DNA of 64,000 nt from Ktedonobacteria bacterium. GTDB lineage: Bacteria; Chloroflexota; Ktedonobacteria; Ktedonobacterales; JACDGC01. The translations under genes and the position numbers were made by a program. The stretch lies in contig DAIDGU010000023.1 in the NCBI GenBank assembly GCA_027459785.1, forward strand, positions 1-64,000, given 5' to 3'. Numbering within the stretch: the first letter of the stretch is position 1; the number at the start of each line of letters is the position of its first letter. The notes under the pieces were generated by a model. It was given only the letters and a program-made list of their open reading frames with translations. It searched no databases and had not been told where the DNA came from. Below are positions 1-64,000 of the stretch, in pieces.

Positions 1-759
1 CCCCGCCCGCTGTCCCTCCGCCCGCTGACTCCCCGCCGGTTGCCCCACTATCGGTATCCCCTGCGCCGCCTCTTTACCCACCACCCGCCATGCCAGCACC
101 AGCAAGAAAGCCGCTTGCACGACGGTGCCGGCGACCACGCCCGCCGCCAGCGCGGCCACGCCCCAGCGATGTGCCAGCATCACCGCCGCCGCAATCACGC
201 ACAGATGCACGCTGGCCGCCGCCAGCGACGGCAACAGCGCGCGGCGGAGCGCGTAGAGCAACGCGCCCGCGACCGCGGCCATGCCTGTCGCCGGCAACGC
301 CAGCGCCAACACGCGCACCAGGGCCACCGTCAGGCGTTGATAGGGCGGCGCGAAGCCGGCATTCAGCACGGGAACGACCACCGGCGCGGCCAGCCACAGC
401 GCGCCCGCCGCCAGCGCCAGGACCAGCGCCGCCAGCGCCAACACGCCGCCGTAGAGGCGCACCAGTTCGTCGCGCCGCGCTGGCGAGGCATAGCGCGCGA
501 AGGTCGGGATGAGTACGCCACTCACGGCACCGCCGATCACCAGATCGCTGAGTTGCTGCGGCGTCTTCAGTGCGGCGAAAAACGCGCCCACCTGGCCCGT
601 CTGCCCGAACACTGCTGCGATAACCTGCGCCCGCACCAGCCCCAACACACTGCTCGCCAGCGTCCCCACCATGATCACCAGCGTCGCCCGCGTCAAATTC
701 TCATGGCCGAAAGCGGACAGGAATGTCCGCCCCACGATGAGTTTCCCACGCGCGATCAC
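1..759 (-). CDS. murJ: MurJ/MviN-family lipid II flippase, partial (3' end beyond left edge)
   Basis: Only the N-terminal part of this polytopic membrane protein is present; it leaves the window at base 1. The minus-strand frame reads TLVIMVGTLASSVLGLVRAQ, then IAAVFGQTGQVGAFFAALKT and IGGAVSGVLIPTFARY. This is the typical opening of MurJ/MviN, the MOP-superfamily transporter that flips lipid-linked peptidoglycan precursor across the membrane. Several hydrophobic helices follow. The start is uncertain: GTG at 759 or 735 and TTG at 696 are all in frame. The GTG options lie in or next to a copy of the GGACATTCCTGTCC hairpin repeat (713-735), so TTG 696 would give a more family-like N-terminus. 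The family call rests on sequence resemblance only; the role in flipping is known for the family, not shown here. Confidence 0.72.
   Translation of the reverse strand, partial: MIARGKLIVGRTFLSAFGHENLTRATLVIMVGTLASSVLGLVRAQVIAAVFGQTGQVGAFFAALKTPQQLSDLVIGGAVSGVLIPTFARYASPARRDELVRLYGGVLALAALVLALAAGALWLAAPVVVPVLNAGFAPPYQRLTVALVRVLALALPATGMAAVAGALLYALRRALLPSLAAASVHLCVIAAAVMLAHRWGVAALAAGVVAGTVVQAAFLLVLAWRVVGKEAAQGIPIVGQPAGSQRAEGQRAG
713..735. repeat. GGACATTCCTGTCC-type hairpin repeat, copy near murJ start
   Basis: A short palindrome with stem GCGGACA/TGTCCGC and loop GGAA or TTCC, followed by CCCAC. It belongs to a family found at least 12 times in the window. Here it overlaps the 5' end of the murJ reading frame. 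Confidence 0.8.
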
Positions 760-818
760 GCCGCGTCCCAGGCTGCGCAGGCAGCCTTCGTGATCGAAGC
801 CCAGCGGCTTTAGCCGCC

Positions 819-1010
819 GGCTGGCCGCGCCGGTCGATCCCGTTGTTCGGGGCCGCTCTTGTTGCCGGCTGGCCGCGCCACGCGATCCTGTTGTTCGGGG
901 CCGATCCCGTTGTGGACTGGCCGCGCCACGCGATCCCGTTGTTCGGGGCCGCTCCCCTTGCCGGCTGTGCGTGCCGGTCGATCCCGTCGCCCTTGGCTGC
1001 GCGCCCTGCT
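819..1010. repeat. 48-bp tandem repeat, about four units
   Basis: Units start at 819, 867, 915 and 963, a spacing of exactly 48 bp. Each begins GGCTGGCCGCGCC or a variant and carries a CCGTTGTTCGGGGCC core; the fourth unit is degenerate. Because 48 is a multiple of three, all frames stay open and give a spurious 16-residue protein repeat. The array fills most of the space between the heptose nucleotidyltransferase gene (ends 1106) and murJ, both on the minus strand. I see no gene or RNA in it. Confidence 0.85.
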
Positions 1011-1105
1011 GGCTGGCAGCATGCGCACGTGCTTGTTTTGCACGCAAAGTCGCCTGGCGGGTGAACCCGCCAGGATTGATGTCATCTGCATTTGCGGCCT
1101 TCGTG

Positions 1106-1744
1106 CTACTTCGTGGCCGTCGGGGTCCCGTCTGGCTGGGCGGGATGTGGTTGCGATCCTTCGACAATGCGGCTGATCAACTCCGTCGTAGAGTGGCCGG
1201 GGATATAGGGTATCAACACCACCTGCCCGCCATAGGCTCGCACGATGGCCGCCTCCGGCAGCGGTTTGGCTGACGATCCGGGCGCAGAACCCGTGCCGGA
1301 CCCGCCTGTGGTCGTCGCATCGGGAGTTCCATTGGTCGTCGCATTGGTCGTCGCATTGGTCGTCCCATTGATAGTATAGTCGCCGCCTTTCACATAAACA
1401 TCCGGGCGCAGGGCGCGCACCAGATCTGCGGCGGTGGTTTCGGGGAAAATCGTCACATAATCGACACAGGCCAGGCCAGCGAGCATCTCGGCGCGCTCGC
1501 GTTCGGGAACGATAGGCCGTGCCGGCCCCTTGAGTTGGCGGGCGGAGGCATCGGCGTTCACGCCGACGACCAACACATCGCCCAGCGCGCGGGCGGCGTT
1601 CAGATAGCGCAGGTGGCCGATGTGCATCAGATCGAAGATGCCGTTGGTCAGCACGATGGTCGCCTGGCCGTCGCGCCATTCGTCCAGCACCTCCGCCAGA
1701 TCGGCGCGCTCGAAGATCTTGTCCAGCGGAGCGGGGGCTACCAT
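1106..1744 (-). CDS. D-glycero-beta-D-manno-heptose 1-phosphate adenylyltransferase (HldE C-terminal-type)
   Basis: This 212-residue cytidylyltransferase-fold enzyme would transfer AMP to heptose 1-phosphate, the step encoded by the C-terminal half of HldE. Visible motifs are TNGIFDLMHIGHLRYL (HxGH nucleotide-binding motif) and KGGDY near residue 120, both typical of the family. Its ATG lies upstream of the kinase stop, so the two frames overlap by 7 bp, which suggests translational coupling. An unusual Thr/Asn/Gly-rich insert (about 1270-1372), built from 12-bp repeats, interrupts the domain just after KGGDY; relatives go straight from there to the LPE/VxxxGG strand. The insert probably loops out on the surface. 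ADP-heptose would feed cell-surface glycans; the substrate is inferred from the neighbouring kinase. Confidence 0.85.
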   Translation of the reverse strand: MVAPAPLDKIFERADLAEVLDEWRDGQATIVLTNGIFDLMHIGHLRYLNAARALGDVLVVGVNADASARQLKGPARPIVPERERAEMLAGLACVDYVTIFPETTAADLVRALRPDVYVKGGDYTINGTTNATTNATTNGTPDATTTGGSGTGSAPGSSAKPLPEAAIVRAYGGQVVLIPYIPGHSTTELISRIVEGSQPHPAQPDGTPTATK

Positions 1745-2859
1745 GTCGCTTCCAATCCCGCGACGGCGTGGTGGAGTTCGTCCGGCGTGGTGGTGGCGCA
1801 GCCCAGTCGGCGCACGACCAGCCCCGCCGCCACGTTGGCGATGGTCGCGGCATCCGCCATCGACGCGCCCGCCGCCAGGCCCAGCGCGAAGGTCGCCGTC
1901 ACCGTATCGCCCGCGCCGATGGTGTCGCGCACCTCGGAGGGGTAAACGGGGATGTCGAACGAGGTGCCGTCGTGCAGAAAGAGGCTCATGCCGTCGCCGC
2001 CGCGCGTGATCAGCGCGCCCCGCGCGCTGGTGTTCGCCAGCAAGTGCTGGCCGGCGCGCTGCAAGCTGCCGTGATCGCGGATGGGGATACCGGCCTCGGC
2101 CTCGGCCTCGCTCTGGTTCGGCGTCACCGCCGTCACCCCGTGGTAGCGGCTCAGGCGACCGTGCGCGTCGGCCACGCTCATGCAGCCGTGCCGTGTCGTG
2201 TGGTGCAGCGCGTATTCGATGATCGGCAGGATCATGAAGCCGTTGTCATAGTCGGAGAAGATGACCGCGTCCATCTCGGCCACCGTCTGCTCGATGCCGC
2301 GCAGGGCGCGCTGGATGGTGGCGCTTTCGGGCGGCGTATTGTCGATGGTATCGACGCGCGCGATATGCTGCACCGTCCCCTGGCTGTTGCCGGCCAGCAC
2401 GCGCATCTTGGTGCAGGTAGGCCGCTGGGCTTCGGTGAAAAGCAGGTCGTGGTGGATGCCCAGTTCGCTCAGGCGCTGGCGCAACCTGCGCCCCGTCTCG
2501 TCGTCGCCGATGAGGCCCAGCACATGCACCTCGGCCCCCAGCGCCCGCGCGTTGACGGCGGGATTCATCGCGCCGCCCGGCACGGTGAAGCGTTCGCGCT
2601 GGGTAATGACGGGGATGGGCGCTTCGCGCGACATGCGCGTGGCCGCGCCGATGATATAGTCGTCAGCGATCATATCGCCGATCACCAGGATGCGCTTACC
2701 CGCGAACGCGGTGATGATTTCTCCCAGCCGATGGGGCCAGTGCCGCTCGTGCTTGTCGGGCGGGCTGAGGGGTAACGGCGTGGGAGCCGCCAGGGCGCGC
2801 TCGATGCGTCCAGCGGGGCGCGCGGTTCGCTGGCTCTGGCTAGTGCGATGTGCGGTCAC
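1738..2859 (-). CDS. PfkB-family heptose 7-phosphate kinase (HldE N-terminal-type)
   Basis: This 373-residue ribokinase-like enzyme resembles the kinase half of HldE, which phosphorylates D-glycero-beta-D-manno-heptose 7-phosphate at C1. It has the glycine-rich start GDMIADDYIIG, the substrate loop VPGGAMNPAVNARALG and the PfkB signature DTIGAGDTVTATFALG with its catalytic Asp. The longer frame opens at 2958, but I chose GTG 2859 because GAGGAGGT sits six bases upstream, a very strong ribosome-binding site. In most bacteria the two HldE activities are one fused protein; here they are separate overlapping genes in the same order. Another PfkB sugar kinase is possible, but the partner gene argues for heptose. 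Confidence 0.83.
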   Translation of the reverse strand: MTAHRTSQSQRTARPAGRIERALAAPTPLPLSPPDKHERHWPHRLGEIITAFAGKRILVIGDMIADDYIIGAATRMSREAPIPVITQRERFTVPGGAMNPAVNARALGAEVHVLGLIGDDETGRRLRQRLSELGIHHDLLFTEAQRPTCTKMRVLAGNSQGTVQHIARVDTIDNTPPESATIQRALRGIEQTVAEMDAVIFSDYDNGFMILPIIEYALHHTTRHGCMSVADAHGRLSRYHGVTAVTPNQSEAEAEAGIPIRDHGSLQRAGQHLLANTSARGALITRGGDGMSLFLHDGTSFDIPVYPSEVRDTIGAGDTVTATFALGLAAGASMADAATIANVAAGLVVRRLGCATTTPDELHHAVAGLEATW

Positions 2860-3181
2860 AGGGGACCTCCTCGAATCGTGACGACGTGATACCGGTGATG
2901 CATCCAGGGTCCAGTTCGGCCAGTGCCTGGCGGCAGATGTGCGCCAGGCCGTATACATTGCATCCGTTACGCCAATTTACGCTTGAGCATGCTCTGAGCC
3001 GGATGCCAGCATGCCACACGTGATTGCTGCTCCTTCTCTATGACGAACGGTAATGGGGTTGGGCAACATGCACGCGGCCACACTCCGCGCAACCAGCCTG
3101 GCCGGCGCATCCTGGCATGCCGGATGCGTCAACCCCAGGTGAAAAGCTCCGCATTATCAGAACGAATGGAGGCATACGGAG
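2860..3181. other. Divergent intergenic region, 322 bp
   Basis: This region separates the minus-strand heptose operon from the plus-strand membrane protein gene at 3182. It holds the GAGGAGGT ribosome-binding site of the kinase (about 2865-2872) and a GGAGG before 3182. It must contain both promoters, but I see no convincing -35/-10 pair and no RNA structure. Confidence 0.5.
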
Positions 3182-3724
3182 ATGCAAACCATTATCGGCC
3201 AGTTCGCCTCGCCGCAAGATATGGATACGGCGGTGCGGGAACTGCGCGCGTACCATATCGGTCCAACCCAGACGGCGGCACGCCCCACCCACGGCCCGTT
3301 GCGCTGGTTCTGGCACGGTGGCCTGACATGGGATCTGGTGGCCCAGGGGACGATCATCCTGGGCATCATCCTGGGCGCGTTTTTTGGCTTGCTGGCGGGC
3401 TTCGGCGTTTTCGGCGGCCTGGGTGGCCAGCACTTCAGCGCGCCAACGGTGCTGGGTGGCCTCTTCGTCGGCATCAGCATCGGCATGATCGCCGGCTTCG
3501 TCAGCGGTGCCTTCGCGGGCGCGTTCCTGCCGAACCCTGTGCAATTCCTGCCGCACCAGTTGAGCGACCAGGCGCTCGTCGTCGCCGTGCAGACGGATGC
3601 GCGCCATGCGCAAGCGGCACGCGAGGTGATGCAGCACGCCCACGCCACACATATCGATGCCGTCGATGGCCGCTTCCCCGTCGAAGCCTTCACGTCGGAG
3701 CCACCGCAGCAACGCGCCGCGTAG
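3182..3724 (+). CDS. Small membrane protein with glycine-rich transmembrane hairpin
   Basis: This 180-residue protein begins QTIIGQFASPQDMDTAVREL, a short cytoplasmic module like those of general-stress (YflT/GsiB-neighbour type) membrane proteins, which sense or fold around an amphipathic helix. Two glycine-rich membrane segments follow (residues about 58-83 and 92-117, with glycine-zipper spacing such as GIILGAFFGLLAGFG). The C-terminal domain ends VVAVQTDARHAQAAREVMQH, resembling the repeated ferredoxin-like fold of such proteins. The start is supported by GGAGG shortly upstream. It stands alone, divergent from the heptose genes. No enzymatic motif is visible, so the function is unknown. 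Confidence 0.7.
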   Translation: MQTIIGQFASPQDMDTAVRELRAYHIGPTQTAARPTHGPLRWFWHGGLTWDLVAQGTIILGIILGAFFGLLAGFGVFGGLGGQHFSAPTVLGGLFVGISIGMIAGFVSGAFAGAFLPNPVQFLPHQLSDQALVVAVQTDARHAQAAREVMQHAHATHIDAVDGRFPVEAFTSEPPQQRAA

Positions 3725-3752
3725 GCCCAGCCAGACGGCGGTAGCCGTGGTT

Positions 3753-3777
3753 CGTGGGGCGGACATTCCTGTCCGCC
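3753..3777. repeat. GGACATTCCTGTCC-type hairpin repeat
   Basis: GTGG followed by the perfect palindrome GGCGGACATTCCTGTCCGCC, lying just after the stop of the membrane protein gene. The 208-bp gap here (3725-3932) otherwise shows nothing recognisable. Confidence 0.85.
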
Positions 3778-3932
3778 ATCCCGTTCCCCTGGTGATACAG
3801 TTGCACGCGGATATAACCAGCCAGTCATGAGGGAAACCCAGGCCGACGGGTTTTGTGGCTGAATACCTCTTCAGCGCGCACATCGGTTTCAATCTATACC
3901 CCCCGCCGCCCGCTGCTAGCACCACGATACCT

Positions 3933-4322
3933 TCACCCGCGCAATGCCTTCGCCCGCCCCTCCGCTGCTTTCGCCTCCGCCGCGCGCCCCTGGTCACGCA
4001 GCACGTACCCCTTGTTGTTCCAGGCAATGCTATCTTTTGGATTAATTGTCAATGCCTGATCGTGTGCTTGTTCGGCTTCAGCGAACCGCTTGAGCATGTT
4101 AAATGTATCGCCCAGGTTGGACCAGGCGCTGAAGGATTTGGGGGCGAGTTGGGTGGCGCGCTGGAAAAGGGGCAGCGCCTTGGCATGCTTGCCTTGCGCT
4201 TGCAGCGCATTGCCACGGGCGATCAGGTCGTCGGCGTTCTCTTGCGGCTGGGGCGCGGTGGGCGCGGGGACCATGCCGCCCCGTTGTCGTCCCGTTTCCG
4301 CTACACCCCGCACCATGCCCAT
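3933..4322 (-). CDS. Short tetratricopeptide-repeat protein
   Basis: About 129 residues with two to three TPR units, for example AWSNLGDTFNMLKRFAEAEQ and AWNNKGYVLRDQGRAAEAKA, which form helical hairpins for protein-protein contact. The open frame continues upstream to 4481 but there runs through a dispersed hairpin repeat and a C-rich tandem stretch, so that part is unlikely to be coding. ATG 4322, 4316 and 4274 are all possible starts; none has a strong ribosome-binding site. No signal peptide is clear. The partner is unknown and there is no operon context. Confidence 0.62.
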   Translation of the reverse strand: MGMVRGVAETGRQRGGMVPAPTAPQPQENADDLIARGNALQAQGKHAKALPLFQRATQLAPKSFSAWSNLGDTFNMLKRFAEAEQAHDQALTINPKDSIAWNNKGYVLRDQGRAAEAKAAEGRAKALRG

Positions 4323-4410
4323 GCACACCACACCGTGAAAAAAAAGAGGGTGGTCACGGCGCGGATCAAGAATCGTCGCGGATAGTATAGCACACAAAGG
4401 CGTGGCAGAC

Positions 4411-4434
4411 GGCGGACAGGAATGTCCGCCCCAC
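4411..4434. repeat. GGACATTCCTGTCC-type hairpin repeat with adjoining C-rich tandem stretch
   Basis: A palindrome GGCGGACAGGAATGTCCGCC followed by CCACGACC. Immediately after it (about 4431-4485) a motif CCACGACCGTCTCCCC recurs three times with slight change, and GCAGATCT/AGATCTGC arms pair at about 4500-4531. This block separates the TPR gene from the riboswitch promoter. Confidence 0.75.
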
Positions 4435-4573
4435 GACCGTCTCCCCCCACGACCATTTCCCCCACGACCGTCTCCCCCCACACGATCTCATCCTCCCTGG
4501 CAGATCTCCCCGCCGGGCAGCCAGATCTGCTCCCCAAAGAACTAGGCCGGATGGGGGATAGATGCTCGCCCTC

Positions 4574-4602
4574 TTGACTGTTTTGCTGGCACATCGTATG
4601 AT
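4574..4602 (+). promoter_or_regulatory. Sigma-70-type promoter of the M-box/ABC transporter unit
   Basis: TTGACT (4574-4579), a 17-bp spacer and TATGAT (4597-4602). Both hexamers are close to consensus and the spacing is ideal. Transcription would start near 4609, roughly 90 bases before the riboswitch. Confidence 0.7.
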
Positions 4603-4699
4603 ATATGCAGACATCATAGGTCGTGCGACACAAGCTACGAGCGCGCACGATGATCCCGTCATTGGGATGAGCAATGATGTTGTGTACCGGTTGCCCGCT

Positions 4700-4860
4700 T
4701 GTTAGGTGAGGCGTCCGTGCGACAATAGGCCGCTGATCGGAAACGTCGAGAGACGCCGACGGTCAGGACAGGTGACGCCGAATTAAGGCGTGACCCAAAG
4801 CGGCTGATGCCCATCCTGGGCGTCTACGGCGTGCGGTGCCAAAGCTCAACTCGTGAGGGG
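4700..4860 (+). ncRNA. M-box (ykoK leader) magnesium riboswitch
   Basis: The RNA begins GTTAGGTGAGGC at 4701 and ends with GTGCCAAAGCTC at about 4836-4847, followed by AACTCGTGAG. These are the conserved 5' and 3' blocks of the M-box aptamer known from the Bacillus subtilis ykoK leader. Between them are the expected elements: AGACGCC (about 4751), a GGTGACGCC/GGCGTGACC helix, and the GGCTGATGCCCATCCTGGGC segment near 4801. The family binds several Mg2+ ions and folds so that a downstream terminator forms when Mg2+ is plentiful. A promoter lies upstream (4574-4602) and a terminator downstream (4927-4959), so the expression platform is complete. The call is by eye, without a covariance model. 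Confidence 0.88.
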
Positions 4861-4926
4861 GCAGAGCGGTGATGGCGCACGGCATGCTGGTCGCATGTCA
4901 GCGTTGCCTGGTGCCGCTTGCTGATC

Positions 4927-4959
4927 CCCCTGCGAGGAAGCGCCTCGGAGGGGTTTTTT
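4927..4959 (+). terminator. Intrinsic terminator of the M-box expression platform
   Basis: CCCCTGCGAGG (4927-4937), a 5-base loop, and CCTCGGAGGGG (4943-4953) form an 11-bp stem with one mismatch, followed by six T residues (4954-4959). It lies about 65 bases after the aptamer and before the first coding start, as needed for Mg2+-dependent attenuation. Confidence 0.85.
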
Positions 4960-4997
4960 GTTGCCCCTCGCGCGCGGTCAACAGACGAAAAGGAGCA

Positions 4998-5171
4998 ATG
5001 GTTGTTATGGACGCTGGCCCCAGTAGTAGTCGCCCTCCACATGCGGCGACTCATCCACTGGCCCAACACGGTTCCCATGCGCGCTGGCGCGTGGGCTGTC
5101 GTCCTTCGCTGACCGGTTCACCAAGCACGCAGGCTTCCCCTGAAACAACGGGAAGGCCGCGGCCCGCCTGA
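4998..5171 (+). CDS. Possible leader peptide between riboswitch terminator and ABC operon
   Basis: A 57-codon frame with ATG 4998 preceded by AAAGGAGCA, a good ribosome-binding site. The peptide starts MVVMDAGPSSSRPPHAATHP and is rich in Pro, Ser, His and Arg, with no domain or signal. It sits after the terminator hairpin, so it would be translated only when the riboswitch allows read-through. By analogy, Salmonella mgtA has a proline-containing leader peptide, MgtL, that adds a second control. Whether this one is translated or regulatory is a guess. A hairpin CCCATGCGC/GCGCGTGGG lies inside it. Confidence 0.35.
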   Translation: MVVMDAGPSSSRPPHAATHPLAQHGSHARWRVGCRPSLTGSPSTQASPETTGRPRPA

Positions 5172-5254
5172 GCCTGCCGGAAGGGTGACGCGCCCCCGCT
5201 CCATCACGCGAGCGGGTGACACGCACCCGATCCATTCCGAGCAGGAGGTGGGCG

Positions 5255-7087
5255 ATGGCACAGGTCTATCTGCCCGAACGCACTGAGGAGCAAAACCGCC
5301 CCCAGCGCGGTCCCATTCCATCCACGACGCGGGATACTACCCGCGCGCAGAATACGCCCCCCGCGAATCCCGTGCCGCGCCAGCCGGGGCTGGCCGATGT
5401 CGCCGTCATCGTCGCCCTCGTCGGCGTCGTCGCGCTGATCATCGCTGGCGCGGGCCGCGCGACGGCCCATTCCGTCGATACCGTCATCAGCCTGAAGCCG
5501 ACGATCTTGCCGCTCTACGCCGGCTATTCGCTGCTGCGCATGACGCTGGCCTATATCCTCTCACTGGTCTTCACGCTGGTCTATGGGCATATCGCCGCGA
5601 CCAACCAGCGCGCCAGAACGATCATGGTCTCGCTGCTGGACATCTTGCAGAGCATCCCGATCCTCTCGTTCCTGCCGGGCGTGGTGCTGGCGCTGATCGC
5701 CATCTTCCCCCATTCCAGCCTGGGCGTGGAACTGGCCGCGGTGATCTTGATCTTCACCAGCCAGGCATGGAACATGACCTTCAGTTTTTATCACTCCGAG
5801 GTCACGTTGCCGCTGGACCTGCAAGAGGCGGCGACGGTCTATCGCCTGTCGCCCTGGCGGCGCTTCTTTCGCCTGGAAGTGCCGTTCGCCATGATCGGCC
5901 TCGTCTGGAACAGCATGATGAGCTGGGCCGGCGGCTGGTTCTTTTTGATGGCGGCGGAACAACTCACGCTCGGCACGCGCTCGTTTCGCCTGCCCGGCCT
6001 GGGATCGTATCTGCAAACGGCGGCGAATGCCGGCAACGTGGCGGCGCTGATCCTGGGCCTGGGGACGCTGGTGGTGCTGATCATCCTGCTGGACGTGCTA
6101 TTCTGGCGACCGCTGGTGGCCTGGAGCGACAAATTCAAATTCGAGCAGACGAAAAGCAGCGACGCCCCCGAATCGCCGATCTTGGATCTGCTGCGCCGGT
6201 CCGCGTTGCTGGAAAACTTCACCATGCACGTCGTTCAGCCGCTTCAAGAACGTTGCAATCTGCTCATGGATCGGCTGATGCCGGCCCCTAGCGAAACGGT
6301 GACGGCGGATGGCGATGCCGCGCTCCCGCGCCGGCTGACGGCGGGTGTCATCGCCGGCTGGGCGGTGACGGGGTTGCTGGTGCTGGTCGCGCTGGTCGGC
6401 GTCTTCAACGCGCTGAAATTGCTGGTCCAGGTGCCGCTGCCCATGTGGGGCCAGATCATCCTGGATGGGCTGCTCACTTTCCTGCGCACTGTCGTGACGC
6501 TGGCGATTGGTCTGGCGTGGACGCTGCCGCTAGGGGTGAAGATCGGCACGAATCCGAAATGGGCGCGCCGCTTGCAGCCGGTGGTCCAGGTGGTCGCGTC
6601 GATTCCGGCGACGGCGCTCTTCCCGATCCTGCTGATCGGCCTCTTGCGCCTGCCGGCGGGCATCGAATTCGCCGCGATCCTTTTGATGTTGCTCGGCACA
6701 CAATGGTACATGCTTTTCAACATCATCGCTGGCGCGATGGCGATCCCAACCGACCTGCGCGAGGCGGCGCGCATCTATCATGTTTCCGGCTGGCGGCGCT
6801 GGAAAACGCTGATCCTGCCGTCCGTCTTCCCCTACCTGGTGACGGGTCTCATTACGGCCAGTGGCGGCGCGTGGAACGCCAGCGTGGTGTCGGAATATGT
6901 GCAGTTCAATAATAAGACGGTGATGACGCATGGCTTGGGTGCGCTCATCGCGCAATCCGCCGCGAATAATGACCTGCATGTGTTGCTCGCCAGTACCCTG
7001 TTCATGGCGACGATCGTGGTGACGATCAATCGCCTGGTGTGGCGGCGGTTGTATAATCTGGCGGAGCGCCGATTCCGGCTGGACTAA
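5255..7087 (+). CDS. Double-domain ABC transporter permease (NitT/TauT type), putative divalent-cation uptake
   Basis: A 610-residue fusion of two BPD_transp_1 permease domains. The first spans residues about 50-290 and carries the EAA loop LQEAATVYRLSPWRRFFRLE. The second spans about 360-600 and carries its own loop LREAARIYHVSGWRRWKTLI. Each has five to six membrane segments. The start ATG 5255 follows AGGAGGTGGGCG. Relatives are usually annotated as nitrate/sulfonate/taurine permeases, but no substrate-binding protein gene is adjacent and an M-box riboswitch precedes the gene. M-box control is known for Mg2+ transporters (MgtE, CorA and MgtA classes), so I infer that the substrate is Mg2+ or a similar cation. 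It forms an operon with the ATPase gene 15 bp downstream. Confidence 0.85.
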   Translation: MAQVYLPERTEEQNRPQRGPIPSTTRDTTRAQNTPPANPVPRQPGLADVAVIVALVGVVALIIAGAGRATAHSVDTVISLKPTILPLYAGYSLLRMTLAYILSLVFTLVYGHIAATNQRARTIMVSLLDILQSIPILSFLPGVVLALIAIFPHSSLGVELAAVILIFTSQAWNMTFSFYHSEVTLPLDLQEAATVYRLSPWRRFFRLEVPFAMIGLVWNSMMSWAGGWFFLMAAEQLTLGTRSFRLPGLGSYLQTAANAGNVAALILGLGTLVVLIILLDVLFWRPLVAWSDKFKFEQTKSSDAPESPILDLLRRSALLENFTMHVVQPLQERCNLLMDRLMPAPSETVTADGDAALPRRLTAGVIAGWAVTGLLVLVALVGVFNALKLLVQVPLPMWGQIILDGLLTFLRTVVTLAIGLAWTLPLGVKIGTNPKWARRLQPVVQVVASIPATALFPILLIGLLRLPAGIEFAAILLMLLGTQWYMLFNIIAGAMAIPTDLREAARIYHVSGWRRWKTLILPSVFPYLVTGLITASGGAWNASVVSEYVQFNNKTVMTHGLGALIAQSAANNDLHVLLASTLFMATIVVTINRLVWRRLYNLAERRFRLD

Positions 7088-7102
7088 AAGGAGGTGGCGA
7101 CG

Positions 7103-8506
7103 ATGGCCAACGTGACGAAGAATCGGGCGAATAAGCGCGTGACGCCGACCAACGAGGTGCTGCTCGAGGCCGAGCATATTATAAAATATTATGGCAGCGA
7201 GCAGAAGAAAGGCGAGCAGCGCGTTTTAGTGCTGGACGACATCAGTTTGCAGATCCACAGCGGCGAATTCATCGCCATCCTGGGTCCCTCTGGTTCCGGC
7301 AAATCGACGCTATTGCGCATCCTGGGCGGCTTGATCCGCGCGTCGAGCGGAATGGTGCGCTATCGCGGCCAGGAAGTAACGGGGCCGAACACCAATCTGG
7401 CGCTCGTTTTCCAGACCTTCGCGCTTTTCCCCTGGCTGACGGTGTTGCAAAACGTGGAACTGGGGTTAGAGGCGCAGCCGAACCTCTCGCGGACGCAGCG
7501 CACCAAGCGCGCCCTGGCGGCAATCGACACCATCGGCCTGGACGGCTTCGAGGATGCTTATCCCAAAGAGCTATCCGGTGGCATGCGCCAACGCGTCGGC
7601 TTCGCCCGCGCCTTGGTGGTGGAACCGAAGTTGCTGTTCATGGACGAGCCGTTCAGCGCGCTGGACGTGCTGACCGCCGAGAATCTGCGCCACGAATTGA
7701 TGCGCCTGTGGCGCGAGGGGCGCATCCCGACGAAGGCGATCCTGATGGTGACGCACAGCATCGAAGAAGCGGTATCGATGGCCGACCGCCTGGTAGTGAT
7801 GGGCCACGATCCGGGGCGCATCCGCGCCATCTTGCAGGGCTTGCCGCTGGCCGACCGTGTGGCAAAGACGCCAGCGCATGAGGAACTGGTGGATCTGGTC
7901 TATACGCTGATCACCCAGCCGGACGAAGATGCGGCGCAGATCGTGGCGGCGGCGCAACAGCAGGGCGCGGCGGAGGTGAAGTCTGAACCCAAGGCGGAGC
8001 CGAAACCGTACCAGGCATTGCCGCATGTGAAGATCGGCGTCATCAACGGCCTGGCGGAGCGTGTCTTGCGCGCCGGCGGGCGCGAAGATCTCTTCGTCAT
8101 CGGGCGCGAGTTGCAGATGGAGATCGACGATCTCTTGCCGATCATCGAAGCCTTCGAGTTGCTGGGCTTCGGCGAAGCCACCGGCGGCGATCTGGTGCTG
8201 ACCGACGAGGGCCGCCGCCTGGCCGAAAGCGACGAGCAGGCCGACAAAGTGCTTTTCCGCGACCAGGAATGCCAGCACATCCAATTGATCCGCCAGATCA
8301 AAGAGGCGCTGGATGCGGCGGAGAACCATGAGATGGATGAGACCGAGATCCTGGAGCAGTTGGAAGAATATTTCAGCCCCGACGAGGCCAGCCGCCAGCT
8401 CGACACCGCCGTGGACTGGGCGCGCTATGCGGAACTTTTCGCCTATGACGACGAAGCCGGGCTGCTTTACCTGGAAGATGCCGCGCCCGTCGGCAACGGG
8501 GAGTGA
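7103..8506 (+). CDS. ABC transporter ATPase with C-terminal AAA-associated domain
   Basis: A 467-residue partner of the double permease. The nucleotide-binding domain (about 15-260) has Walker A GPSGSGKSTLL, Q-loop FQTFALFPW, signature LSGGMRQRVGFARAL and Walker B LLFMDEPFSALD followed by the switch His in MVTHSIEEA. After a Lys/Pro-rich linker (about 293-308), the C-terminal part (310-440) matches the AAA-associated domain found in a subgroup of NitT-like ATPases; it may sense a ligand or partner. ATG 7103 is chosen because AAAGGAGGT covers the earlier GTG. The gene ends 10 bp from a convergent MarR gene. The role is energising cation import if the riboswitch inference holds. Confidence 0.88.
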   Translation: MANVTKNRANKRVTPTNEVLLEAEHIIKYYGSEQKKGEQRVLVLDDISLQIHSGEFIAILGPSGSGKSTLLRILGGLIRASSGMVRYRGQEVTGPNTNLALVFQTFALFPWLTVLQNVELGLEAQPNLSRTQRTKRALAAIDTIGLDGFEDAYPKELSGGMRQRVGFARALVVEPKLLFMDEPFSALDVLTAENLRHELMRLWREGRIPTKAILMVTHSIEEAVSMADRLVVMGHDPGRIRAILQGLPLADRVAKTPAHEELVDLVYTLITQPDEDAAQIVAAAQQQGAAEVKSEPKAEPKPYQALPHVKIGVINGLAERVLRAGGREDLFVIGRELQMEIDDLLPIIEAFELLGFGEATGGDLVLTDEGRRLAESDEQADKVLFRDQECQHIQLIRQIKEALDAAENHEMDETEILEQLEEYFSPDEASRQLDTAVDWARYAELFAYDDEAGLLYLEDAAPVGNGE

Positions 8507-8516
8507 GCCGAGTGAT

Positions 8517-8990
8517 TCACTGGTCGAGGGCGGCGGCGAGCGCCGGGAGGGCGGACGCGAGTGCGGCGCGGTCAGCGGCGGGCAGGCGCGCGATGGCCGC
8601 GCCGAGGCGTGCCAGATAGACCGCATTCGCCTCGGCCAATGCCTGGCTGCCGGCGGTGGTCAGCGCCACATAAACCTGGCGCTGATCGGCCTCTGGCTGG
8701 CGAAAGCGCGTGATGTAGCCCTGCGCGGCCAATGTATCGAGCATGCGCGTCGCGCCCGCCGATGTGATGCTGAGGGACTCGGCCAGGTCGCTCACCCGCA
8801 GCGCCGCGCGGCCATCGATGGTACGCAGCATGCGCCGCTGGGGGCGCGAGAGCGCGCCGAATTGCCGCCCCAGCAATGTATACAGCCGGTCCAGCGCGGC
8901 GGCGATGATCTGGCTCTCTGCCGGCTCCGCGCTGGCACCATGCGGCGTCGGCGTCAGTTGGCGGATCTGCTCATCCTGCGAATCAGCCAT
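8517..8990 (-). CDS. MarR-family transcriptional regulator
   Basis: A 157-residue winged-helix protein. The DNA-binding part includes LRVSDLAESLSITSAGATRM (recognition helix) followed by the wing with D-R-R/DQRQ (EADQRQVYVALTTAGSQAL), a standard MarR pattern. Helices at both ends would form the dimer interface. It is convergent with the ABC ATPase gene and divergent from the MFS gene at 9166, the usual arrangement of a MarR repressor next to the exporter it controls. The ligand is unknown. The upstream gap holds a hairpin repeat. Confidence 0.88.
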   Translation of the reverse strand: MADSQDEQIRQLTPTPHGASAEPAESQIIAAALDRLYTLLGRQFGALSRPQRRMLRTIDGRAALRVSDLAESLSITSAGATRMLDTLAAQGYITRFRQPEADQRQVYVALTTAGSQALAEANAVYLARLGAAIARLPAADRAALASALPALAAALDQ

Positions 8991-9032
8991 TGCCAGGCTC
9001 CTTTCAGCTTGCAGTTCTCACACACGGGATGA

Positions 9033-9057
9033 CGGCGGATAGAAATGTCCGCCCCAC
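9033..9057. repeat. GGACATTCCTGTCC-type hairpin repeat, diverged copy
   Basis: CGGCGGATAGAAATGTCCGCC, a mismatched copy, followed by CCACG. It lies between the divergent MarR and MFS genes. Confidence 0.6.
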
Positions 9058-9123
9058 GCTGATCACGGTCCGCCCCACGTGTTGCGTCCGCCCACGGCTA
9101 TCTTACCGGATTCGTGTTAAAGG

Positions 9124-9153
9124 TTGATTAACGCACGCAATCAATGCTATCAT
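9124..9153 (+). promoter_or_regulatory. Putative promoter of the MFS gene at 9166
   Basis: TTGATT (9124-9129), an 18-bp spacer and TATCAT (9148-9153). Transcription would start near 9160, which favours a start codon at 9181 or 9199 over 9166, or a nearly leaderless message. Confidence 0.5.
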
Positions 9154-9165
9154 ATCTGTAGCGGC

Positions 9166-10581
9166 ATGAGCAATGATTCTATGGGGGCGCGAGCGAGTAT
9201 GCAAGAGAACGCAGCGGGGGAAGGTGGCGCGGGCGGTGGCAATTGGTGGCTGCGGCTGCGCCAGCGACCGGAGTGGCTGACGCGCGATGTGCGCCTGGTG
9301 GTGGCGGCGCGCGTCTTCATGAGCGCCAGTCGGGCGCTGGCCGGCGTGATCGTGCCGATCTATCTGGCGCTGAGCGGCTTCAGTGCGGTGGATCTGGGCT
9401 TGCTCTTCGTCGCGGTCGCGCTGGTATCGGCGGTGCTATCCAGCCTGGTCGGCTTCACCTCGGACCGCATCGGGCGCAAACCGTTCCTGGTCATCCTGCC
9501 CTTGTTCGCGGCGGCGGCGGCGGTCGTTTTCGCGCTGACGCGCAGCGTGCCGCTGATCTTCGCTTTCGCCGCGCTGGGGTCGTTCGGGCGCGGGGCCGGC
9601 GCGGGCGAGGGGATGATCGGCCCCTACCAACCGGCGGAACAGGCGCTGCTGGCGGACGCCGTGCCGGCGCGGGCGCGCAATACGCTCTTCGGCTTCGTCG
9701 CGTTCGCCTCGTCGTTGGGCGCGCTCGTGGGCGGCGGACCACTGGCGACCCTGCCGGATGCCTTGCCGCTGGTGGGCGCGGTGAGCGGGCTGGCGGCCTA
9801 TCGCCTCACGTTCCTGGTGATGGCCCTGCTCGCCACGGTCGCTGCGTTGCTGGCGCTGCCTATCACGAACATCAAGCCGGCACCGCGCCCCAGGGATGCG
9901 GCGGGGCAAGCGCAACGGCGTATCTCACGCACCACCTGGCCGATCCTCTTCCGGTTGTGGATCACGAATGGCGTCAACGGGCTGGCAGTGGGCTTCTTCG
10001 GTCCCTTCATCACGTACTGGTTCTTTCGCCGCTATGGCGCGGGGCCGGCACTCATCGGCGGCCTGTATAGCGTGATCAATCTGGCCGCGCTGTTCTCGAA
10101 TCTGTATGCGCCGCGCCTGGCACGCCGGCTGGGCCTCGTGCGTGCCATCGTACTCAGCCGCGCCCTGCAAGCGATCTTGATGATCCCGATGGTCCTCGCG
10201 CCGACCTTCTGGATCGCGGGCGCATTCTATTTGGTGCGCATGCTGGCCCAGCGCGCGGGCTTGCCGCTGCGCCAATCGTACGTGATGGGCGTGGTGCCGC
10301 CGGAAGAACGCGGCACGGTGGGCGCGCTCTCGAACCTGCCCGCGCAGGCGATGTCATCCCTGTCGCCGGGCATCGCCGGCGCGCTCTTCGCCAATGTCTC
10401 GCTGGCCCTGCCCTTCGAGATCGGCGCGTTGTTCCAGGGGATCAACACCGTCCTCTTCTTCATCTTCTTCCGCCACTTGCTGCCCCCGGAGGAGCGCCCC
10501 GATGTCCCTGCGCCCTCGCCCGCCGCCGCCCCGCCGGAGACTGAAACGCGCGATCTCAGTGGCATCGGCTCAGCGGGATAG
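9166..10581 (+). CDS. Major facilitator superfamily transporter
   Basis: About 471 residues with twelve predicted membrane segments. The MFS loop motif between helices 2 and 3 is clear: GFTSDRIGRKPFLVILP. A cytoplasmic stretch near the middle (PAPRPRDAAGQAQRRISRTT) separates the two six-helix halves. Start choice is open: ATG 9166, 9181 and 9199 are in frame, and 9199 has the better G-rich upstream sequence. Together with the divergent MarR gene it may be a drug or metabolite efflux unit. The substrate cannot be read from sequence. Confidence 0.82.
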   Translation: MSNDSMGARASMQENAAGEGGAGGGNWWLRLRQRPEWLTRDVRLVVAARVFMSASRALAGVIVPIYLALSGFSAVDLGLLFVAVALVSAVLSSLVGFTSDRIGRKPFLVILPLFAAAAAVVFALTRSVPLIFAFAALGSFGRGAGAGEGMIGPYQPAEQALLADAVPARARNTLFGFVAFASSLGALVGGGPLATLPDALPLVGAVSGLAAYRLTFLVMALLATVAALLALPITNIKPAPRPRDAAGQAQRRISRTTWPILFRLWITNGVNGLAVGFFGPFITYWFFRRYGAGPALIGGLYSVINLAALFSNLYAPRLARRLGLVRAIVLSRALQAILMIPMVLAPTFWIAGAFYLVRMLAQRAGLPLRQSYVMGVVPPEERGTVGALSNLPAQAMSSLSPGIAGALFANVSLALPFEIGALFQGINTVLFFIFFRHLLPPEERPDVPAPSPAAAPPETETRDLSGIGSAG

Positions 10582-10634
10582 CGCGCACCAAGTATGCTTT
10601 TACACTCTTTGCGGGTGATCCGTAAGGGTACCAG

Positions 10635-11095
10635 AGGATAGACATTCCTGTCTGTCACTACTTTCACCCGGAAGAAAGACATACAGGTACCGGAGAACAG
10701 ACATTCCTATCTGTTATTACAATCACCCGGAGGACAGACATTCCTGTCTGTCCGGCCCCGCTGACCACAGCCTTCACTTACTGACCACGGCATAAGTAAG
10801 TAACCTCCAGTCCACGCAGGTGGACTTCGTCGCCGCCAGGCGCTTAGGCGCGGTTTCAACCGCCCGCTGTCCCCCTGCATATGGACAACCGCCCGCTGTC
10901 CCCACCCGCGTCCCCGTCCCCGTTTCAATCGCCTGCTTTCCTTGGTTCGCCGTGGGCAGTAAAACGGGTATGATACCTTTTTCGGGTAAAAACGGTGGTC
11001 ATTGGGACCGGACAGACAGGAATGTCTGTCCTCCAGATGCCCGTGGGGCGGACATTCCTGTCCGCCGTGGTGACAGACAGGAATGTCTATCCTCC
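10635..11095. repeat. Cluster of dispersed palindromic repeats in a 530-bp intergenic region
   Basis: The space 10582-11112 lies between two convergent MFS genes and holds no gene. It contains six copies of the short hairpin family: about 10635, 10693, 10731, 11008, 11043 and 11072. Most use the arm GGACAGACA/TGTCTGTCC; the one at 11043 uses GGCGGACA/TGTCCGCC. A paired-hairpin element (about 10824-10868, GTCCACGCAGGTGGAC then GGCGCTTAGGCGC) and two copies of CAACCGCCCGCTGTCCCC (about 10858 and 10886) are also here. Some hairpins could act as bidirectional terminators. Confidence 0.8.
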
Positions 11096-11112
11096 AGGAT
11101 AGCGTTATGCCC

Positions 11113-12537
11113 CTACCCGCCGCCGGTGGTGGATGCGTCGTGGGGTGCGGCAAGCTCGGCGGCGTAGATGCGCACGGCGACGAGCGCCAGCAGCGCGGCC
11201 AACACCAGCGCCGGTCCGCCGCATAACACCAGCGCGTGGGCGACATTGTGGCCCGCCATGCGGTCGGCGAGCGCGCCGACGAGGGTGGGTGATTGCACAT
11301 CGCCCAGCAGGTGCGCGGCGGTCATGATCACGGCCAGCGCCGAGGCGCGCACGGTGATCGGGACGACATCCTGCGCGATGGCGTTCAGGGGACCGCTATA
11401 CATATTCATGAAGGCGACGGCGACGAAGGCCAGCGCCAGCAACACGAGCAGGTTTTGCGCAAGGAAGGCGACGATGAAAAGCGGCGCGGCTCCCGCGAAG
11501 CCGATCACCACCGCCCACATACGTCCGCCGGGGAAGCGTTGCCCCAGGCGATCCGCCAGCCAGCCGCCGAGCAGCGTCCCCAGGACGCCAGCGGGGATAA
11601 GCACGCCGCCCGCCAGCAGTGCCGTCGTCTGCGTCGTCAGGTGATAGTGCGCTTTCAGGTAGATCGGTATGAAGATCAGTGCCGGCGTGGTGGCGAAAAG
11701 GCCCAGTGCTTGCAGCAGGATCGTCACCAACACCGTGCGGCTGCGGAGTACCGTGCGTACCTGCGCGTAAGCACCGGCCAGCGTTTGCAGGACGGAGCGG
11801 GTTGGCTTGCCGGATGGTTTTTTCCCAGTCGGCGTGGCGTGCGCCGTTTGCCGGTCGGCCTCGTCATATGCCTGGCGATCCTTGGCACGCCACATCAGCC
11901 ATGCCAAAGCCAGGCCGGGGGGGCCACAGAGAATGAAGGCGAGACGCCAGCCGAAGTGCTGCGCGATGACGCCGCCGGCCACGAAGCCCACCGCCGTGCC
12001 GACCAGCGTACTCGCGCCCCAGCGGCTCATGATCTCCGCGCGCCGCGCCGCCGGGAAATACGCGGCCAGGAGCGCCGCGCCAGCGGGGACGTAGCTGGCC
12101 TCGCCGATGCCCAGCACCGCGCGCCCCACGAAGAGTTCGGCGAAGGTATGCGCGATGGCGGTGTACCATGTCGCCAGGCTCCACAGCGCCACGCCCACGG
12201 CGATGATCTTGGTGCGCGAACCGCGATCCGCCAGCAAACCAAGCGGCAGCGCGGCGAGCGTATAGACCAGCAGGAACGCGCTGGCCGTGATGCCCACCTG
12301 TCCATCGCCCAGATGAAAGGCGGCCTTGAGATCCGGCCCCACCGCGACGAAGATGATGCGGTCGAGGTAATTGAGAAAGTTGATCGCTGTCAGCAACCAG
12401 AAGATCAGGCCGGCGGCGCGGGCGGTCGGCGGCAGCAGCGGCGCTTTGCCGGCGCGGCGCGCAACGGCTGACGTACTTTTCTGGCGGACGGTGGTGCGCA
12501 CCACGGGGCGGCGCGGATGGTGCGTGGTGATGGTCAT
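11113..12537 (-). CDS. MFS transporter, spinster/hexuronate-like
   Basis: A 474-residue twelve-helix carrier. Helix 1 contains NFLNYLDRIIFVAVGPDLKA, the pattern of spinster-like and anion:cation symporter MFS proteins. The loop motif LLADRGSRTKIIAVGVALWS is present, and a second copy GGWLADRLGQRFPGGR is in the C-terminal half. ATG 12537 follows GAAGAAGGGG and is preferred to the longer frame at 12594. The N-terminus has about 45 basic residues before the first helix. The C-terminus ends near the repeat cluster. Likely substrates are organic anions or lipids, but this is only family knowledge. Confidence 0.82.
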   Translation of the reverse strand: MTITTHHPRRPVVRTTVRQKSTSAVARRAGKAPLLPPTARAAGLIFWLLTAINFLNYLDRIIFVAVGPDLKAAFHLGDGQVGITASAFLLVYTLAALPLGLLADRGSRTKIIAVGVALWSLATWYTAIAHTFAELFVGRAVLGIGEASYVPAGAALLAAYFPAARRAEIMSRWGASTLVGTAVGFVAGGVIAQHFGWRLAFILCGPPGLALAWLMWRAKDRQAYDEADRQTAHATPTGKKPSGKPTRSVLQTLAGAYAQVRTVLRSRTVLVTILLQALGLFATTPALIFIPIYLKAHYHLTTQTTALLAGGVLIPAGVLGTLLGGWLADRLGQRFPGGRMWAVVIGFAGAAPLFIVAFLAQNLLVLLALAFVAVAFMNMYSGPLNAIAQDVVPITVRASALAVIMTAAHLLGDVQSPTLVGALADRMAGHNVAHALVLCGGPALVLAALLALVAVRIYAAELAAPHDASTTGGG

Positions 12538-12764
12538 CCTATCGCCACCCCTTCTTCTGCATGATCGACCTGATCGTCGGGATGCAGTGTCCATCCCCCA
12601 CGATCCAGATTCTACCAGCCGGATGCTTCATAGGCGCTGAATTTGCACGGACATGACGACGAAGTAACAAAGATCAACACGTAGCAGAGCTGGTAATCGT
12701 CACTATTGCTGCCAGTGTATGCCGACGCTCGTCAGATGGCAAAAACACGGGACTTTCGGGGCCG

Positions 12765-13889
12765 TCAGGGGGCGGTCTGGGGCGCGGGGCAGCCGCCGTA
12801 GTGGCTGGTGGCATGCATGCCGTCCAGGCTGGCATAGACACACAGGGGATCGAAGGGGACGTTATCCCACCAGGTCATGAAGTGAACGTGGGGACCGGTA
12901 GAATCGCCGGTCGATCCCTGTAGGCCGATCTCTTGCCCGACGGTGACGCTCTGCCCCAGGCTCACCAGCAGCTTTTCCATATGCCCATAGGCGGTCGCCA
13001 GGCCGCCACAGTGGTTGATCTTGACCGCGTAGCCCGCGCCGAAGGGATCCCAGCCGGCGAAGATGACGACGCCGGTTTGGGCGGCGAGGACGGGCGTGCC
13101 GAAGTGCATGCTGGTGATGTCCACGCCGTTGTGATACCAGGTGAAGCCGCGCACCCAACGCGAATTGGGGTTGGGATTGATCAGGGCGAACTTAGTGGGA
13201 TCGACCGGCGTGGTCTGGCTGCCGGCGGCACAGGGCCGACCAGGGCCGTTCGTCCAGCCGCCGACAGAACAGAAGAGACAGGTGCCATTATAGTTCGCCA
13301 TGCCGATGCCCGCCCCCGCGCTCTGCATGGGCAGCGCCGGTGCCTGATAGCTCGCGCCATACTGCGGATCGGTCGGCACGCGGATCAATTCGCCGCCCTG
13401 CGCTTCCTGGCCAGCATACAGGTGGTTCATCTCATAGATGCCATTGAGCTGAACTTTGAAATGCGCGGCGATGCTCTCGAAGGTATCGCCGGCCTGGACG
13501 TGATAATCGAAATATGGGCGCGGCGTGGGGAAGAGGAGCGCGCTGGCCAGCGCGTTGAAGGGACTGACTTGCCCGCCCGCCGCCTCCGTCAGCGGCGCGA
13601 AGCTCAGCAGTGCCGCCAGCAGTCCACACAGCGCCAGCGCCAGCGCCCACACATGGGCGCGCGGCCCACGCCGCCCGCGCGGTGCCAGCGCCGGCACCTC
13701 CGGCACACCGGAGCCAGGGATGATGCACACCTCCGTGGCAACATCCTCCATTGCCTCCGCCAGCGCGGGCGGCGGCGAAGCAGGCATGGTCGCCGGCAGC
13801 GCGGATGTGGGCGGCACGACGATCAGCGCGCGTTGGGCGGTGAGGTCATCCGCCGGGTCAAACGACGCGGCAGGATCGGCTTCGGGCAT
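12765..13889 (-). CDS. Membrane-anchored LysM / M23 peptidase
   Basis: A 374-residue cell-wall protein. A cytoplasmic N-terminus is followed by one membrane segment (about 80-100), a LysM domain (about 129-172, YHVQAGDTFESIAAHF) and an M23 metallopeptidase domain (about 245-345). The zinc ligands are visible as H253 and D257 (HNGVD) and H336 in the GPHVHF motif (H334 is the catalytic partner). This is the full set for lysostaphin-type endopeptidases that cut peptide cross-links, so the protein is probably active outside the membrane. Two extra Cys (CLFCSVGG, about 204-207) precede the domain. It is a single gene with gaps on both sides. Confidence 0.9.
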   Translation of the reverse strand: MPEADPAASFDPADDLTAQRALIVVPPTSALPATMPASPPPALAEAMEDVATEVCIIPGSGVPEVPALAPRGRRGPRAHVWALALALCGLLAALLSFAPLTEAAGGQVSPFNALASALLFPTPRPYFDYHVQAGDTFESIAAHFKVQLNGIYEMNHLYAGQEAQGGELIRVPTDPQYGASYQAPALPMQSAGAGIGMANYNGTCLFCSVGGWTNGPGRPCAAGSQTTPVDPTKFALINPNPNSRWVRGFTWYHNGVDITSMHFGTPVLAAQTGVVIFAGWDPFGAGYAVKINHCGGLATAYGHMEKLLVSLGQSVTVGQEIGLQGSTGDSTGPHVHFMTWWDNVPFDPLCVYASLDGMHATSHYGGCPAPQTAP

Positions 13890-13990
13890 CTGGGCGGCAC
13901 TCCCTCCGTGGTGACGGCGCTGACGAGCTGAGCCAGCACCGGTAGTTCTCTTACCAGCATAGGACCGCCCACCAAATCGCGCGGGGGCCG

Positions 13991-15343
13991 TCAGCCGCGC
14001 ATGGCGCGTAGGAAGATCGCCGGGTGAAAGAGCGCGGTCGGCGGTTTGGTCATCATCACCACGCGGGTGAAGGTGAGGCGAGCGCGCTTCTGCTTGGGAA
14101 TGATGCGGTAGATGCGCCCCAGATACGCATTTTGCACGCGCACGGTGAAGGAGGGCTTGCCGCCGGTGACGCCAGGCACCAGCACGTCGCTGGATGAAGA
14201 TAGCTGCCAGGCGGGGGTGACGGCGCGGGCCAGGTCGCGTTGGAAGCGCGGGCCGAAGCCGCGCAGCGCGGGATCATGCGCGCCAGCCAGGGCGCGGGCG
14301 AGCGCGTCGGCGTCGATGGCTGCGATGCTCATTCCCTGGCCGTAGATCGGATCAAAGGCGACCGCCGCGTCGCCGGTGACGATGAAGCCGTCCGGCAGGG
14401 CGCTCAGCTTTTCGTAATGCCGCCACTGGTTGCTGGTGTCGCGGTAGCCGTAGATCGGCGAACCGGGTGTGGCGCTGGCGATGGCGTCGGCGATATCCGG
14501 CGTGGGCAGTGAGCGCGCGAAAGCGAGAAACCCCTCCTCGTCGGTCGGCGGCATGTTGTTGTCGCCATAGCCGCTCAGCGTCACCAGCCAATCGCCGCCC
14601 TCGACGGTGGTGATGACCCCGCCGCGCAGGTGCTTGGGTGGTTGCATCATCTGATAGAGCGTCAGCCAGGTGCGCGGCGTCGCCGGATCGGGGTGGTAGA
14701 CGCGCGTGGCGTAGCCCAGGTGCGGATCGATCTCCGTCACGGCGGGGGCCTGATAGCCCAACGTGCGCAACCAGTCCGGCGCAGCGGAATGCCTGCCGCT
14801 GGCGTCCACCACCAGATCCGCCGCCAGTTCCGAGATCGGGTTATCCGGCTGGTCGTCGCGCCGTTGCACCTGCACGCCCGTCACCCGTTTCTGATCCGGT
14901 GTCGCCATGAGCGCGACGACGCGCTGTTCGGGCAAGGTGGTGATCGTGGGCTGCGCCAGCACCTGCTGCCGTACCAGCCATTCCACCAGCGGGCGCGTCG
15001 CGGAGATGAAGGGGATATTGCCGAAGAACTGGGGATTCCAGCCATAGCCGGCATTCAGGCGCACGCCCTCGATGAAGTCGAAGGACTGGCCGCCGTGCGC
15101 GAGCAGTTCCTTAGTGAAGCCCGGCAGGTATTGTTCCAGCAATTGTTGGCCGCGTTCCAGCAAGACGTGCAGGTGCCGACCTTGCGGCACGCCAGCGCGG
15201 AACACCGGCGCAGTGGGGAATTGATCGCGTTCCACGATGGTGACGCGGGCGAAATGGTCCGCCAGCACGCGGGCGGCGAGCAGACCGGCGATGCTGCCGC
15301 CGATGACGACGGCGTGGTGACGGGCGGGGGATGCAGTTGCCAT
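13991..15343 (-). CDS. FAD-dependent monooxygenase-like protein
   Basis: A 450-residue flavoprotein. The N-terminus has the Rossmann motif AVVIGGSIAGLLAARVLADH and an ERDQFP segment; the second FAD motif is GDAAVAFDPIYGQGMS near residue 310, typical of the p-hydroxybenzoate hydroxylase / geranylgeranyl reductase group. ADLVVDASGR (about 178-187) is also conserved in that group. ATG 15343 is chosen over 15361 because of the GAGAGGA upstream. It is divergent from the acyl-CoA ligase gene. It could be a tailoring hydroxylase or lipid reductase; the substrate is unknown. Confidence 0.82.
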   Translation of the reverse strand: MATASPARHHAVVIGGSIAGLLAARVLADHFARVTIVERDQFPTAPVFRAGVPQGRHLHVLLERGQQLLEQYLPGFTKELLAHGGQSFDFIEGVRLNAGYGWNPQFFGNIPFISATRPLVEWLVRQQVLAQPTITTLPEQRVVALMATPDQKRVTGVQVQRRDDQPDNPISELAADLVVDASGRHSAAPDWLRTLGYQAPAVTEIDPHLGYATRVYHPDPATPRTWLTLYQMMQPPKHLRGGVITTVEGGDWLVTLSGYGDNNMPPTDEEGFLAFARSLPTPDIADAIASATPGSPIYGYRDTSNQWRHYEKLSALPDGFIVTGDAAVAFDPIYGQGMSIAAIDADALARALAGAHDPALRGFGPRFQRDLARAVTPAWQLSSSSDVLVPGVTGGKPSFTVRVQNAYLGRIYRIIPKQKRARLTFTRVVMMTKPPTALFHPAIFLRAMRG

Positions 15344-15488
15344 GACGATGAATCCTCTCATACGGCGCCTGACCTACAACGATCTGTACCTTACGATAAC
15401 ACAGGCAGCACAAAAGGCAAGCGCAAGCCGGCTCGTCCGTGTTTTTTGCGCTAAAAACATGCTAGAGTGGTCGGGCCATTCCCCGCGC

Positions 15489-15518
15489 TTGACCTCGGCC
15501 CGCTTTGCGATGCATAAT
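15489..15518 (+). promoter_or_regulatory. Putative promoter of the acyl-CoA ligase gene
   Basis: TTGACC (15489-15494), an 18-bp spacer and CATAAT (15513-15518), about 85 bases before the ATG at 15604. This is the only good pair in the 260-bp divergent region 15344-15603. Confidence 0.5.
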
Positions 15519-15603
15519 CTCACACAATACCCCGGCTTCATGGAACGCGACGCCGCGACGCCGCCAGCGGTGGCGGCATGTAATCCCTGTGGAGGTTCGT
15601 GCA

Positions 15604-17352
15604 ATGTTCTTTCGACGCAAACAATCCCAGGCAACGCCGGCCAGCAGCACCGTTGCTTCCCCTCTCGCGCCCGTGACCAACGGTAGCGCCGCCCCGGCAG
15701 CGGCCACCACGTTCGCCAGCACGATGATGGATGATTATCCCCTGACCGTGCAATACATCCTCCAGCGCGCGACGCAATACTTCCCCAAGCGCGAACTGGT
15801 GACGGTGACGGCGGAGGGCTATGAGCGTTCCACCTATGGCGAGCTGGGGCAGCGAGTGACGCGCCTGGCCGCCGCGCTGGCACGGCTGGGCATCAGCAAG
15901 GGCGACCGCGTGGCGACGCTCGGTTGGAACACCACGCGCCACTACGAGTGCTACTTCGCCATCCCCAGCATGAACGCAGTGCTGCACACGCTGAACCTGC
16001 GGCTGCCAGCGGATCAACTCAGCTTCATCATCAGCGACGCGCAAGATAAGATCATCGTCGCCGATGCCGATCTGGTGCCGCTGCTGGAAAAGGTGAAAGA
16101 TTCCCTGGGCAGCGTGCAGTATATCATCGTCATGAACGGCCCGGTGCCAACGGTAGGGGCTGGCATGCCGCCACTGTTGGATTACGAGCAGGTCATCGCC
16201 GACGCGCCCACGAGCTTCGCGTGGCCGGCGATCAATGAGCGCGACGCCTGCGCGATGTGCTACACCTCCGGCACGACGGGCAATCCCAAGGGCGTCGTGT
16301 ATAGCCACCGTTCGACCTTCCTGCACGCGATCTCCGTGACGCAGGCCGACACCCTGGGCATTTCCGGCCACGACACCGCCATGCCCATCGTCCCCATGTT
16401 TCACGTGAACGCCTGGGGCTTGCCCCACGCCGCCGGTATGGTCGGCACGAAGATTGTCTTCCCTGGCAAGTTCATGGACCCCGCGCGCGTGGCGCAGGTG
16501 TTGGCCGACGAGCAGGTGACGCTGACCGCTGGCGTCCCGACGATCTGGATTGGCCTGGTGCAGGTGCTGAACCAACGGCCCGACCTGGACCTCTCGCGCC
16601 TGACGCGCGTCGTCTGTGGTGGCTCCGCCGCGCCCCGCGCGCTGATCGAGGGGCTGGATAAGCTGGGGTTGAATCTGGTGCATGCCTGGGGCATGACAGA
16701 GATGTCGCCTATCGGCACCGTCGCCAACATCAAGGCCGGCCTGGACGACGCGACGCCGGAAGAGAAGCTGCGCTATCGCTCCAAGCAGGGCTACGCCGTG
16801 CCGCTGGTCGATATCCGCATCATGGATCTGGAAACGGGCCAAACCGCGCCGTGGGACGGCGTCACCTTCGGCGAGATTCAGGTGCGCGGCCCGTGGATCG
16901 CCGCCAGCTATTACCACGATCCCAACCCGGCGGACAAATTCATCGACGGCTGGTTCCGTACCGGCGACGTGGCGACCATCGATCCCGAAGGCTACGTGGA
17001 GATCGTGGATCGCACGAAGGATGTGATCAAGTCCGGCGGCGAGTGGATCTCCTCCGTGCAGCTCGAAGGCATCTTGATGGGCCATCCGCAGGTGCTGGAA
17101 GCCGCCGTCATCGGGCTGCCGCACCCCAAGTGGCAGGAACGCCCGGTAGCCGCCATCATGCCCAAGCCCGGCGCGGAAGGCGCGCTCACCCCGGAGATCC
17201 TCACCGCATTCCTGCAAGACAAAGGCGTGGCGAAATGGTGGCTGCCGGACCGCTACGTCATCGGCATGGCGATCCCCAAGACGAGCGTGGGCAAATTCGA
17301 CAAGAAGGTGCTGCGCGCCCAACTGGCCCAGGAGATCACGCTGGGGGAATAG
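15604..17352 (+). CDS. Long-chain acyl-CoA synthetase (AMP-forming)
   Basis: A 582-residue ANL-superfamily enzyme that would activate a fatty acid to acyl-AMP and then acyl-CoA. Motifs are CYTSGTTGNPKGVVYSH (phosphate loop), AWGMTEMSP, GWFRTGDVATID, and the C-terminal GKFDKKVLR with the catalytic Lys. The start ATG 15604 follows GTGGAGG at suitable distance; the frame is open further upstream but without a ribosome site. The first 45 residues are Ala/Ser/Pro-rich and not part of the fold. The enzyme looks complete and resembles medium/long-chain FadD enzymes that carry TMxxxPLTxxxIL near the start. It is convergent with tgt, 15 bp apart. Confidence 0.9.
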   Translation: MFFRRKQSQATPASSTVASPLAPVTNGSAAPAAATTFASTMMDDYPLTVQYILQRATQYFPKRELVTVTAEGYERSTYGELGQRVTRLAAALARLGISKGDRVATLGWNTTRHYECYFAIPSMNAVLHTLNLRLPADQLSFIISDAQDKIIVADADLVPLLEKVKDSLGSVQYIIVMNGPVPTVGAGMPPLLDYEQVIADAPTSFAWPAINERDACAMCYTSGTTGNPKGVVYSHRSTFLHAISVTQADTLGISGHDTAMPIVPMFHVNAWGLPHAAGMVGTKIVFPGKFMDPARVAQVLADEQVTLTAGVPTIWIGLVQVLNQRPDLDLSRLTRVVCGGSAAPRALIEGLDKLGLNLVHAWGMTEMSPIGTVANIKAGLDDATPEEKLRYRSKQGYAVPLVDIRIMDLETGQTAPWDGVTFGEIQVRGPWIAASYYHDPNPADKFIDGWFRTGDVATIDPEGYVEIVDRTKDVIKSGGEWISSVQLEGILMGHPQVLEAAVIGLPHPKWQERPVAAIMPKPGAEGALTPEILTAFLQDKGVAKWWLPDRYVIGMAIPKTSVGKFDKKVLRAQLAQEITLGE

Positions 17353-17366
17353 CCTTATCCAAGAGG

Positions 17367-18575
17367 TTACGTGCGGTCGGGGTGCGCGCCGTGGCGGGCC
17401 AGCCATTTCGCGCGCTGCTCCTCGCGTAGCTTTTCGGAGGCGGGCTGGTAGCGTGCCAGGAAGTCGTCGTGCCAGGCGGCGAAGGTGCCAGCGAGGATCG
17501 CGGCGCGCATCGCCGTCATCAGGCGCAGCAGGAAGCGCAGGTTGTGGATGGAGGCCAGGCGGTAATAAAGCAATTCTTCAGCGCGGGCCAGGTGGTGGAG
17601 GTAGCCGGCGCTGAAGCGTTGGCATGTCCAGCAGTCACAGCCCGGCATCACCGGCTCCTGCACCGCCCCCCAGCGCGCCGCGCGGATGTTGACGCGCCCC
17701 GTCGGCGTATACAGGCCGCCGTTGCGCGCCACGCGCGTCGGCAGCACGCAATCGAAGAGATCGATGCCGCGCGCCACCCCCTCGACCAGATCTTCCGGCG
17801 ATCCCACACCCAGCAAGTGACGCGGGCGCGCGGGGTCCAGCGCGGGGACGGTCGCTTCCACCATCGACCACATCAGCGCCTTGGGTTCGCCGACGGAAAG
17901 ACCGCCGATGCTGAAGCCGTCGAAGGGGAGCGCGCTGATCGTCGCCGCGCTCCACGCGCGCAACTCGGCCAGCATGCCGCCCTGGGGGATGCCGAAAAGC
18001 GCCTGGTCGGGCCGGACTTTGGCCGCCAGCGCCCGCGCGGCCCAGCGGTGCGTGCGTTCCGTCGCGCGCTGCATCGTTTGGGCGTCGCATGGGTACGGCG
18101 GGCATTCGTCCAGCGGCAGGATGATGTCCGCGCCGAACTGCGCCTCGATCTGCATCACGCGCTCCGGCGTCAGCGCCACCTCGCGCCCGTCCAGGTGCGA
18201 GCGAAAGCGCACGCCGTCATCCGTCAGCGCCCGCAAGTGGCCCAGACTGAAGACCTGGAAGCCGCCGGAATCCGTCAGGATCGGCCCCTCCCAGCCCATG
18301 AAGCGGTGCAAGCCGCCGAACTCCGCGATCACCTCCGGCCCAGGCCGCAGCAACAGGTGATACGTATTGCTGAGGATGATCTGTGCGCCCAAGGTCGTCA
18401 GATCATCGGGAGCCAGTGCCTTCACGGTGGCCTGGGTGCCGACGGGCATGAACATCGGCGTGGCGATGGTGCCGTGCGGCGTCGTGAGCAATCCCGCGCG
18501 GGCGGCTCCGGCGCTGGCAGCGATGGTGAAATGGAGCGGGCGCAGGCCGGCGGCGGGTGTCGGTGTATCAGTCAT
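17367..18575 (-). CDS. tgt: Queuine tRNA-ribosyltransferase
   Basis: A 402-residue TIM-barrel enzyme that exchanges guanine 34 for preQ1 in tRNAs with GUN anticodons. Visible are MPVGTQATVKALAPDDL, the active-site Asp in DSGGFQVFSLG, the second catalytic Asp within DLFDCVLPTRVARNG, and the zinc site built from CDCWTCQRFSAGYLHHL (CxCxxC plus distal His). Length agrees with bacterial Tgt. ATG 18575 gives the family N-terminus; the upstream in-frame ATG 18599 is less likely. No queuosine synthesis gene (queC, D, E, F or queA) is next to it. Confidence 0.95.
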   Translation of the reverse strand: MTDTPTPAAGLRPLHFTIAASAGAARAGLLTTPHGTIATPMFMPVGTQATVKALAPDDLTTLGAQIILSNTYHLLLRPGPEVIAEFGGLHRFMGWEGPILTDSGGFQVFSLGHLRALTDDGVRFRSHLDGREVALTPERVMQIEAQFGADIILPLDECPPYPCDAQTMQRATERTHRWAARALAAKVRPDQALFGIPQGGMLAELRAWSAATISALPFDGFSIGGLSVGEPKALMWSMVEATVPALDPARPRHLLGVGSPEDLVEGVARGIDLFDCVLPTRVARNGGLYTPTGRVNIRAARWGAVQEPVMPGCDCWTCQRFSAGYLHHLARAEELLYYRLASIHNLRFLLRLMTAMRAAILAGTFAAWHDDFLARYQPASEKLREEQRAKWLARHGAHPDRT

Positions 18576-18759
18576 AGCACTGCTCAGTGTAGCACACATA
18601 TGGTTCAGCCCGTAAAATTTCCATCAAATCCCCCTACGTTTACCCCAAACACCTCTCGCACAACGACGCGAGGCATGGTATACCAAAGTTGTCGCACGCG
18701 CACAGCGCGAGCGCACCACACTGCTACAGATATCACGCTACAACCAGAGGTTCTTTCGC

Positions 18760-19977
18760 ATGCACACACCGACCGCGACATCCCCCCCCGCGCGCTTCGT
18801 CGCGGAGTTGCGCGCCAACTGGCACGCCGACCGCATTCCCGCATGGGTTCTTTTGCCTTTGCGCCTCTTTTTAAGCATCACCTTCATCTATGCGGGCCTC
18901 CAAAAATTGACCGATATACACTTTTGGCATCCCGGTACGCCGGATTATATTGGTCGCCAGATTTATGGTTTCGCCGCTGGCTCGCCGCTCCATAACTTCT
19001 TGCTCAGCGTGGCCGAACCACATGCCGTGCTGTTCGGCGCGCTGGTGGCTTATGGTGAACTGGCGGTCGGCCTGGGCGTGCTCCTGGGCGTGCTGATGCG
19101 CCCGGCGGCGTTTGGTGGCCTGCTGCTGAGCGTGCTATTTTTCCTTTCGGCAAGCTGGCGCGTCCACCCGTATTTCTATGGCGCGGATATCGTCTTCGCC
19201 TTCGCCTGGGTGCCGATTATCCTGGCGGGGCCGGCGCATGGCATCCTGCCGGCGGTCGATACGCGACTGGTGCCGTGGCTCTTGCCGCGCGTGCCGGCGG
19301 CGCAGCGCGAGCGCGTGGCGCACGTCTTGGCCGTCGTGCTGGGGATCGCGCCAGTGGAGGCACCGGCAGCCGCACCGACAGTCGCCGCACCGGCACCGGC
19401 TGGCGCGAAAGGCCAGCGCCCCGCCCCTCGCCCCAGCGCGCGGCAAGCACCACGCCGCCCGGTCCGCACCACCACCCGGCGCGACTTCATCTGGGGGACC
19501 GCCGCCGGAGCCGCCGGCATGCTGAGCCTGACCTGGCTGTGGAGCTTGCTGAATCCATCGTCCGCGGCCACTGTTAACAGCGCCGCGAACACAGGAAGCA
19601 CCGGCAGCACGACGACCAGCAGCGCGGCAGCGACGCCTGGCACGACGAGTGCGACGGGGACAGCAGAGACGATCGCGCAGGTCTCCGCCGTGCCGGTCAA
19701 CAGCGCCGCCACCTTCACCCTTCAGGCGAATGGCGATCCCGGCGTGCTGGTTCATCTCACCAACGGGAAGTTCGTCGCCTTCGATGCCACCTGCACCCAT
19801 CAGGGCTGCCCGGTGCAATACGATCCCAGTTCGCGGCTGTTGCTCTGCCCGTGCCACGGCGCGGCCTTCGATCCCAGCCAGAACGCCGCCGTGGTGCAAG
19901 GGCCAGCCTATCAGCCGCTAACGCCGGTCACGATCAGCATCAACCAACAAAGCGGCGCCATCACCACCCAGGACTAG
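18760..19977 (+). CDS. DoxX-like membrane domain fused through a twin-arginine segment to a Rieske [2Fe-2S] domain
   Basis: A 405-residue two-part protein. Residues about 30-165 form a four-helix DoxX/DoxD-like membrane domain (RLFLSITFIYAGLQKLTD; the family includes the small subunit of thiosulfate:quinone oxidoreductase). A Pro/Ala linker follows, then TTTRRDFIWGTAAGAAGML (R240-R241), a Tat-like signal with its hydrophobic stretch. The C-terminal Rieske domain has C345-T-H347 and C363-P-C365-H366 as cluster ligands, with C350 and C365 placed for the disulfide of high-potential Rieske proteins. AGAGG precedes the ATG. The domain order suggests a quinone-linked electron carrier whose Rieske head is outside the membrane. 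Confidence 0.87.
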   Translation: MHTPTATSPPARFVAELRANWHADRIPAWVLLPLRLFLSITFIYAGLQKLTDIHFWHPGTPDYIGRQIYGFAAGSPLHNFLLSVAEPHAVLFGALVAYGELAVGLGVLLGVLMRPAAFGGLLLSVLFFLSASWRVHPYFYGADIVFAFAWVPIILAGPAHGILPAVDTRLVPWLLPRVPAAQRERVAHVLAVVLGIAPVEAPAAAPTVAAPAPAGAKGQRPAPRPSARQAPRRPVRTTTRRDFIWGTAAGAAGMLSLTWLWSLLNPSSAATVNSAANTGSTGSTTTSSAAATPGTTSATGTAETIAQVSAVPVNSAATFTLQANGDPGVLVHLTNGKFVAFDATCTHQGCPVQYDPSSRLLLCPCHGAAFDPSQNAAVVQGPAYQPLTPVTISINQQSGAITTQD

Positions 19978-20058
19978 GGGACTTTTGGGCGGCGGGGGAG
20001 ACGGCCCGCGCCCGCCATGCGTTGTGATACCAGAAAGAACTACCAGAGGATACAACCG

Positions 20059-20616
20059 ATGCCCGCGATCCGCCTCGTTGAACTGCACCCGATCATCGTC
20101 CATTTCCCCATCGCGCTGTTGCTGACCGCCGTCGTAATGGATTTCGTCGCCGCCCTGACACGGCGCTGGAACATCGCCGATGTGGCTACCTGGCTGCTGC
20201 TCTTCGGTGTGATCGGCGCGTTGGCAGCGGGCCTAACCGGAACGATCAGCGAGCATCAGGCGCGGGGTGTCGCGGTGGGGAATCTGCTGGCCTTGCACCA
20301 ACGTTTCGCCTTCGCCGCCGGCTTCGCCTTCGCGCTCCTGTTGCTGGTACGGCTGATCTGGCTGGCACCGCGCATTCTGCTGGGGCTACGCAGTGTGGTG
20401 CCGGCGCTGGCCACGCCGCTCCAGCAGCGGCTGCGCGCTGCCGTGCCGGCGCTGTTCGCCGCGCCGCCCGCGCCGTGGCTGATCGCGCTCTATCTGCTCG
20501 GCAGCGTCGTGGCGGCGGTCTTGCTGGGGATCACCGGCTACCTGGGTGGCGCGCTGGTGTACGATCACGGCCTGGGAACGCCCGGCGCATTCCTGCACCT
20601 CAACGTTTGGCGTTAG
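20059..20616 (+). CDS. DUF2231-like four-helix membrane protein
   Basis: A 185-residue integral membrane protein starting VELHPIIVHFPIALLLTAVV, the histidine-bearing first helix typical of the DUF2231 family. A second conserved His is in LLALHQRFAFAAGF. Such proteins are often found with cytochromes or Rieske proteins, and this one follows the DoxX-Rieske gene by 81 bp with AGAGGA before ATG 20059, so the two may share a redox role, perhaps haem or quinone binding. This is context inference. No cofactor motif is definite. Confidence 0.78.
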   Translation: MPAIRLVELHPIIVHFPIALLLTAVVMDFVAALTRRWNIADVATWLLLFGVIGALAAGLTGTISEHQARGVAVGNLLALHQRFAFAAGFAFALLLLVRLIWLAPRILLGLRSVVPALATPLQQRLRAAVPALFAAPPAPWLIALYLLGSVVAAVLLGITGYLGGALVYDHGLGTPGAFLHLNVWR

Positions 20617-20654
20617 GTTGGCAAACACGCCGATAGATATTCTTTCCCTATCCC

Positions 20655-20683
20655 TTGCCACGCGCCGCTGTTGCTGTTATGAT
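20655..20683 (+). promoter_or_regulatory. Putative promoter for the gene at 20748
   Basis: TTGCCA (20655-20660), a 17-bp spacer and TATGAT (20678-20683), 65 bases before the start codon. A second -10-like TATACT lies at 20699-20704. Confidence 0.5.
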
Positions 20684-20747
20684 AAGCGGGTCACGAGTTA
20701 TACTCTATAAATCCGCAATTGTTCAGCCGTGGCTAAGGGAGCGCGCA

Positions 20748-21812
20748 ATGATTGAGCCAACCAACACCACCCGAACATCCGGCTCCGCCGACGATACGCT
20801 CGTCGCTGTGCAGGTGAGTGAGGCCGGCGAGGACGAAAGCCTTTACGAGAGCGGCGTGCATTCGCTTGAAGCGGCGACGCGCCTGGTTGAGCCGATGCGG
20901 CTCAACAACCTGACGCCGGAAGAGATTTTGCCGCGCCATCTGCGCCGCGCCGTGCGCGAAGTACGCCGCGCGCGACGCGCCTTCGGCGGCATTCAGCGCG
21001 ATGCCCGCTGGGTGTTACACACCGCGCGGGTGGAAGCGCAACGGGGCCAGCGCTTGGCGCGCACCGCGCCCAGCCGCCGCCGCGCCCGCCAGGTGCAGCA
21101 CGCCATCCGTCGCGCCGACAGCCTGAATACCTTTTTCGCTGCCATCGAAGAGGAACGCTCTCGGTATGACCGCAAAGTGGCCGCCGCACGCGATCTGCTG
21201 TATGTGTGGGAGCATGAAAAGAGCGGCCTGAAACGCCATGCCGGCGGTTTATTCGCCCGCATGCTGCGCCGCTCCACGCTGGCGATGGGTCGCGTGGAGC
21301 GCGTGACACGCGACCGGCTCGACGAAGCGCGCCGCGCCCTCGTCCATGTCGCCGTCGCGGAAGAAGCGATGCGCCGTGACGCCGATATGGTGCGCATGGA
21401 CCCCGTCAACTTCCGTCGCTTCGCGGGACGCGGACGGCTGGGAGTGCGCCTGGGGGTCATCGCCGTGGTGCTGGCGCTGGTCGCCTTCATTTACCCGCCG
21501 TGGTCGCCGCCCCATCTTTCGCTGGCCTGCACCTTCCCCACGAAGGCGCACAACGCTTGCACGGCGGTTTACCCTACGTCGGGGCTGCGCATCATCAATC
21601 AGGGCGACGGCTTGCTGGTCGGCTGGGCCACCATCACGGTCAACCAGCCCGACGGCAGCACCAGCCAGGTGATCCCGCTGCTGTTGCTGCCCAACGGCAC
21701 ACGCACGCTCACGTGCGGCGATTATAGCGGCTGTGCCACGCAGTTCGGCAGCAACATCCACGTGCAAATCACCACTTCCGGCGGCAATTCCGCCGTAGCC
21801 GTGGTGCCGTAA
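20748..21812 (+). CDS. Single-pass membrane protein with basic helical cytoplasmic domain, unknown function
   Basis: A 354-residue protein not recognised as a known family. Residues about 40-225 are highly charged and predicted helical (for example LRRAVREVRRARRAFGGIQR), likely a coiled coil. One membrane segment (about 230-250, LGVRLGVIAVVLALVAFIYP) follows. The outer C-terminal domain of about 100 residues is rich in Thr, Ser and Gly with four Cys (CTFPTKAHNACTAVYP and CGDYSGC) that could form two disulfides. Orientation follows the positive-inside rule. AAGGGAG precedes the ATG, chosen over the upstream frame at 20655. A membrane-anchored scaffold is possible but unsupported. Confidence 0.7.
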   Translation: MIEPTNTTRTSGSADDTLVAVQVSEAGEDESLYESGVHSLEAATRLVEPMRLNNLTPEEILPRHLRRAVREVRRARRAFGGIQRDARWVLHTARVEAQRGQRLARTAPSRRRARQVQHAIRRADSLNTFFAAIEEERSRYDRKVAAARDLLYVWEHEKSGLKRHAGGLFARMLRRSTLAMGRVERVTRDRLDEARRALVHVAVAEEAMRRDADMVRMDPVNFRRFAGRGRLGVRLGVIAVVLALVAFIYPPWSPPHLSLACTFPTKAHNACTAVYPTSGLRIINQGDGLLVGWATITVNQPDGSTSQVIPLLLLPNGTRTLTCGDYSGCATQFGSNIHVQITTSGGNSAVAVVP

Positions 21813-21873
21813 GCGCAACTGACAAAGGTACAGCGGGCGGTTGCAACCGCCCGCCATCCCCGCCCGTCGCACC

Positions 21874-23088
21874 TCACGCCGTGGCGATGCGCATGAATTT
21901 CAGCTTGCCGACGCGGATCTCCAGGCCGTCGCGTGCCGGCACTTGCGCCGTCACGTCGGTGATGCGCTCCGTCGCGCCGTTCGCGCCGTCGGGGCGCAGG
22001 TAGACGCCGCCCTGGGTGACGACCTGGCGCGCGGCGGATTTGCTCGCCACCAGCTTCGCCGCGTAGATCACGTTGATGATGGTGTCCGGCTGGGTCAGGA
22101 TGAAGGTTGGCATCTCCGTCGGCCATTGATCCTGCTGGAACTGGCGGCGGAAAGCGTCTTCGGCGGCCTGCGCGGCGGTGGCAGCATGAAACTCCGTGAC
22201 GACCGCGCGTGCCAGGCGCATCTTCACATCGCGCGGATTGATGCGCCCTTCCGCCATGCCCACCTGGAACTCGCGCAGTTCGGCTGCCGGCACATACGTC
22301 AGCCCTTGGAAGTAGGGCATCATCGCGTCGTCGGGCAACGACATCAACTTGCCATACATATCGTTTGGTTCAGCGGTGAGCGTGATGTAATTGCCCAGGC
22401 TTTTGCTCATCTTTTGCGCGCCATCCAGGCCAACGATCAACTGGCAGGTGAGAATCTGCTGCGGCGGCATGCCGCGCCGCTCCTGCAATTCGCGCCCGAC
22501 CAGCAGATTATAGGTCTGGTCGGTGCCGCCCAGTTCGACATCGGCATCCACCGCGACAGAATCGTACCCTTGCAAGAGCGGATAGAGGAATTCAGAGAGA
22601 TAGATTTCATTGCCGGCCTGAAAGCGTTTCTCGAAGTGGTCGCGTTTGAGCATCTGCGCCACCGTCTTTTGGTAGCCCAATCGAAAGATATCCGTCAGGG
22701 TAAAGCTGTTGAACCACTCGCTTTGCCAGCGCACCTCGGCCTGGCTCTTATCCACGACGGTGAAGAACTGATCCAGATACGTTGCGGCGTTGACGCGCAC
22801 CTCGGCCTCGGTGAGCGGCTCGCGCGCGCCCTCCTTGCCGGTGGGGTCGCCCAGTTGCGCCGTCCAGTCGCCGACAATGACGACGGCGGTATGCCCCAAC
22901 TCCTGGAATTGGCGCAGCTTGCGCAGCACCACACCATGGCCCAGCGTCAGATCCGGCTTGCTGGGGTCAAAGCCTAGCTTCACGCGCAATGGTCGCCCGT
23001 TGCGTCCGCCCTGCTCCAGCAGCCGCCGTAGATCCTGCTCTTTTTCAACCTGCGCCACCGCGCGGGTCAATACGGTCTCGATGTCCAT
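21874..23088 (-). CDS. tyrS: Tyrosyl-tRNA synthetase
   Basis: A 404-residue class I synthetase that charges tRNA-Tyr. The HIGH-type motif is LTLGHGVVLRKL, the KMSKS loop is intact (AQKMSKSLGNYITL), the tyrosine pocket is visible in LGGTDQTYNLLVGRE, and a C-terminal S4-like domain begins about residue 340 (AAKLVASKSAARQVVTQGG). The start is ATG 23088 (MDIETVLTRA) with a weak GAGCAG upstream; the frame to 23199 is not supported. I found no T-box leader in the upstream 160 bases. It is the only aminoacyl-tRNA synthetase gene here. Confidence 0.94.
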   Translation of the reverse strand: MDIETVLTRAVAQVEKEQDLRRLLEQGGRNGRPLRVKLGFDPSKPDLTLGHGVVLRKLRQFQELGHTAVVIVGDWTAQLGDPTGKEGAREPLTEAEVRVNAATYLDQFFTVVDKSQAEVRWQSEWFNSFTLTDIFRLGYQKTVAQMLKRDHFEKRFQAGNEIYLSEFLYPLLQGYDSVAVDADVELGGTDQTYNLLVGRELQERRGMPPQQILTCQLIVGLDGAQKMSKSLGNYITLTAEPNDMYGKLMSLPDDAMMPYFQGLTYVPAAELREFQVGMAEGRINPRDVKMRLARAVVTEFHAATAAQAAEDAFRRQFQQDQWPTEMPTFILTQPDTIINVIYAAKLVASKSAARQVVTQGGVYLRPDGANGATERITDVTAQVPARDGLEIRVGKLKFMRIATA

Positions 23089-23250
23089 CACAACTGCTCT
23101 TTCTATCTCGCTCGCGTCAGGGATATGCCCACCATCCCACACTACGCATGATAGCACGAAACGCAGATCATCAGTATATAACAAGCGAGATGTTATCACG
23201 CAAGAAGGCTCGCAGTTGTAATCTCCTCCCTGGCAACACGGCTTCTGCTG

Positions 23251-23590
23251 TCATTGTACGGCTGGCCTGGTCTGGCGCAGGATCAGCGTCTGCCAGAACT
23301 CGTGGAGGGTGGGGCAGGCGGCGATTTCGGCGGCCACGGCACGATCTGTGGCGCGGCCATGCGCGTACGCATTAACCAGGGCGACGGTCCAGCGCAGGAA
23401 GGGGCGCGCGGCCCCGTCACCTGCATCGCCGCATCACCGATGCACGCCGTCGCCTCGCTGGGATCGGCCACCGTCATGTTTTCGCCGAAGCCACCCGGCC
23501 CCAACTCCGGTTGGTCCAGTTCCGCGCGCCATAGGGGATAGGGCGCGGCGGCATAGAGCAGCACCACCTGGTCGCCATTCTGATAGCGCG
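23251..23590 (-). pseudogene. Decayed MOSC / YiiM-like gene
   Basis: The minus strand encodes YPLWRAELDQPELGPGGFGE followed by NMTV and ACIGDAAMQVTGPRAP, the core of YiiM-like MOSC proteins that bind molybdenum cofactor. The frame then shifts near 23400 and a second frame gives LRWTVALVNAYAHGRATDRA and LHEFWQTLILRQTRP before a stop at 23251; this is the C-terminal three-helix domain. Roughly 60 residues that should lie between the two pieces are missing, and the 5' end lacks the usual HGGPDKAV block. The gene is therefore broken at both places and not functional. Confidence 0.7.
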
Positions 23591-23655
23591 ATCAACCTGC
23601 GTGCAGTAGCAACGGCGCATGATTCATGTCATGCGGCATGGCATATAAGCTGGCG

Positions 23656-25047
23656 TCATTCGTCCAGCGTCATGAAAAGATTGTTGAGCGATTCGGCCAG
23701 GGTGGGGTGGGCGAAGATGGCGTCGCGCAGGACGGTGTAAGGCAGCTTGCCCAGCATGGCGATCTCCAACATCGCCATGATCTCGCCGCCCTCGATGCCC
23801 AGCACCGCGCACCCCAGGATCGCCGCCGAATCTGCATCCACAATCGCTTTCATGAAGCCGCGCGTCTCGTCCACCTCTAATGCGCGGGCGACCGAGGTCA
23901 TCGGCAGCTTCGCCACACGGATGTGTCGCCCCTGCTGCCGCGCCTCGGCTTCCGTCAGCCCCACGCGCCCAAGCTGTGGGTCCATGAAGACGGTATACGG
24001 CACCAGCCGATCGGTGATGGTGGCATGACCACCTTCGATGAGGTTGGTGCGCATGATGCGAAAATCGTCATACGAAATGTGGGTGAAGGCCGGTCCGCCC
24101 TTGACATCGCCCAGCGCGTAAATGCCCGGCACGCTCGTCGCCAGCGTCGCATCCGTCGGGATGTTGCCCTGCGGATCGGTGTGGAGGCCCGTCGCCGCCA
24201 GGTTCAGATCCGCCGAGTTGGGCGTGCGCCCGACCGCGACCAGCAGATGCGATCCTGTCAGCACCTGGGAGCCGTCCGGTGCCGCCACGGTGAGCGTGAG
24301 GGTGCCGTCGCCGCGCCGTTCCACGCGCTGCGGCTGGGTTTGCAGCCGCAGATCCACGCCGTCGGCGCGTAAGATGTCCGCGACCGCATCGGCCACATCG
24401 GCATCCTCACTGCTCAGCAATTGCGCGCCGTGCTGGATGATCGTCACGCGGCTGCCAAAGCGGCGGAACATCTGGCCGAACTCGATGCCGACGTAGCCGC
24501 CGCCCAGGATGAGCAGGTGGTCGGGGACGGCGTCCAATTCCATAATCGTCGTCGAGGTGAGGTATGGCACCGCGTCCAGGCCCGGCAGCGCGGGAATCGT
24601 AGGCCGGTCGCCGGTGTTGATGCAGATCAGGTCCGCCGTCAGCGTGCGCTCCCCGCCGTCGTTGAGTTGCACCGCCAGCGTCTTGTGGCCCGTGAAACGC
24701 GCCGCGCCCAGCAGCAGGTCCACGCCCGGCGTCGCCTCGATCTGGTGCTGGCTGCCGTCGCGGAAGCTGGTCACGATGGCACGCTTGCGCTGGCGCACCA
24801 CGCCCATGTCGATGCTGATCGGCCCGGTGCGCACGCCGTAATCCGCGCCGCGCCGGGCGATATAGGCCGCGCGGGCGCTGGCGACCATCGTCTTCGTGGG
24901 CGTGCAGCCCTCGTTGATGCAGGTGCCACCCACGTGTTCGCGCTCGATCAGCGCAGTGTGCTTACCCGCCCGCGCGAAGGCCGTGGCTAATGGCCCGCCT
25001 GCCTGGCCTGCGCCGATGATGATGGCATCATACTGTTCAGTTGGCAT
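23656..25047 (-). CDS. Mercuric-reductase-like pyridine nucleotide-disulfide oxidoreductase
   Basis: A 463-residue class I flavoprotein disulfide reductase. The FAD motif AIIIGAGQAGGPLATAFARA, the redox-active pair in GGTCINEGCTPTKTM (CxxxxC), the NAD(P) motif LILGGGYVGIEFGQMF and the dimerisation domain with FAHPTLAESLNNLF are all present. The FAHPT motif has the His that acts as general base in the family. There is no N-terminal heavy-metal domain and the C-terminal Cys pair of true MerA is absent, so reduction of mercury is unlikely; a dithiol or soluble-transhydrogenase-like role is more probable. It is the last gene of a minus-strand run, 3 bp after the exporter gene at 25051. Confidence 0.88.
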   Translation of the reverse strand: MPTEQYDAIIIGAGQAGGPLATAFARAGKHTALIEREHVGGTCINEGCTPTKTMVASARAAYIARRGADYGVRTGPISIDMGVVRQRKRAIVTSFRDGSQHQIEATPGVDLLLGAARFTGHKTLAVQLNDGGERTLTADLICINTGDRPTIPALPGLDAVPYLTSTTIMELDAVPDHLLILGGGYVGIEFGQMFRRFGSRVTIIQHGAQLLSSEDADVADAVADILRADGVDLRLQTQPQRVERRGDGTLTLTVAAPDGSQVLTGSHLLVAVGRTPNSADLNLAATGLHTDPQGNIPTDATLATSVPGIYALGDVKGGPAFTHISYDDFRIMRTNLIEGGHATITDRLVPYTVFMDPQLGRVGLTEAEARQQGRHIRVAKLPMTSVARALEVDETRGFMKAIVDADSAAILGCAVLGIEGGEIMAMLEIAMLGKLPYTVLRDAIFAHPTLAESLNNLFMTLDE

Positions 25048-25050
25048 AAA

Positions 25051-26595
25051 TCAGCTCGGTTTCTGTCGCTCAGCGACGAGGAGCGCGGCACAGGCCGCGC
25101 TGGCGAAGGCCAGGCCCGCGCCGATCAGCATGGCGACGCGAAAGCTCACCACGAACGCCGCCGCCACGCCGCGCCGAATGGCGTGCTGCAACGCGGGGGC
25201 CAGCGTGGTCGGTATCTGGATCGAGGCCAGTTTATTGCTTTGCTGCGTGATGGCCGTGCGCGTGGCGGCGTCCATCTGGATCGCGTCCAGTTGGTGCTGG
25301 AGGATCGCAGTGAAGATGGCGGCCACGGCGATGCCGAGCGCGGCGATGGCGACGAGGCTGGCGGTGCGCGCGACAGCGTTGTTGATGCCGGATGCGATGC
25401 CCGCGCGGCCCTGGCTCACCGCGCCCATCACGGTGGTGGTAAGCGGCGCGACAGTGATGGTCATGCCCAGCGCCAGCACGACGACCGCCGGAAAGAACGT
25501 CACCCAATAGCTGCCGCCGATGCCGGGACGCGCGAACAGGAGGAAGCCTACCCCCGCGATGCCCGGCCCCACGATCAGCGGCAACTTATTGCCATAGCGA
25601 TTGATCAAGCCGCCGGCCCAACGCGACAGGCTGAACATGATCAGCGTGAAGGGCAAGAGCGCCGCGCCCGCCTGCAATGGTGTGTAACCCTGCACCTGTT
25701 GCAGATTGAACGGCACGAAGTAGAGCGCGCCGCCCAGCGCGCCATAGAGCAGCAACGTCAACAGGTTGGTGCCGCTGAAGGTGCGATTGCGAAATAGGTC
25801 CAGCGGCATCATGGGCTGCGCGACGCGCGCCTCGACGACGACGAACGCCACCAACAGGGCCACGCCGCCCAGCAGCGGCACCAGCACGTTCGCATGCCCG
25901 AAGCCGGCGAAGCTGGCGCTGATCAGGCCGAAGACGACGCCACCCAGGCCGAAGGTCGCCAGGGCCGCGCCCCGGCTGTCGATGGCACCGGCCACCGTTT
26001 CGTCGCGGCTTTCCGGCACCACGCGCCAGGTGATCATCAGCGTCACCACCGCCAGCGGCAGATTCAGGAAGAAGATCCAGCGCCACGACGCCGCCTGGAT
26101 CAGCCACCCACCCAGCAGCGGCCCCGCCGCTGAGATGATCGTGGTGAAGCCCGACCACGTGCCGATGGCGCGGCCCCGCGCCTCCGCATCGAAGGCGGCG
26201 GTGATCATCGCCAGGCTGCCGGGCGTGAGCAGCGCGCCGCCGATCCCTTGCACGGCGCGGGCGATGATCAGTTGGGAGGTATTCGGCGTCAGGCCGCACC
26301 AGGCCGAGGCACCGGCGAAGATGATGATGCCCACCATGAAGATGCGTTTGCGCCCCAGGCGGTCGCCCAGCGCGCCGCCCACCAGCAACAGCGTGGCGAG
26401 GAAAAGCGCGTAAGCCTCGACGACCCACTGCACATCCGTGGCGCTGGCATGCAGATCGCGCTGCAAAACGGGCAGCGCCACGTTGACGACCGTGCTATCA
26501 AGGAATGCCATGCCCGATCCCAGGATCGCGGCGATCAGCACCCAGCGCCCGGCGTTCGTGGGCGGGACCGCCACCTCCGCGCGTGCCGCTGCCAT
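25051..26595 (-). CDS. DHA2-family (EmrB/QacA-type) MFS drug exporter
   Basis: A 514-residue carrier with fourteen predicted membrane segments. Helix 1 reads LGSGMAFLDSTVVNVALPVL with the DHA2 motif D1 (LDxTVVNVALP), the loop motif GALGDRLGRKRIFMVG follows, and antiporter motif C is seen as PGSLAMITAAF and nearby GPLLGGWL. These proteins expel cationic or lipophilic compounds using the proton gradient. ATG 26595 follows AAGGAG. It lies 14 bp after the DUF427 gene and 3 bp before the reductase gene, so the three are probably co-transcribed. Confidence 0.9.
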   Translation of the reverse strand: MAAARAEVAVPPTNAGRWVLIAAILGSGMAFLDSTVVNVALPVLQRDLHASATDVQWVVEAYALFLATLLLVGGALGDRLGRKRIFMVGIIIFAGASAWCGLTPNTSQLIIARAVQGIGGALLTPGSLAMITAAFDAEARGRAIGTWSGFTTIISAAGPLLGGWLIQAASWRWIFFLNLPLAVVTLMITWRVVPESRDETVAGAIDSRGAALATFGLGGVVFGLISASFAGFGHANVLVPLLGGVALLVAFVVVEARVAQPMMPLDLFRNRTFSGTNLLTLLLYGALGGALYFVPFNLQQVQGYTPLQAGAALLPFTLIMFSLSRWAGGLINRYGNKLPLIVGPGIAGVGFLLFARPGIGGSYWVTFFPAVVVLALGMTITVAPLTTTVMGAVSQGRAGIASGINNAVARTASLVAIAALGIAVAAIFTAILQHQLDAIQMDAATRTAITQQSNKLASIQIPTTLAPALQHAIRRGVAAAFVVSFRVAMLIGAGLAFASAACAALLVAERQKPS

Positions 26596-26609
26596 GTTCC
26601 GCTCCTTGC

Positions 26610-27107
26610 CTACCATCCCATCGTCCCCGGTTCGCCCTTGAATGGACCAACGATATCGTTGGTGATCCAGCCGCCATAGAAGCCGCCGGCTTGGGGACGT
26701 ACCACCTCACCATCAACAGTACAGCGATCCATCTTGCCGGGATAAAAGGCGATGTAGTCGCGCAGCGCGGCGAAGGCTGGCGTCGGCTGAGGGTAGTACC
26801 ACGCGGCCTGATCGATGGTACGCCCAGCCACCTGCACGGCGTAATAGCGCGCCTGCCCCTTCCATTCACAGAACGACTGGCCAGCACTGGCCCGCAGGTA
26901 GGCCATATGCACATCTGCCGGCGGGATGTAGTAGACCGGCGGATGGCTCGTTTCCAGCACGCGCAACGCCCGGCGTGTGTCAGCGATGGTGATGCCCGCC
27001 ACAACAATCTGGATGTGCTTGCTGGTCGGTGCCAGGCGCGGCGGACGGGGATAGTCCCAGACGGACTCCTGGCCGGGACCGGGCGGAATGGGCTGGATGG
27101 GATGCAT
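26610..27107 (-). CDS. DUF427 family protein
   Basis: A 165-residue beta-rich protein. Conserved DUF427 segments are visible: GITIADTRRALRVLETSHPP, VYYIPPADV, SFCEWKGQARYY and AWYYPQPTPAFAALRDYIAF, ending in the usual FYPGKMD. The family has a small tent-like fold and unknown biochemical role; it is common in actinobacteria and Chloroflexota, often near stress genes. ATG 27107 follows AAAGAGGTT. The gene lies between DUF1684 and the DHA2 exporter. Confidence 0.9.
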   Translation of the reverse strand: MHPIQPIPPGPGQESVWDYPRPPRLAPTSKHIQIVVAGITIADTRRALRVLETSHPPVYYIPPADVHMAYLRASAGQSFCEWKGQARYYAVQVAGRTIDQAAWYYPQPTPAFAALRDYIAFYPGKMDRCTVDGEVVRPQAGGFYGGWITNDIVGPFKGEPGTMGW

Positions 27108-27178
27108 GCACGCAACCTCTTTCGGAATGGACAACCAAACGCATACGAACAATTAAAACCGGCAGCACGGCGGCGCGC

Positions 27179-27832
27179 TCACGGATGAAATCGTTGCTCG
27201 CCCGCGCGCAACGCCAGCGCGATCTGATTTTCGCGGGGTGCCAAAGGACAGAACCAGCGTTCATCATAGGCACATGAGGGATTATAAGCGTAATTGAAGT
27301 CCAAGATCACGTCGCGCCCGTCATCAGTGGGGTAAAAGAGATCGCTGCCCTTCACCGTGTCGCACAGATAGCGCCCGCCGCCATAGGTCGTGGCCGCGCC
27401 GCTGGCATCGCGGAACGGCAGAAACAGCCCGCCGCCATAGACATCGATCCAATAGAGCAGCAGTGTCACCGGCGTCTCCGCCAGTGAAAGGTGCAGCCGC
27501 GCCGCGCGCCGGAAGCGCATGCCGGCGGGTGCCACGCCGTCGAACGTATCGGCGTCATCCGTCAACGGCTCCACTTCAGCCGCGACCCGCAGTGTAGGAT
27601 CATAAGGAAAGTAGGGCAGGCGCGTGAAGGTGCGACGTGCCACATCGCTCAACGGCGACTGCGGATGGCGCGCGAAGAGGTCGTCGCGCCCCGCCCGCCA
27701 GCGTTCCCACACGGCTGCCGGCGCATCCCCCGCCCGCAGCGCCGCGTCGCGCGCGGCATACAGCGCGGCCACGCGCTTGCGCCAATCATACAGTTCCAGC
27801 CACGTCGGCGTGCGCTGCCAGGTCGCATCCAT
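27179..27832 (-). CDS. DUF1684 family protein
   Basis: A 217-residue protein with the full DUF1684 signature: PQSPLSDVARRTFTRLPYFP, YDPTLRVAAEVEP and the C-terminal DFNYAYNPSCAYDERWFCPL followed by PRENQIALALRAGEQRF. The conserved Cys (NPSCAY and WFCPL) may bind metal or be catalytic; no activity is known. ATG 27832 has AAAGAGAGAG upstream, directly next to the stop of the truncated transposase (27849), so the gene is now abutted by IS sequence and may have lost its native promoter. Confidence 0.9.
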   Translation of the reverse strand: MDATWQRTPTWLELYDWRKRVAALYAARDAALRAGDAPAAVWERWRAGRDDLFARHPQSPLSDVARRTFTRLPYFPYDPTLRVAAEVEPLTDDADTFDGVAPAGMRFRRAARLHLSLAETPVTLLLYWIDVYGGGLFLPFRDASGAATTYGGGRYLCDTVKGSDLFYPTDDGRDVILDFNYAYNPSCAYDERWFCPLAPRENQIALALRAGEQRFHP

Positions 27833-27848
27833 CGCATTACTCTCTCTT

Positions 27849-28420
27849 TCAGATGTCCGCCGCGCGGTCGCCCACATGCCCCCACTGCGCCCCTGGTGGC
27901 GGACGCCCGATCTGGGCCACCGCATCGCCCCAGACCTGCGATTCCACCTCCTGGCGCGTACGGCGTTGGGCGCGCGTCAACGGGCTGCGTTGCCGCCGCA
28001 TGGTCTGTTGAGCGGCCACTCCCAGCATCTGGTCTACGGCAGGACGATAGGCCAAGGTCGTCTGGACATGGAAGCCGCGTTGGTTCCCATCGCCGATCTC
28101 CCCTAGCCCGGTCATGGCCTGATCGTGCGTGTCATCTAATTCCGTCAGGTCACTGATGAACAGCGTCACGCCGGGCGGCGCGGCGGCCTGGCGCGTATGC
28201 TGCCAATGGGAACCACTCAAAGCCGTGCGCATGACCACCGGGTTGTGCAGCACGTGGTACGTGCTTTTCAGCGCCGCCCATGAGCCACAGGCACGGGGCA
28301 GCGAGGCGGTGGGATCCTGGCCCAAGGCCGTTACCAGGGCCACGGCACGGCGGGTCGACCGCCGATCCCCACCGCGACACTCCCAAACTCGCGTTCGGCC
28401 CACTGGGCGATCAGCACCAT
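27849..28420 (-). pseudogene. IS4/Tn5-like transposase, frameshifted and 3'-truncated
   Basis: ATG 28420 with a perfect GGAGGTGA before it starts MVLIAQWAEREFGS; after a frameshift near 28375 the frame continues GDRRSTRRAVALVTALGQDP, SLPRACGSWAALKSTYHVL and LFISDLTELDDTHDQAMTGL. This is the N-terminal DNA-binding part and first catalytic Asp (ISDLTELD) of IS4-family, Tn5-like transposases. It ends HVGDRAADI then stop at 27849, where the family would continue for about 250 residues, including the catalytic Glu. So the gene is inactive. A possible terminal repeat (ATCTCTGGGTAAAAGACAGA, 28461-28480) lies upstream. Confidence 0.8.
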
Positions 28421-28741
28421 CGCGTCACCTCCTTCCCCCGCAGTTTACCACGCCACCGGTGATCTCTGGGTAAAAGACAGAGCTGCCCCTCCGGCGACCG
28501 CACGGCGGCTGGGACTGCTGCCTCCGGCGTGCTGGCGGCGCTGGGAACATCCCCGGCGTACTGGTGGGGCATGTCTGCCCTTTGTTATAAACCATCATCA
28601 ACCGCCCGCCGTCCCCCTCGCCGTCTCGCCGTCCCCGCGCGCCTGCGGCACGGCTGGTGTTTCCGCCGGGAAACGGCGCAGGACTGTCCAACCTGTGCTA
28701 TGATGGGAGCAAGCTTAGCCATTCCGAAGCGCAGAGGAGAC
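28421..28741. other. Intergenic region with possible IS end and promoter
   Basis: 321 bp between the transposase relic and the GT39 gene. It holds the likely IS terminus near 28461, a CAACCGCCCGCCGTCCCCC repeat near 28600, and an extended -10 (TGCTATGAT, 28697-28704... ending at 28704) without a clear -35, about 38 bases before ATG 28742. No further gene is seen. Confidence 0.5.
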
Positions 28742-30343
28742 ATGCCGATGACGCAAGTTGTAACCCCTTCGACCAAAGTGATGCCCACGCTGCTCACGCG
28801 GCTGCGGCAGAGTGACGATACGCCGCTGGCCGCGCTGGCGCTGCTCAGCTTCATCGTCCACGTCGCCATCGGCAACAATTATGGCTATTTCCGCGACGAG
28901 TTATATTACCTGCAAGATGGGCTGCATCCTGCCTTCGGCTATGTCGATCAAGCGCCGCTGATCGGCTGGTTGGCGGCGCTCACCAATCTGCTGTTTCATG
29001 ATAACTTGTTCGCCATCCATGTTATCTCCGCCGCCTTCGGTGCGGCCATCGTCTTCGTCGCCGGGCGGATAGCGCGCGAACTGGGCGGCGGGCGCTTCGC
29101 GCAGATGCTGGCGGCGCTGGGCGCGCTGGTAACACTCGTCTTCATGGCCACCGGCTCGCTCTTCTCGATGGATGTGATCGATGAACTGTGCTGGTCGGTG
29201 GCGATCCTGGTGCTGGTGCGCCTGTTCAAGCGCAACGAACCGCGCCTGTGGCTGCTGTTTGGGCTAGTTGCGGGCATCGGCCTGCTCAACAAATATACGA
29301 TGCTGTTCTTCGGCTTCGGCGTCGTCGTCGGCACCTTGCTGACGCCGCAACGGGTGATGTTCCGCACGCGCTGGCCGTGGCTGGGCGGCCTCATCGCCTT
29401 CGCCCTCCTGCTGCCGGATCTCCTCTGGAACGCGACGCATAGCTGGGCGACGGTCGCGTTCTGGGGCCATTACGGCGGGTTGAGCGGCGGCGGTCCCATC
29501 GGTTTCCTGGCGAATCAACTCTTCAGCGTCAATCCATTCAACCTGCCATTGATCATCGCCGGCCTGATCTTCTTTTTCCGCAATCCCGCCGGCAAGCCCT
29601 ATCGCGCGCTGGGCTGGACGTTCGTCGTCCTTTACGTCATCCTCACACTGATCAACGCCAAATCATACTTTCTGACGCCGATCTATCCGTTGCTATTTGC
29701 GGGCGGGGCGCTGCAATTCGAGCAGATCGCGCAGCGGGCGCGGCGGCGCTGGACCATGCCTGCTTATGTGACGGTGTTGGCCGCTTCCGGCATCCTCTTC
29801 GCGCCGCTCACCATGCCCATCCTGCCGCCCCCCGTCTTCGCCCAGTCCTATGCCGCGCTGACCACGCTGGGCAACGGCGGCGCGGGGCAACAGAATGCCG
29901 GCATCTTTCCGCAATATCTGGGCGACCGCTTCGGCTGGCACGCGATGACACGCGAGGTCGCCGCCGTCTACGCCGCGCTACCGGCGGGCGAACGTCAACA
30001 GGCGTGCGTCTTCACGATGAACTATGGCGAGGCCAGCGCGTTACGCTTTTTCAGCGGCCCCGACCACCAGCCACTGCCGCCGGTCATCAGCGGCCACAAC
30101 AACTTCTACTTTTGGGGGCCAGGCTCCTGCACCGGCCAGGTACTCATCGCCGTCGGCATCGATCCGACCGATCCCGCCGGTTTCACGTCGGTCGCCAGCC
30201 GGTATTACGGCCAAGTCACGCCGGCAGGGGCGATCACCTGCAACTACTGCATGGGCAGCGAGAACGGCACGCTGCTCTACGTGCTCACCCAACCCAAGCA
30301 ACCGCTTGCCCAACTCTGGCCGCTGCTCAAGCACTTCGACTGA
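28742..30343 (+). CDS. GT39-family (ArnT/dolichyl-phosphate mannosyltransferase-like) glycosyltransferase
   Basis: A 533-residue membrane glycosyltransferase of the GT-C fold. The first outer loop contains YGYFRDELYYLQDGLHPAFG, with the Asp-Glu pair (FRDELYYL) that binds metal and catalyses transfer from a polyprenyl-phosphate sugar; GYVDQAPLIGWLAAL follows as in the PMT_2/GT39 family. About ten to twelve membrane segments reach residue 370. The C-terminal 150 residues form an outer domain with four Cys (ACVFTMNYGE, GSCTGQ, ITCNYCMGS). ATG 28742 has AGAGGAGAC upstream. The acceptor (lipid or protein) is unknown. Confidence 0.88.
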   Translation: MPMTQVVTPSTKVMPTLLTRLRQSDDTPLAALALLSFIVHVAIGNNYGYFRDELYYLQDGLHPAFGYVDQAPLIGWLAALTNLLFHDNLFAIHVISAAFGAAIVFVAGRIARELGGGRFAQMLAALGALVTLVFMATGSLFSMDVIDELCWSVAILVLVRLFKRNEPRLWLLFGLVAGIGLLNKYTMLFFGFGVVVGTLLTPQRVMFRTRWPWLGGLIAFALLLPDLLWNATHSWATVAFWGHYGGLSGGGPIGFLANQLFSVNPFNLPLIIAGLIFFFRNPAGKPYRALGWTFVVLYVILTLINAKSYFLTPIYPLLFAGGALQFEQIAQRARRRWTMPAYVTVLAASGILFAPLTMPILPPPVFAQSYAALTTLGNGGAGQQNAGIFPQYLGDRFGWHAMTREVAAVYAALPAGERQQACVFTMNYGEASALRFFSGPDHQPLPPVISGHNNFYFWGPGSCTGQVLIAVGIDPTDPAGFTSVASRYYGQVTPAGAITCNYCMGSENGTLLYVLTQPKQPLAQLWPLLKHFD

Positions 30344-30445
30344 GCGAGTAGGCTAGCCGTTCGGGTGGGCGCACCGCCTGCCCATTCCACCGATGCCACA
30401 TGCCTCATTGTTATGGCATTGTTAGAAGCAAAGGTCAGGGACGGG

Positions 30446-30567
30446 AACACGAAGACCACGAAAACTCACGAAGGACACGAAAAAGAAATAGAGAAGTCGT
30501 TTCGTGTTTGTCGTGGCTTTTCTGATTTTCGTGTTCGCTTTCGTGGCTTTCGTGTTCGAAAAACACA
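30446..30567. repeat. CACGAA/TTCGTG-rich long inverted repeat
   Basis: The left arm (30446-30486) is a run of CACGAA-type words (AACACGAAGACCACGAAAAC) and the right arm (30500-30567) carries the reverse words (TTTCGTGTTTGTCGTGGC and CTTTCGTGGCTTTCGTGTTC). Together they can fold into one imperfect hairpin. It occupies most of the gap before the ABC exporter gene. Related elements occur at 40378-40578 and 59325-59458. Confidence 0.75.
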
Positions 30568-30579
30568 GGGAGATGATGT

Positions 30580-32469
30580 ATGGCAGCACCAGCAGCGGGG
30601 GGATGGAGGCAGCGGTTCGGGCGCGTCGGTGGGGCGCGGCTGCCCGACGATGAGGATGTCCTTTCGCCCCGCAAGATCATCGCCGCCTTCAAGGGCTTGC
30701 CGCGCGTGCTGCGGCTGGTGTGGGATGTCAGCCCGCCCTTCACCGTCGCGCTGGCGGTGCTGTATATCTTGCAAGGCTTTCTGCCGGTGGCGACGGCGTA
30801 TATCACCAAGCTCGTCATCGACGCCATCATCTTCGGCTACAGCCACCACGGCGGCGCGCATGCGATCTCGCTGGTCGTGTGGTTCGTCGTCGCCCAGTTC
30901 GCGCTGCAAGGCTTCAGCAGCTTGCTTTCCACGCTCTCGAATATCGTCCAGCAATTATTGCAGGAAAAGACCAGCTATCAGATCCAGTTGCTCGTGATGG
31001 AAAAGGCGAACACATTGGACCTGTCGTTCTTCGAGAACGCGCAGTTTTACGATAAGCTGCAACAGGCGCAGCAAGAAGCGGCCTCGCGCCCGACGGGGAT
31101 GATCTCGCAGACCTTCAGCCTGGGCAGCACGCTGGTGACGTTCTTTTCGATGGCGGCAGTGCTGCTGACGCTGGCCTGGTGGGTGGCCGTGCTGGCGCTG
31201 CTCGCGCCCGTACCGGTCTTCATCGCCAACGTGCGCTATGGCTGGTGGGGCTTCCAGGTGATGCGCCGCCAGTCGCCGCTACGCCGCGAGATGCAATATT
31301 ACAATAACCTGATGACGACCGACACGTATAACAAAGAGATCAAGCTCTTCACGTCGGGACCATTCTTCATGCGCCTTTATCGCAATCTGGTGACGCAGTT
31401 CTATGATCAGACGCGCCGGCTGATTGTGCCGCGCTACATGACCTCGTTCGCGCTGGGGACGATCACAGTCGTGGCGAACGGCGTCATCTATCTGTATGTC
31501 GCGCTGCAAGCGGCGGCGGGCAAGATCACCGTCGGCGTGCTGACCTTCTATGCCCAGGCCGCGCTCTCCATCGGTTCCAGCTTCCAAAGCCTGCTGGGCG
31601 GCGTCTCCAATATGTATGAGAACAACCTTTTCATCAACACACTCTTCGATTTCCTGGACTATCAGCCGAAGATCGTCAGCCCACCGAACGGCATCAAGCC
31701 GGACAGTGATGGTCTGACGGTCGAGTTCCGCAATGTCAGCTTCACCTATCCAGGCCGTGAAGAGTCCGGGGCGGCGCTGAAGAACGTCAGCTTCACGATC
31801 CACGCGGGCGAGGCCGTGGCGCTGGTGGGGCGCAACGGCGCAGGCAAGACGACCATCGTCAAGCTGCTGACGCGCCTGTATGATCCCGATGAAGGCCAGA
31901 TCCTGGTCAACGGACGCGACATCAAGGATTACGATCTGGATGCCCTGCGCCAGACCATCGGCGTGATCTTTCAGGACTACGTGACCTATTTCATGACGGC
32001 CAGCCGCAACATCGGCATCGGGCGCATCGCGGACGTGGACGACGCGGCGGGCATCCGCGCGGCGGCGGCGAAAAGCGGCGCGCACACCGTCATCGAGCGG
32101 CTGCCGGAGAACTATGACACGATGCTGGGCAAGTGGTTCGACAAAGGCCAGCAGCTTTCCGGCGGCGAGTGGCAGAAGATCGCGCTGGCCCGCGCCTTCA
32201 TGCGCGACGCCCAACTGCTGATCCTGGACGAGCCGACCTCCTCGCTCGATCCCCAGGCCGAATACGAGGTCTTCGCGCGCTTCCGCGAGTTGACGCAGGG
32301 CAAGTCCGCCATCTTCATCTCGCACCGCTTCAGCACCGTGCGCCTGGCGAACCGCATTATCGTGCTGGAACACGGCGGCATCCTGGAAGAAGGCACCCAC
32401 GCCGAACTGCTGGCGCGCGGCGGCAGATACGCCGAGCTTTTCAGCTTGCAGGCGGAAGCGTATCGGTGA
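30580..32469 (+). CDS. ABC exporter, fused transmembrane and ATPase domains
   Basis: A 629-residue half-transporter of the type I exporter fold. Six membrane helices span residues about 45-330. The ATPase domain follows with Walker A GRNGAGKTTIV (about 417), signature LSGGEWQKIALARAF, Walker B LLILDEPTSSLD and switch His in FISHRFSTV. The exporter is expected to act as a dimer; the substrate (lipid, peptide or drug) is unknown. AGGGAG precedes ATG 30580. The last 44 bases of the gene are repeated downstream at 33363 and 34109, so this 3' end appears to be an insertion or integration point. Confidence 0.9.
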   Translation: MAAPAAGGWRQRFGRVGGARLPDDEDVLSPRKIIAAFKGLPRVLRLVWDVSPPFTVALAVLYILQGFLPVATAYITKLVIDAIIFGYSHHGGAHAISLVVWFVVAQFALQGFSSLLSTLSNIVQQLLQEKTSYQIQLLVMEKANTLDLSFFENAQFYDKLQQAQQEAASRPTGMISQTFSLGSTLVTFFSMAAVLLTLAWWVAVLALLAPVPVFIANVRYGWWGFQVMRRQSPLRREMQYYNNLMTTDTYNKEIKLFTSGPFFMRLYRNLVTQFYDQTRRLIVPRYMTSFALGTITVVANGVIYLYVALQAAAGKITVGVLTFYAQAALSIGSSFQSLLGGVSNMYENNLFINTLFDFLDYQPKIVSPPNGIKPDSDGLTVEFRNVSFTYPGREESGAALKNVSFTIHAGEAVALVGRNGAGKTTIVKLLTRLYDPDEGQILVNGRDIKDYDLDALRQTIGVIFQDYVTYFMTASRNIGIGRIADVDDAAGIRAAAAKSGAHTVIERLPENYDTMLGKWFDKGQQLSGGEWQKIALARAFMRDAQLLILDEPTSSLDPQAEYEVFARFRELTQGKSAIFISHRFSTVRLANRIIVLEHGGILEEGTHAELLARGGRYAELFSLQAEAYR

Positions 32470-32471
32470 GA
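32428..32471 (+). repeat. Direct repeat copy 1, native 3' end of the ABC exporter gene
   Basis: This 44-bp segment encodes the last residues YAELFSLQAEAYR and the stop. It recurs at 34109-34152 with a single mismatch and at 33363-33405 with several changes. It is the left border of the composite island. Confidence 0.9.
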
Positions 32472-32476
32472 ACGAG

Positions 32477-32536
32477 GCCAGCGCCTAAAGACGCGCCTAT
32501 GGGCGTACCGCCGCGAAGGCCGCCTACGCGGCCTGG
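32477..32536 (+). repeat. 60-bp inverted repeat, left arm
   Basis: It begins GCCAGCGCCTAAAGACGCG and ends CCTACGCGGCCTGG, and is identical in reverse orientation to 33188-33247 over all 60 bases. Each arm can fold into two small hairpins (CGCCTATGGGCG and GGCCGCCTACGCGGCC). It starts 5 bp after direct repeat copy 1. Confidence 0.92.
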
Positions 32537-32558
32537 GTTACGACGGGAGCCGGAATAT

Positions 32559-32977
32559 CTACTGGGATGGCATTTCCCATTCGGCGATGTGTGTTGCCTG
32601 GGTATGATGCTCCTTTTGATGGTTGATATAATCGCAAATTGTGGGGACGGCATCGGGGCTGACGGAAAATGCCCCATATGCTCCCTGCCATTTGAAGAAA
32701 CGCCCATCGGTGTAGATATCGTGCGTGACCAAATGGGCAGACGCTCCTTTGATCTGACCGACAAGCTCGGCGATAGTGACCGTCGATGGAATCGAGATCA
32801 ATACATGCATATGATCAATGACATTACCAATAGCGATGACTTGCGCACCCATTTCCTGGCGCTTTGCACCAATGGCGCGTTGAATTGGCCGCTCGATCTC
32901 CGGCGTGATCAGGGCAACCGATCCCATGTTCCCCAGACGACGTGGATATAGACAACAATTTGCGACTGGCGTGGCAT
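32559..32977 (-). pseudogene. IS200/IS605-type TnpA (Y1 transposase), frameshifted
   Basis: ATG 32977 starts MPRQSQIVVYIHVVWGTWDR and meets a stop after LP; a one-base shift restores LITPEIERPIQRAIGAKRQE, the HUH motif in NVIDHMHVLISIPS, and the tyrosine helix with CDYINHQKEHH near the end. All landmarks of the single-strand transposase are present, so the break is a single frameshift, and the decay is recent. Tyr in DYINHQ is the likely nucleophile. No tnpB or guide RNA gene is adjacent. It lies between the 60-bp inverted repeats. Confidence 0.85.
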
Positions 32978-33035
32978 CCTGAATATCCCCCCTCTTGATT
33001 TGTCACACTATAACCTATTGCTTCTTTTGAGACAA

Positions 33036-33152
33036 GCTATTTATGCCATCTAGCTGTTTATGCCATCTAGCTATTTATGCCATCTAGCTATTTATGCCAT
33101 CTAGCTGTTTATGCCATCTAGCTATTTATGCCATCTAGCTGTTTATGCCATA
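33036..33152. repeat. 17-bp tandem repeat, seven units
   Basis: Units GCTRTTTATGCCATCTA start at 33036, 33053, 33070, 33087, 33104, 33121 and 33138 with exact 17-bp spacing; position 4 varies as A, G, A, A, G, A, G, and the last unit is incomplete. The array is AT-rich in a GC-rich genome. The direct tandem layout with no spacers rules out CRISPR. It resembles plasmid iterons in length, but no rep gene is near. Confidence 0.93.
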
Positions 33153-33187
33153 ACGAATTTGATAGCTTTCGTTGCTGGCTTCACCCT

Positions 33188-33247
33188 CCAGGCCGCGTAG
33201 GCGGCCTTCGCGGCGGTACGCCCATAGGCGCGTCTTTAGGCGCTGGC
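33188..33247 (-). repeat. 60-bp inverted repeat, right arm
   Basis: Perfect reverse complement of 32477-32536. The 651 bp between the arms hold the IS200 relic and the 17-bp array. Identity over 60 bases suggests recent duplication or ongoing gene conversion. Confidence 0.92.
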
Positions 33248-33362
33248 TCCCACATCGTATTTCTTCTGGGTCGCCCAATCGGCATCGGCATACCAGTAAG
33301 GCTTGCCCAGATCGATTTCCTGATGCAAGACCCCCTCGACTTCGAGCGAGCTATCATATGAT
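33248..33362 (-). other. Unassigned coding remnant
   Basis: Read on the minus strand, this stretch gives an open frame QWRTSYDSSLEVEGVLHQEI followed by DLGKPYWYADADWATQKKY and a stop at the edge of the inverted repeat. Codon use looks protein-like but I cannot place the family and no start codon is obvious. It may be the 3' end of a gene cut by the repeat. Confidence 0.3.
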
Positions 33363-33405
33363 GTACGCCACTGTTCAGCTTGCAGGCAAAGGCGTATCGG
33401 TGAGG
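33363..33405 (+). repeat. Direct repeat copy 2, diverged
   Basis: TACGCCACTG then TTCAGCTTGCAGGCAAAGG and CGTATCGGTGAGG: the same 3' exporter segment as copies 1 and 3 with a few substitutions and a small length change. It separates the IS200 part from the toxin-antitoxin part. Confidence 0.8.
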
Positions 33406-33423
33406 ATGCGCTTTTTTCTATGA

Positions 33424-33461
33424 TTGGACAAGTTGGCAGGTATGGGATATGATCGAATCAT
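33424..33461 (+). promoter_or_regulatory. Promoter and operator-like palindrome of the toxin-antitoxin pair
   Basis: TTGGAC (33424-33429), an 18-bp spacer and TATGAT (33448-33453). The -10 box overlaps the palindrome ATGAT-CGA-ATCAT (33449-33461), a suitable place for autorepression, as is usual for type II systems. Confidence 0.55.
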
Positions 33462-33565
33462 GATCCCCCCAATCGCTTCGGTGGTTGGGCGCGGGGCCGC
33501 TTTCGGTGGCCCCTGCTTTTTTACTAGCTAGTTTTGCTGCAACCCCAATTGCGGAGGCGATCTTT

Positions 33566-33775
33566 ATGCAACCTGTTACTATCGATCAAATTGCAGAACA
33601 ACTCAAACGCCTCCCGTCCGAAAAGTTGGCGGTGGTGTATGACTTCGTCGCCTATCTCGCCGAAAAACAACAGGAACAGCAGTCCGTTGCGCTGCAAACG
33701 ATGCTGGCTTCCGAAGAGGCACTGCGGCAGGACTGGGATCGACCAGAAGAGGATGCAGCATGGCAGCATTTATAA
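33566..33775 (+). CDS. Putative antitoxin of a MazF/PemK-type pair
   Basis: A 69-residue acidic, helical protein: MQPVTIDQIAEQLKRLPSEK, then AVVYDFVAYLAEKQQEQ and DWDRPEEDAAWQHL. It resembles the short DUF2281-like antitoxins that start with an LPxEKLxxVxDFxxYL pattern. CGGAGG precedes the ATG. Its frame overlaps the toxin gene by 16 bp, as expected for a coupled antitoxin-toxin pair in which the antitoxin comes first. It lies inside the island bounded by direct repeats 2 and 3. Confidence 0.8.
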   Translation: MQPVTIDQIAEQLKRLPSEKLAVVYDFVAYLAEKQQEQQSVALQTMLASEEALRQDWDRPEEDAAWQHL

Positions 33776-34092
33776 AAGGCGATGTTGTTGTACTCCCCTT
33801 TCCCTTTTCGGATTTAAGCACGACCAAAAGGCGGCCTGCACTGGTTATTGCTTCCTTAATAGGCGATGATGTTATTCTTTGCCAGATCACAAGCCGCACC
33901 ATTACCAATAGCGACGCGATTCTCATCACGAGCAATGATTTCATCACTGGCTCGTTGCAGCAAGACAGCAACGTGAGGCCCGACAAACTATTCACTGCTG
34001 ATTCGCGCATCATCCTTTATCGAGCCGGTCAACTAAGCACTGTCAAAGTTCAAGAAGTTGTGGCAAAGATCGTCCAAATTATTCAGGCGTAA
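33760..34092 (+). CDS. MazF/PemK-family toxin (mRNA interferase)
   Basis: A 110-residue protein starting FIKGDVVVLPFPFSDLSTTK followed by RRPALVI, the RG/KGDVV...RPxLVI signature of MazF/PemK. ILCQITSRT and NVRPDKLFTADSRII match the conserved strands with the catalytic Arg and Thr regions. The family cuts RNA at specific short sequences when not bound by antitoxin. The gene is complete. The pair is lower in GC than its neighbours, which agrees with horizontal origin. Confidence 0.88.
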   Translation: MAAFIKGDVVVLPFPFSDLSTTKRRPALVIASLIGDDVILCQITSRTITNSDAILITSNDFITGSLQQDSNVRPDKLFTADSRIILYRAGQLSTVKVQEVVAKIVQIIQA

Positions 34093-34108
34093 AGATCGCA
34101 TCACCGCT

Positions 34109-34152
34109 TATGCCGAGCTTTTCAGCTTGCAGGCGGAAGCGTATCGGTGAGA
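34109..34152 (+). repeat. Direct repeat copy 3, right border of the island
   Basis: A 44-bp copy of the ABC exporter 3' end, one mismatch from copy 1 (TAT for TAC at the start). It lies 17 bp after the toxin stop. The remaining 56 bases to the uvrA stop contain only a weak TGAGAAA/TTTCTCA hairpin. Confidence 0.92.
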
Positions 34153-34208
34153 TTCTCGCCTGAGAAAGTTTTTTCTCAACGAAGGGCCAAACGCATTGCC
34201 ACGCCCGC

Positions 34209-37427
<3,219 letters not shown>

Positions 37428-37693
37428 GCACAGACCCTCCGGGGTGGTGGCAAGGAGTGAACGAATAGAACGGATGTCATGGAACAAGTGTATTATACCA
37501 CATGCGCTCCTACTCTATTATGGCGACTAGGGCATCTGGCGTGCCATGAAGAGGACCAATCTCCCATCGCGCGTGCAACCCACGACGACCGGGCCGCCCC
37601 CGCACCTTATACTGCCATTCATGTCATCCTCTGTCATATTGCCAGCGGACCAAGTGCGGCGAAAAAACCGGCAAAAAACAGAGCTAGATAACC
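37428..37693. other. Divergent intergenic region between uvrA and the nad operon
   Basis: The gap 37428-37824 contains the uvrA ribosome-binding site and, at its right end, the nad promoter and palindrome listed separately. No LexA-type box was recognised upstream of uvrA. No gene is seen. Confidence 0.45.
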
Positions 37694-37723
37694 TTGTTTT
37701 AACCTTGCGCGAGATGGTATAAT
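37694..37723 (+). promoter_or_regulatory. Promoter of the nadBCA operon
   Basis: TTGTTT (37694-37699), an 18-bp spacer and a perfect TATAAT (37718-37723). Transcription should start near 37730, just before the palindrome at 37734. Confidence 0.65.
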
Positions 37724-37733
37724 CTCTATATCG

Positions 37734-37758
37734 ACTTCGTGTAAAAAGTACACGAAGT
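37734..37758. promoter_or_regulatory. Perfect 10-bp inverted repeat at the nad transcription start, candidate operator
   Basis: ACTTCGTGTA (37734-37743), spacer AAAAG, TACACGAAGT (37749-37758). The arms pair perfectly and lie about 11 bp after the -10 box, where a bound repressor would block initiation. It may instead be a small relative of the CACGAA/TTCGTG repeats seen elsewhere. It does not match the NAD-regulator sites that I know. Confidence 0.5.
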
Positions 37759-37824
37759 ACCACAAATGGGCTGCTGGGGGCCGCTGCTTGGTCTCCGCGA
37801 GACTACGGGAGACTCAAGCACATT

Positions 37825-39510
37825 ATGGATGCACTCATCAACGACGGCCCGGTGGATGTCGTCATCATCGGCGGCGGCATCGCGGGGATCTCGCTGGCGC
37901 TACGGCTGCCGGCGACCGCGCGCGTCACGCTCATCACGAAAAACGCGCTGGGCGAGAGCAACACGCGCTACGCGCAGGGCGGCCTGGCGGCAGCCGTCGG
38001 CGCGCACGACAGCCCGGCCAGCCACATTACCGATACGTTGGACGCGGGCGCGGGGCATGGCGATGAGCGCGCCGTGCGCGTGTTGGCCGAAGGTGGCCCC
38101 GCCGCTGTCGCGTGGCTCGTCGCCGCTGGCACGCGCTTCGATCCCGCTGCCCCCCAGGCGGGGGCGGATGACCGCGCCCAGGTCGCGGGCAGCGATCCGC
38201 TGGCGCTGGGCCACGAGGCCGCGCACAGCCACCATCGCGTGTTGCACGCGCAGGGCGACGCCACCGGCGCGGAGATCGAGCGGGCGCTCGTCGCGGCGCT
38301 ACGCCAACGTCCTGCGACCACCATCATCGAAGGCGCGCTCGTCACGGACCTCATCATCCACCACGCCGCTTGCGCCGGAGTGCGCTACCTGGCGGCGGAC
38401 GGCCAGACGCAGACGCTCACGGCGCGGGCCGTCGTGCTGGCGAACGGCGGCGCAGGCCGCCTGTGGCAGCGCACCTCGAATCCCCCTGGCGCGACCGCCG
38501 ACGGGCTGGCGCTGGCCTGGCGCGCGGGGGCCGTCCTCACCGACCTGGAATTCGCCCAGTTTCATCCCACTGTACTCGTCCCGCCCGACCCCACCGCGCC
38601 GGCGTTCTTGATCTCCGAGGCGGTGCGCGGCGAGGGCGCGTATCTGCGCAACGCGCATGGCGACCGCTTCATGGCAAGCTATGCCCGCGCCGAACTGGAA
38701 CCGCGCGACGTGGTGGCGCGGGCGATCCAGCAGGAGATGCTGCGCGCCGAAAACGATTGCGTCTATCTGGATCTGCGCCATCTCGATCCCGACCATGTGC
38801 TGCGCCGCTTCCCCACCATCGCCGCCACCTGCGCGGAGCAGGGCATCGACATCGCGCGCGACCTCATCCCCGTCGCCCCGGCGGCGCATTATTTCATGGG
38901 CGGCGTCGCGGTGGATCTGGATGCGCGCACGACCGTTCCCGGCCTGTGGGCCGTCGGCGAGGTCGCCTGCACGGGCGTCCACGGCGCGAATCGGCTGGCG
39001 AGCAATTCGCTGCTGGAAGGCGTCGTTTTCGCCATGCGCGCGGCCACGGCCCTCGCGGCGGATCTCGCCAGTGCCAGCTCCATTGCTGCATGGCCCACCA
39101 CCCCGCCCTTTGCCGGCGTGCTGCTCCCAGCGGCGACGATCCACGACCGCCCGCTGCTCGATCCGGCCCAGCGCCCGGCCATCCAGGCGATCATGTGGGA
39201 GCGCACGGGGCTATACCGCGACCACCTGGGGTTGACGCGCGGCGCGGAGGCGCTGCACGCGCTGGCCTCCAGCGCAACGGACGGCCCGCCGAACGACCGA
39301 CGCGCAGCCTACGAGACGGCGAACATGCTGCTGGCCGCGCAACTCATCACCGCCGCCGCGCTGGCGCGGCGCGAGAGCCGGGGCGCGCACGCCCGCCGCG
39401 ATTTCCCCGCGCCGGAACCTTTCCTAGCCGGCCACCACTTCTTCGCTCAGCGCCAAGCGGCAGCGGTCGCCACCCGATCTCAGCCAGCCGCCGATGAGAA
39501 GGGAGCCTAG
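37825..39510 (+). CDS. nadB: L-aspartate oxidase
   Basis: A 561-residue flavoprotein that oxidises L-aspartate to iminoaspartate, the first step of de novo NAD synthesis. It has the FAD motif VVIIGGGIAGISLALRLPA, SNTRYAQGGLAAAVG, the active-site segments EFAQFHPTVL and SEAVRGEGAYLRNA, and GLWAVGEVACTGVHGANRLA, all diagnostic of NadB rather than succinate dehydrogenase. The Shine-Dalgarno GGGAG lies rather far from ATG 37825. The stop is 2 bp before the nadC start, so the genes are coupled. Confidence 0.94.
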   Translation: MDALINDGPVDVVIIGGGIAGISLALRLPATARVTLITKNALGESNTRYAQGGLAAAVGAHDSPASHITDTLDAGAGHGDERAVRVLAEGGPAAVAWLVAAGTRFDPAAPQAGADDRAQVAGSDPLALGHEAAHSHHRVLHAQGDATGAEIERALVAALRQRPATTIIEGALVTDLIIHHAACAGVRYLAADGQTQTLTARAVVLANGGAGRLWQRTSNPPGATADGLALAWRAGAVLTDLEFAQFHPTVLVPPDPTAPAFLISEAVRGEGAYLRNAHGDRFMASYARAELEPRDVVARAIQQEMLRAENDCVYLDLRHLDPDHVLRRFPTIAATCAEQGIDIARDLIPVAPAAHYFMGGVAVDLDARTTVPGLWAVGEVACTGVHGANRLASNSLLEGVVFAMRAATALAADLASASSIAAWPTTPPFAGVLLPAATIHDRPLLDPAQRPAIQAIMWERTGLYRDHLGLTRGAEALHALASSATDGPPNDRRAAYETANMLLAAQLITAAALARRESRGAHARRDFPAPEPFLAGHHFFAQRQAAAVATRSQPAADEKGA

Positions 39511-39512
39511 CG

Positions 39513-40370
39513 ATGGCCGATATGATGATCGATCAGGAGCAGATCGCCCGCGCGCTGGCGGAAGACATCGGGCGCGGCGACACGACGACGCTGGCCTGCG
39601 TGCCGGCGACAACTCAGGCGCGCGGGCGCATCATCACGCGCCGGGCCGGCGTCATCGCCGGGCTGCCGGTCGCCGCCGAGGTCTTCCGCCAGATAGGCGA
39701 CGGCATCCAGGTTCACGCCGTCGTCAGCGATGGCGACCCTGTGGCGGCGGGCGACGAGATCATGGCGTTGCGCGGGCCGGCGCGGGGCATCCTCACCGGC
39801 GAACGGGTGGCGCTGAACTTTTTGGGCCGCCTATCCGGCATCGCCACGTTGACGGCACAGTGCGTGGCCGCAACCGAGGGGACGCCGGCGCACATCGTGG
39901 ATACGCGCAAGACGACGCCGGGGCTGCGGGCGCTGGAAAAGTACGCCGTGCGCGTGGGCGGCGGCAGCAACCACCGCTTCGGCCTGGACGACGGCATCTT
40001 GATCAAGGATAACCATATCGTCGCCAGCGGCGGCATCACCCAGGCGATCCAGAATGCCCGCGCCCACGCGCACCACCTGCTGCGCATCGAGGTCGAATGC
40101 GACACGCTGGCCCAGGTGCAAGCAGCATTGGACGCCGAGGCCGAGGCGATCCTGCTGGATAATATGGCCCCCGCCGACCTGCGCACCGCCGTCGCCCTCA
40201 TCCGTGCCGCCCACCCCGCCACGATCATCGAAGCTTCCGGCAACGTCGGCACCGATCCAGCCAAGATCCGCGCTGTCGCGGCAACCGGCGTCGATCTGAT
40301 CTCCATTGGGGCGCTGACGCATTCCGTCGCCAACCTCGACCTTTCTTTGGAGTTTACAGCAAGCGAATAA
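39513..40370 (+). CDS. nadC: Nicotinate-nucleotide pyrophosphorylase (carboxylating)
   Basis: A 285-residue type II phosphoribosyltransferase that converts quinolinate and PRPP to nicotinate mononucleotide. Motifs are EDIGRGDTTT, GERVALNFLGRLSGIAT, the quinolinate-binding DTRKTTPGLRALEKYAVRVG, and NHRFGLDDGILIKDNH. The C-terminal barrel has IEASGNV and DLISIGALTHS. Length and motifs are normal. It starts 2 bp after nadB; the gap of 232 bp to nadA is filled with a long inverted repeat that may have been inserted into the operon. Confidence 0.96.
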   Translation: MADMMIDQEQIARALAEDIGRGDTTTLACVPATTQARGRIITRRAGVIAGLPVAAEVFRQIGDGIQVHAVVSDGDPVAAGDEIMALRGPARGILTGERVALNFLGRLSGIATLTAQCVAATEGTPAHIVDTRKTTPGLRALEKYAVRVGGGSNHRFGLDDGILIKDNHIVASGGITQAIQNARAHAHHLLRIEVECDTLAQVQAALDAEAEAILLDNMAPADLRTAVALIRAAHPATIIEASGNVGTDPAKIRAVAATGVDLISIGALTHSVANLDLSLEFTASE

Positions 40371-40377
40371 AAAAGAG

Positions 40378-40578
40378 GAGAACGGAACGCGAAATGACAC
40401 GAAATATTCACGAAATGACGCGAGATGTGCTCAAAGGTGGTCAATGACTATCCTTGCTCGTCCATCTCATTCCGTGTTTATCTCGCGGTGTTTTCACATC
40501 TTTCGGGTTCATCTCGCGGTGATTTCACATCATTTCGTGTCGTCTCGCGGCGATTTCGTGTCATTTCGCGTTCCGTCC
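40378..40578. repeat. CACGAA/TTCGTG long inverted repeat between nadC and nadA
   Basis: The left arm starts ACGGAACGCGAAATGACACG (about 40382) and the right arm ends with its reverse complement CGTGTCATTTCGCGTTCCGT. The first 24 bases of each arm match perfectly; between them are further CACGAA- and TTCGTG-type words. The same ends are found at 59325-59458, so this is a mobile-like repeat element about 200 bp long. Confidence 0.88.
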
Positions 40579-40602
40579 CCCCAAGTAAGGAGTTGAGCGA
40601 TC

Positions 40603-41865
40603 ATGGCGATAGATGTAACCTGCGATGAGAGCCAGGAGCAGCAGACGCTGCCGGTGCTGGCGGCCTGGCGGGCGAGCCAGCAGCGCGCGGTGGCGACGGG
40701 GCTGGCGCACGCGCCGCGCCACAGTGGCGCACAGCGCGCCGACGACATCCCCCGCGAGTATGCCACGCTATCCGCCGAGGAGGCGCAGGCGCGCATCGGC
40801 GCGGCGAAAGCGGCGCTGGGCGAACGGCTGGTGATCCTGGGCCACCACTACCAGCGCGACGAGATCATCCGTTGGGCCGATGCGCGCGGCGACTCGTTCA
40901 AGCTGGCGCAATATGCGACGACCAAGCCGGAGGCCGATTATATCGTCTTCTGCGGCGTGCATTTCATGGCCGAGAGCGCGGACATCCTCAGCGGCGCGCA
41001 CCAGCGAGTGATCCTGCCGAATCCCGCCGCCGGCTGCTCGATGGCCGACATGGCGAACAGCGCCGAGGTGGAAGAGTGTTGGGCGAATCTAGAGGCCGCC
41101 GGCGCGCTGGCCGAGGAGCCGAACCCGGACGATCCCGCGCACCCCCTGGCGGGCGTCATTCCCGTGACGTACATGAATTCGACCGCCGACCTGAAGGCGT
41201 TTTGCGGGCGCAACGGTGGCATCGTCTGCACCTCGTCGAATGCTGATCGCGTGCTGCGCTGGGCGTTTGCGCGTGGCCAGCGCGTGCTGTTCTTCCCGGA
41301 CGAGCACCTGGGCCGCAACACCGCCCTGGCAATGGGCATCCCGCCGGAACAGATCGTCGTGTGGAATCCCAACAAGGATATGGGCGGTTTGGGGGATGAA
41401 GCTGAACTTTTGCAAAGCCGTGTGATACTCTGGAAGGGGTATTGTTCGACGCACCAGCGTTTCGCGCCGGAACAGATCCGACAAGCGCGGGCGGACTATC
41501 CCGGCGTGCAGATCTTGGTGCATCCGGAATGCCGCCACGAGGTGGTGGCGCTGGCTGACCGCGTCGGCTCGACGGAATACATCATCGCGCAGGTCGAAGC
41601 GGCCCCGCCGGGATCGATCTGGGCCATCGGCACGGAGATCAATCTGGTGAAGCGGCTTGCCGCCGAACATCCAGAGCAGACGATCTTCTGCCTCGATCCG
41701 GTCGTTTGCCCCTGCGCCACGATGTATCGCATCCATCCCGCGTATCTCTGCTGGGTGCTGGAAAGCCTGGTGCGCGGCGAGGTCGTCAATCAGGTGACGG
41801 TGGACGCCGCAACGGCCCAATGGGCGCGCGTGGCGCTAGACCGCATGCTGGCGAACAAGGCGTGA
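40603..41865 (+). CDS. nadA: Quinolinate synthase
   Basis: A 420-residue [4Fe-4S] enzyme that condenses iminoaspartate with dihydroxyacetone phosphate to quinolinate. Conserved segments are LVILGHHYQRDEI, CGVHFMAESADILS (first cluster Cys about 117), AGCSMADMA, YMNSTADLKAF, HPECRHEV (about 310) and VVCPCATMYRI (about 369). All three cluster cysteines are present. This is the longer form of NadA, with an N-terminal extension of about 60 residues. TAAGGAG precedes the ATG. It completes the NAD operon after the repeat insertion. Confidence 0.95.
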   Translation: MAIDVTCDESQEQQTLPVLAAWRASQQRAVATGLAHAPRHSGAQRADDIPREYATLSAEEAQARIGAAKAALGERLVILGHHYQRDEIIRWADARGDSFKLAQYATTKPEADYIVFCGVHFMAESADILSGAHQRVILPNPAAGCSMADMANSAEVEECWANLEAAGALAEEPNPDDPAHPLAGVIPVTYMNSTADLKAFCGRNGGIVCTSSNADRVLRWAFARGQRVLFFPDEHLGRNTALAMGIPPEQIVVWNPNKDMGGLGDEAELLQSRVILWKGYCSTHQRFAPEQIRQARADYPGVQILVHPECRHEVVALADRVGSTEYIIAQVEAAPPGSIWAIGTEINLVKRLAAEHPEQTIFCLDPVVCPCATMYRIHPAYLCWVLESLVRGEVVNQVTVDAATAQWARVALDRMLANKA

Positions 41866-41867
41866 AG

Positions 41868-41915
41868 GACGCAATGACGAGACACGAAGGAACACGAAGG
41901 ATGTGAAGAACACGA
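41868..41915. repeat. Partial CACGAA-type repeat
   Basis: ACGAGACACGAAGGAACACG and further CACGAAG words follow the nadA stop. Only one arm is seen, so this is a fragment of the family. Confidence 0.6.
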
Positions 41916-41949
41916 AGAAGCTTTTGCCTCCGTGGGGCATCACATCATC

Positions 41950-41974
41950 GTGGGGCGGACATTCCTGTCCGCCA
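41950..41974. repeat. GGACATTCCTGTCC-type hairpin repeat
   Basis: CGTGG then the perfect palindrome GGCGGACATTCCTGTCCGCC. Confidence 0.85.
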
Positions 41975-42029
41975 GGGACGGCGGGCGGCTGGATAGCATC
42001 ATACAAGCGAAGGGCGTTGTTTTTTTATC

Positions 42030-42482
42030 ATGAGCAAAGCGGGATTGTTGGCGCGCATGCAGGCGGCAGGCGATGCGCTCACGGCGACGTTGCGGTGCGT
42101 GCCAGCGGATGCCTGGGCGACGCCCATCAAAGCGAACGGCTATTCTCCCCATGACTATCTCAACTACACCTTGAGCGTGCTGGAACTGGCGGGCAACGCC
42201 TACCTGCAAAGCTTGCGCATGGACCCCGTTATGATGGAAGCCGATATCGACGCCGAGGCGCGGCGCAACGTGGACCGGCGCAAGCTGCGCGCCGTCGCCA
42301 CCGACTTCGACGACTATCTGGCCTCCCTGCGCGGGCTGCTCATCCTCATCGACATGGCCGACGACCAGCAGATCGCCGAGGTCGTGCAGGGTCGCAGCCG
42401 CGAAGATCGCTTCGACGTGCTGGTCGGCATCATGCAGCGCCTCAACGGCCTCATCGCTGCGTGGCTGGATGGGCGCGAGTAA
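42030..42482 (+). CDS. DinB-like small helical protein
   Basis: A 150-residue protein predicted to be a four-helix bundle. It starts MSKAGLLARMQAAGDALTAT, with WATPIKANGYSPHDYLNYTL and a last helix FDVLVGIMQRLNGLIAAWL, resembling the DinB/DUF664 superfamily in length and layout. The usual three His of the metal site are not all evident (one in SPHDYL), so assignment is tentative and enzyme activity doubtful. There is no good ribosome-binding site; upstream lie two repeat fragments. Confidence 0.5.
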   Translation: MSKAGLLARMQAAGDALTATLRCVPADAWATPIKANGYSPHDYLNYTLSVLELAGNAYLQSLRMDPVMMEADIDAEARRNVDRRKLRAVATDFDDYLASLRGLLILIDMADDQQIAEVVQGRSREDRFDVLVGIMQRLNGLIAAWLDGRE

Positions 42483-42555
42483 GGAACCCCTCCGAGCAAG
42501 GATGAGATAGCCCCGATCAATTCGTCCTTCTACATCAACCGCACGTCCCCCATCC

Positions 42556-43674
42556 TCAGCCGAACGTGAGCGTCATGCCGGGTTGGGCGATGTCGCAATC
42601 TACCTCCGGGCCAAGGGCGGCGCGCAGGGCGCGGCGCAGGTGCCGGTCGCTGACGGGGCCGGTGGCGGGGTTGACGTTGCGGGCGCAGGCTTCGCCGCGC
42701 AACCAAGAGCCGTCCGGCTGCCGGCGGTCGCCCCAGCCGGAGTAGTGAACCAGGCGCGTCGCCTGTGGCTGCCACGCAGCGATGAGATCGCGCACGCCAT
42801 AATCCCCCGGCGTGCCGGCCTCCTTGGCCGGCTGCGGCTCGAAGGTGATATGCCCCTTGCCCGTCCGCCAGTTGGTCATCTCGATCAGCAGCAGATCCAG
42901 GTCGCGCATCTGATCATACAGCGGCCCGTTGAAAGGATCAAGCGTGACATCCTGCCAATATTCTTTCGGGCGACCGGACGGGTAGCGGATGAGATCCCAG
43001 CAGCAACCGATCCGGATCGGATCGCCCTGAGCTTGATCGCCGCTGGGCCAGAACTCGACCAGGAAGTTGACGCCGCCGTCCAGGTGTTCGGCGGGGATGG
43101 GCGTCACCAGCAGCGCGGGATGCAGTTCCACCGCCGCCAGTGCCAGCGCGGCATCCGTGATATCCGTGAAGGCCAGCCGGTCGTGCGCGCGGCGCAAGAG
43201 GCCGCCATCCGCTGGATCGCGCGGGTTCGGGCCGATGTAGCGTTCCCAGGTGTGGCGCGTCGTCCACACCGGCAGCGGCCACGGCTGCTCTTCCGGCGCG
43301 TAGTCGCCCGCCTGGCGTGCCATATCCAGTGCGTACATCAGCGGATCCAGCCCGGCGATGTGGTCCAGGTGGCCGTGCGTGACGAGTACGCGCTGAATCG
43401 GCTGGTAGCGCGCGGGCGTCGGCAGGGCGGCCAGGTTGTCTACCACGCCCATGCCGCAATCGATCAGCGTGTGATCGACGGCGACGCCGGCCTCCTCGAT
43501 GACCAGCGAGGCCGACGTATGGGCCTGCCGCGCCCATGCCAACAGATCGGCGAAATCTTGCGGCGACGGCTGCTCCGGCAGCACCGGCTCCGCGCAACGC
43601 ACGCAGGGGCACCCCGGCTGGCGGATGAACGCGGCCCCCGCGGCATGCATGACGACATGCAACTTGAGCGACAT
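42556..43674 (-). CDS. Metallo-beta-lactamase-fold hydrolase (PhnP/PqqB-like)
   Basis: A 372-residue protein with the zinc motif LVTHGHLDHIAGLDP (HxHxDH) near residue 105. The first part GAAFIRQPGCPCVRCAEP carries a CxCxxC group as seen in PhnP and PqqB-related enzymes, where it binds structural zinc. Further His such as HLDGGVNF (about 200) and HYSGWGD (about 318) can complete the metal site. The reaction (phosphodiester or ester hydrolysis) is unknown. ATG 43674 has GAGGTG upstream. No phosphonate or PQQ genes are near. Confidence 0.8.
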   Translation of the reverse strand: MSLKLHVVMHAAGAAFIRQPGCPCVRCAEPVLPEQPSPQDFADLLAWARQAHTSASLVIEEAGVAVDHTLIDCGMGVVDNLAALPTPARYQPIQRVLVTHGHLDHIAGLDPLMYALDMARQAGDYAPEEQPWPLPVWTTRHTWERYIGPNPRDPADGGLLRRAHDRLAFTDITDAALALAAVELHPALLVTPIPAEHLDGGVNFLVEFWPSGDQAQGDPIRIGCCWDLIRYPSGRPKEYWQDVTLDPFNGPLYDQMRDLDLLLIEMTNWRTGKGHITFEPQPAKEAGTPGDYGVRDLIAAWQPQATRLVHYSGWGDRRQPDGSWLRGEACARNVNPATGPVSDRHLRRALRAALGPEVDCDIAQPGMTLTFG

Positions 43675-43732
43675 CGCTGGCACCTCGAATTCAAAACGTA
43701 GCCGACCAGGGGACGCGGGCGATTGAGATCGC

Positions 43733-43790
43733 GCCTAGGGGCGTGCCGCCACGAAGTCCGCCGTCGCGGACTGGAGTTCAACCTGGCGAG
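43733..43790. repeat. Paired-hairpin repeat element
   Basis: GCGCCTAGGGGCGTGCCGCC and then CGAAGTCCGCCGTCGCGGACT, the same two-hairpin design as the 60-bp inverted repeats at 32477 and 33188 but diverged. A further copy in opposite orientation lies at about 44731-44775. Confidence 0.65.
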
Positions 43791-43818
43791 CGTGTGATCG
43801 ATGTTATCTACATGGTAC

Positions 43819-43833
43819 ACTATCAGGGATAGT
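43819..43833. promoter_or_regulatory. Short palindrome before the GT2 gene
   Basis: ACTATC-AGG-GATAGT overlaps a -10-like TACACT (43816-43821) 30 bases before the start at 43863. It may be an operator; no regulator is known. Confidence 0.3.
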
Positions 43834-43862
43834 GAGTGCATGGAGCGAAGTGAGGGTCTGGC

Positions 43863-44648
43863 ATGGCGGAGCCGCTGATTTCGGTGATTATCCCCACGGT
43901 GCGGCGACCAAACCGCCTGTGGCGGGCGCTGGCGAGCGTGGCGGCGCAGACGTATCCGCTGGTGGAGGCGGTGGTAGTCAACGACGGCGGCAGCGATGCG
44001 AGCGCGCTGGTGGAACGCTACCAGGCTGAATTGCGCCGTCCGGCGCGCTATGTGGATCTGCACCCCAATCGCGGGCTGGCGGGGGCGCGCAACGCCGGCA
44101 TTCTGGCGGCGGAGGGCGAGTGGATCGCGCTGCTGGACGACGACGACGCCTTCATGCCAGATCACCTGGCGCGGCTGGCACCTGCCCTGCTGGCTGATCA
44201 AGCAACCGTGCTGGCTTATGACGACGTGCTGATCGCCATCGAGGACGGCGGGGAAGACGACGTGCCGCCGCATGTGGTCGGCACCTGCCGCTTCGGTCGC
44301 CCCTATGAGCGCGCCGTCTTCGACCAGGACGACTTCATTCCACCCAGCGCCATGCTCTTCCGCCGCGCCGCTGGCCAGTTCGACACGGTCATCCCGATGT
44401 GCGAGGACTGGGACTTCCTGTTGCGGCTGCGCGACCAGGGCGCGTTCGCCTACGTCCCCGGCGCGGTCGGCGTGGAATATAGCCTGCGCCTGCACGCGGG
44501 CGACAACCTGGGCAGCGACTTCGGTGCAGCGCGTCGCCAGGCGCTCAATCTGCTCAGCGAACGCTACGGCCTGCCCCCGCTCGTTCCCAAGACCTTCCTG
44601 GATGTCGCGCGCGACCTGGGCTTCGCCGTGGACTGGCGCGAACGCTGA
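43863..44648 (+). CDS. Family 2 glycosyltransferase
   Basis: A 261-residue GT-A enzyme. It starts PLISVIIPTVRRPNRLWRAL and VVVNDGGSDASALVE, with NRGLAGARNAGILAAEGEWI and the metal-binding LLDDDDAFMPDHL (DXD). PMCEDWDFLLRL holds the likely catalytic acidic residues (ED). It is soluble, with no membrane segment, so it probably acts on a lipid-linked or nucleotide-sugar-dependent glycan in the cytoplasm. GTGAGGG precedes the ATG. It is a stand-alone gene and not in a polysaccharide cluster. Confidence 0.9.
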   Translation: MAEPLISVIIPTVRRPNRLWRALASVAAQTYPLVEAVVVNDGGSDASALVERYQAELRRPARYVDLHPNRGLAGARNAGILAAEGEWIALLDDDDAFMPDHLARLAPALLADQATVLAYDDVLIAIEDGGEDDVPPHVVGTCRFGRPYERAVFDQDDFIPPSAMLFRRAAGQFDTVIPMCEDWDFLLRLRDQGAFAYVPGAVGVEYSLRLHAGDNLGSDFGAARRQALNLLSERYGLPPLVPKTFLDVARDLGFAVDWRER

Positions 44649-44997
44649 TCGCTATCTTTCACAGCGCCCTCATGAACTGCCCCACAGGCAGATGGGCTTC
44701 GATATGACTGACCACCGTCAAGGGCATCCAACTCCAGTCCGCGACGGCGGACTTCGTGGCGTCGCCCTTTGGCGCGCAAATGGTTTCAATCAATACCGCC
44801 CGCTCTCCTTCGTTCGTTACGCCGTCTTCATGTAACATCCCGACCGAATCAATCCAGCCCTACTATTAGCATGACCCGGCAACAGAGCGATTTGAGACAC
44901 CGCTTATACGCTTTTCAGGTGATCAGTATGGATAACGGAGGACAGACATTCCTGTCTGTCCGGCCCCAATGACCATCATCTTTACCCCAAAGGGGTA
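44649..44997. other. Intergenic region with repeats, 349 bp
   Basis: Between the convergent GT2 and amine oxidase genes. It holds a paired-hairpin element (about 44731-44775) and a hairpin of the GGACAGACATTCCTGTCTGTCC type (44937-44963). No gene or RNA is recognised. Confidence 0.6.
44937..44963. repeat. GGACAGACATTCC-type hairpin repeat
   Basis: Palindrome with arms GGACAGACA and TGTCTGTCC around TTCC, flanked by GGA and GG. It is the second subfamily of the short hairpins. Confidence 0.85.
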
Positions 44998-46374
44998 TTA
45001 TGCCCCCGCGCTGCCCAGCACGGCCAGCACCTCGTTTGCCGCGCGTGCGCCGGATTGCAGTGCGCCATCCATGTAGCCGTTCCAGACCGTCGCCGTCTCG
45101 GTGCCGGCCCAGAAGAGGCACCCGATGGGGGCGCGTAGCGCCGCGCCGAAGGCCGTCCACACGCCCGGCGGCATGTAGCCGCCATAGCAGCCGCGCGTAT
45201 ATTCTTCGCCGGCCCAGAATTGCTCGATGTACTCCGTCGGCTGGGCGGCCTGGTCGCCGAAATACTCCGCCAGTTCGCGTAGCACGGCGGCGCGGCGCTC
45301 GGCGGGATCGCGCACGGACCATGCCCGCGCCTCGTCGCCCTCGACGAAGCCCATCAGCACGCCGGAAGTCCCCGCCTCCGGTGAATTATCGAAGACGGTT
45401 GAGATGACGCCGGTATAGTTCGTCACCTGACCGGAATAGCCCGCGTCGCGCCAGAACGGCGTCGGATACAGGCAGTGGATCTTGTAGACCGTTCCCATCG
45501 GCATGCGCTGCGTCAACTGGTCGCGCAGCGCCGGCAGCACGGGCGCGTAGCGCAAGCGCCCGGCCAGCACGGGGGGCAGCGCAATGATCGTCGCCTGGGC
45601 CACGACGGTCACAGCATCGGCGAATACCCGCACGCCCGCATCGTCGTGCTGGATCGCACGCACGGGCGCGTTCAAGATGACCCGTTCGCCCAGCGCCGCC
45701 GCCATGCGATTAGCGATCGCCTGCGCTCCCGCATGAAAGCGACGTTCCTGCGCGCCGCGCTGCACGCTGACTAACTCGTTCAGGCTGCCGCCGGAATGGG
45801 CGTAGAAGAGGAAGTGTAGCAGCGACAGATCGCGCGGTTCGGCGCAGAAGACGGCGCGCACGGCGATGGTGAGCAGTTCGCGCGCTCCCCGGCTCGTGAC
45901 GTTCGCGCTGATCCAGGTCGCCAGCGTTTGGCTATCCCATTCCGCCACCTGGGGGGCCGTCCAGGGTGCATCCAACGGCACATCATGGGCCATCATGTTG
46001 AGGGTGAGCATCGTCTGCACCACCGCCATCGTCACGGCGGGATCGATCAGTGGAATCGCGCCCGAATAGGTGTGCCGCGCGCCGTCGATGTACTGGATAT
46101 TCTGGCCGGTGTCATAGGTCGGGAAGGTCGTCACGCCCAGTTCGTCGGCCAGCGCGCCCAGCCGCCGCTGTGAGGGACCGATCCACTGCCCGCCCAGGTC
46201 GATCACGGTGCCGTCGTGCGCCTGGATGCTATACGTGCGCCCGCCCACGCGGTCCCGCGCTTCCAGCACGATCACGTCCACACCTACGGCGCGCAGGTGC
46301 CGCGCGGCCATCAGCCCGGCCAGTCCCGCGCCCACCACCACGACCTGCGCCTGTCGCTCTGCTGCCTGCACCAT
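44998..46374 (-). CDS. Flavin-containing amine oxidase
   Basis: A 458-residue monoamine oxidase-like flavoprotein. It starts VVVVGAGLAGLMAARHLRAV and VIVLEARDRVGGRTYS, continues IDLGGQWIGPSQRRL, and ends with GCLFWAGTETATVWNGYMDG, the second FAD region. SGRATT/TRGCYGGYMPPGVW also match the family. It would oxidise an amine to an imine and release hydrogen peroxide; the substrate is unknown. There is no signal peptide. ATG 46374 has GGGAGGGG upstream and is preferred to 46455. Confidence 0.9.
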   Translation of the reverse strand: MVQAAERQAQVVVVGAGLAGLMAARHLRAVGVDVIVLEARDRVGGRTYSIQAHDGTVIDLGGQWIGPSQRRLGALADELGVTTFPTYDTGQNIQYIDGARHTYSGAIPLIDPAVTMAVVQTMLTLNMMAHDVPLDAPWTAPQVAEWDSQTLATWISANVTSRGARELLTIAVRAVFCAEPRDLSLLHFLFYAHSGGSLNELVSVQRGAQERRFHAGAQAIANRMAAALGERVILNAPVRAIQHDDAGVRVFADAVTVVAQATIIALPPVLAGRLRYAPVLPALRDQLTQRMPMGTVYKIHCLYPTPFWRDAGYSGQVTNYTGVISTVFDNSPEAGTSGVLMGFVEGDEARAWSVRDPAERRAAVLRELAEYFGDQAAQPTEYIEQFWAGEEYTRGCYGGYMPPGVWTAFGAALRAPIGCLFWAGTETATVWNGYMDGALQSGARAANEVLAVLGSAGA

Positions 46375-46460
46375 CGCCGCCCCTCCCGCTTGTGCTTGAG
46401 ATGCACACAGCATACCACGCACATTGCGCATCAATGCCAACGTGGCAGGCGACACGTTGC

Positions 46461-46919
46461 TCAGACCTCTTTTGTAACACGCAACCGCTCAGCGAGGAGT
46501 TGGGCGAGTTTGGCTGGGATATCCGCCTCGTCCACAGGGGAATACACACTCACTTTGAGATCTGGTGCGTCAAACACCTGAAACGTGAGATGGTCAAACA
46601 CGAGATAGCCGGCTAGTGGATGATTGATCGTCTTATGGCCTTCTGGCACACCGAGTACCTCATGATCGGGCCACCAAGCCCGAAATTCCGGGCTACATTG
46701 CAGCAGATCATTGATCAACTCGGTCAGCTGGGGATCACCCAAATAGCGGCCACAACTGGCACGGAATCGGGCCAAAACCCGTCGCGCCTGGCCTTCCCAA
46801 TCGACCAGCAATTGCCGATGGGCTGGTGAAGTGAAGATTCGCCAGACGGCATTGCGTTCATGGGCGGTCATCAGGGTATTATTCCCACCGCTGGGACCAG
46901 CGTCACCAACCAGGACTAG
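46461..46919 (-). pseudogene. MmyB-type regulator relic lacking its HTH domain
   Basis: The frame encodes ERNAVWRIFTSPAHRQLLVD, WEGQARRVLARFRASCGRYL, DPQLTELINDLL, SPEFRAWWPDHEV and HPLAGYLVFDHLTF, which is the ligand-binding domain of MmyB-like regulators. The N-terminal Xre helix-turn-helix domain (about 100 residues) is missing; upstream sequence is the nuoB promoter. No start codon with a ribosome-binding site is apparent. The remnant is probably not functional as a regulator. Confidence 0.75.
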
Positions 46920-46923
46920 CCCC

Positions 46924-46952
46924 CTGCAATCCCGCTTGGCGCGTGGTATAAT
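46924..46952 (+). promoter_or_regulatory. Promoter of the nuoB operon
   Basis: CTGCAA (46924-46929), a 17-bp spacer and a perfect TATAAT (46947-46952), 46 bases before ATG 46998. The -35 is weak. Confidence 0.6.
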
Positions 46953-46997
46953 CAGGATGAAGTACCAATGGAACATTTACCCAAGGAGCAATCCCTT

Positions 46998-47558
46998 ATG
47001 GCCGCGCAACCACAACCGGGCAAGAAAAGCGGGTTTATCCGCCCGCAGACGCCCGCAGAGTATATCGCCGGGCAGCAAGAGGCGCAGGTTGTCATGACGA
47101 ACCTGGCCGACATGTTGACCTGGGCGCAGAACTGGGCGAGGAGCCGGTCGATCTGGCCGCTGGGCTATGGCCTGGCGTGCTGTGCCATCGAGATGATGGC
47201 GACGGCACAGTCACATTACGATCTCTCGCGCTGGGGATCAGAGGTCTTCCGCTCCAGCCCGCGCCAGTCGGACCTGATGATCGTCGCTGGCACGGTCTGC
47301 GTCAAGATGGCACCGCGCCTGATTCGCCTGTATGAGCAGATGCCTGATCCCAAGTGGGTGCTGTCGATGGGCCAGTGCGCCAATTCAGGCGGCGAGTTTT
47401 ACGACAGCTACTATACGGTGCAGGGCGTCGATACCCTGGTGCCGGTCGATGTCTACGTCCCTGGTTGCCCGCCGCGCCCCGAACAACTGATCGAGGGCAT
47501 TTTGAAACTGCGCGAGAAGATCGAGAAGCAGGGCTTGAAGATCAAAGGGGAGGCCTAA
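46998..47558 (+). CDS. nuoB: NuoB-like [4Fe-4S] subunit
   Basis: A 186-residue NADH:quinone oxidoreductase B-type subunit. The N2-cluster ligands are visible: C61-C62 ([10 protein letters not shown]), C127 ([10 protein letters not shown]) and C157 ([11 protein letters not shown]). An additional Cys, C101, lies in GTVCVKM where complex I proteins mostly have Thr. ATG 46998 has AAGGAG upstream. It is the first gene of a four-gene operon, but nuoA, C, D, H and the antiporter-like subunits are missing from the window, so it is not part of a standard complex I locus here. It probably provides an iron-sulfur relay in a smaller complex. Confidence 0.9.
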
Positions 47559-47562
47559 CGCG

Positions 47563-48249
47563 ATGCGCGGCGTCTTACAAGGCATGGGCCTGACCCTGAG
47601 CCATCTCGGTCGCCCCAAAGTCACGCGGATGTATCCCTATGAGAAGCCGAAGTTGCCGGCACGCAGCCGAGGCTTGATCGAACTCATCGAAGAAGACGGC
47701 CAGGCGACGCCCTTCAATCTGAAGTGCGAAGCCTGTTTGCTGTGCGAGAAAGCCTGTCCGCCACGCGCGATCACCATTGAGTATCGTCCGACACACCGCT
47801 TCCGCAAGCGCCCGTACTTTTCGGAGCGCGCGAAGGCCGGCTTTTACACGCCGCGCATTTCAGAATACGCGGTGAACTATCCCAACCGCCCCCAGGCCGC
47901 TGTCGTGCAGACGCCGACCAGCGTGGAGTTGGAGCAGCCGGTCGATCTCAGCCAGGTGGACGCGATCCTCGCCCAAGCGTCGTTAGACGGCTCGGCGCTG
48001 ACAGACATGCTGGATCAGGTGATGATCGCGTATCATGGCATGCCGCTGGCGGTAGCGCGCCATATCGTTGACACGCGCGGCATCGACTTGAGCGATCTGT
48101 TCGGCATCATCACGATGTCGCCCCACTTCAAGCCAGCCAAACCCAAGATCCCGCACGTGTTGCGCGACGATCAGCCGCCACGCGGCCCCTCGGCAGCGAC
48201 GCGTGGCAAGTATGCCGATATCAACCATCGGAGGGGACCGAATGCCTGA
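47563..48249 (+). CDS. NuoI/NuoE-like hybrid subunit
   Basis: A 228-residue protein. The first part resembles NuoI: GLTLSHLGRPKVTRMYPYEK, RSRGLIELI, then one [4Fe-4S] motif CEACLLCEKACPPRAITIEY (near residue 65); NuoI has two such motifs, here the second is missing. Residues about 125-195 resemble the helical N-terminus of NuoE: LDQVMIAYHGMPLAVARHIV and then DLSDLFGIITMSPHF; the [2Fe-2S] thioredoxin-like domain of NuoE is absent. The gene starts 4 bp after nuoB. It may act as an adaptor between NuoB and NuoF. The NuoE part is a resemblance by eye and needs a profile search. Confidence 0.72.
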   Translation: MRGVLQGMGLTLSHLGRPKVTRMYPYEKPKLPARSRGLIELIEEDGQATPFNLKCEACLLCEKACPPRAITIEYRPTHRFRKRPYFSERAKAGFYTPRISEYAVNYPNRPQAAVVQTPTSVELEQPVDLSQVDAILAQASLDGSALTDMLDQVMIAYHGMPLAVARHIVDTRGIDLSDLFGIITMSPHFKPAKPKIPHVLRDDQPPRGPSAATRGKYADINHRRGPNA

Positions 48250-49531
48250 CGGAACTTCCCGCGCGCTCATCCCCACGGCCACGACGCTGGCCGATTACCA
48301 AAAGCAGCGCGGCTTCCAGGCGTATCAGCGCGCCAGCGGCCAGGGCGCGCAGGGCGCGGCGAGCATCTTGGAGGCCGTGCGCCAGGCGAAGCTGCGCGGG
48401 CGCGGCGGCGCGGGCATGCCGACGGCCACGAAGTGGCAGGTGGTACGCGATGCCGTCGCCACACGTGGCGGCCCACCTTATCTCGTCTGCAACGCCTATG
48501 ATGCCGATCTCAAGTCGCTCGTCGCCGCGACGCTGCTCGCCAACCAGCCCTTCCTGGTGCTGGAAGGCATCATGCTGGCGGCGCAAGCCATCGGGGCGCG
48601 CGAAGCTTATCTTTATATGCACTCGACCAACCGCACGGGCTATGCTGCCGTCACCGCCGCCCTCAACGAGGCGCGCAACGGGCGTCTGCTGGGCGACCTC
48701 ACCATCACTGTCGTCGGGGTGGACCTCGGCTTCATGGGCGGGGAGGAAACGACGATGCTGGAAGCGATCAAAGGCCGCCGCCCGATGGCCCAGCAACGCC
48801 CGCCCTACCCGGCGCAGGTGGGGCTGGGCGAGTTACCCACCGCCATCGCCAACCTGGAAACCCTGGTGCAGGTCGTCAACATCGTGCGCGATCCTGCCGC
48901 TTTCGCCAAAAACGGCACGCCGGCCAGCCCTGGCACGAAATACGTCTCGGTCTATGATGTCGCCGGCAACGGAACCCTGCTGGAAGTTCCCTTCGGCACG
49001 ACGGTTGCGGCGATCTTGAAGAACGCGGGCATCACAGTCGGGACGGATACCACACGCGGCGTCGTCGTCGGCGGGCCGGAAGGCGGCGTGCTGCCGCTCA
49101 CGCAACTCACGACAGCGTTCGACTATGAGCCACTGGCGCAATCCGGCACCATCGTTGGCTCCGGCACCATCGAAGTGCTGGGACCGCAGACGTGCATGGT
49201 CGATTGGGCGCGGGAGCGCACCAAGTACCTCACGGAACAGTCCTGCGGCAAGTGCATCCCCTGCCGCACCGGCACCAAGCGCATCGCCGGCACGCTGGCC
49301 GGCATCATGAGCGATGTCGGCGTCAGCAGCGATCTGGATTTGCTCAACGAGTTCGCGGACTACGTGCCGGATGGCTCGCTCTGTGGCTTCGGCTGGCACG
49401 CGACGCATCCGCTGCGTACTGCGCTACGCTACTATCCCGACGATTTCAAACTGCATCTACAAGGGAAATGTCCCACTGGCGCATGCGTGCCGGTGCGATC
49501 ACATCGCTTCGTCACGAAGGGTGTACTCTAG
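48242..49531 (+). CDS. nuoF: NuoF-like NAD(P)H/FMN subunit
   Basis: A 429-residue flavoprotein. RGRGGAGMPTATKW (about 53-66) is the NADH/FMN-binding loop, YLVCNAYDADLKS replaces the usual CNxDEGEPGTFKD, and GFMGGEETTMLEAIKGRRPM follows. The [4Fe-4S] ligands are in SCGKCIPCRTGTKR (about 335-345) with the fourth Cys in GSLCGFG (about 380). NADH docking residues of complex I (DEGEP) are changed, so cofactor use may differ. It overlaps the previous gene by 8 bp, with GGAGGGG before ATG 48242. Confidence 0.9.
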   Translation: MPDGTSRALIPTATTLADYQKQRGFQAYQRASGQGAQGAASILEAVRQAKLRGRGGAGMPTATKWQVVRDAVATRGGPPYLVCNAYDADLKSLVAATLLANQPFLVLEGIMLAAQAIGAREAYLYMHSTNRTGYAAVTAALNEARNGRLLGDLTITVVGVDLGFMGGEETTMLEAIKGRRPMAQQRPPYPAQVGLGELPTAIANLETLVQVVNIVRDPAAFAKNGTPASPGTKYVSVYDVAGNGTLLEVPFGTTVAAILKNAGITVGTDTTRGVVVGGPEGGVLPLTQLTTAFDYEPLAQSGTIVGSGTIEVLGPQTCMVDWARERTKYLTEQSCGKCIPCRTGTKRIAGTLAGIMSDVGVSSDLDLLNEFADYVPDGSLCGFGWHATHPLRTALRYYPDDFKLHLQGKCPTGACVPVRSHRFVTKGVL

Positions 49532-49542
49532 AGGGGATTCGC

Positions 49543-51966
49543 ATGGCAACCATTGTACGTGAGCGACCGGGGACCGGTTCGGGCGACAGCTTCGAGCGCG
49601 ACGACCACGGCCAGCCAAGTTTCACCTTCACCATCGACGGCCAGACCGTCGAAGCCCACGAGGGGCAAACCATCCTCAGCGCCGCCATCGCGCACGGCAT
49701 TCTGGATATCCCGAACCTGTGCAATGATGAGAAGCTGGACCCCACCTCGGCCTGTCGCATGTGCCTGGTGGAGATCGCTGGCGAGGGACGCCCGTTGCCT
49801 TCGTGCAACACGCCCGCCGCGCCCGGCTTGCAGGTGACGACCAAAACCAAAAAACTCACCCACATTCGGCGCACGAATCTGGAGATGATCCTGTCGGATC
49901 ACAATGCCTATTGCCAGCCGCCCTGCCAGATCGGCTGCCCGACGCACATCGACATCCCCGGCTACCTGGAACTGATCGCCGCCGGCCAGAACCGTGAAGC
50001 GGCCCGCCTGGTGAAAGAAGTGTTGCCGTTCCCGTATATGCTGGGCCTGGTCTGTCCCGCGCCGTGCCAGGAAAAGTGTCGCCGGGCGCTGGTGGACGAA
50101 GAGATCGCTATCTGCCGCATGCACGGTTTCGCCGCCGAGCAGTGCATCGATGATCCGCCGACGCCGTGGCCGCAAGAAGCGCCGACCGGCAAAAAAGTGG
50201 CCGTCATCGGTGCCGGTCCCGCCGGTCTGACCGCCGCGTATTACCTGGCACTCAAAGGCCACAGCGTCAAGGTCATCGACATGATGCCCCAACCCGGCGG
50301 TATGACGCGCTATGGCATTCCCGAATATCGTTTCCAGAAAGACATGCTCGACAAAGAGTTGGATGGCGTGTGGAACCTGGGCGTCGAATATCAGGGCTAT
50401 GCCAAGCTGGGCAAAGACTACACGCTGGATGATCTGTTCGCTGCCGGCTATGATGCCGTTTTCCTGGGCATCGGCGCGTGGACCTCGAACCCGATCACCT
50501 TCGTCGATAACACCGAAGCCTCGCCGGAAGACACCCCCGGCCTGATCAATGCCATCTCGTACCTGATGGATAAGACGCAGGGCATGCCGGTGCCGGTCGA
50601 TCCCGGTACCGAAGTGGTGGTGCTGGGCGGCGGCTTCACCACCTTCGACTGCACCCGCACCTCCGTGCGCCTGGGCGCGAAAGTCTACACGGCCTATCGC
50701 CGTGGCCGCGCGGAGATGACGGCCACGCCCGAAGAGGTCGAGGACGGCGAAGCAGAGGGCGCGACGCTGAAGCTCTTCTCCGCGCCGACCAAGCTGATCA
50801 GCGAGGGCGACAAGCTCACCGGCATCGAGTTGGTTAAGATGAAGCTGGGCGAACCGGATAGTTCCGGTCGCCGACGCCCCATCGTCGATCCCGGCACAGA
50901 ATACACGATCCCTTGCAACACGGTCATCCCCGCCTTTGGCCAGAAGCCGGATGTGTCGTACTTCCCGACGCACGTGCAGGGCGTGAAGACGAGCAAGTGG
51001 AGTACCGTCGTAACCGATCCGTGGAACTTCATGACGGATCGCCCCGGTGTCTTTTCCGGCGGCGACTGCCAGATGGGCGCGAAGACGGTCATCGAATGCG
51101 TGGCCCAGGGCAAGCTGGCCGCTCGCGCCATCGACGGCTACCTGAAGGGCGAGGACATGGCTGCCATCAGCCAGCGCCTGGAAGCCGAGGAGCGCAAGCC
51201 GGATCTGATCTCGATTGTCCCCTACAAGCCGGTCGAGCCAAAGGTGAAGATGCCGATGCTGCCCTACGAGGATCGCAAGCGCAACTTCAAACTGATCGAG
51301 ATGGGCTATACCCCGGAACAGGCGCAGCGCGAATCCGCGCGCTGCCTGCAATGTGCCTGCCCCGCCGCCGGCCAGTGCGACTTGCAGATGTACAGCATCG
51401 AATATGGCCTGACGGACAATCGCTTCCACGATGGCGAGCCGAACGACTTCCACGACTATGAGGTGGATATCTCGCACTCGTTCATCCTGCGCGACCCGAA
51501 TAAGTGCATCAACTGCACGCAGTGCGTGCGCGTCTGCCACGATGTGATCGGCCCGAACTGTTACGGCATGTTCGGCAAGGGCTTCGACACCATCGTCTCC
51601 ACGCCTTTCAACGTCAGCCTGCACGAGACGGACTGTGTCTCCTGCGGCGCGTGCGTGCAGGTCTGCCCGACCGGTTCGCTGATGATGGCCGAGCGTGAGT
51701 TGGTGAAGTACGACTTCGCGCTGGATCGATGCATCTTCTGCGGCGACTGCGTGGAAGTCTGCCCTCACGGCGCGCTGGGCGAGACGCCGAACTTCGAGCT
51801 GTCGTTCTATAACCGCGTCGGCAACGGCGTGACGCTGCACATGGACGACCTGGCCCGCGCGCCGGACTATCTGGTCGATCAGCGCGTGCCGCGCCGCAAG
51901 GGCGACGTTCCCGGCGGCACCAACCCGCTCATCCGCCCGCTCCCCGCGCGGCGGATACGGGAGTGA
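49543..51966 (+). CDS. NuoG/GltD-like multidomain iron-sulfur flavoprotein
   Basis: An 807-residue protein in three parts. Residues about 25-100 are a [2Fe-2S] ferredoxin (C60, C71, C74, C88). Residues about 115-640 are a GltD/SfrA-like NAD(P)H oxidoreductase with CQPPCQIGCP and CPAPCQEKC clusters, FAD motif VAVIGAGPAGLTAAYYLALK and pyridine-nucleotide motif VVVLGGGFTTFDCTRT. The C-terminal part has ferredoxin motifs CINCTQCVRVCHDV, CVSCGACVQVCPTG and CIFCGDCVEVCPHG. It can thus carry many clusters plus FAD. AGAGGGG precedes ATG 49543, 11 bp after nuoF. Such proteins are partners of NuoF in NADPH:ferredoxin/NADH transfer, including bifurcating Nfn/Stn-type enzymes. Confidence 0.92.
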   Translation: MATIVRERPGTGSGDSFERDDHGQPSFTFTIDGQTVEAHEGQTILSAAIAHGILDIPNLCNDEKLDPTSACRMCLVEIAGEGRPLPSCNTPAAPGLQVTTKTKKLTHIRRTNLEMILSDHNAYCQPPCQIGCPTHIDIPGYLELIAAGQNREAARLVKEVLPFPYMLGLVCPAPCQEKCRRALVDEEIAICRMHGFAAEQCIDDPPTPWPQEAPTGKKVAVIGAGPAGLTAAYYLALKGHSVKVIDMMPQPGGMTRYGIPEYRFQKDMLDKELDGVWNLGVEYQGYAKLGKDYTLDDLFAAGYDAVFLGIGAWTSNPITFVDNTEASPEDTPGLINAISYLMDKTQGMPVPVDPGTEVVVLGGGFTTFDCTRTSVRLGAKVYTAYRRGRAEMTATPEEVEDGEAEGATLKLFSAPTKLISEGDKLTGIELVKMKLGEPDSSGRRRPIVDPGTEYTIPCNTVIPAFGQKPDVSYFPTHVQGVKTSKWSTVVTDPWNFMTDRPGVFSGGDCQMGAKTVIECVAQGKLAARAIDGYLKGEDMAAISQRLEAEERKPDLISIVPYKPVEPKVKMPMLPYEDRKRNFKLIEMGYTPEQAQRESARCLQCACPAAGQCDLQMYSIEYGLTDNRFHDGEPNDFHDYEVDISHSFILRDPNKCINCTQCVRVCHDVIGPNCYGMFGKGFDTIVSTPFNVSLHETDCVSCGACVQVCPTGSLMMAERELVKYDFALDRCIFCGDCVEVCPHGALGETPNFELSFYNRVGNGVTLHMDDLARAPDYLVDQRVPRRKGDVPGGTNPLIRPLPARRIRE

Positions 51967-52040
51967 GGCGAGCGGCAAGGTGACGGAATGGGTGGGTGCA
52001 TGACGCCCGCCCATCTCTTGCTCATAGAGAGGAGTTGCTG

Positions 52041-52247
52041 ATGAAGCGGCAATTCACGGAGAGCATCTGGCAAGAAGGCGCGTGGTACATCGCCCAATGC
52101 CTGGAAGTTGATGTCGCCAGCCAGGGTACGAGCGAAGACGAGGCGCTGGCAAATCTGTGCGAGGCACTTGAACTCTACTTCACACCGCCGTTGCCTACAG
52201 CCGTGCCCCACATCCGCGCGCTAGAGGTGGATACGGGTGCCGCTTAA
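52041..52247 (+). CDS. HicB-like antitoxin
   Basis: A 68-residue protein, MKRQFTESIWQEGAWYIAQC followed by LEVDVASQGTSEDEALANL and CEALELYF, the small HicB domain with its partial RNase H fold. It would neutralise a HicA toxin. AGAGGAG precedes the ATG. The usual order is hicA then hicB; here hicB comes first, which is also common. The toxin gene that follows is shortened. Confidence 0.85.
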   Translation: MKRQFTESIWQEGAWYIAQCLEVDVASQGTSEDEALANLCEALELYFTPPLPTAVPHIRALEVDTGAA

Positions 52248-52344
52248 ACCTCTTCCATACTATGAAGTCAAGCGCAAGCTTGAAGCGGCGGGATTCAGCG
52301 AGACAAGCCAACGGGGAAGCCATGTTACATTCAAGCTGGCTTGA
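52237..52344 (+). pseudogene. Truncated HicA toxin
   Basis: GTG 52237 starts a 35-codon frame, MPLKPLPYYEVKRKLEAAGF then SETSQRGSHVTFKLA and stop. It is the N-terminal half of HicA, including the RGSH motif with the catalytic His, but the conserved second half (VPxHxxxELxxGTLRSILR) is missing and not found in the other frames. It overlaps hicB by 11 bp. It is probably inactive, or a very short variant. Confidence 0.7.
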
Positions 52345-52412
52345 GCGTGGGAGAATGGGAAAGTCTGTAACAAGTAGATGAGGGTTTCATTTGTTGAAAA
52401 AGGAGGATAACA

Positions 52413-53516
52413 TTGCGAAAATCGATCACTCTTGCTCGTTCTCAATCTCAACACATCGATCCCTTTCTTCGTGAAAGCGCCCCATACCTGCTGATAACAG
52501 GTGATGCACTGACACAGTTACGCACTCTGCCACCGGCTTCCGTTCATTGTTGCGTCACCAGCCCGCCCTATTGGGCGCAGCGCGCATATGATGGAGGGAA
52601 CGGCCTGGGCAGTGAGCCGCGCTGGCAAGACTATGTCGCGCATCTCGTGGATATATTCCGCGAGGTGCGGCGCGTGCTACGGTCCGACGGCTCGCTCTGG
52701 CTGAATTTAGGCGATACATATGTCAAAAAGAATCTCAGCGGTATTCCCTGGCATGTCGCGTTCGCCTTGCAGGATGACGACTGGCTATTGCGTAATGATA
52801 TTGTGTGGGATAAGATCAAGGGCAATCCCTGCAATGCCAGAGACAAGTTGCGCAACGTTCATGAATATCTGTTTCACTTCGTCGCCAACGAACAGTATTA
52901 CTACGATGTCGATGCCATCCGTAATCCACCTCAAGCGGCGACATATCGCAATGGCAAGCTCGTGACGCCCACCGGCGTCAGCGGCGTGAAATATGAGCGC
53001 CAGATCAAGACGAGCAAGGCGCTTTCAGCGCAAGAGAAATCGGCAGCATTACAGGCGTTGCAGCAGACATTGGCGCGCGTTGCCGCTGGTGAATTGCCTG
53101 ATTTCCGCATGATCATCCGTGGCAGCCAGCGCGCCACACATTCAGATTCGCCAGAGTTTTCAGGTCGGGCGGCGGAACTCGCAGCCAAAGGCTTTTGCAT
53201 CCTCCCCTATCACAAAAATGGAACGAAGCCCGGTGACGTATGGCATATCATCCCCGAAGATCAGTGGCGTAAAGATCACCATTACGCCGTTTTCCCACTG
53301 GAACTTTGCGACTTACCCATCCGCGCGACCTGCCCCCCAGATGGTATCGTGCTTGATCCTTTCGCTGGCACCGGCACAACCTTACTGGGCGCCCTGCAAC
53401 AAGGCAAGCGTGGCATTGGTATCGACACCAGCGCGACCTATCTCGACTTAGCAAAGCAAAGGATCGATGCGTATCTGGCGACGCAACAGGTTGTGCAGGG
53501 AGGCTTGTGGGAATGA
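52413..53516 (+). CDS. Type II DNA methyltransferase, beta class (N4-cytosine type likely)
   Basis: A 367-residue enzyme. Motif IV is VTSPPYWAQRAYDG (SPPY, usual for N4-cytosine methyltransferases) near residue 50. The SAM-binding motif I is at the C-terminal end, LDPFAGTGTTLLGALQQGKR, giving the order IV-target-recognition-I of the beta class. TTG 52413 is the start because AAAGGAGG lies just before it; no ATG fits. The region is visibly lower in GC than the neighbours, and its stop overlaps the endonuclease start (ATGA). This is a complete modification gene for the restriction enzyme that follows. Confidence 0.92.
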   Translation: MRKSITLARSQSQHIDPFLRESAPYLLITGDALTQLRTLPPASVHCCVTSPPYWAQRAYDGGNGLGSEPRWQDYVAHLVDIFREVRRVLRSDGSLWLNLGDTYVKKNLSGIPWHVAFALQDDDWLLRNDIVWDKIKGNPCNARDKLRNVHEYLFHFVANEQYYYDVDAIRNPPQAATYRNGKLVTPTGVSGVKYERQIKTSKALSAQEKSAALQALQQTLARVAAGELPDFRMIIRGSQRATHSDSPEFSGRAAELAAKGFCILPYHKNGTKPGDVWHIIPEDQWRKDHHYAVFPLELCDLPIRATCPPDGIVLDPFAGTGTTLLGALQQGKRGIGIDTSATYLDLAKQRIDAYLATQQVVQGGLWE

Positions 53517-54331
53517 GCCAGGCGTTCAAAAAACAGCCTCTCGAGTTTTATGGCCAATCCATTTTGACGAACCGTGAGCAGATTAAAGCTGCTTTTATAG
53601 GCGAACAATGTCCGTTTTTGCAACGCAGGTGCGTGAAGCAGCGCAAAAGTAATGCGAATCAGACAATTGGTTCCTGTACGGTTGGTTATCAAAACCACCC
53701 GCTCATCATTTGTCCCTATCGCTTCATATCTGGCAATACCATCTTTCGGAACATCATTCCACTCCTCAAGCCGAATCTTGCTTATGCCACCGTCCCCGAA
53801 GTCACCATGCCTGGAGGCAATATCGACTACTTTTTGATTGGAACGAACAATGGGACCATCGAAGATTATGCGGGCGTCGAGATTCAATCACTGGATACTA
53901 CAGGATCGGGAACGATCTGGCAGGCACGTGAAGATCTGGCGAATGGTGCTTTGCAAGATGCTTATGCCTATGGCATCAATTGGAAAATGTCGGCGAAAAC
54001 TATATTGATGCAGCTTCACCACAAAGCACTTGCTTTTGAGGCGTTGCGAAAGAAATTAATTCTAGTCATTCAGGCAGCATTTTTCGACTATATCAGCCAC
54101 GAATTTCAAACGGATCAGGTGCATGATGCCCAAGATGCCGACCCGCTCCATTTCCACATATACGATCTGCGCCCAGAGGCCGACACACTCGCGCTGTCGC
54201 TTGTCGCACGCAAAAGCACCGATATTCGTGGCGTTGAGCGGATGCTGACATTAGGACGCGCATCTCAGATTCTGGAAGAAGACATCCTTGGTCGGCTGCA
54301 AGGAAAAATGTCGCAAGCAAGCCATTTGTAG
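53513..54331 (+). CDS. NotI-family type II restriction endonuclease
   Basis: A 272-residue protein. The N-terminal part has four Cys in the order ECPFLQRRCVKQRKSN (EQC and RRC), IGSCTVGYQNHP and LIICPYRFISG, the iron-binding Cys4 motif that is unusual to NotI. The nuclease core NIDYFLIG and EDYAGVEIQSLDTTGSG gives the D...ExQ arrangement of PD-(D/E)XK enzymes with Gln in place of Lys. The start overlaps the methyltransferase stop, so the two are one operon. NotI recognises GCGGCCGC; the target here is unknown. Low GC and position suggest horizontal acquisition. Confidence 0.85.
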   Translation: MSQAFKKQPLEFYGQSILTNREQIKAAFIGEQCPFLQRRCVKQRKSNANQTIGSCTVGYQNHPLIICPYRFISGNTIFRNIIPLLKPNLAYATVPEVTMPGGNIDYFLIGTNNGTIEDYAGVEIQSLDTTGSGTIWQAREDLANGALQDAYAYGINWKMSAKTILMQLHHKALAFEALRKKLILVIQAAFFDYISHEFQTDQVHDAQDADPLHFHIYDLRPEADTLALSLVARKSTDIRGVERMLTLGRASQILEEDILGRLQGKMSQASHL

Positions 54332-54345
54332 CGCCCCCCAGAATC

Positions 54346-55614
54346 TCACCTGACCTTGGGGCGACGCGCGGGATAGACGACGCGGTGGTGTTCCGTCTGG
54401 GCGTGGTGGTCGTCGCCGCTGGGGTCGGCATGCACGATGACGCCGGCCAGTTTGGGCATTTCGTGGAAAAGCGTGTGGCGCACGTTTTCGATGATGGCAT
54501 GGCTCTGGCGCGTCGGCAGGTCGGCATCCACGGTGGCGTGCAGTTCGGCGGCCAGGCGATGGCCGATCCAGCGCACGCGCACATCGCTGACACCCTCCAC
54601 CCCTGGCACGCCCCGCGCCACCGTCGCCACCTGATCGACGAAGGCGGGGTCCACCGCGTCCATCAGGCGATACCACATCGTCTGGGCGGTGTCTTTGACG
54701 ATGAACAAGATAGCGACAGTGATCAGCAGGCCCAGGATCGGGTCCGCCAGCGGAAAGCCCAGCGCCACGCCGATCACGCCGAGCAGCACGGCCAGCGAGG
54801 TGAGGCCGTCCGTGCGTGCGTGCATGCCGTCGGCGATGAGCGCCGCGCTGCCGATCTCGCGCCCCACACGGATGCGGAAGAGCGCCACACCCTCGTTACC
54901 CAAAAAGCCGATGATCGCGGCGAGGGCGACGATGGCCAGGTTCGTAACATGTTGCCGATGGATGATCTTGAGGATCGATTCCACCGCCGCGACGATGGAG
55001 CTGGCGAAGATCATCACGACGATGACGACGCCGGCCACATCCTCGGCGCGACCATAGCCATAGGTGAAGCGGCGCGTCGGTGGCCGCTTGCTCAGCGTGA
55101 AGGCGATCCACAGCGGCACCGCCGTCAGAGCATCCGAGAAATTGTGGATCGTGTCGGCCAACAGCGCCACGCTGCCGCTGAGCAAGACCGCCAGCAATTG
55201 CAGGATGGCCGTCGCGCCCAGCCCGACCAGCCCGACCTTCACCGCCCAGATACCCCGGTCGCTGCTTTCCATCGCAGTATCGACGTTGATCTCGCTATGG
55301 CTATGACCGTGGCCGAAAGGCAGCAACTCGCTCAGCCAGCCCAGCGGCCCTGCATGTGCATGGTCGTGGTCATGCCCCCCCGCGCCGTGGCTATGCCCGC
55401 CCGCCGCGTGATCATGTTCTTCATGGTCATCATGGTTATGCGCATGGTCGCCGTGGCCGTGATCATGCGCGCCGTGGTCATGGTCGCTATGGGCATGATC
55501 ATGCACGTCGTGGTCGGCATGCGCGTGATCGTCGTGAGCATCCGATACGCCCAGGAGCGCGTCGTCATCATGGATGTGGTCGTGGGGAACGGCGTAATCA
55601 TGGGTAGGCTGCAT
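54346..55614 (-). CDS. Cation diffusion facilitator with long His-rich N-terminus
   Basis: A 422-residue metal/proton antiporter. The first 106 residues contain about 30 His mixed with Asp, for example HDHAHSDHDHGAHDHGHGDH, a presumed zinc-binding tail. Six membrane helices follow, with the metal-site motifs LLADTIHNFSDAL and LIADGMHARTDGL (HxxxD in helices 2 and 5). The cytoplasmic C-terminal domain (about 330-410) ends in another His-rich stretch. It should export Zn2+, Co2+ or Cd2+. AGGAGG precedes ATG 55614, with ideal spacing. It is convergent with the restriction gene. Confidence 0.92.
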   Translation of the reverse strand: MQPTHDYAVPHDHIHDDDALLGVSDAHDDHAHADHDVHDHAHSDHDHGAHDHGHGDHAHNHDDHEEHDHAAGGHSHGAGGHDHDHAHAGPLGWLSELLPFGHGHSHSEINVDTAMESSDRGIWAVKVGLVGLGATAILQLLAVLLSGSVALLADTIHNFSDALTAVPLWIAFTLSKRPPTRRFTYGYGRAEDVAGVVIVVMIFASSIVAAVESILKIIHRQHVTNLAIVALAAIIGFLGNEGVALFRIRVGREIGSAALIADGMHARTDGLTSLAVLLGVIGVALGFPLADPILGLLITVAILFIVKDTAQTMWYRLMDAVDPAFVDQVATVARGVPGVEGVSDVRVRWIGHRLAAELHATVDADLPTRQSHAIIENVRHTLFHEMPKLAGVIVHADPSGDDHHAQTEHHRVVYPARRPKVR

Positions 55615-55777
55615 GAATGATCCTCCTGGGACGAAATGCGGCGAGGTGGCTGCCAGGGCTTGACGCGAAAGGCATGCCAGGCTGAAAGCGGCTGGCGCGT
55701 AATCTGTATGATAGCATAAAAGATGCTACAATGGTTGAAACGCCTTGGTCCAAAGTCGCGCGGCGAAAGCGGGAAGC

Positions 55778-56479
55778 ATGCAGCAGCAACCATCACAGCG
55801 GAGCGCGTGGCGTGCGCGCCTCGTTCTCAGCACCTTCGATCTGTTGTATCACAGTCCGCCGCTCTATTGGCTGGCGAGTACGATCCCGTTCGCGGGACAG
55901 TGGCGTACCTGGCAGCGGTTGGCGCTACCCCGCCTGCGCGGGCGCGACGTGTTGGAGATCGGCTGCGGCCCTGGCTGGCTGCTGGGTGATATGCTCGCTG
56001 CTGGCTACCAGTGTCACGCCGTCGATGCCTCGCCTCAGATGGTGCGCGCCGCGCAGGCCACCCTGGCCCGCCGCAAGCTACCCCACGACGCCGCCACAGT
56101 ACAACTGGCGCGCGTGCAGGCGCTGCCGTTCCCCGACGCCGCCTTCGATTGCGTCGTCAGCACGTTTCCCGCGCCCTATATCGCCGATCCCACGAACCTG
56201 CGCGAGATCGCGCGCGTGCTGCGCCCCGGCGGGCGCCTGGTGATCGTGGAGGGCGCGAGCCTGGTGCCGCGCGGTCCCCTCCTGGCCCTGCTGGTGGGCA
56301 TCGCGCGCCTGGTGTATGGCCGCGCCGTGGTCGCCGGCCCTGGTGATGCCGCGCAGCTCGCCGCCCTGCGCCGGCGCATCCCGCTGGCCGAAGCCGGCCT
56401 GGTGCCGTCCCAAGAACTCGTCACCGGCCCTTTTTGGCGCGCTCACCTGGCGCTGGGCGAAAAGCCGATTGATGGATAA
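55778..56479 (+). CDS. SAM-dependent class I methyltransferase
   Basis: A 233-residue UbiE/Methyltransf_11-like protein. VLEIGCGPGWLLGDMLAAGY is motif I, CHAVDASPQMVRAAQATL motif Post I, and FPDAAFDCVVSTFPAPYI motif II; IARVLRPGGRLVIVEG is the usual motif III region. The N-terminal 45 residues could act as lid. The start ATG 55778 has only GGGAAG upstream. The gene lies divergent from the cation exporter, without other pathway genes, so the substrate (quinone, lipid or small molecule) is unknown. Confidence 0.85.
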   Translation: MQQQPSQRSAWRARLVLSTFDLLYHSPPLYWLASTIPFAGQWRTWQRLALPRLRGRDVLEIGCGPGWLLGDMLAAGYQCHAVDASPQMVRAAQATLARRKLPHDAATVQLARVQALPFPDAAFDCVVSTFPAPYIADPTNLREIARVLRPGGRLVIVEGASLVPRGPLLALLVGIARLVYGRAVVAGPGDAAQLAALRRRIPLAEAGLVPSQELVTGPFWRAHLALGEKPIDG

Positions 56480-56580
56480 GCATGCGGCAAACTGGCTGGC
56501 CTGAAATATGCCACTGCCTTCACCATCAGGGTCAACGTCATTGCCCCTGCTCCAGGGACGCGAACAACGCGGGAGGGCAT

Positions 56581-57015
56581 ATGACACGCATATTGGTCGT
56601 CAACGACACGCAAGAGATCCTCGACGCCTTTCAGATGTTGCTGGAAGATGCCGGTTACGAGGTGGTCCTGTCATCCTATGCTATCCTGAATATCAATGAG
56701 ATCACACGCATCGCCCCCGATCTCATCGTCTTGGACTACATTTTCGGCAGCGAAAAGCTCGGCTGGCAGATGCTACAATTAGTGCGGATGCACCGTGCCA
56801 CCGCAAAGATCCCGATCATCGTTTGCACCGCCGCCACGCGCGAAGTCGAAGACATCAAGGGCTATCTGCAAGCCGAAAATATCGCGCTCGTCCCCAAGCC
56901 CTTCAATATCGACATCTTTTTGGATGCGGTGCAACACGCGCTGGCCGCCTCATCGCGCACGCAACAGCAACAAACCCCAGTGGATGCCGAGGACGACGAC
57001 GAGAAGAAAACCTAG
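56581..57015 (+). CDS. Single-domain response regulator
   Basis: A 144-residue CheY-like receiver domain with no output domain. D52 (LIVLDYIFG) is the phosphorylation site, T83 (IVCTAAT) and K106 (VPKPFN) are the switch residues. The first acidic pair is N8-D9 (VVNDTQE) instead of two acids, so metal binding may be altered. The last 30 residues are Gln- and Asp/Glu-rich. GGGAGGG precedes the ATG. No histidine kinase gene is near, so the partner is encoded elsewhere. Confidence 0.88.
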   Translation: MTRILVVNDTQEILDAFQMLLEDAGYEVVLSSYAILNINEITRIAPDLIVLDYIFGSEKLGWQMLQLVRMHRATAKIPIIVCTAATREVEDIKGYLQAENIALVPKPFNIDIFLDAVQHALAASSRTQQQQTPVDAEDDDEKKT

Positions 57016-57038
57016 CGGTTCTTTCTGACGGCCACGAT

Positions 57039-57257
57039 CTATTCTTTGGGTCGTTTAAAGATCAGTTGCAGGTAGCTGGTGCCGGAACTAATATTGAACC
57101 TGCCGTGATCGATGGGTGTCGTACTCACCAGTTCCCAGCCATTGCTGCCCATCTCCGCCAAGATCTCATCCAGCGGCAGTTCGCCATCGCGGAATTCAGC
57201 CATCCACTGATTGTTTTTCGACTCGAAAGCGAGGGTCATGTATTCCCAATGCTGCAT
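57039..57257 (-). CDS. DUF4177-like small protein
   Basis: A 72-residue protein, MQHWEYMTLAFESKNNQWMA then LDEILAEMGSNGWELVST and LQLIFKRPKE. The pattern WEYxxL...LNxxGxxGWELV...FKR is typical of DUF4177. Such proteins are small alpha-beta folds of unknown role. AAAGGA precedes the ATG. It is convergent with the response regulator gene. Confidence 0.82.
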   Translation of the reverse strand: MQHWEYMTLAFESKNNQWMAEFRDGELPLDEILAEMGSNGWELVSTTPIDHGRFNISSGTSYLQLIFKRPKE

Positions 57258-57360
57258 ATGCTAGATCCTTTCAACGCTGGGGGCGCGCACGGTGTCGCCC
57301 TTTGTGAATACGTGTAGGGGCGCACCCTTGTGGTCGCCCTGGGGGTGGGGTCACTGACCG

Positions 57361-58344
57361 TTACAGATAGCGCACCGACGGCTCCGGCGGCAACTTTGCG
57401 CCGGTCTCGGCATCCGTATTCATCGCCACGTACAAGTCGTCGGGCAAGACGCGATTGGGCGTGATGCGCGTAGCATCGGCCTCGATGAACCAGCCGCGCA
57501 CGTCTTGCAGCGCCTGCCCCGTCGGCTCAGGCGCCGCCACATCACAGCGCAGGATGAGCGAGCCTGTCCGCGCGATGTGATCCATCAGCAATTCGCGCGC
57601 GCCCTCATGTTGACCGAAGGCGACGCCCGCGCTGGTGCGTTCCAAATGCATTTGCATCATATCATCGTCGGTGAGCGACGTAACATGCGCGACTGTAGCA
57701 CAATAGCCAGCCAGTTCATCCATGAATGCGGGCAGGTTGTCGATTTGCTCCAACAGCGTGCGCTGGCAACGGCGCGGTAGCGTCTGCCCTTGGAGCAGCG
57801 GTGCCAGGGGCAGGGATTGCACATGTTCGCTCACCGCGATCTCGCACTGGATGATAGTATCACCGACGATGTCAGTGAACGCGATGCCTTGATACACATC
57901 CTGCGTGGTGCGCACTTGATCGTCATATTCTTGCTGAAGATAGGTGACAAGTTGCTGATAATACTGCGGCTCTTCATGCGCTAACCGCAGCAGCGCCTCC
58001 TGGTAAAAGGGCGCGAGGAGCGTATACAATTCCTGTTGCATGCTCATGCCAAATGTCGGGTAATTCCATCCCCGTCCCGATTCAAAAGACGGCTCCCGAT
58101 AGCCGGCATATTCTTCCCAGAAATCCGCCACCGTGGGATAATTTTCCAGGATGAAGGGCATGCCAGTATCGATGATCTCGCCGCTGTCGTCCCAGGGCGG
58201 CGTCTGGGCATAATCAACGATATGCCGCGTTTTCTGCTGAAATGCCTGCGCGATCAACCGCGCGATCTCCTCGGCGCTACGGGGCAAGCTTGCTTGTATA
58301 GCCTCGACGTAGGCGTCGGCAAGCCGTGCGAATGACATCGTCAT
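57361..58344 (-). CDS. Uncharacterised protein
   Basis: A 327-residue soluble protein that I do not recognise. It starts MTMSFARLADAYVEAIQASL and contains stretches rich in aromatic and acidic residues such as DTGMPFILENYPTVADFWEE and ELYTLLAPFYQEALLRLAHE. It is mostly helical by eye, with no membrane segment, signal peptide or known motif. ATG 58344 follows AAGAAGAG and is chosen over 58407. It may be one of the lineage-specific genes. The neighbours give no clue. Confidence 0.65.
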   Translation of the reverse strand: MTMSFARLADAYVEAIQASLPRSAEEIARLIAQAFQQKTRHIVDYAQTPPWDDSGEIIDTGMPFILENYPTVADFWEEYAGYREPSFESGRGWNYPTFGMSMQQELYTLLAPFYQEALLRLAHEEPQYYQQLVTYLQQEYDDQVRTTQDVYQGIAFTDIVGDTIIQCEIAVSEHVQSLPLAPLLQGQTLPRRCQRTLLEQIDNLPAFMDELAGYCATVAHVTSLTDDDMMQMHLERTSAGVAFGQHEGARELLMDHIARTGSLILRCDVAAPEPTGQALQDVRGWFIEADATRITPNRVLPDDLYVAMNTDAETGAKLPPEPSVRYL

Positions 58345-58662
58345 AGTGATTGCTCTTCTTTCAATAAAATGGTTGTGGTCGCGCTGGCCGGCGTTGCCTC
58401 CCGTCACGGGCGTGCTGTCTCATTGTACCGCATTCTGGCAAAAGCCAAGAGAAGCAACCAAGTATATGCGCCACAATAGCTATCGCTGTGACCGTATGAA
58501 TACAGAGCGTATTACGTTTCAAGCCGATGCCAATTTTGATATGCACATTGTGTGTGGCTAGAAATGCCTTGCCCCATATCTCCTATGTGTCCCCTCGCTG
58601 CACGTCTACGCGACTATACTGGATGCAATATGGCTGCAACCGCAGCGCAGAGGAGCATCGCC
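58345..58662. other. Divergent intergenic region, 318 bp
   Basis: Lies between the minus-strand gene ending at its start 58344 and the plus-strand gene at 58663. A TATACT at 58615-58620 could be a -10 box for the right-hand gene, and TACAAT on the minus strand near 58428 a -10 for the left-hand gene; -35 boxes are poor. No RNA or gene is seen. Confidence 0.4.
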
Positions 58663-59313
58663 ATGACCGCCGCTATTGCCGCGCCCATCGGCATCATCGT
58701 CAGTTCGGATTCGCACATCCAGTATTGGTGCCAGGCATACGGGCCGCATGAGATCGCCGTGCCACCCAGCCCACAGGACTACGCCTTCGGTCAGTTCGTG
58801 CAGGTGGCGCTGCCGGGGCCGGCGGCGGAGGCGGGCGCGCGGCTCATCGGCGTCATCTACGACACCGTGCTGGTGAATCCCGCCTTCGGGTCGCTGGGGC
58901 CGCGCCTTTCCACCAGCGACGAGCAACGCGCCGTCTTCTCGCCGGACTACCTGACCGAGCGCGCCACCCTGCTGAAGATCCTGGCGCTGGGGACGCTGGA
59001 TGCAGCGAGCAACCATGTGCGCCACGGCGTGCCAGACCTGGCGCTGGAACTGGGCGCGCTCGTCGCCCCGTTGGCCGATGCCGAGGTGCGCGCCTTCCAC
59101 GTCTTCGCCGACGAGGGGCCACCCGGCGGCGACCAGCCCTACCTGCACATGGGCTACCTGCCTCAGATGATCAGCGAACGGTCCGGCTTGCTGCAACAGG
59201 CCGCCCTGCACGTCCTCGAACGCCTCCGCCGCTTGCTGCCGGAACACCAGCGCATGCTGGGCGTCGTCCAGCGCAACCTGGCGTGGAAACTTTCCGTCGA
59301 AACAGCGGGCTAG
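58663..59313 (+). CDS. HAS-barrel-like protein associated with HerA
   Basis: A 216-residue protein starting PIGIIVSSDSHIQYWCQAYG with FGQFVQVALPG and RLIGVIYDTVLVNPAFGSLG, a beta-rich first half like the HAS-barrel (HerA-ATP synthase) domain. The second half (about 95-216) is helical. AGAGGAGC precedes ATG 58663. It is followed, after a long inverted repeat, by the HerA gene, which has its own N-terminal domain. It probably works with HerA in DNA end processing or translocation, but no nuclease motif (NurA) is seen. The family call is tentative. Confidence 0.6.
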   Translation: MTAAIAAPIGIIVSSDSHIQYWCQAYGPHEIAVPPSPQDYAFGQFVQVALPGPAAEAGARLIGVIYDTVLVNPAFGSLGPRLSTSDEQRAVFSPDYLTERATLLKILALGTLDAASNHVRHGVPDLALELGALVAPLADAEVRAFHVFADEGPPGGDQPYLHMGYLPQMISERSGLLQQAALHVLERLRRLLPEHQRMLGVVQRNLAWKLSVETAG

Positions 59314-59324
59314 TTAGAAAAAGA

Positions 59325-59458
59325 GGACGGAACGCGATATGACACGAAATAGCACGAGAAGACGCGAAATCATTAGAAGATCCGGAATAGCAAGAAATAT
59401 TCTGAACGATTTCGTGTTATTTCGTGATCATCTCGCGTCATTTCGCGTTCCGTCCTTG
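59325..59458. repeat. CACGAA/TTCGTG long inverted repeat before herA
   Basis: The left arm starts GGACGGAACGCGATATGACA and the right arm ends TCATTTCGCGTTCCGTCC. The arms pair over about 45 bases with a few mismatches. Both this copy and that at 40378 are preceded by AAAAAGAGGA, so target or element ends are shared. It is about 134 bp long. Confidence 0.88.
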
Positions 59459-59473
59459 TCTTTGGAGTAAAAT

Positions 59474-61150
59474 ATGCTGCAAGCGGTGGGCATTACTAAG
59501 GGGCCGGGCGAGACGCCCCATGAATATACGTTTATCTCGCAGGACGAGGCGCAGATCCTCAAGACTGGCGAGTATGTGTGGTACGAACTGCACCACGGGC
59601 AGAACCAGGAGCCGCGCCGCGTGCTGGGGCGCATCACCGAACGCCATGCCGTGCAGCAATACCCCGACACGTTTCTAGCGGAGCCGAGCGTGCCGCCCGA
59701 CGAGATCGCCGCGTTGATCGGCTATGATCGCAGTGCCAGCGACCTTTTCGAGTTGCGCGTAGACATCATGGGCTATTACGACGAGCAGTTAGGCGCATTC
59801 ATCAATCCGTGGATTCCGCCGCCGTCGGGCCGCGCGATCTATCTGGCGGACGACGCCCTGCTGGCGACGGTGCTGAGCAAGCGGAAGCAAGAGAGCATCG
59901 GCAGCGCCCACATCGGCGATCTGCTGACGCGCGGCCCCGGCGCGGTTCCCATCGTCATCGACGTGAAAGAGCTGGTCAGCACGCACCTGGCGATCATCGC
60001 CAGCACCGGCGCGGGCAAAAGCTACCTGGCGGGCGTCCTCATCGAGGAACTCATGCGCGCCTATAATCGCGCCGCCGTCTTGATCATCGATCCGCATGGC
60101 GAATATGGCACGCTGGATGAACTGCCCAACCACGACGCCTTCACCGAGCGCGCGGCGAACGGCATGGCGATCTATCGCCCCACGACGCGCGTCTTCAAGC
60201 ATGATCAGGTGAAGGTGCGGCTGAGTACGTTGACCCTGGCGGATCTGCGCTACCTGCTGCCGGAGATGACGGACAAGCAACACCATCTGTTGTCGCGCGG
60301 CTTCCGGCGCATGCTGGACAAACGCAAGGGCAATCCGCATTGGACGGCGCAAGATCTGTTGGATGCCATCAAAGAAAGCGCCAGTGCGGGCGGCGAAGGC
60401 GAACGCGACGACTCCGGCACCATCGGCGCGCTGGAATGGAAGATCGAACAGCGCCTGCTGGATAACGAGATGGTGTTCAGCCCGTCGCACCACCTGGAAT
60501 TGCGCGAACTGTGCAAGCCCGGCCAATGCACAGTGTTGCAGATCAATGAGATCGACGAGCGCGACCAGCAGGTGATCGTCGCCACCACCCTGCGGCGGCT
60601 CTATAACGCGCGCATGGAGACGGATCGCGGCAAGGTCAGCGCGGGCGACGAGAAGCACCTGCCCTATCCGGTCTTCATCCTGCTGGAAGAAGCGCACCAC
60701 TTTGCTCCTGCTGGCGACGACGCCATCTCGACGCGCGTGCTGAAAACGGTGTTGGCCGAGGGTCGCAAGTTCGGCATGGGCGTGGGCCTCATCAGCCAGC
60801 GCCCCGGCAAGCTGAACGCCGACGTGCTGAGCCAGTGCCAGACGCAATGCATCATGCGCATCGTCAACGAACTGGACCAACATACCATCGCCACCGCCGT
60901 CGAAAGCGTCGGTCACGAACTGCTGCGCAACCTGCCCGCGCTCTCCAAGGGTCAGGTGATCATCGCCGGCAGCGCGGTGAATACGCCGGTGCTGTGTCGC
61001 GTGCGGCAGCGCATCACTCGCCACGGCGGCGAGAGCCACGACGCCCCGGCCCAGTGGCAGACCTACTTCGCCGGCGAAAGCGTCGCCGACCGCCTGCGCG
61101 CCGACGCCATCACCGTGCGCAACGACACCGGCCCACGGCTGTATCGGTGA
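59474..61150 (+). CDS. HerA-type (DUF87) hexameric ATPase
   Basis: A 558-residue FtsK/HerA-superfamily translocase. An N-terminal barrel (about 15-95, EYTFISQDEAQILKTGEYVW) is followed by the RecA-like core with Walker A AIIASTGAGKSYLAG (about 172-186), LIIDPHGEYGTL, Walker B VFILLEEAHHFAP (about 397-409) and the arginine region ISQRPGKLNADVLSQC. The C-terminal part has ALSKGQVIIAGSAVNTPVL. This is the complete architecture of HerA, which pumps DNA and in archaea works with NurA. No nurA, mre11 or rad50 gene is near. The start is ATG 59474, with GGAG six bases before it. Confidence 0.9.
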   Translation: MLQAVGITKGPGETPHEYTFISQDEAQILKTGEYVWYELHHGQNQEPRRVLGRITERHAVQQYPDTFLAEPSVPPDEIAALIGYDRSASDLFELRVDIMGYYDEQLGAFINPWIPPPSGRAIYLADDALLATVLSKRKQESIGSAHIGDLLTRGPGAVPIVIDVKELVSTHLAIIASTGAGKSYLAGVLIEELMRAYNRAAVLIIDPHGEYGTLDELPNHDAFTERAANGMAIYRPTTRVFKHDQVKVRLSTLTLADLRYLLPEMTDKQHHLLSRGFRRMLDKRKGNPHWTAQDLLDAIKESASAGGEGERDDSGTIGALEWKIEQRLLDNEMVFSPSHHLELRELCKPGQCTVLQINEIDERDQQVIVATTLRRLYNARMETDRGKVSAGDEKHLPYPVFILLEEAHHFAPAGDDAISTRVLKTVLAEGRKFGMGVGLISQRPGKLNADVLSQCQTQCIMRIVNELDQHTIATAVESVGHELLRNLPALSKGQVIIAGSAVNTPVLCRVRQRITRHGGESHDAPAQWQTYFAGESVADRLRADAITVRNDTGPRLYR

Positions 61151-61180
61151 TTGGTAGAGAGGCGGGCGATGTAAAAAGTA

Positions 61181-61408
61181 TTATTCGCCGGGCAGCGCGT
61201 CTTTGTGGCCGGTGGTGAGGTTGCCGATGGTATACCCCGCCGCGCCCAGGATGACGGTCAGCCCTAGCCAAATGCTCAGCGCCGTGCCAACCGCCATGTT
61301 ATGTAAGATGAGCGACCAGGCCAACGCAATGCCCCCGCTCAGACCGATGATCAGCCCCAAAAGGCAGCCGACATGCGCCAGGTTGCGCCCCCGCAATTGT
61401 TCCCGCAT
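61181..61408 (-). CDS. Small two-helix membrane protein
   Basis: A 75-residue protein: MREQLRGRNLAHVGCLLGLI, then GGIALAWSLI and LSIWLGLTVILGAAGYTIGN. Two membrane segments with short ends and an acidic C-terminus. The much longer open frame to 62515 is spurious because it runs antisense to the lipoprotein gene; ATG 61408 with AAGGGA upstream is the natural start. The function is unknown. It is convergent with herA. Confidence 0.75.
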   Translation of the reverse strand: MREQLRGRNLAHVGCLLGLIIGLSGGIALAWSLILHNMAVGTALSIWLGLTVILGAAGYTIGNLTTGHKDALPGE

Positions 61409-61430
61409 GATGATCCCTTGTTGTATGCTA

Positions 61431-61449
61431 GTGCCGTTCGCTACGGCAC
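61431..61449. promoter_or_regulatory. Perfect 7-bp palindrome upstream of the small membrane protein
   Basis: GTGCCGT-TCGCT-ACGGCAC lies 23 bases before ATG 61408, in the 5' leader. It could be an operator or an RNA hairpin. There is a possible promoter for the right-hand gene (TTGACG 61536, TACGAT 61560). Confidence 0.35.
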
Positions 61450-61606
61450 ATTCTGCTGGTATTGTAGCGCATGTGCAGGCGCGCTCGCCCATCCCCATAC
61501 AACTTTCTGGGGCATGTTTGGTGATTTGGGCCTCTTGACGCCGCCGCGCTCTGCCGTTTACGATCCGAGTGATACACACAAGGATTGAGAGCGAGACAAA
61601 CGACAG

Positions 61607-62344
61607 ATGAAGCGATTTTTGGGCATGCTGGCCCTGGTGATCTGCGTGGGGCTGGCCGGATGCACCAGCGTGGGCAGCGCCGGCACCAGCACCGATCCGG
61701 TGGCGAGCGACTGCAATCCCTTCCCACAGGGCAGCGGGCCATATACCTATGTGGCCATCGGCGCGTCGGACGCGGTGGGCATCGGCGCGACCTGCCCGGC
61801 AACGCAAGGCTACGTGCCGCTGCTGGGCCAGCGCATGCCGGCCCACGCGCGCGTGGTGAACCTGGGCATCAGCGGCGCGACGGTGCGGGTGGCGCTGAGT
61901 GACGAAGTCTCCTATGCGCTGGCGGCGAAGCCCAATATCGTCACCGTCTGGCTGGCCGCCAACGACTTCCGCGCGATGGAAAACGGCACGCTCACCCTGG
62001 CGACCTACACCCAGCAACTCGATCACCTGCTGGGCCAGTTGCACGCCGGTACCAGCGCCCACGTCTACGTCGCCGACCTGCCGGATCTCACCAAGCTGCC
62101 GTACTTCATCCACGGCAACGTGCCGCTGCCGATCATCGCGGCGCAGACCGTCGCCTGGAACGCCGCGATCATCGCTGTCACGGCGAAATATAGCGACATC
62201 CTGGTCGATCTCTATCACACCAATCTGGCACCGCACCCGGATTACATCTGGATCGACGGCTTCCATCCCAGCACCAAAGGTTACGCCGTCCTCGCTGGCG
62301 TCTTTTGGGCCGCGATGCAGGCGCATGGCGATCCACATGCTTAG
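61607..62344 (+). CDS. SGNH/GDSL-type esterase lipoprotein
   Basis: A 245-residue exported protein. The N-terminus MKRFLGMLALVICVGLAGCT is a lipoprotein signal with lipobox LAGC (Cys19). The mature part has VAIGASDAVGIGATC (block I with the nucleophile Ser), NLGISGATV (block II), WLAANDFRAM (block III, Asn) and IWIDGFHPSTKGYAVLAG (block V, Asp-x-x-His). All catalytic residues are present. It would deacylate sugars or lipids at the cell surface; the substrate is unknown. The upstream promoter TTGACG/TACGAT at 61536-61565 is plausible. It is a single gene. Confidence 0.9.
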   Translation: MKRFLGMLALVICVGLAGCTSVGSAGTSTDPVASDCNPFPQGSGPYTYVAIGASDAVGIGATCPATQGYVPLLGQRMPAHARVVNLGISGATVRVALSDEVSYALAAKPNIVTVWLAANDFRAMENGTLTLATYTQQLDHLLGQLHAGTSAHVYVADLPDLTKLPYFIHGNVPLPIIAAQTVAWNAAIIAVTAKYSDILVDLYHTNLAPHPDYIWIDGFHPSTKGYAVLAGVFWAAMQAHGDPHA

Positions 62345-62454
62345 CCAGCGGGTAAAAGAGTGTGATGCGATGATCGGGCAAGAATAGCGGGATGAGCTGA
62401 CAGGGCTAGTTGGTTTTCCCGATGCCACGTTATGTGCATAGAAACGAGCTTGCG

Positions 62455-64000
62455 ATGACCTCCGACACCTTTGCTGCCGATCCCTTAGTGCAGGCGTTGC
62501 GCCCGCGCTACCCACGCTTGATCGCCGCGCTGGCGACCGTGCCGGAAGGCGCGCAGCATCTACGGCGCATCGTGGACCTGGACGGCTCGTGGGTGCGGCA
62601 GCAGTTCACTCCGCAGCCACCACCCGTCGTCGTGGCACGCGTCCCCGACACCCATGCCGTCGCCCCGGCGGACATCCCGACGTTCGACATCATCTATGCT
62701 GGCGGCGGGCTGAATCTGCTGAATGCCGCTGTGCTGGCGGGGCGCTACGGGCGGCGCGTGCTGGTCTTCGACCGTTTCACCGTCGGCGCGGTGCATCGTG
62801 AGTGGAATATCTCCCAGGAAGAGTTACGCGAATTAATCGACCTAGGCTTGCTGACGCCGGATGAGATGGCGCAGATCATCCAGCGCCGTTACAGCGCGGG
62901 GCTGGTGCATTTCCACGGCGACGGCATCCGCGTGCGGCCCAGCGACCTGCATATGCATGGCGTGCTGGATGTCGCGGTGAACGCCGACGCCCTCACCGCG
63001 CTCTGCCTCAGCAAGATTCGCGCGGCCAGTGCCGCGAACGTCATTCTTGACAACCTCACCTTCGCTCACGCCTGGGTGGATAAGCGCCGCGTGGTCGTGC
63101 AGGCGCACGACGCCGACGGCACGGACCGCTGGTTCGCCGCACCGCTGCTCATCGACGGCATGGGCGCGACCTCGCCTGTCGCCTGCCAACTGAATTGCGG
63201 CGCACCCTACGCGCTGGTTTGCCCCACCGTCGGCACCGTCGCACGCGGCTATCGCATCGATCCCGCCCGTAGCCCCGGCAGCCTCGATCCAGCACTCGGC
63301 GAGATCCTGGTGACGACGGAACACGCCCGCGACGGTCGCCAACTGATCTGGGAAGCCTTCCCCGGCCAGGGCGATCAGGCCGCGATCTACCTCTTTTACT
63401 ATGCCGCGACGGACCGTGCCGGCGGCGACGTGCCGGAGTCGATCTTGCTGCCGCTCTTCGAGGACTTTTTCACCCACCTGCCAGCGTATAAAGACACAAC
63501 CGGCGTCAGCATCCTCAAGCCGGTGTATGGCTTCATCCCGGCAGGATACAAGAATCCGGCGTTGCGGGAGCGCGACCGCAAGGTGCTGGCCTATGACCGC
63601 GTGGTGTCGTTGGGCGATGCCGCCGCGCTACAATCGCCGCTCACCTTCTGCGGCTTCGGCTCCAACGCGCGCAACCTGCGGCGCATCACCGCCCTGCTGG
63701 ATCTGGCACTGACCCACGACCGCCTGCGCGCCGGAGATCTCGCCCAGATCCACGCGGCGGAGGCCGTCCCCGCGCTGGCCCGCGCCTTCAGCAAATTCAT
63801 GATCGCCAAGCCGCCGGCACGCGAGCGTCCCGATCAGGTCAACGAGACGCTGAACGTCTTCTGCGGGCTGCTGAACCAGATCGGCGCGCAAGCGTCGCGC
63901 GAGTTTTTCCAGGATCGCGTGCGCTGGTGGGATTATACGCAGCTCGTTTTGCGCACCGCCCTGGTCTATCCGCAAATTTTCCCGCTCACCTTCCGCACGC
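62455..64000 (+). CDS. Flavin-dependent oxidoreductase / lycopene-cyclase-like protein, partial
   Basis: 515 residues are visible before the window ends. Residues about 75-110 form the dinucleotide-binding fold (FDIIYAGGGLNLLNAAVLAG and RRVLVFDRFTVGAVHREWNI), and ACQLNCGAPYALVCPTVGT and VVSLGDAAALQSPLTFCGFG are the second FAD region. The layout resembles plant- and cyanobacteria-type lycopene cyclase-like flavoproteins. No stop is reached, so length is unknown. ATG 62455 has no clear ribosome-binding site. The substrate (carotenoid, quinone or lipid) is open. Confidence 0.72.
   Translation, partial: MTSDTFAADPLVQALRPRYPRLIAALATVPEGAQHLRRIVDLDGSWVRQQFTPQPPPVVVARVPDTHAVAPADIPTFDIIYAGGGLNLLNAAVLAGRYGRRVLVFDRFTVGAVHREWNISQEELRELIDLGLLTPDEMAQIIQRRYSAGLVHFHGDGIRVRPSDLHMHGVLDVAVNADALTALCLSKIRAASAANVILDNLTFAHAWVDKRRVVVQAHDADGTDRWFAAPLLIDGMGATSPVACQLNCGAPYALVCPTVGTVARGYRIDPARSPGSLDPALGEILVTTEHARDGRQLIWEAFPGQGDQAAIYLFYYAATDRAGGDVPESILLPLFEDFFTHLPAYKDTTGVSILKPVYGFIPAGYKNPALRERDRKVLAYDRVVSLGDAAALQSPLTFCGFGSNARNLRRITALLDLALTHDRLRAGDLAQIHAAEAVPALARAFSKFMIAKPPARERPDQVNETLNVFCGLLNQIGAQASREFFQDRVRWWDYTQLVLRTALVYPQIFPLTFRT

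What the first reader, a model, noticed from the sequence alone, without database searches (positions are those of the whole stretch)
18760..20616. DoxX membrane domain, Tat-like segment and Rieske head in one protein, followed by a DUF2231 gene
The twin-arginine segment lies in the middle of the protein, after four membrane helices, so the Rieske head must be exported as an internal domain. All four cluster ligands and the disulfide pair are kept. Together with the DUF2231 gene it may form a small quinone-linked electron transfer module.
Basis: partly seen in the sequence, partly recalled or inferred. Interest (0 to 1): 0.55.

Follow-up and report, generated by a model that had tools for sequence, protein, structure and literature searches.

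The report
Membrane-anchored Rieske protein with DoxX
One bacterial protein joins a four-helix membrane domain (DoxX) to an iron-sulfur electron-carrying head that is probably pushed outside the cell by a built-in export signal; the same fusion is found in many soil bacteria, often beside signalling genes, but what it reacts with is unknown.

Summary
Window 18760-19977 is one 405-aa ORF: DoxX/DoxD domain, basic linker, twin arginine (R240-R241), fifth helix, Rieske head with all four ligands and the cysteine pair. A DUF2231 gene follows (start more likely 20059 than 20017). It is not an artefact: both halves lie in one ORF in 24 of 41 related genomes, and in 76 of 79 loci of a public genome scan (Chloroflexota, Dormibacterota, Actinomycetota, one Acidobacteriota label). 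Ligands and cysteine pair are kept in 80 of 80 distinct fusions, the twin arginine in 77. It is not thiosulfate:quinone oxidoreductase (DoxA absent in 41 of 41 genomes) and not the bc-complex Rieske (the genome's only cytochrome b lies beside another Rieske). DUF2231 adjoins in only 10 of the 24 relatives. Its charge pattern predicts an orientation opposite to that of DUF2231 proteins fused to Rieske heads, which would put its conserved histidines on the exported head's side. A two-component system adjoins the fusion in 30 of 76 loci, against 4 of 143 control genes. Best reading: a Sec/Tat-inserted, quinol-linked, extracytoplasmic electron-transfer protein; donor and acceptor are inferred. By-product: Rieske heads of related type also sit on catalytically broken kinase-like proteins in Ktedonobacteraceae.

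The parts
18760..19977 (+). DoxX-Tat-Rieske fusion gene, 405 aa
18841..19227 (+). DoxX/DoxD four-helix domain (residues 28-156)
   Evidence: Pfam DoxD E 3.7e-14, DoxX E 1e-10; helices in the AlphaFold2 model
19477..19551 (+). twin arginine R240-R241 and fifth transmembrane helix (residues 240-264)
   Evidence: RR invariant in 23 aligned sequences, 77 of 80 distinct fusions (with the window's own added by eye); helix 240-264
19669..19974 (+). Rieske [2Fe-2S] head (residues 304-405)
   Evidence: Pfam Rieske E 3.7e-12; model pLDDT 85-98 in ten-residue blocks from residue 301; best structural match arsenite oxidase AioB, Z 16.1, rmsd 2.1, 106 residues
19792..19800 (+). first ligand pair C345-T-H347 (C350 of the cysteine pair follows)
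   Evidence: 80 of 80 distinct fusions
19846..19857 (+). second ligand pair C363-P-C365-H366, including C365 of the cysteine pair
   Evidence: 80 of 80 distinct fusions
20059..20616 (+). DUF2231 four-helix membrane protein, 185 aa from ATG 20059 (ORF open from 20017)
   Evidence: Pfam DUF2231 E 3.4e-20; adjacent in 10 of 24 one-ORF Ktedonobacterales fusion loci; model pLDDT 91; H10 and H80 in 36 of 36 aligned DUF2231 sequences

Best explanation
A polytopic Rieske electron carrier of the extracytoplasmic face. Step 1 (inferred from conserved sequence and from the precedent of Tooke et al. 2017): Sec inserts the four DoxX helices N-in; the Rieske head folds and receives its cluster in the cytoplasm; Tat recognises RR240-241 and pulls helix 5 and the folded head across. 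Step 2 (inferred): the DoxX domain, a relative of the quinone-linked DoxD, lets (mena)quinol be oxidised at the outer leaflet by the cluster, which acts as a one-electron acceptor with a potential expected below that of bc1. Step 3 (inferred, this lineage only): the adjacent DUF2231 protein sits with its conserved histidines on the same outer side and may bind haem b or quinone as a partner of the head. Step 4 (unknown): electrons pass to an extracytoplasmic acceptor that is not encoded next door. In many relatives a neighbouring two-component system probably controls the gene; the window's own locus has none adjacent.
For: One ORF with both halves in 24 of 41 related genomes and in 76 of 79 public loci. 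Ligands and cysteine pair 80 of 80, RR 77 of 80. In DoxX, D143 80 of 80, E100 79, K49 and R114 78. Linker before RR strongly basic; TatC present. Residues after CxCHG never combine Ser(+1) with Tyr(+3): A/F 37, S/F 26, A/Y 6, G/Y 5, G/F 4, unread 2, of 80; PMC3758308 (passages read) links that Ser/Tyr pair to the high potential of bc1 Rieske clusters. DUF2231 orientation by K+R count: the operon type (10 adjacent genes plus one non-adjacent close relative) N-out 11 of 11; the type fused to a Rieske head N-in 11 of 14, so in both cases the histidine side tends to match the Rieske side.
Against: No acceptor gene is next door. Quinone binding by DoxX and haem binding by DUF2231 are not shown; DUF2231's structural matches are only generic four-helix bundles (Foldseek best E 1.3; VIA Z 13.7 to designed bundles, b561 11.1). 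The window's own protein has no K/R in the 15 residues after helix 5, a feature that Tooke et al. found in dual Sec/Tat families. DUF2231 is not a general partner. Three of 80 distinct fusions lack RR.
Confidence: 0.42

Rival explanations
1. Redox sensing rather than respiration: the exported head reads quinone or oxidant state and the DoxX fusion signals to the two-component system next door, as an accessory sensor.
For: RR/HK ORF within 450 bp in 30 of 76 fusion loci against 4 of 143 control genes, in two arrangements: divergent (e.g. L060, L067, L093, L122) and overlapping the fusion's stop by 4 bases in 13 loci, labelled actinobacterial (e.g. L094, L113). Rieske heads of related type sit on kinase-like proteins.
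Against: Two-component genes beside enzymes usually just regulate them (RsrRS beside doxDA, PMC5093147). Many of the 30 loci are syntenic relatives, not independent cases. The window locus and 46 of the 76 loci lack the adjacent neighbour.
Confidence: 0.2
2. Envelope redox defence: the fusion delivers quinol electrons outside to repair or detoxify oxidised envelope components, with the two-component system inducing it under stress.
For: Two-component neighbours; in Ktedonobacteraceae relatives L055, L056 and L058 the locus holds flotillin-, NfeD- and PspA-like genes (names assigned by eye, not by a family scan). A mycobacterial DoxX in an oxidative-stress complex is recalled; one search gave a listing only.
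Against: No repair enzyme is adjacent in the window; no defence gene is common to the lineages.
Confidence: 0.18
3. A thiosulfate- or sulfur-compound:quinone oxidoreductase in which a Rieske head has replaced DoxA.
For: The domain scores best as DoxD; a two-component system regulates tetH-doxDA in Acidithiobacillus caldus (PMC5093147, abstract and passages).
Against: NCBIfam's TQO DoxD equivalog scores 22.3 bits against a cut-off of 300. DoxA is absent from 41 of 41 genomes. No sulfur-oxidation gene was recognised beside it, but only the window fusion and the two genes after it were family-scanned in the window.
Confidence: 0.1
4. DoxX is only a membrane anchor for the Rieske head and has no redox role.
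For: Other Rieske heads in the same order use a single helix after a kinase-like domain, so the anchor is exchangeable.
Against: DoxX polar residues D143, E100, K49 and R114 are kept in 78 to 80 of 80 distinct fusions, more than an anchor needs.
Confidence: 0.1

Closest known systems
Actinobacterial QcrA Rieske subunits and other dual Sec/Tat-inserted membrane proteins (Tooke et al. 2017, PMC5449189, passages read)
   Same: Helices inserted by Sec, then RR before the last helix and a C-terminal cofactor domain. That paper also mentions a five-helix Rieske homologue of Kitasatospora setae (KSE_30950) with RR at helix 5.
   Different: QcrA has three helices and sits in a bc complex; the paper never mentions DoxX (0 occurrences). 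Whether KSE_30950 is a DoxX fusion could not be checked here.
Thiosulfate:quinone oxidoreductase DoxDA
   Same: DoxD-type four-helix domain; a DoxD domain fused to a second domain is known (DoxDA in Acidithiobacillus, PMC5093147).
   Different: The second domain here is Rieske, not DoxA; DoxA is absent from the genome and its relatives.
Arsenite oxidase small subunit AioB
   Same: Closest solved Rieske fold (8cgs_B, E 4e-11; 1g8j_B, Z 16.1) and a Tat-type export signal (recalled).
   Different: AioB has no DoxX; the NCBIfam equivalog is missed (51.9 against 95.65 bits).
DUF2231-Rieske one-piece proteins
   Same: The same two families, here in one chain; one occurs in this genome (L004 817-1806).
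   Different: Their head lacks the cysteine pair; predicted orientation is mostly opposite.

Membership tests
Thiosulfate:quinone oxidoreductase (DoxDA) | DoxD-type membrane domain | tested here: met
   Pfam DoxD 53.4 bits, cut-off 22.7
Thiosulfate:quinone oxidoreductase (DoxDA) | NCBIfam TQO DoxD equivalog | tested here: not met
   22.3 bits, cut-off 300
Thiosulfate:quinone oxidoreductase (DoxDA) | DoxA subunit or domain | tested here: not met
   PF07680 in 0 of 41 genomes, own included; the control genome Bacteroides ihuae rings
Thiosulfate:quinone oxidoreductase (DoxDA) | oxidises thiosulfate | not testable with these tools
   needs assay
Rieske [2Fe-2S] proteins | CxH...CxxH ligands | tested here: met
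   80 of 80 distinct fusions
Rieske [2Fe-2S] proteins | cysteine pair of the bc1/b6f type | tested here: met
   80 of 80 distinct fusions
bc1/b6f Rieske subunit | family model of a bc-type subunit | tested here: not met
   QcrA 54.4 against 275 bits, PetC 42.3 against 250, Rieske_proteo 27.3 against 97.4
bc1/b6f Rieske subunit | gene beside cytochrome b | tested here: not met
   the only PF00033 match is on C4 (12056-12610), about 1.1 kb from another Rieske at C4 10787-10972
Dual Sec/Tat-inserted membrane proteins | even number of helices, then RR, then one final helix before a cofactor domain | tested here: met
Dual Sec/Tat-inserted membrane proteins | last helix of low hydrophobicity | tested here: inconclusive
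   Kyte-Doolittle mean 1.26 against 1.83-2.04 for the DoxX helices in the window; family mean 1.89 against 1.56-2.18; the Gapp server was not available
Dual Sec/Tat-inserted membrane proteins | positive charges after the last helix | tested here: not met
   0 K/R in 15 residues in the window protein; at least 1 in 71 of 80 distinct fusions (at least L080 and L082 were anchored at a wrong RR)
Dual Sec/Tat-inserted membrane proteins | Tat dependence | not testable with these tools
   needs a tatC mutant
DUF2231 (PF09990) | Pfam gathering score | tested here: met
   73 bits, cut-off 26.4
Haem b cytochromes (for DUF2231) | conserved histidines able to ligate haem | tested here: inconclusive
   H10 and H80 in 36 of 36; H15 in 11 of 11 and H170 in 10 of 11 of the operon type; fold matches generic

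The most novel reading that the evidence does not exclude
This Rieske head type is an extracytoplasmic redox-sensing module used by several signalling routes: DoxX-Rieske proteins reporting quinone or oxidant state to a neighbouring two-component system, and a family of catalytically dead kinase-like proteins (pseudokinase, twin arginine, helix, Rieske) passing the state of an exported iron-sulfur cluster into the cytoplasm.
Probability: 0.15. Interest if true: 0.85.

Novelty: new variant of a known kind. Interest (0 to 1): 0.5.

Why it matters
It is a widespread, apparently undescribed domain architecture that joins two families with unclear physiology (DoxX, DUF2231) to a well understood electron carrier. 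That gives a spectroscopic handle (Rieske EPR) on what DoxX and DUF2231 do. It also adds a conserved natural candidate for Sec-to-Tat handover inside one protein, and links a Rieske head to signalling genes.

Tried and rejected
Assembly or local-fusion artefact: rejected by conservation in independent genomes. TQO: rejected as membership, kept as a weak 'works like'. Canonical bc-complex Rieske: rejected. DUF2231 as universal partner: rejected. Haem cytochrome fold for DUF2231: Foldseek gave nothing with E below 0.001, and VIA-align 2 gave a mix of designed bundles, receptor domains, b561, STEAP and cytochrome b chains, so no verdict. Plasmid search gave one Rieske-only match, in a Rubrobacter marinus plasmid. 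Promoter/terminator scan was uninformative (3 promoter-like sites against 0.6 expected, none just upstream of either gene; no terminator-like site on the + strand between the two genes). The Rieske tree has too few columns to resolve the origin of the fusion; the DoxX label needs 6 changes on it.

Papers. PMC5449189: passages only. PMC5093147: abstract and passages. PMC8551704: passages. PMC3758308: abstract and passages. Listings only: (apart from the four papers just named). One search found no paper. 'Apparently undescribed' rests on (DUF2231: 1 paper; DoxX with Rieske: 6 papers, listing only; no paper; 2 papers), in an open-licence library only; I did not open the six.

Weak points of my counts: one search's script returned 76 of 80 RR; I added the window's own (L005), where it picked another hydrophobic stretch. 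The 80 'distinct' ORFs are distinct in their last 200 residues and include near-copies (L022/L023/L025). The two-component count uses ORFs matched by phmmer at E 1e-18; one query labelled HK was in fact a response regulator, so the RR/HK labels are unreliable, though 'either' is sound. The three groups were defined by hand; the operon group includes L159, which is not adjacent to a fusion. The control genes come from the same loci as the fusions.

Full report
WHAT IS THERE. Window 18760-19977 (+) is a single 405-aa ORF. Pfam gives DoxD (53.4 bits), DoxX (42.6) and Rieske (46.4), all above their cut-offs. The AlphaFold2 model from 23 aligned sequences (mean pLDDT 78.6; head blocks 85-98 from residue 301) shows helices 28-51, 89-109, 113-131 and 137-156, a low-confidence linker, helix 240-264, then the beta-rich head 304-403. 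R240-R241 stand at the start of helix 5. The head's best structural match is arsenite oxidase AioB (Z 16.1, rmsd 2.1, 106 residues); the DoxX part matches NACHO/TMEM35A (Z 13.3, rmsd 3.2, 127 residues). The next gene, 20059-20616, is DUF2231. Upstream on the other strand, 17367-18599 looks like queuine tRNA-ribosyltransferase (named by eye). Downstream, an ORF to 21812 has no Pfam family above cut-off.

IS IT REAL AND HOW WIDE. Of 41 genomes (own plus 40 relatives) 24 hold the two halves in one ORF (in G002 it is cut by the contig end); one more (G003) has the halves at two contig ends; in 16 none was found. A scan of public genomes found 158 relatives and kept 79 loci; 76 of 79 hold both halves in one ORF, the exceptions being two contig-end pieces from one genome (L116, L121) and L137, where the halves lie in two frames. 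Record titles: Ktedonobacteria and other Chloroflexota, Dormibacterota, Acidimicrobiaceae, Thermoleophilaceae, Solirubrobacterales, Frankiaceae, Kineosporiaceae, one 'Acidobacteria', and two 'Proteobacteria' labels on contigs of the same lengths as those of relatives G010 and G001. In 301 Chloroflexota genomes 37 match the fusion profile at E <= 1e-45; some of these are one-half matches. Among 80 ORFs distinct in their last 200 residues, ligands and cysteine pair are kept in 80 and RR in 77 (exceptions L080, L082, L122). DoxX residues D143, E100, K49 and R114 are kept in 80, 79, 78 and 78.

TOPOLOGY. Four helices put the linker back on the side of the N-terminus. In 23 aligned sequences the linker averages 11.0 K+R and 4.7 D+E, so it is most likely cytoplasmic, and helix 5 then carries the head outside. 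Tooke et al. 2017 (PMC5449189, passages) describe the same Sec-to-Tat handover for actinobacterial Rieske proteins and for two five-helix families, and mention a five-helix Rieske homologue in Kitasatospora setae. The window protein's helix 5 is weakly hydrophobic (1.26 against 1.83-2.04), but no K/R follows it within 15 residues, unlike the published families. TatC is present.

PARTNERS. DUF2231 directly follows the fusion in 10 of the 24 relatives (G000, G002, G004, G005, G008, G012, G018, G020, G022, G028) and in none of the loci L082-L137. In the Pfam search, 39 of 41 genomes hold DUF2231 proteins. Among DUF2231 ORFs in the fetched loci, 15 entries carry a C-terminal Rieske motif, all without the cysteine pair; two of the entries, L004 and L156, are the same own-genome gene. 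Splitting 36 DUF2231 sequences by context, K+R counts predict N-out for 11 of 11 of the operon type, N-in for 9 of 11 free ones (1 N-out, 1 tie) and N-in for 11 of 14 fused ones. H10 and H80 are kept in 36 of 36; H15 is special to the operon type (11 of 11), and H170 nearly so (10 of 11, against 1 of 25 others). By model helices 6-34, 37-68, 71-101 and 139-169 these histidines lie toward the membrane side of the two ends. So in the operon type they would face outside with the exported head, and in most fused proteins inside with their own head. This is an inference from charges and predicted helices, but it was not built in.

A response regulator or histidine kinase ORF lies within 450 bp of the fusion in 30 of 76 loci, against 4 of 143 other genes in the same loci. 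Arrangements differ: divergent in Ktedonobacterales and in L093 or L122, and overlapping the fusion's stop by 4 bases in 13 loci. Pfam confirms response regulator and kinase in L047 and L094. The window locus has no such neighbour. In L087 a gene 8 bp downstream weakly resembles DUF4405, below its cut-off.

WHAT IT IS NOT. DoxA is absent from 41 of 41 genomes and the TQO equivalog model is missed by far. The only cytochrome b of the genome lies on contig 4, about 1.1 kb from another Rieske, so the fusion is not the bc-complex subunit by location. It also misses the bc-type models.

MECHANISM. My reading is a Sec/Tat-inserted extracytoplasmic Rieske carrier fed by quinol through DoxX. Shown by sequence: domains, conservation, neighbours. 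Inferred: export, quinol as donor, the DUF2231 role, regulation by the two-component system. Unknown: acceptor. The residues after CxCHG never combine the Ser and Tyr of bc1 (0 of the 78 that could be read), so a potential below bc1's is expected (PMC3758308, passages). The TQO-like rival gains from RsrRS regulating tetH-doxDA in A. caldus (PMC5093147) but loses on DoxA.

A SIDE FINDING. The long Rieske ORFs in Ktedonobacteraceae relatives that I examined, 25 of 25, are kinase-like domain, basic cluster with RR, helix, Rieske; these 25 were chosen as long open frames, not as a full census. Pfam confirms both domains in 9 of 9 scanned. Beside a normal kinase from L047 as reference, the HRD Asp and DFG Asp are replaced in all 23 with that region present, and no VAIK Lys was aligned in any of those with residues there: they look like pseudokinases. 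On the Rieske tree the five such heads that were included fall with the DoxX heads, separated from the DUF2231-fused heads by a branch of support 100/100 (few columns, many forks unresolved).

VERDICT. Observation confirmed; interpretation partly supported. New variant of a known kind: a Rieske protein with an unusual polytopic anchor, conserved across phyla, with unknown redox partners.

Noticed in passing
L033 739-2250; L035-L038; L170-L189 (Ktedonobacteraceae relatives): Kinase-like domain, basic cluster with RR, helix and Rieske head in one protein, 25 of 25 ORFs examined; catalytic HRD Asp and DFG Asp replaced in all 23 with that region present, so probably pseudokinases; cysteine pair kept only in L033, L035 and L170.
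   Followed up: partly
L004 817-1806 (own genome, contig 46) and further proteins from relatives: DUF2231 fused to a Rieske head without the cysteine pair, with predicted orientation mostly opposite to the window's DUF2231.
   Followed up: partly
L039 5035-5895 (own genome, contig 73) and L040 3118-4011 (same genus): Paralogous DoxX protein with a basic tail but no Rieske head, downstream of what looks like a peptide-binding lipoprotein (named by eye).
   Followed up: no
L124 2963-3418: A separate Rieske protein with RR and a lipobox-like LAAC start lies 75 bp upstream of a DoxX-Rieske fusion: two Rieske heads side by side.
   Followed up: no
L055, L056, L058: In three Ktedonobacteraceae relatives the fusion sits between a penicillin-acylase-like gene and HTH, NfeD-, flotillin- and PspA-like genes (named by eye), which suggests an envelope-stress context.
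   Followed up: no
L087 3672-4406: Membrane protein with weak DUF4405 similarity (20.8 bits, cut-off 26.7) 8 bp after the fusion: perhaps another b-type partner in Dormibacterota.
   Followed up: no
L083, L088, L094, L099, L101, L113, L115, L119, L127, L131, L136: In these loci, mostly labelled actinobacterial, cytochrome c oxidase subunit I- or II-like genes (named by eye) lie about 3-5 kb upstream of the fusion on the other strand.
   Followed up: no
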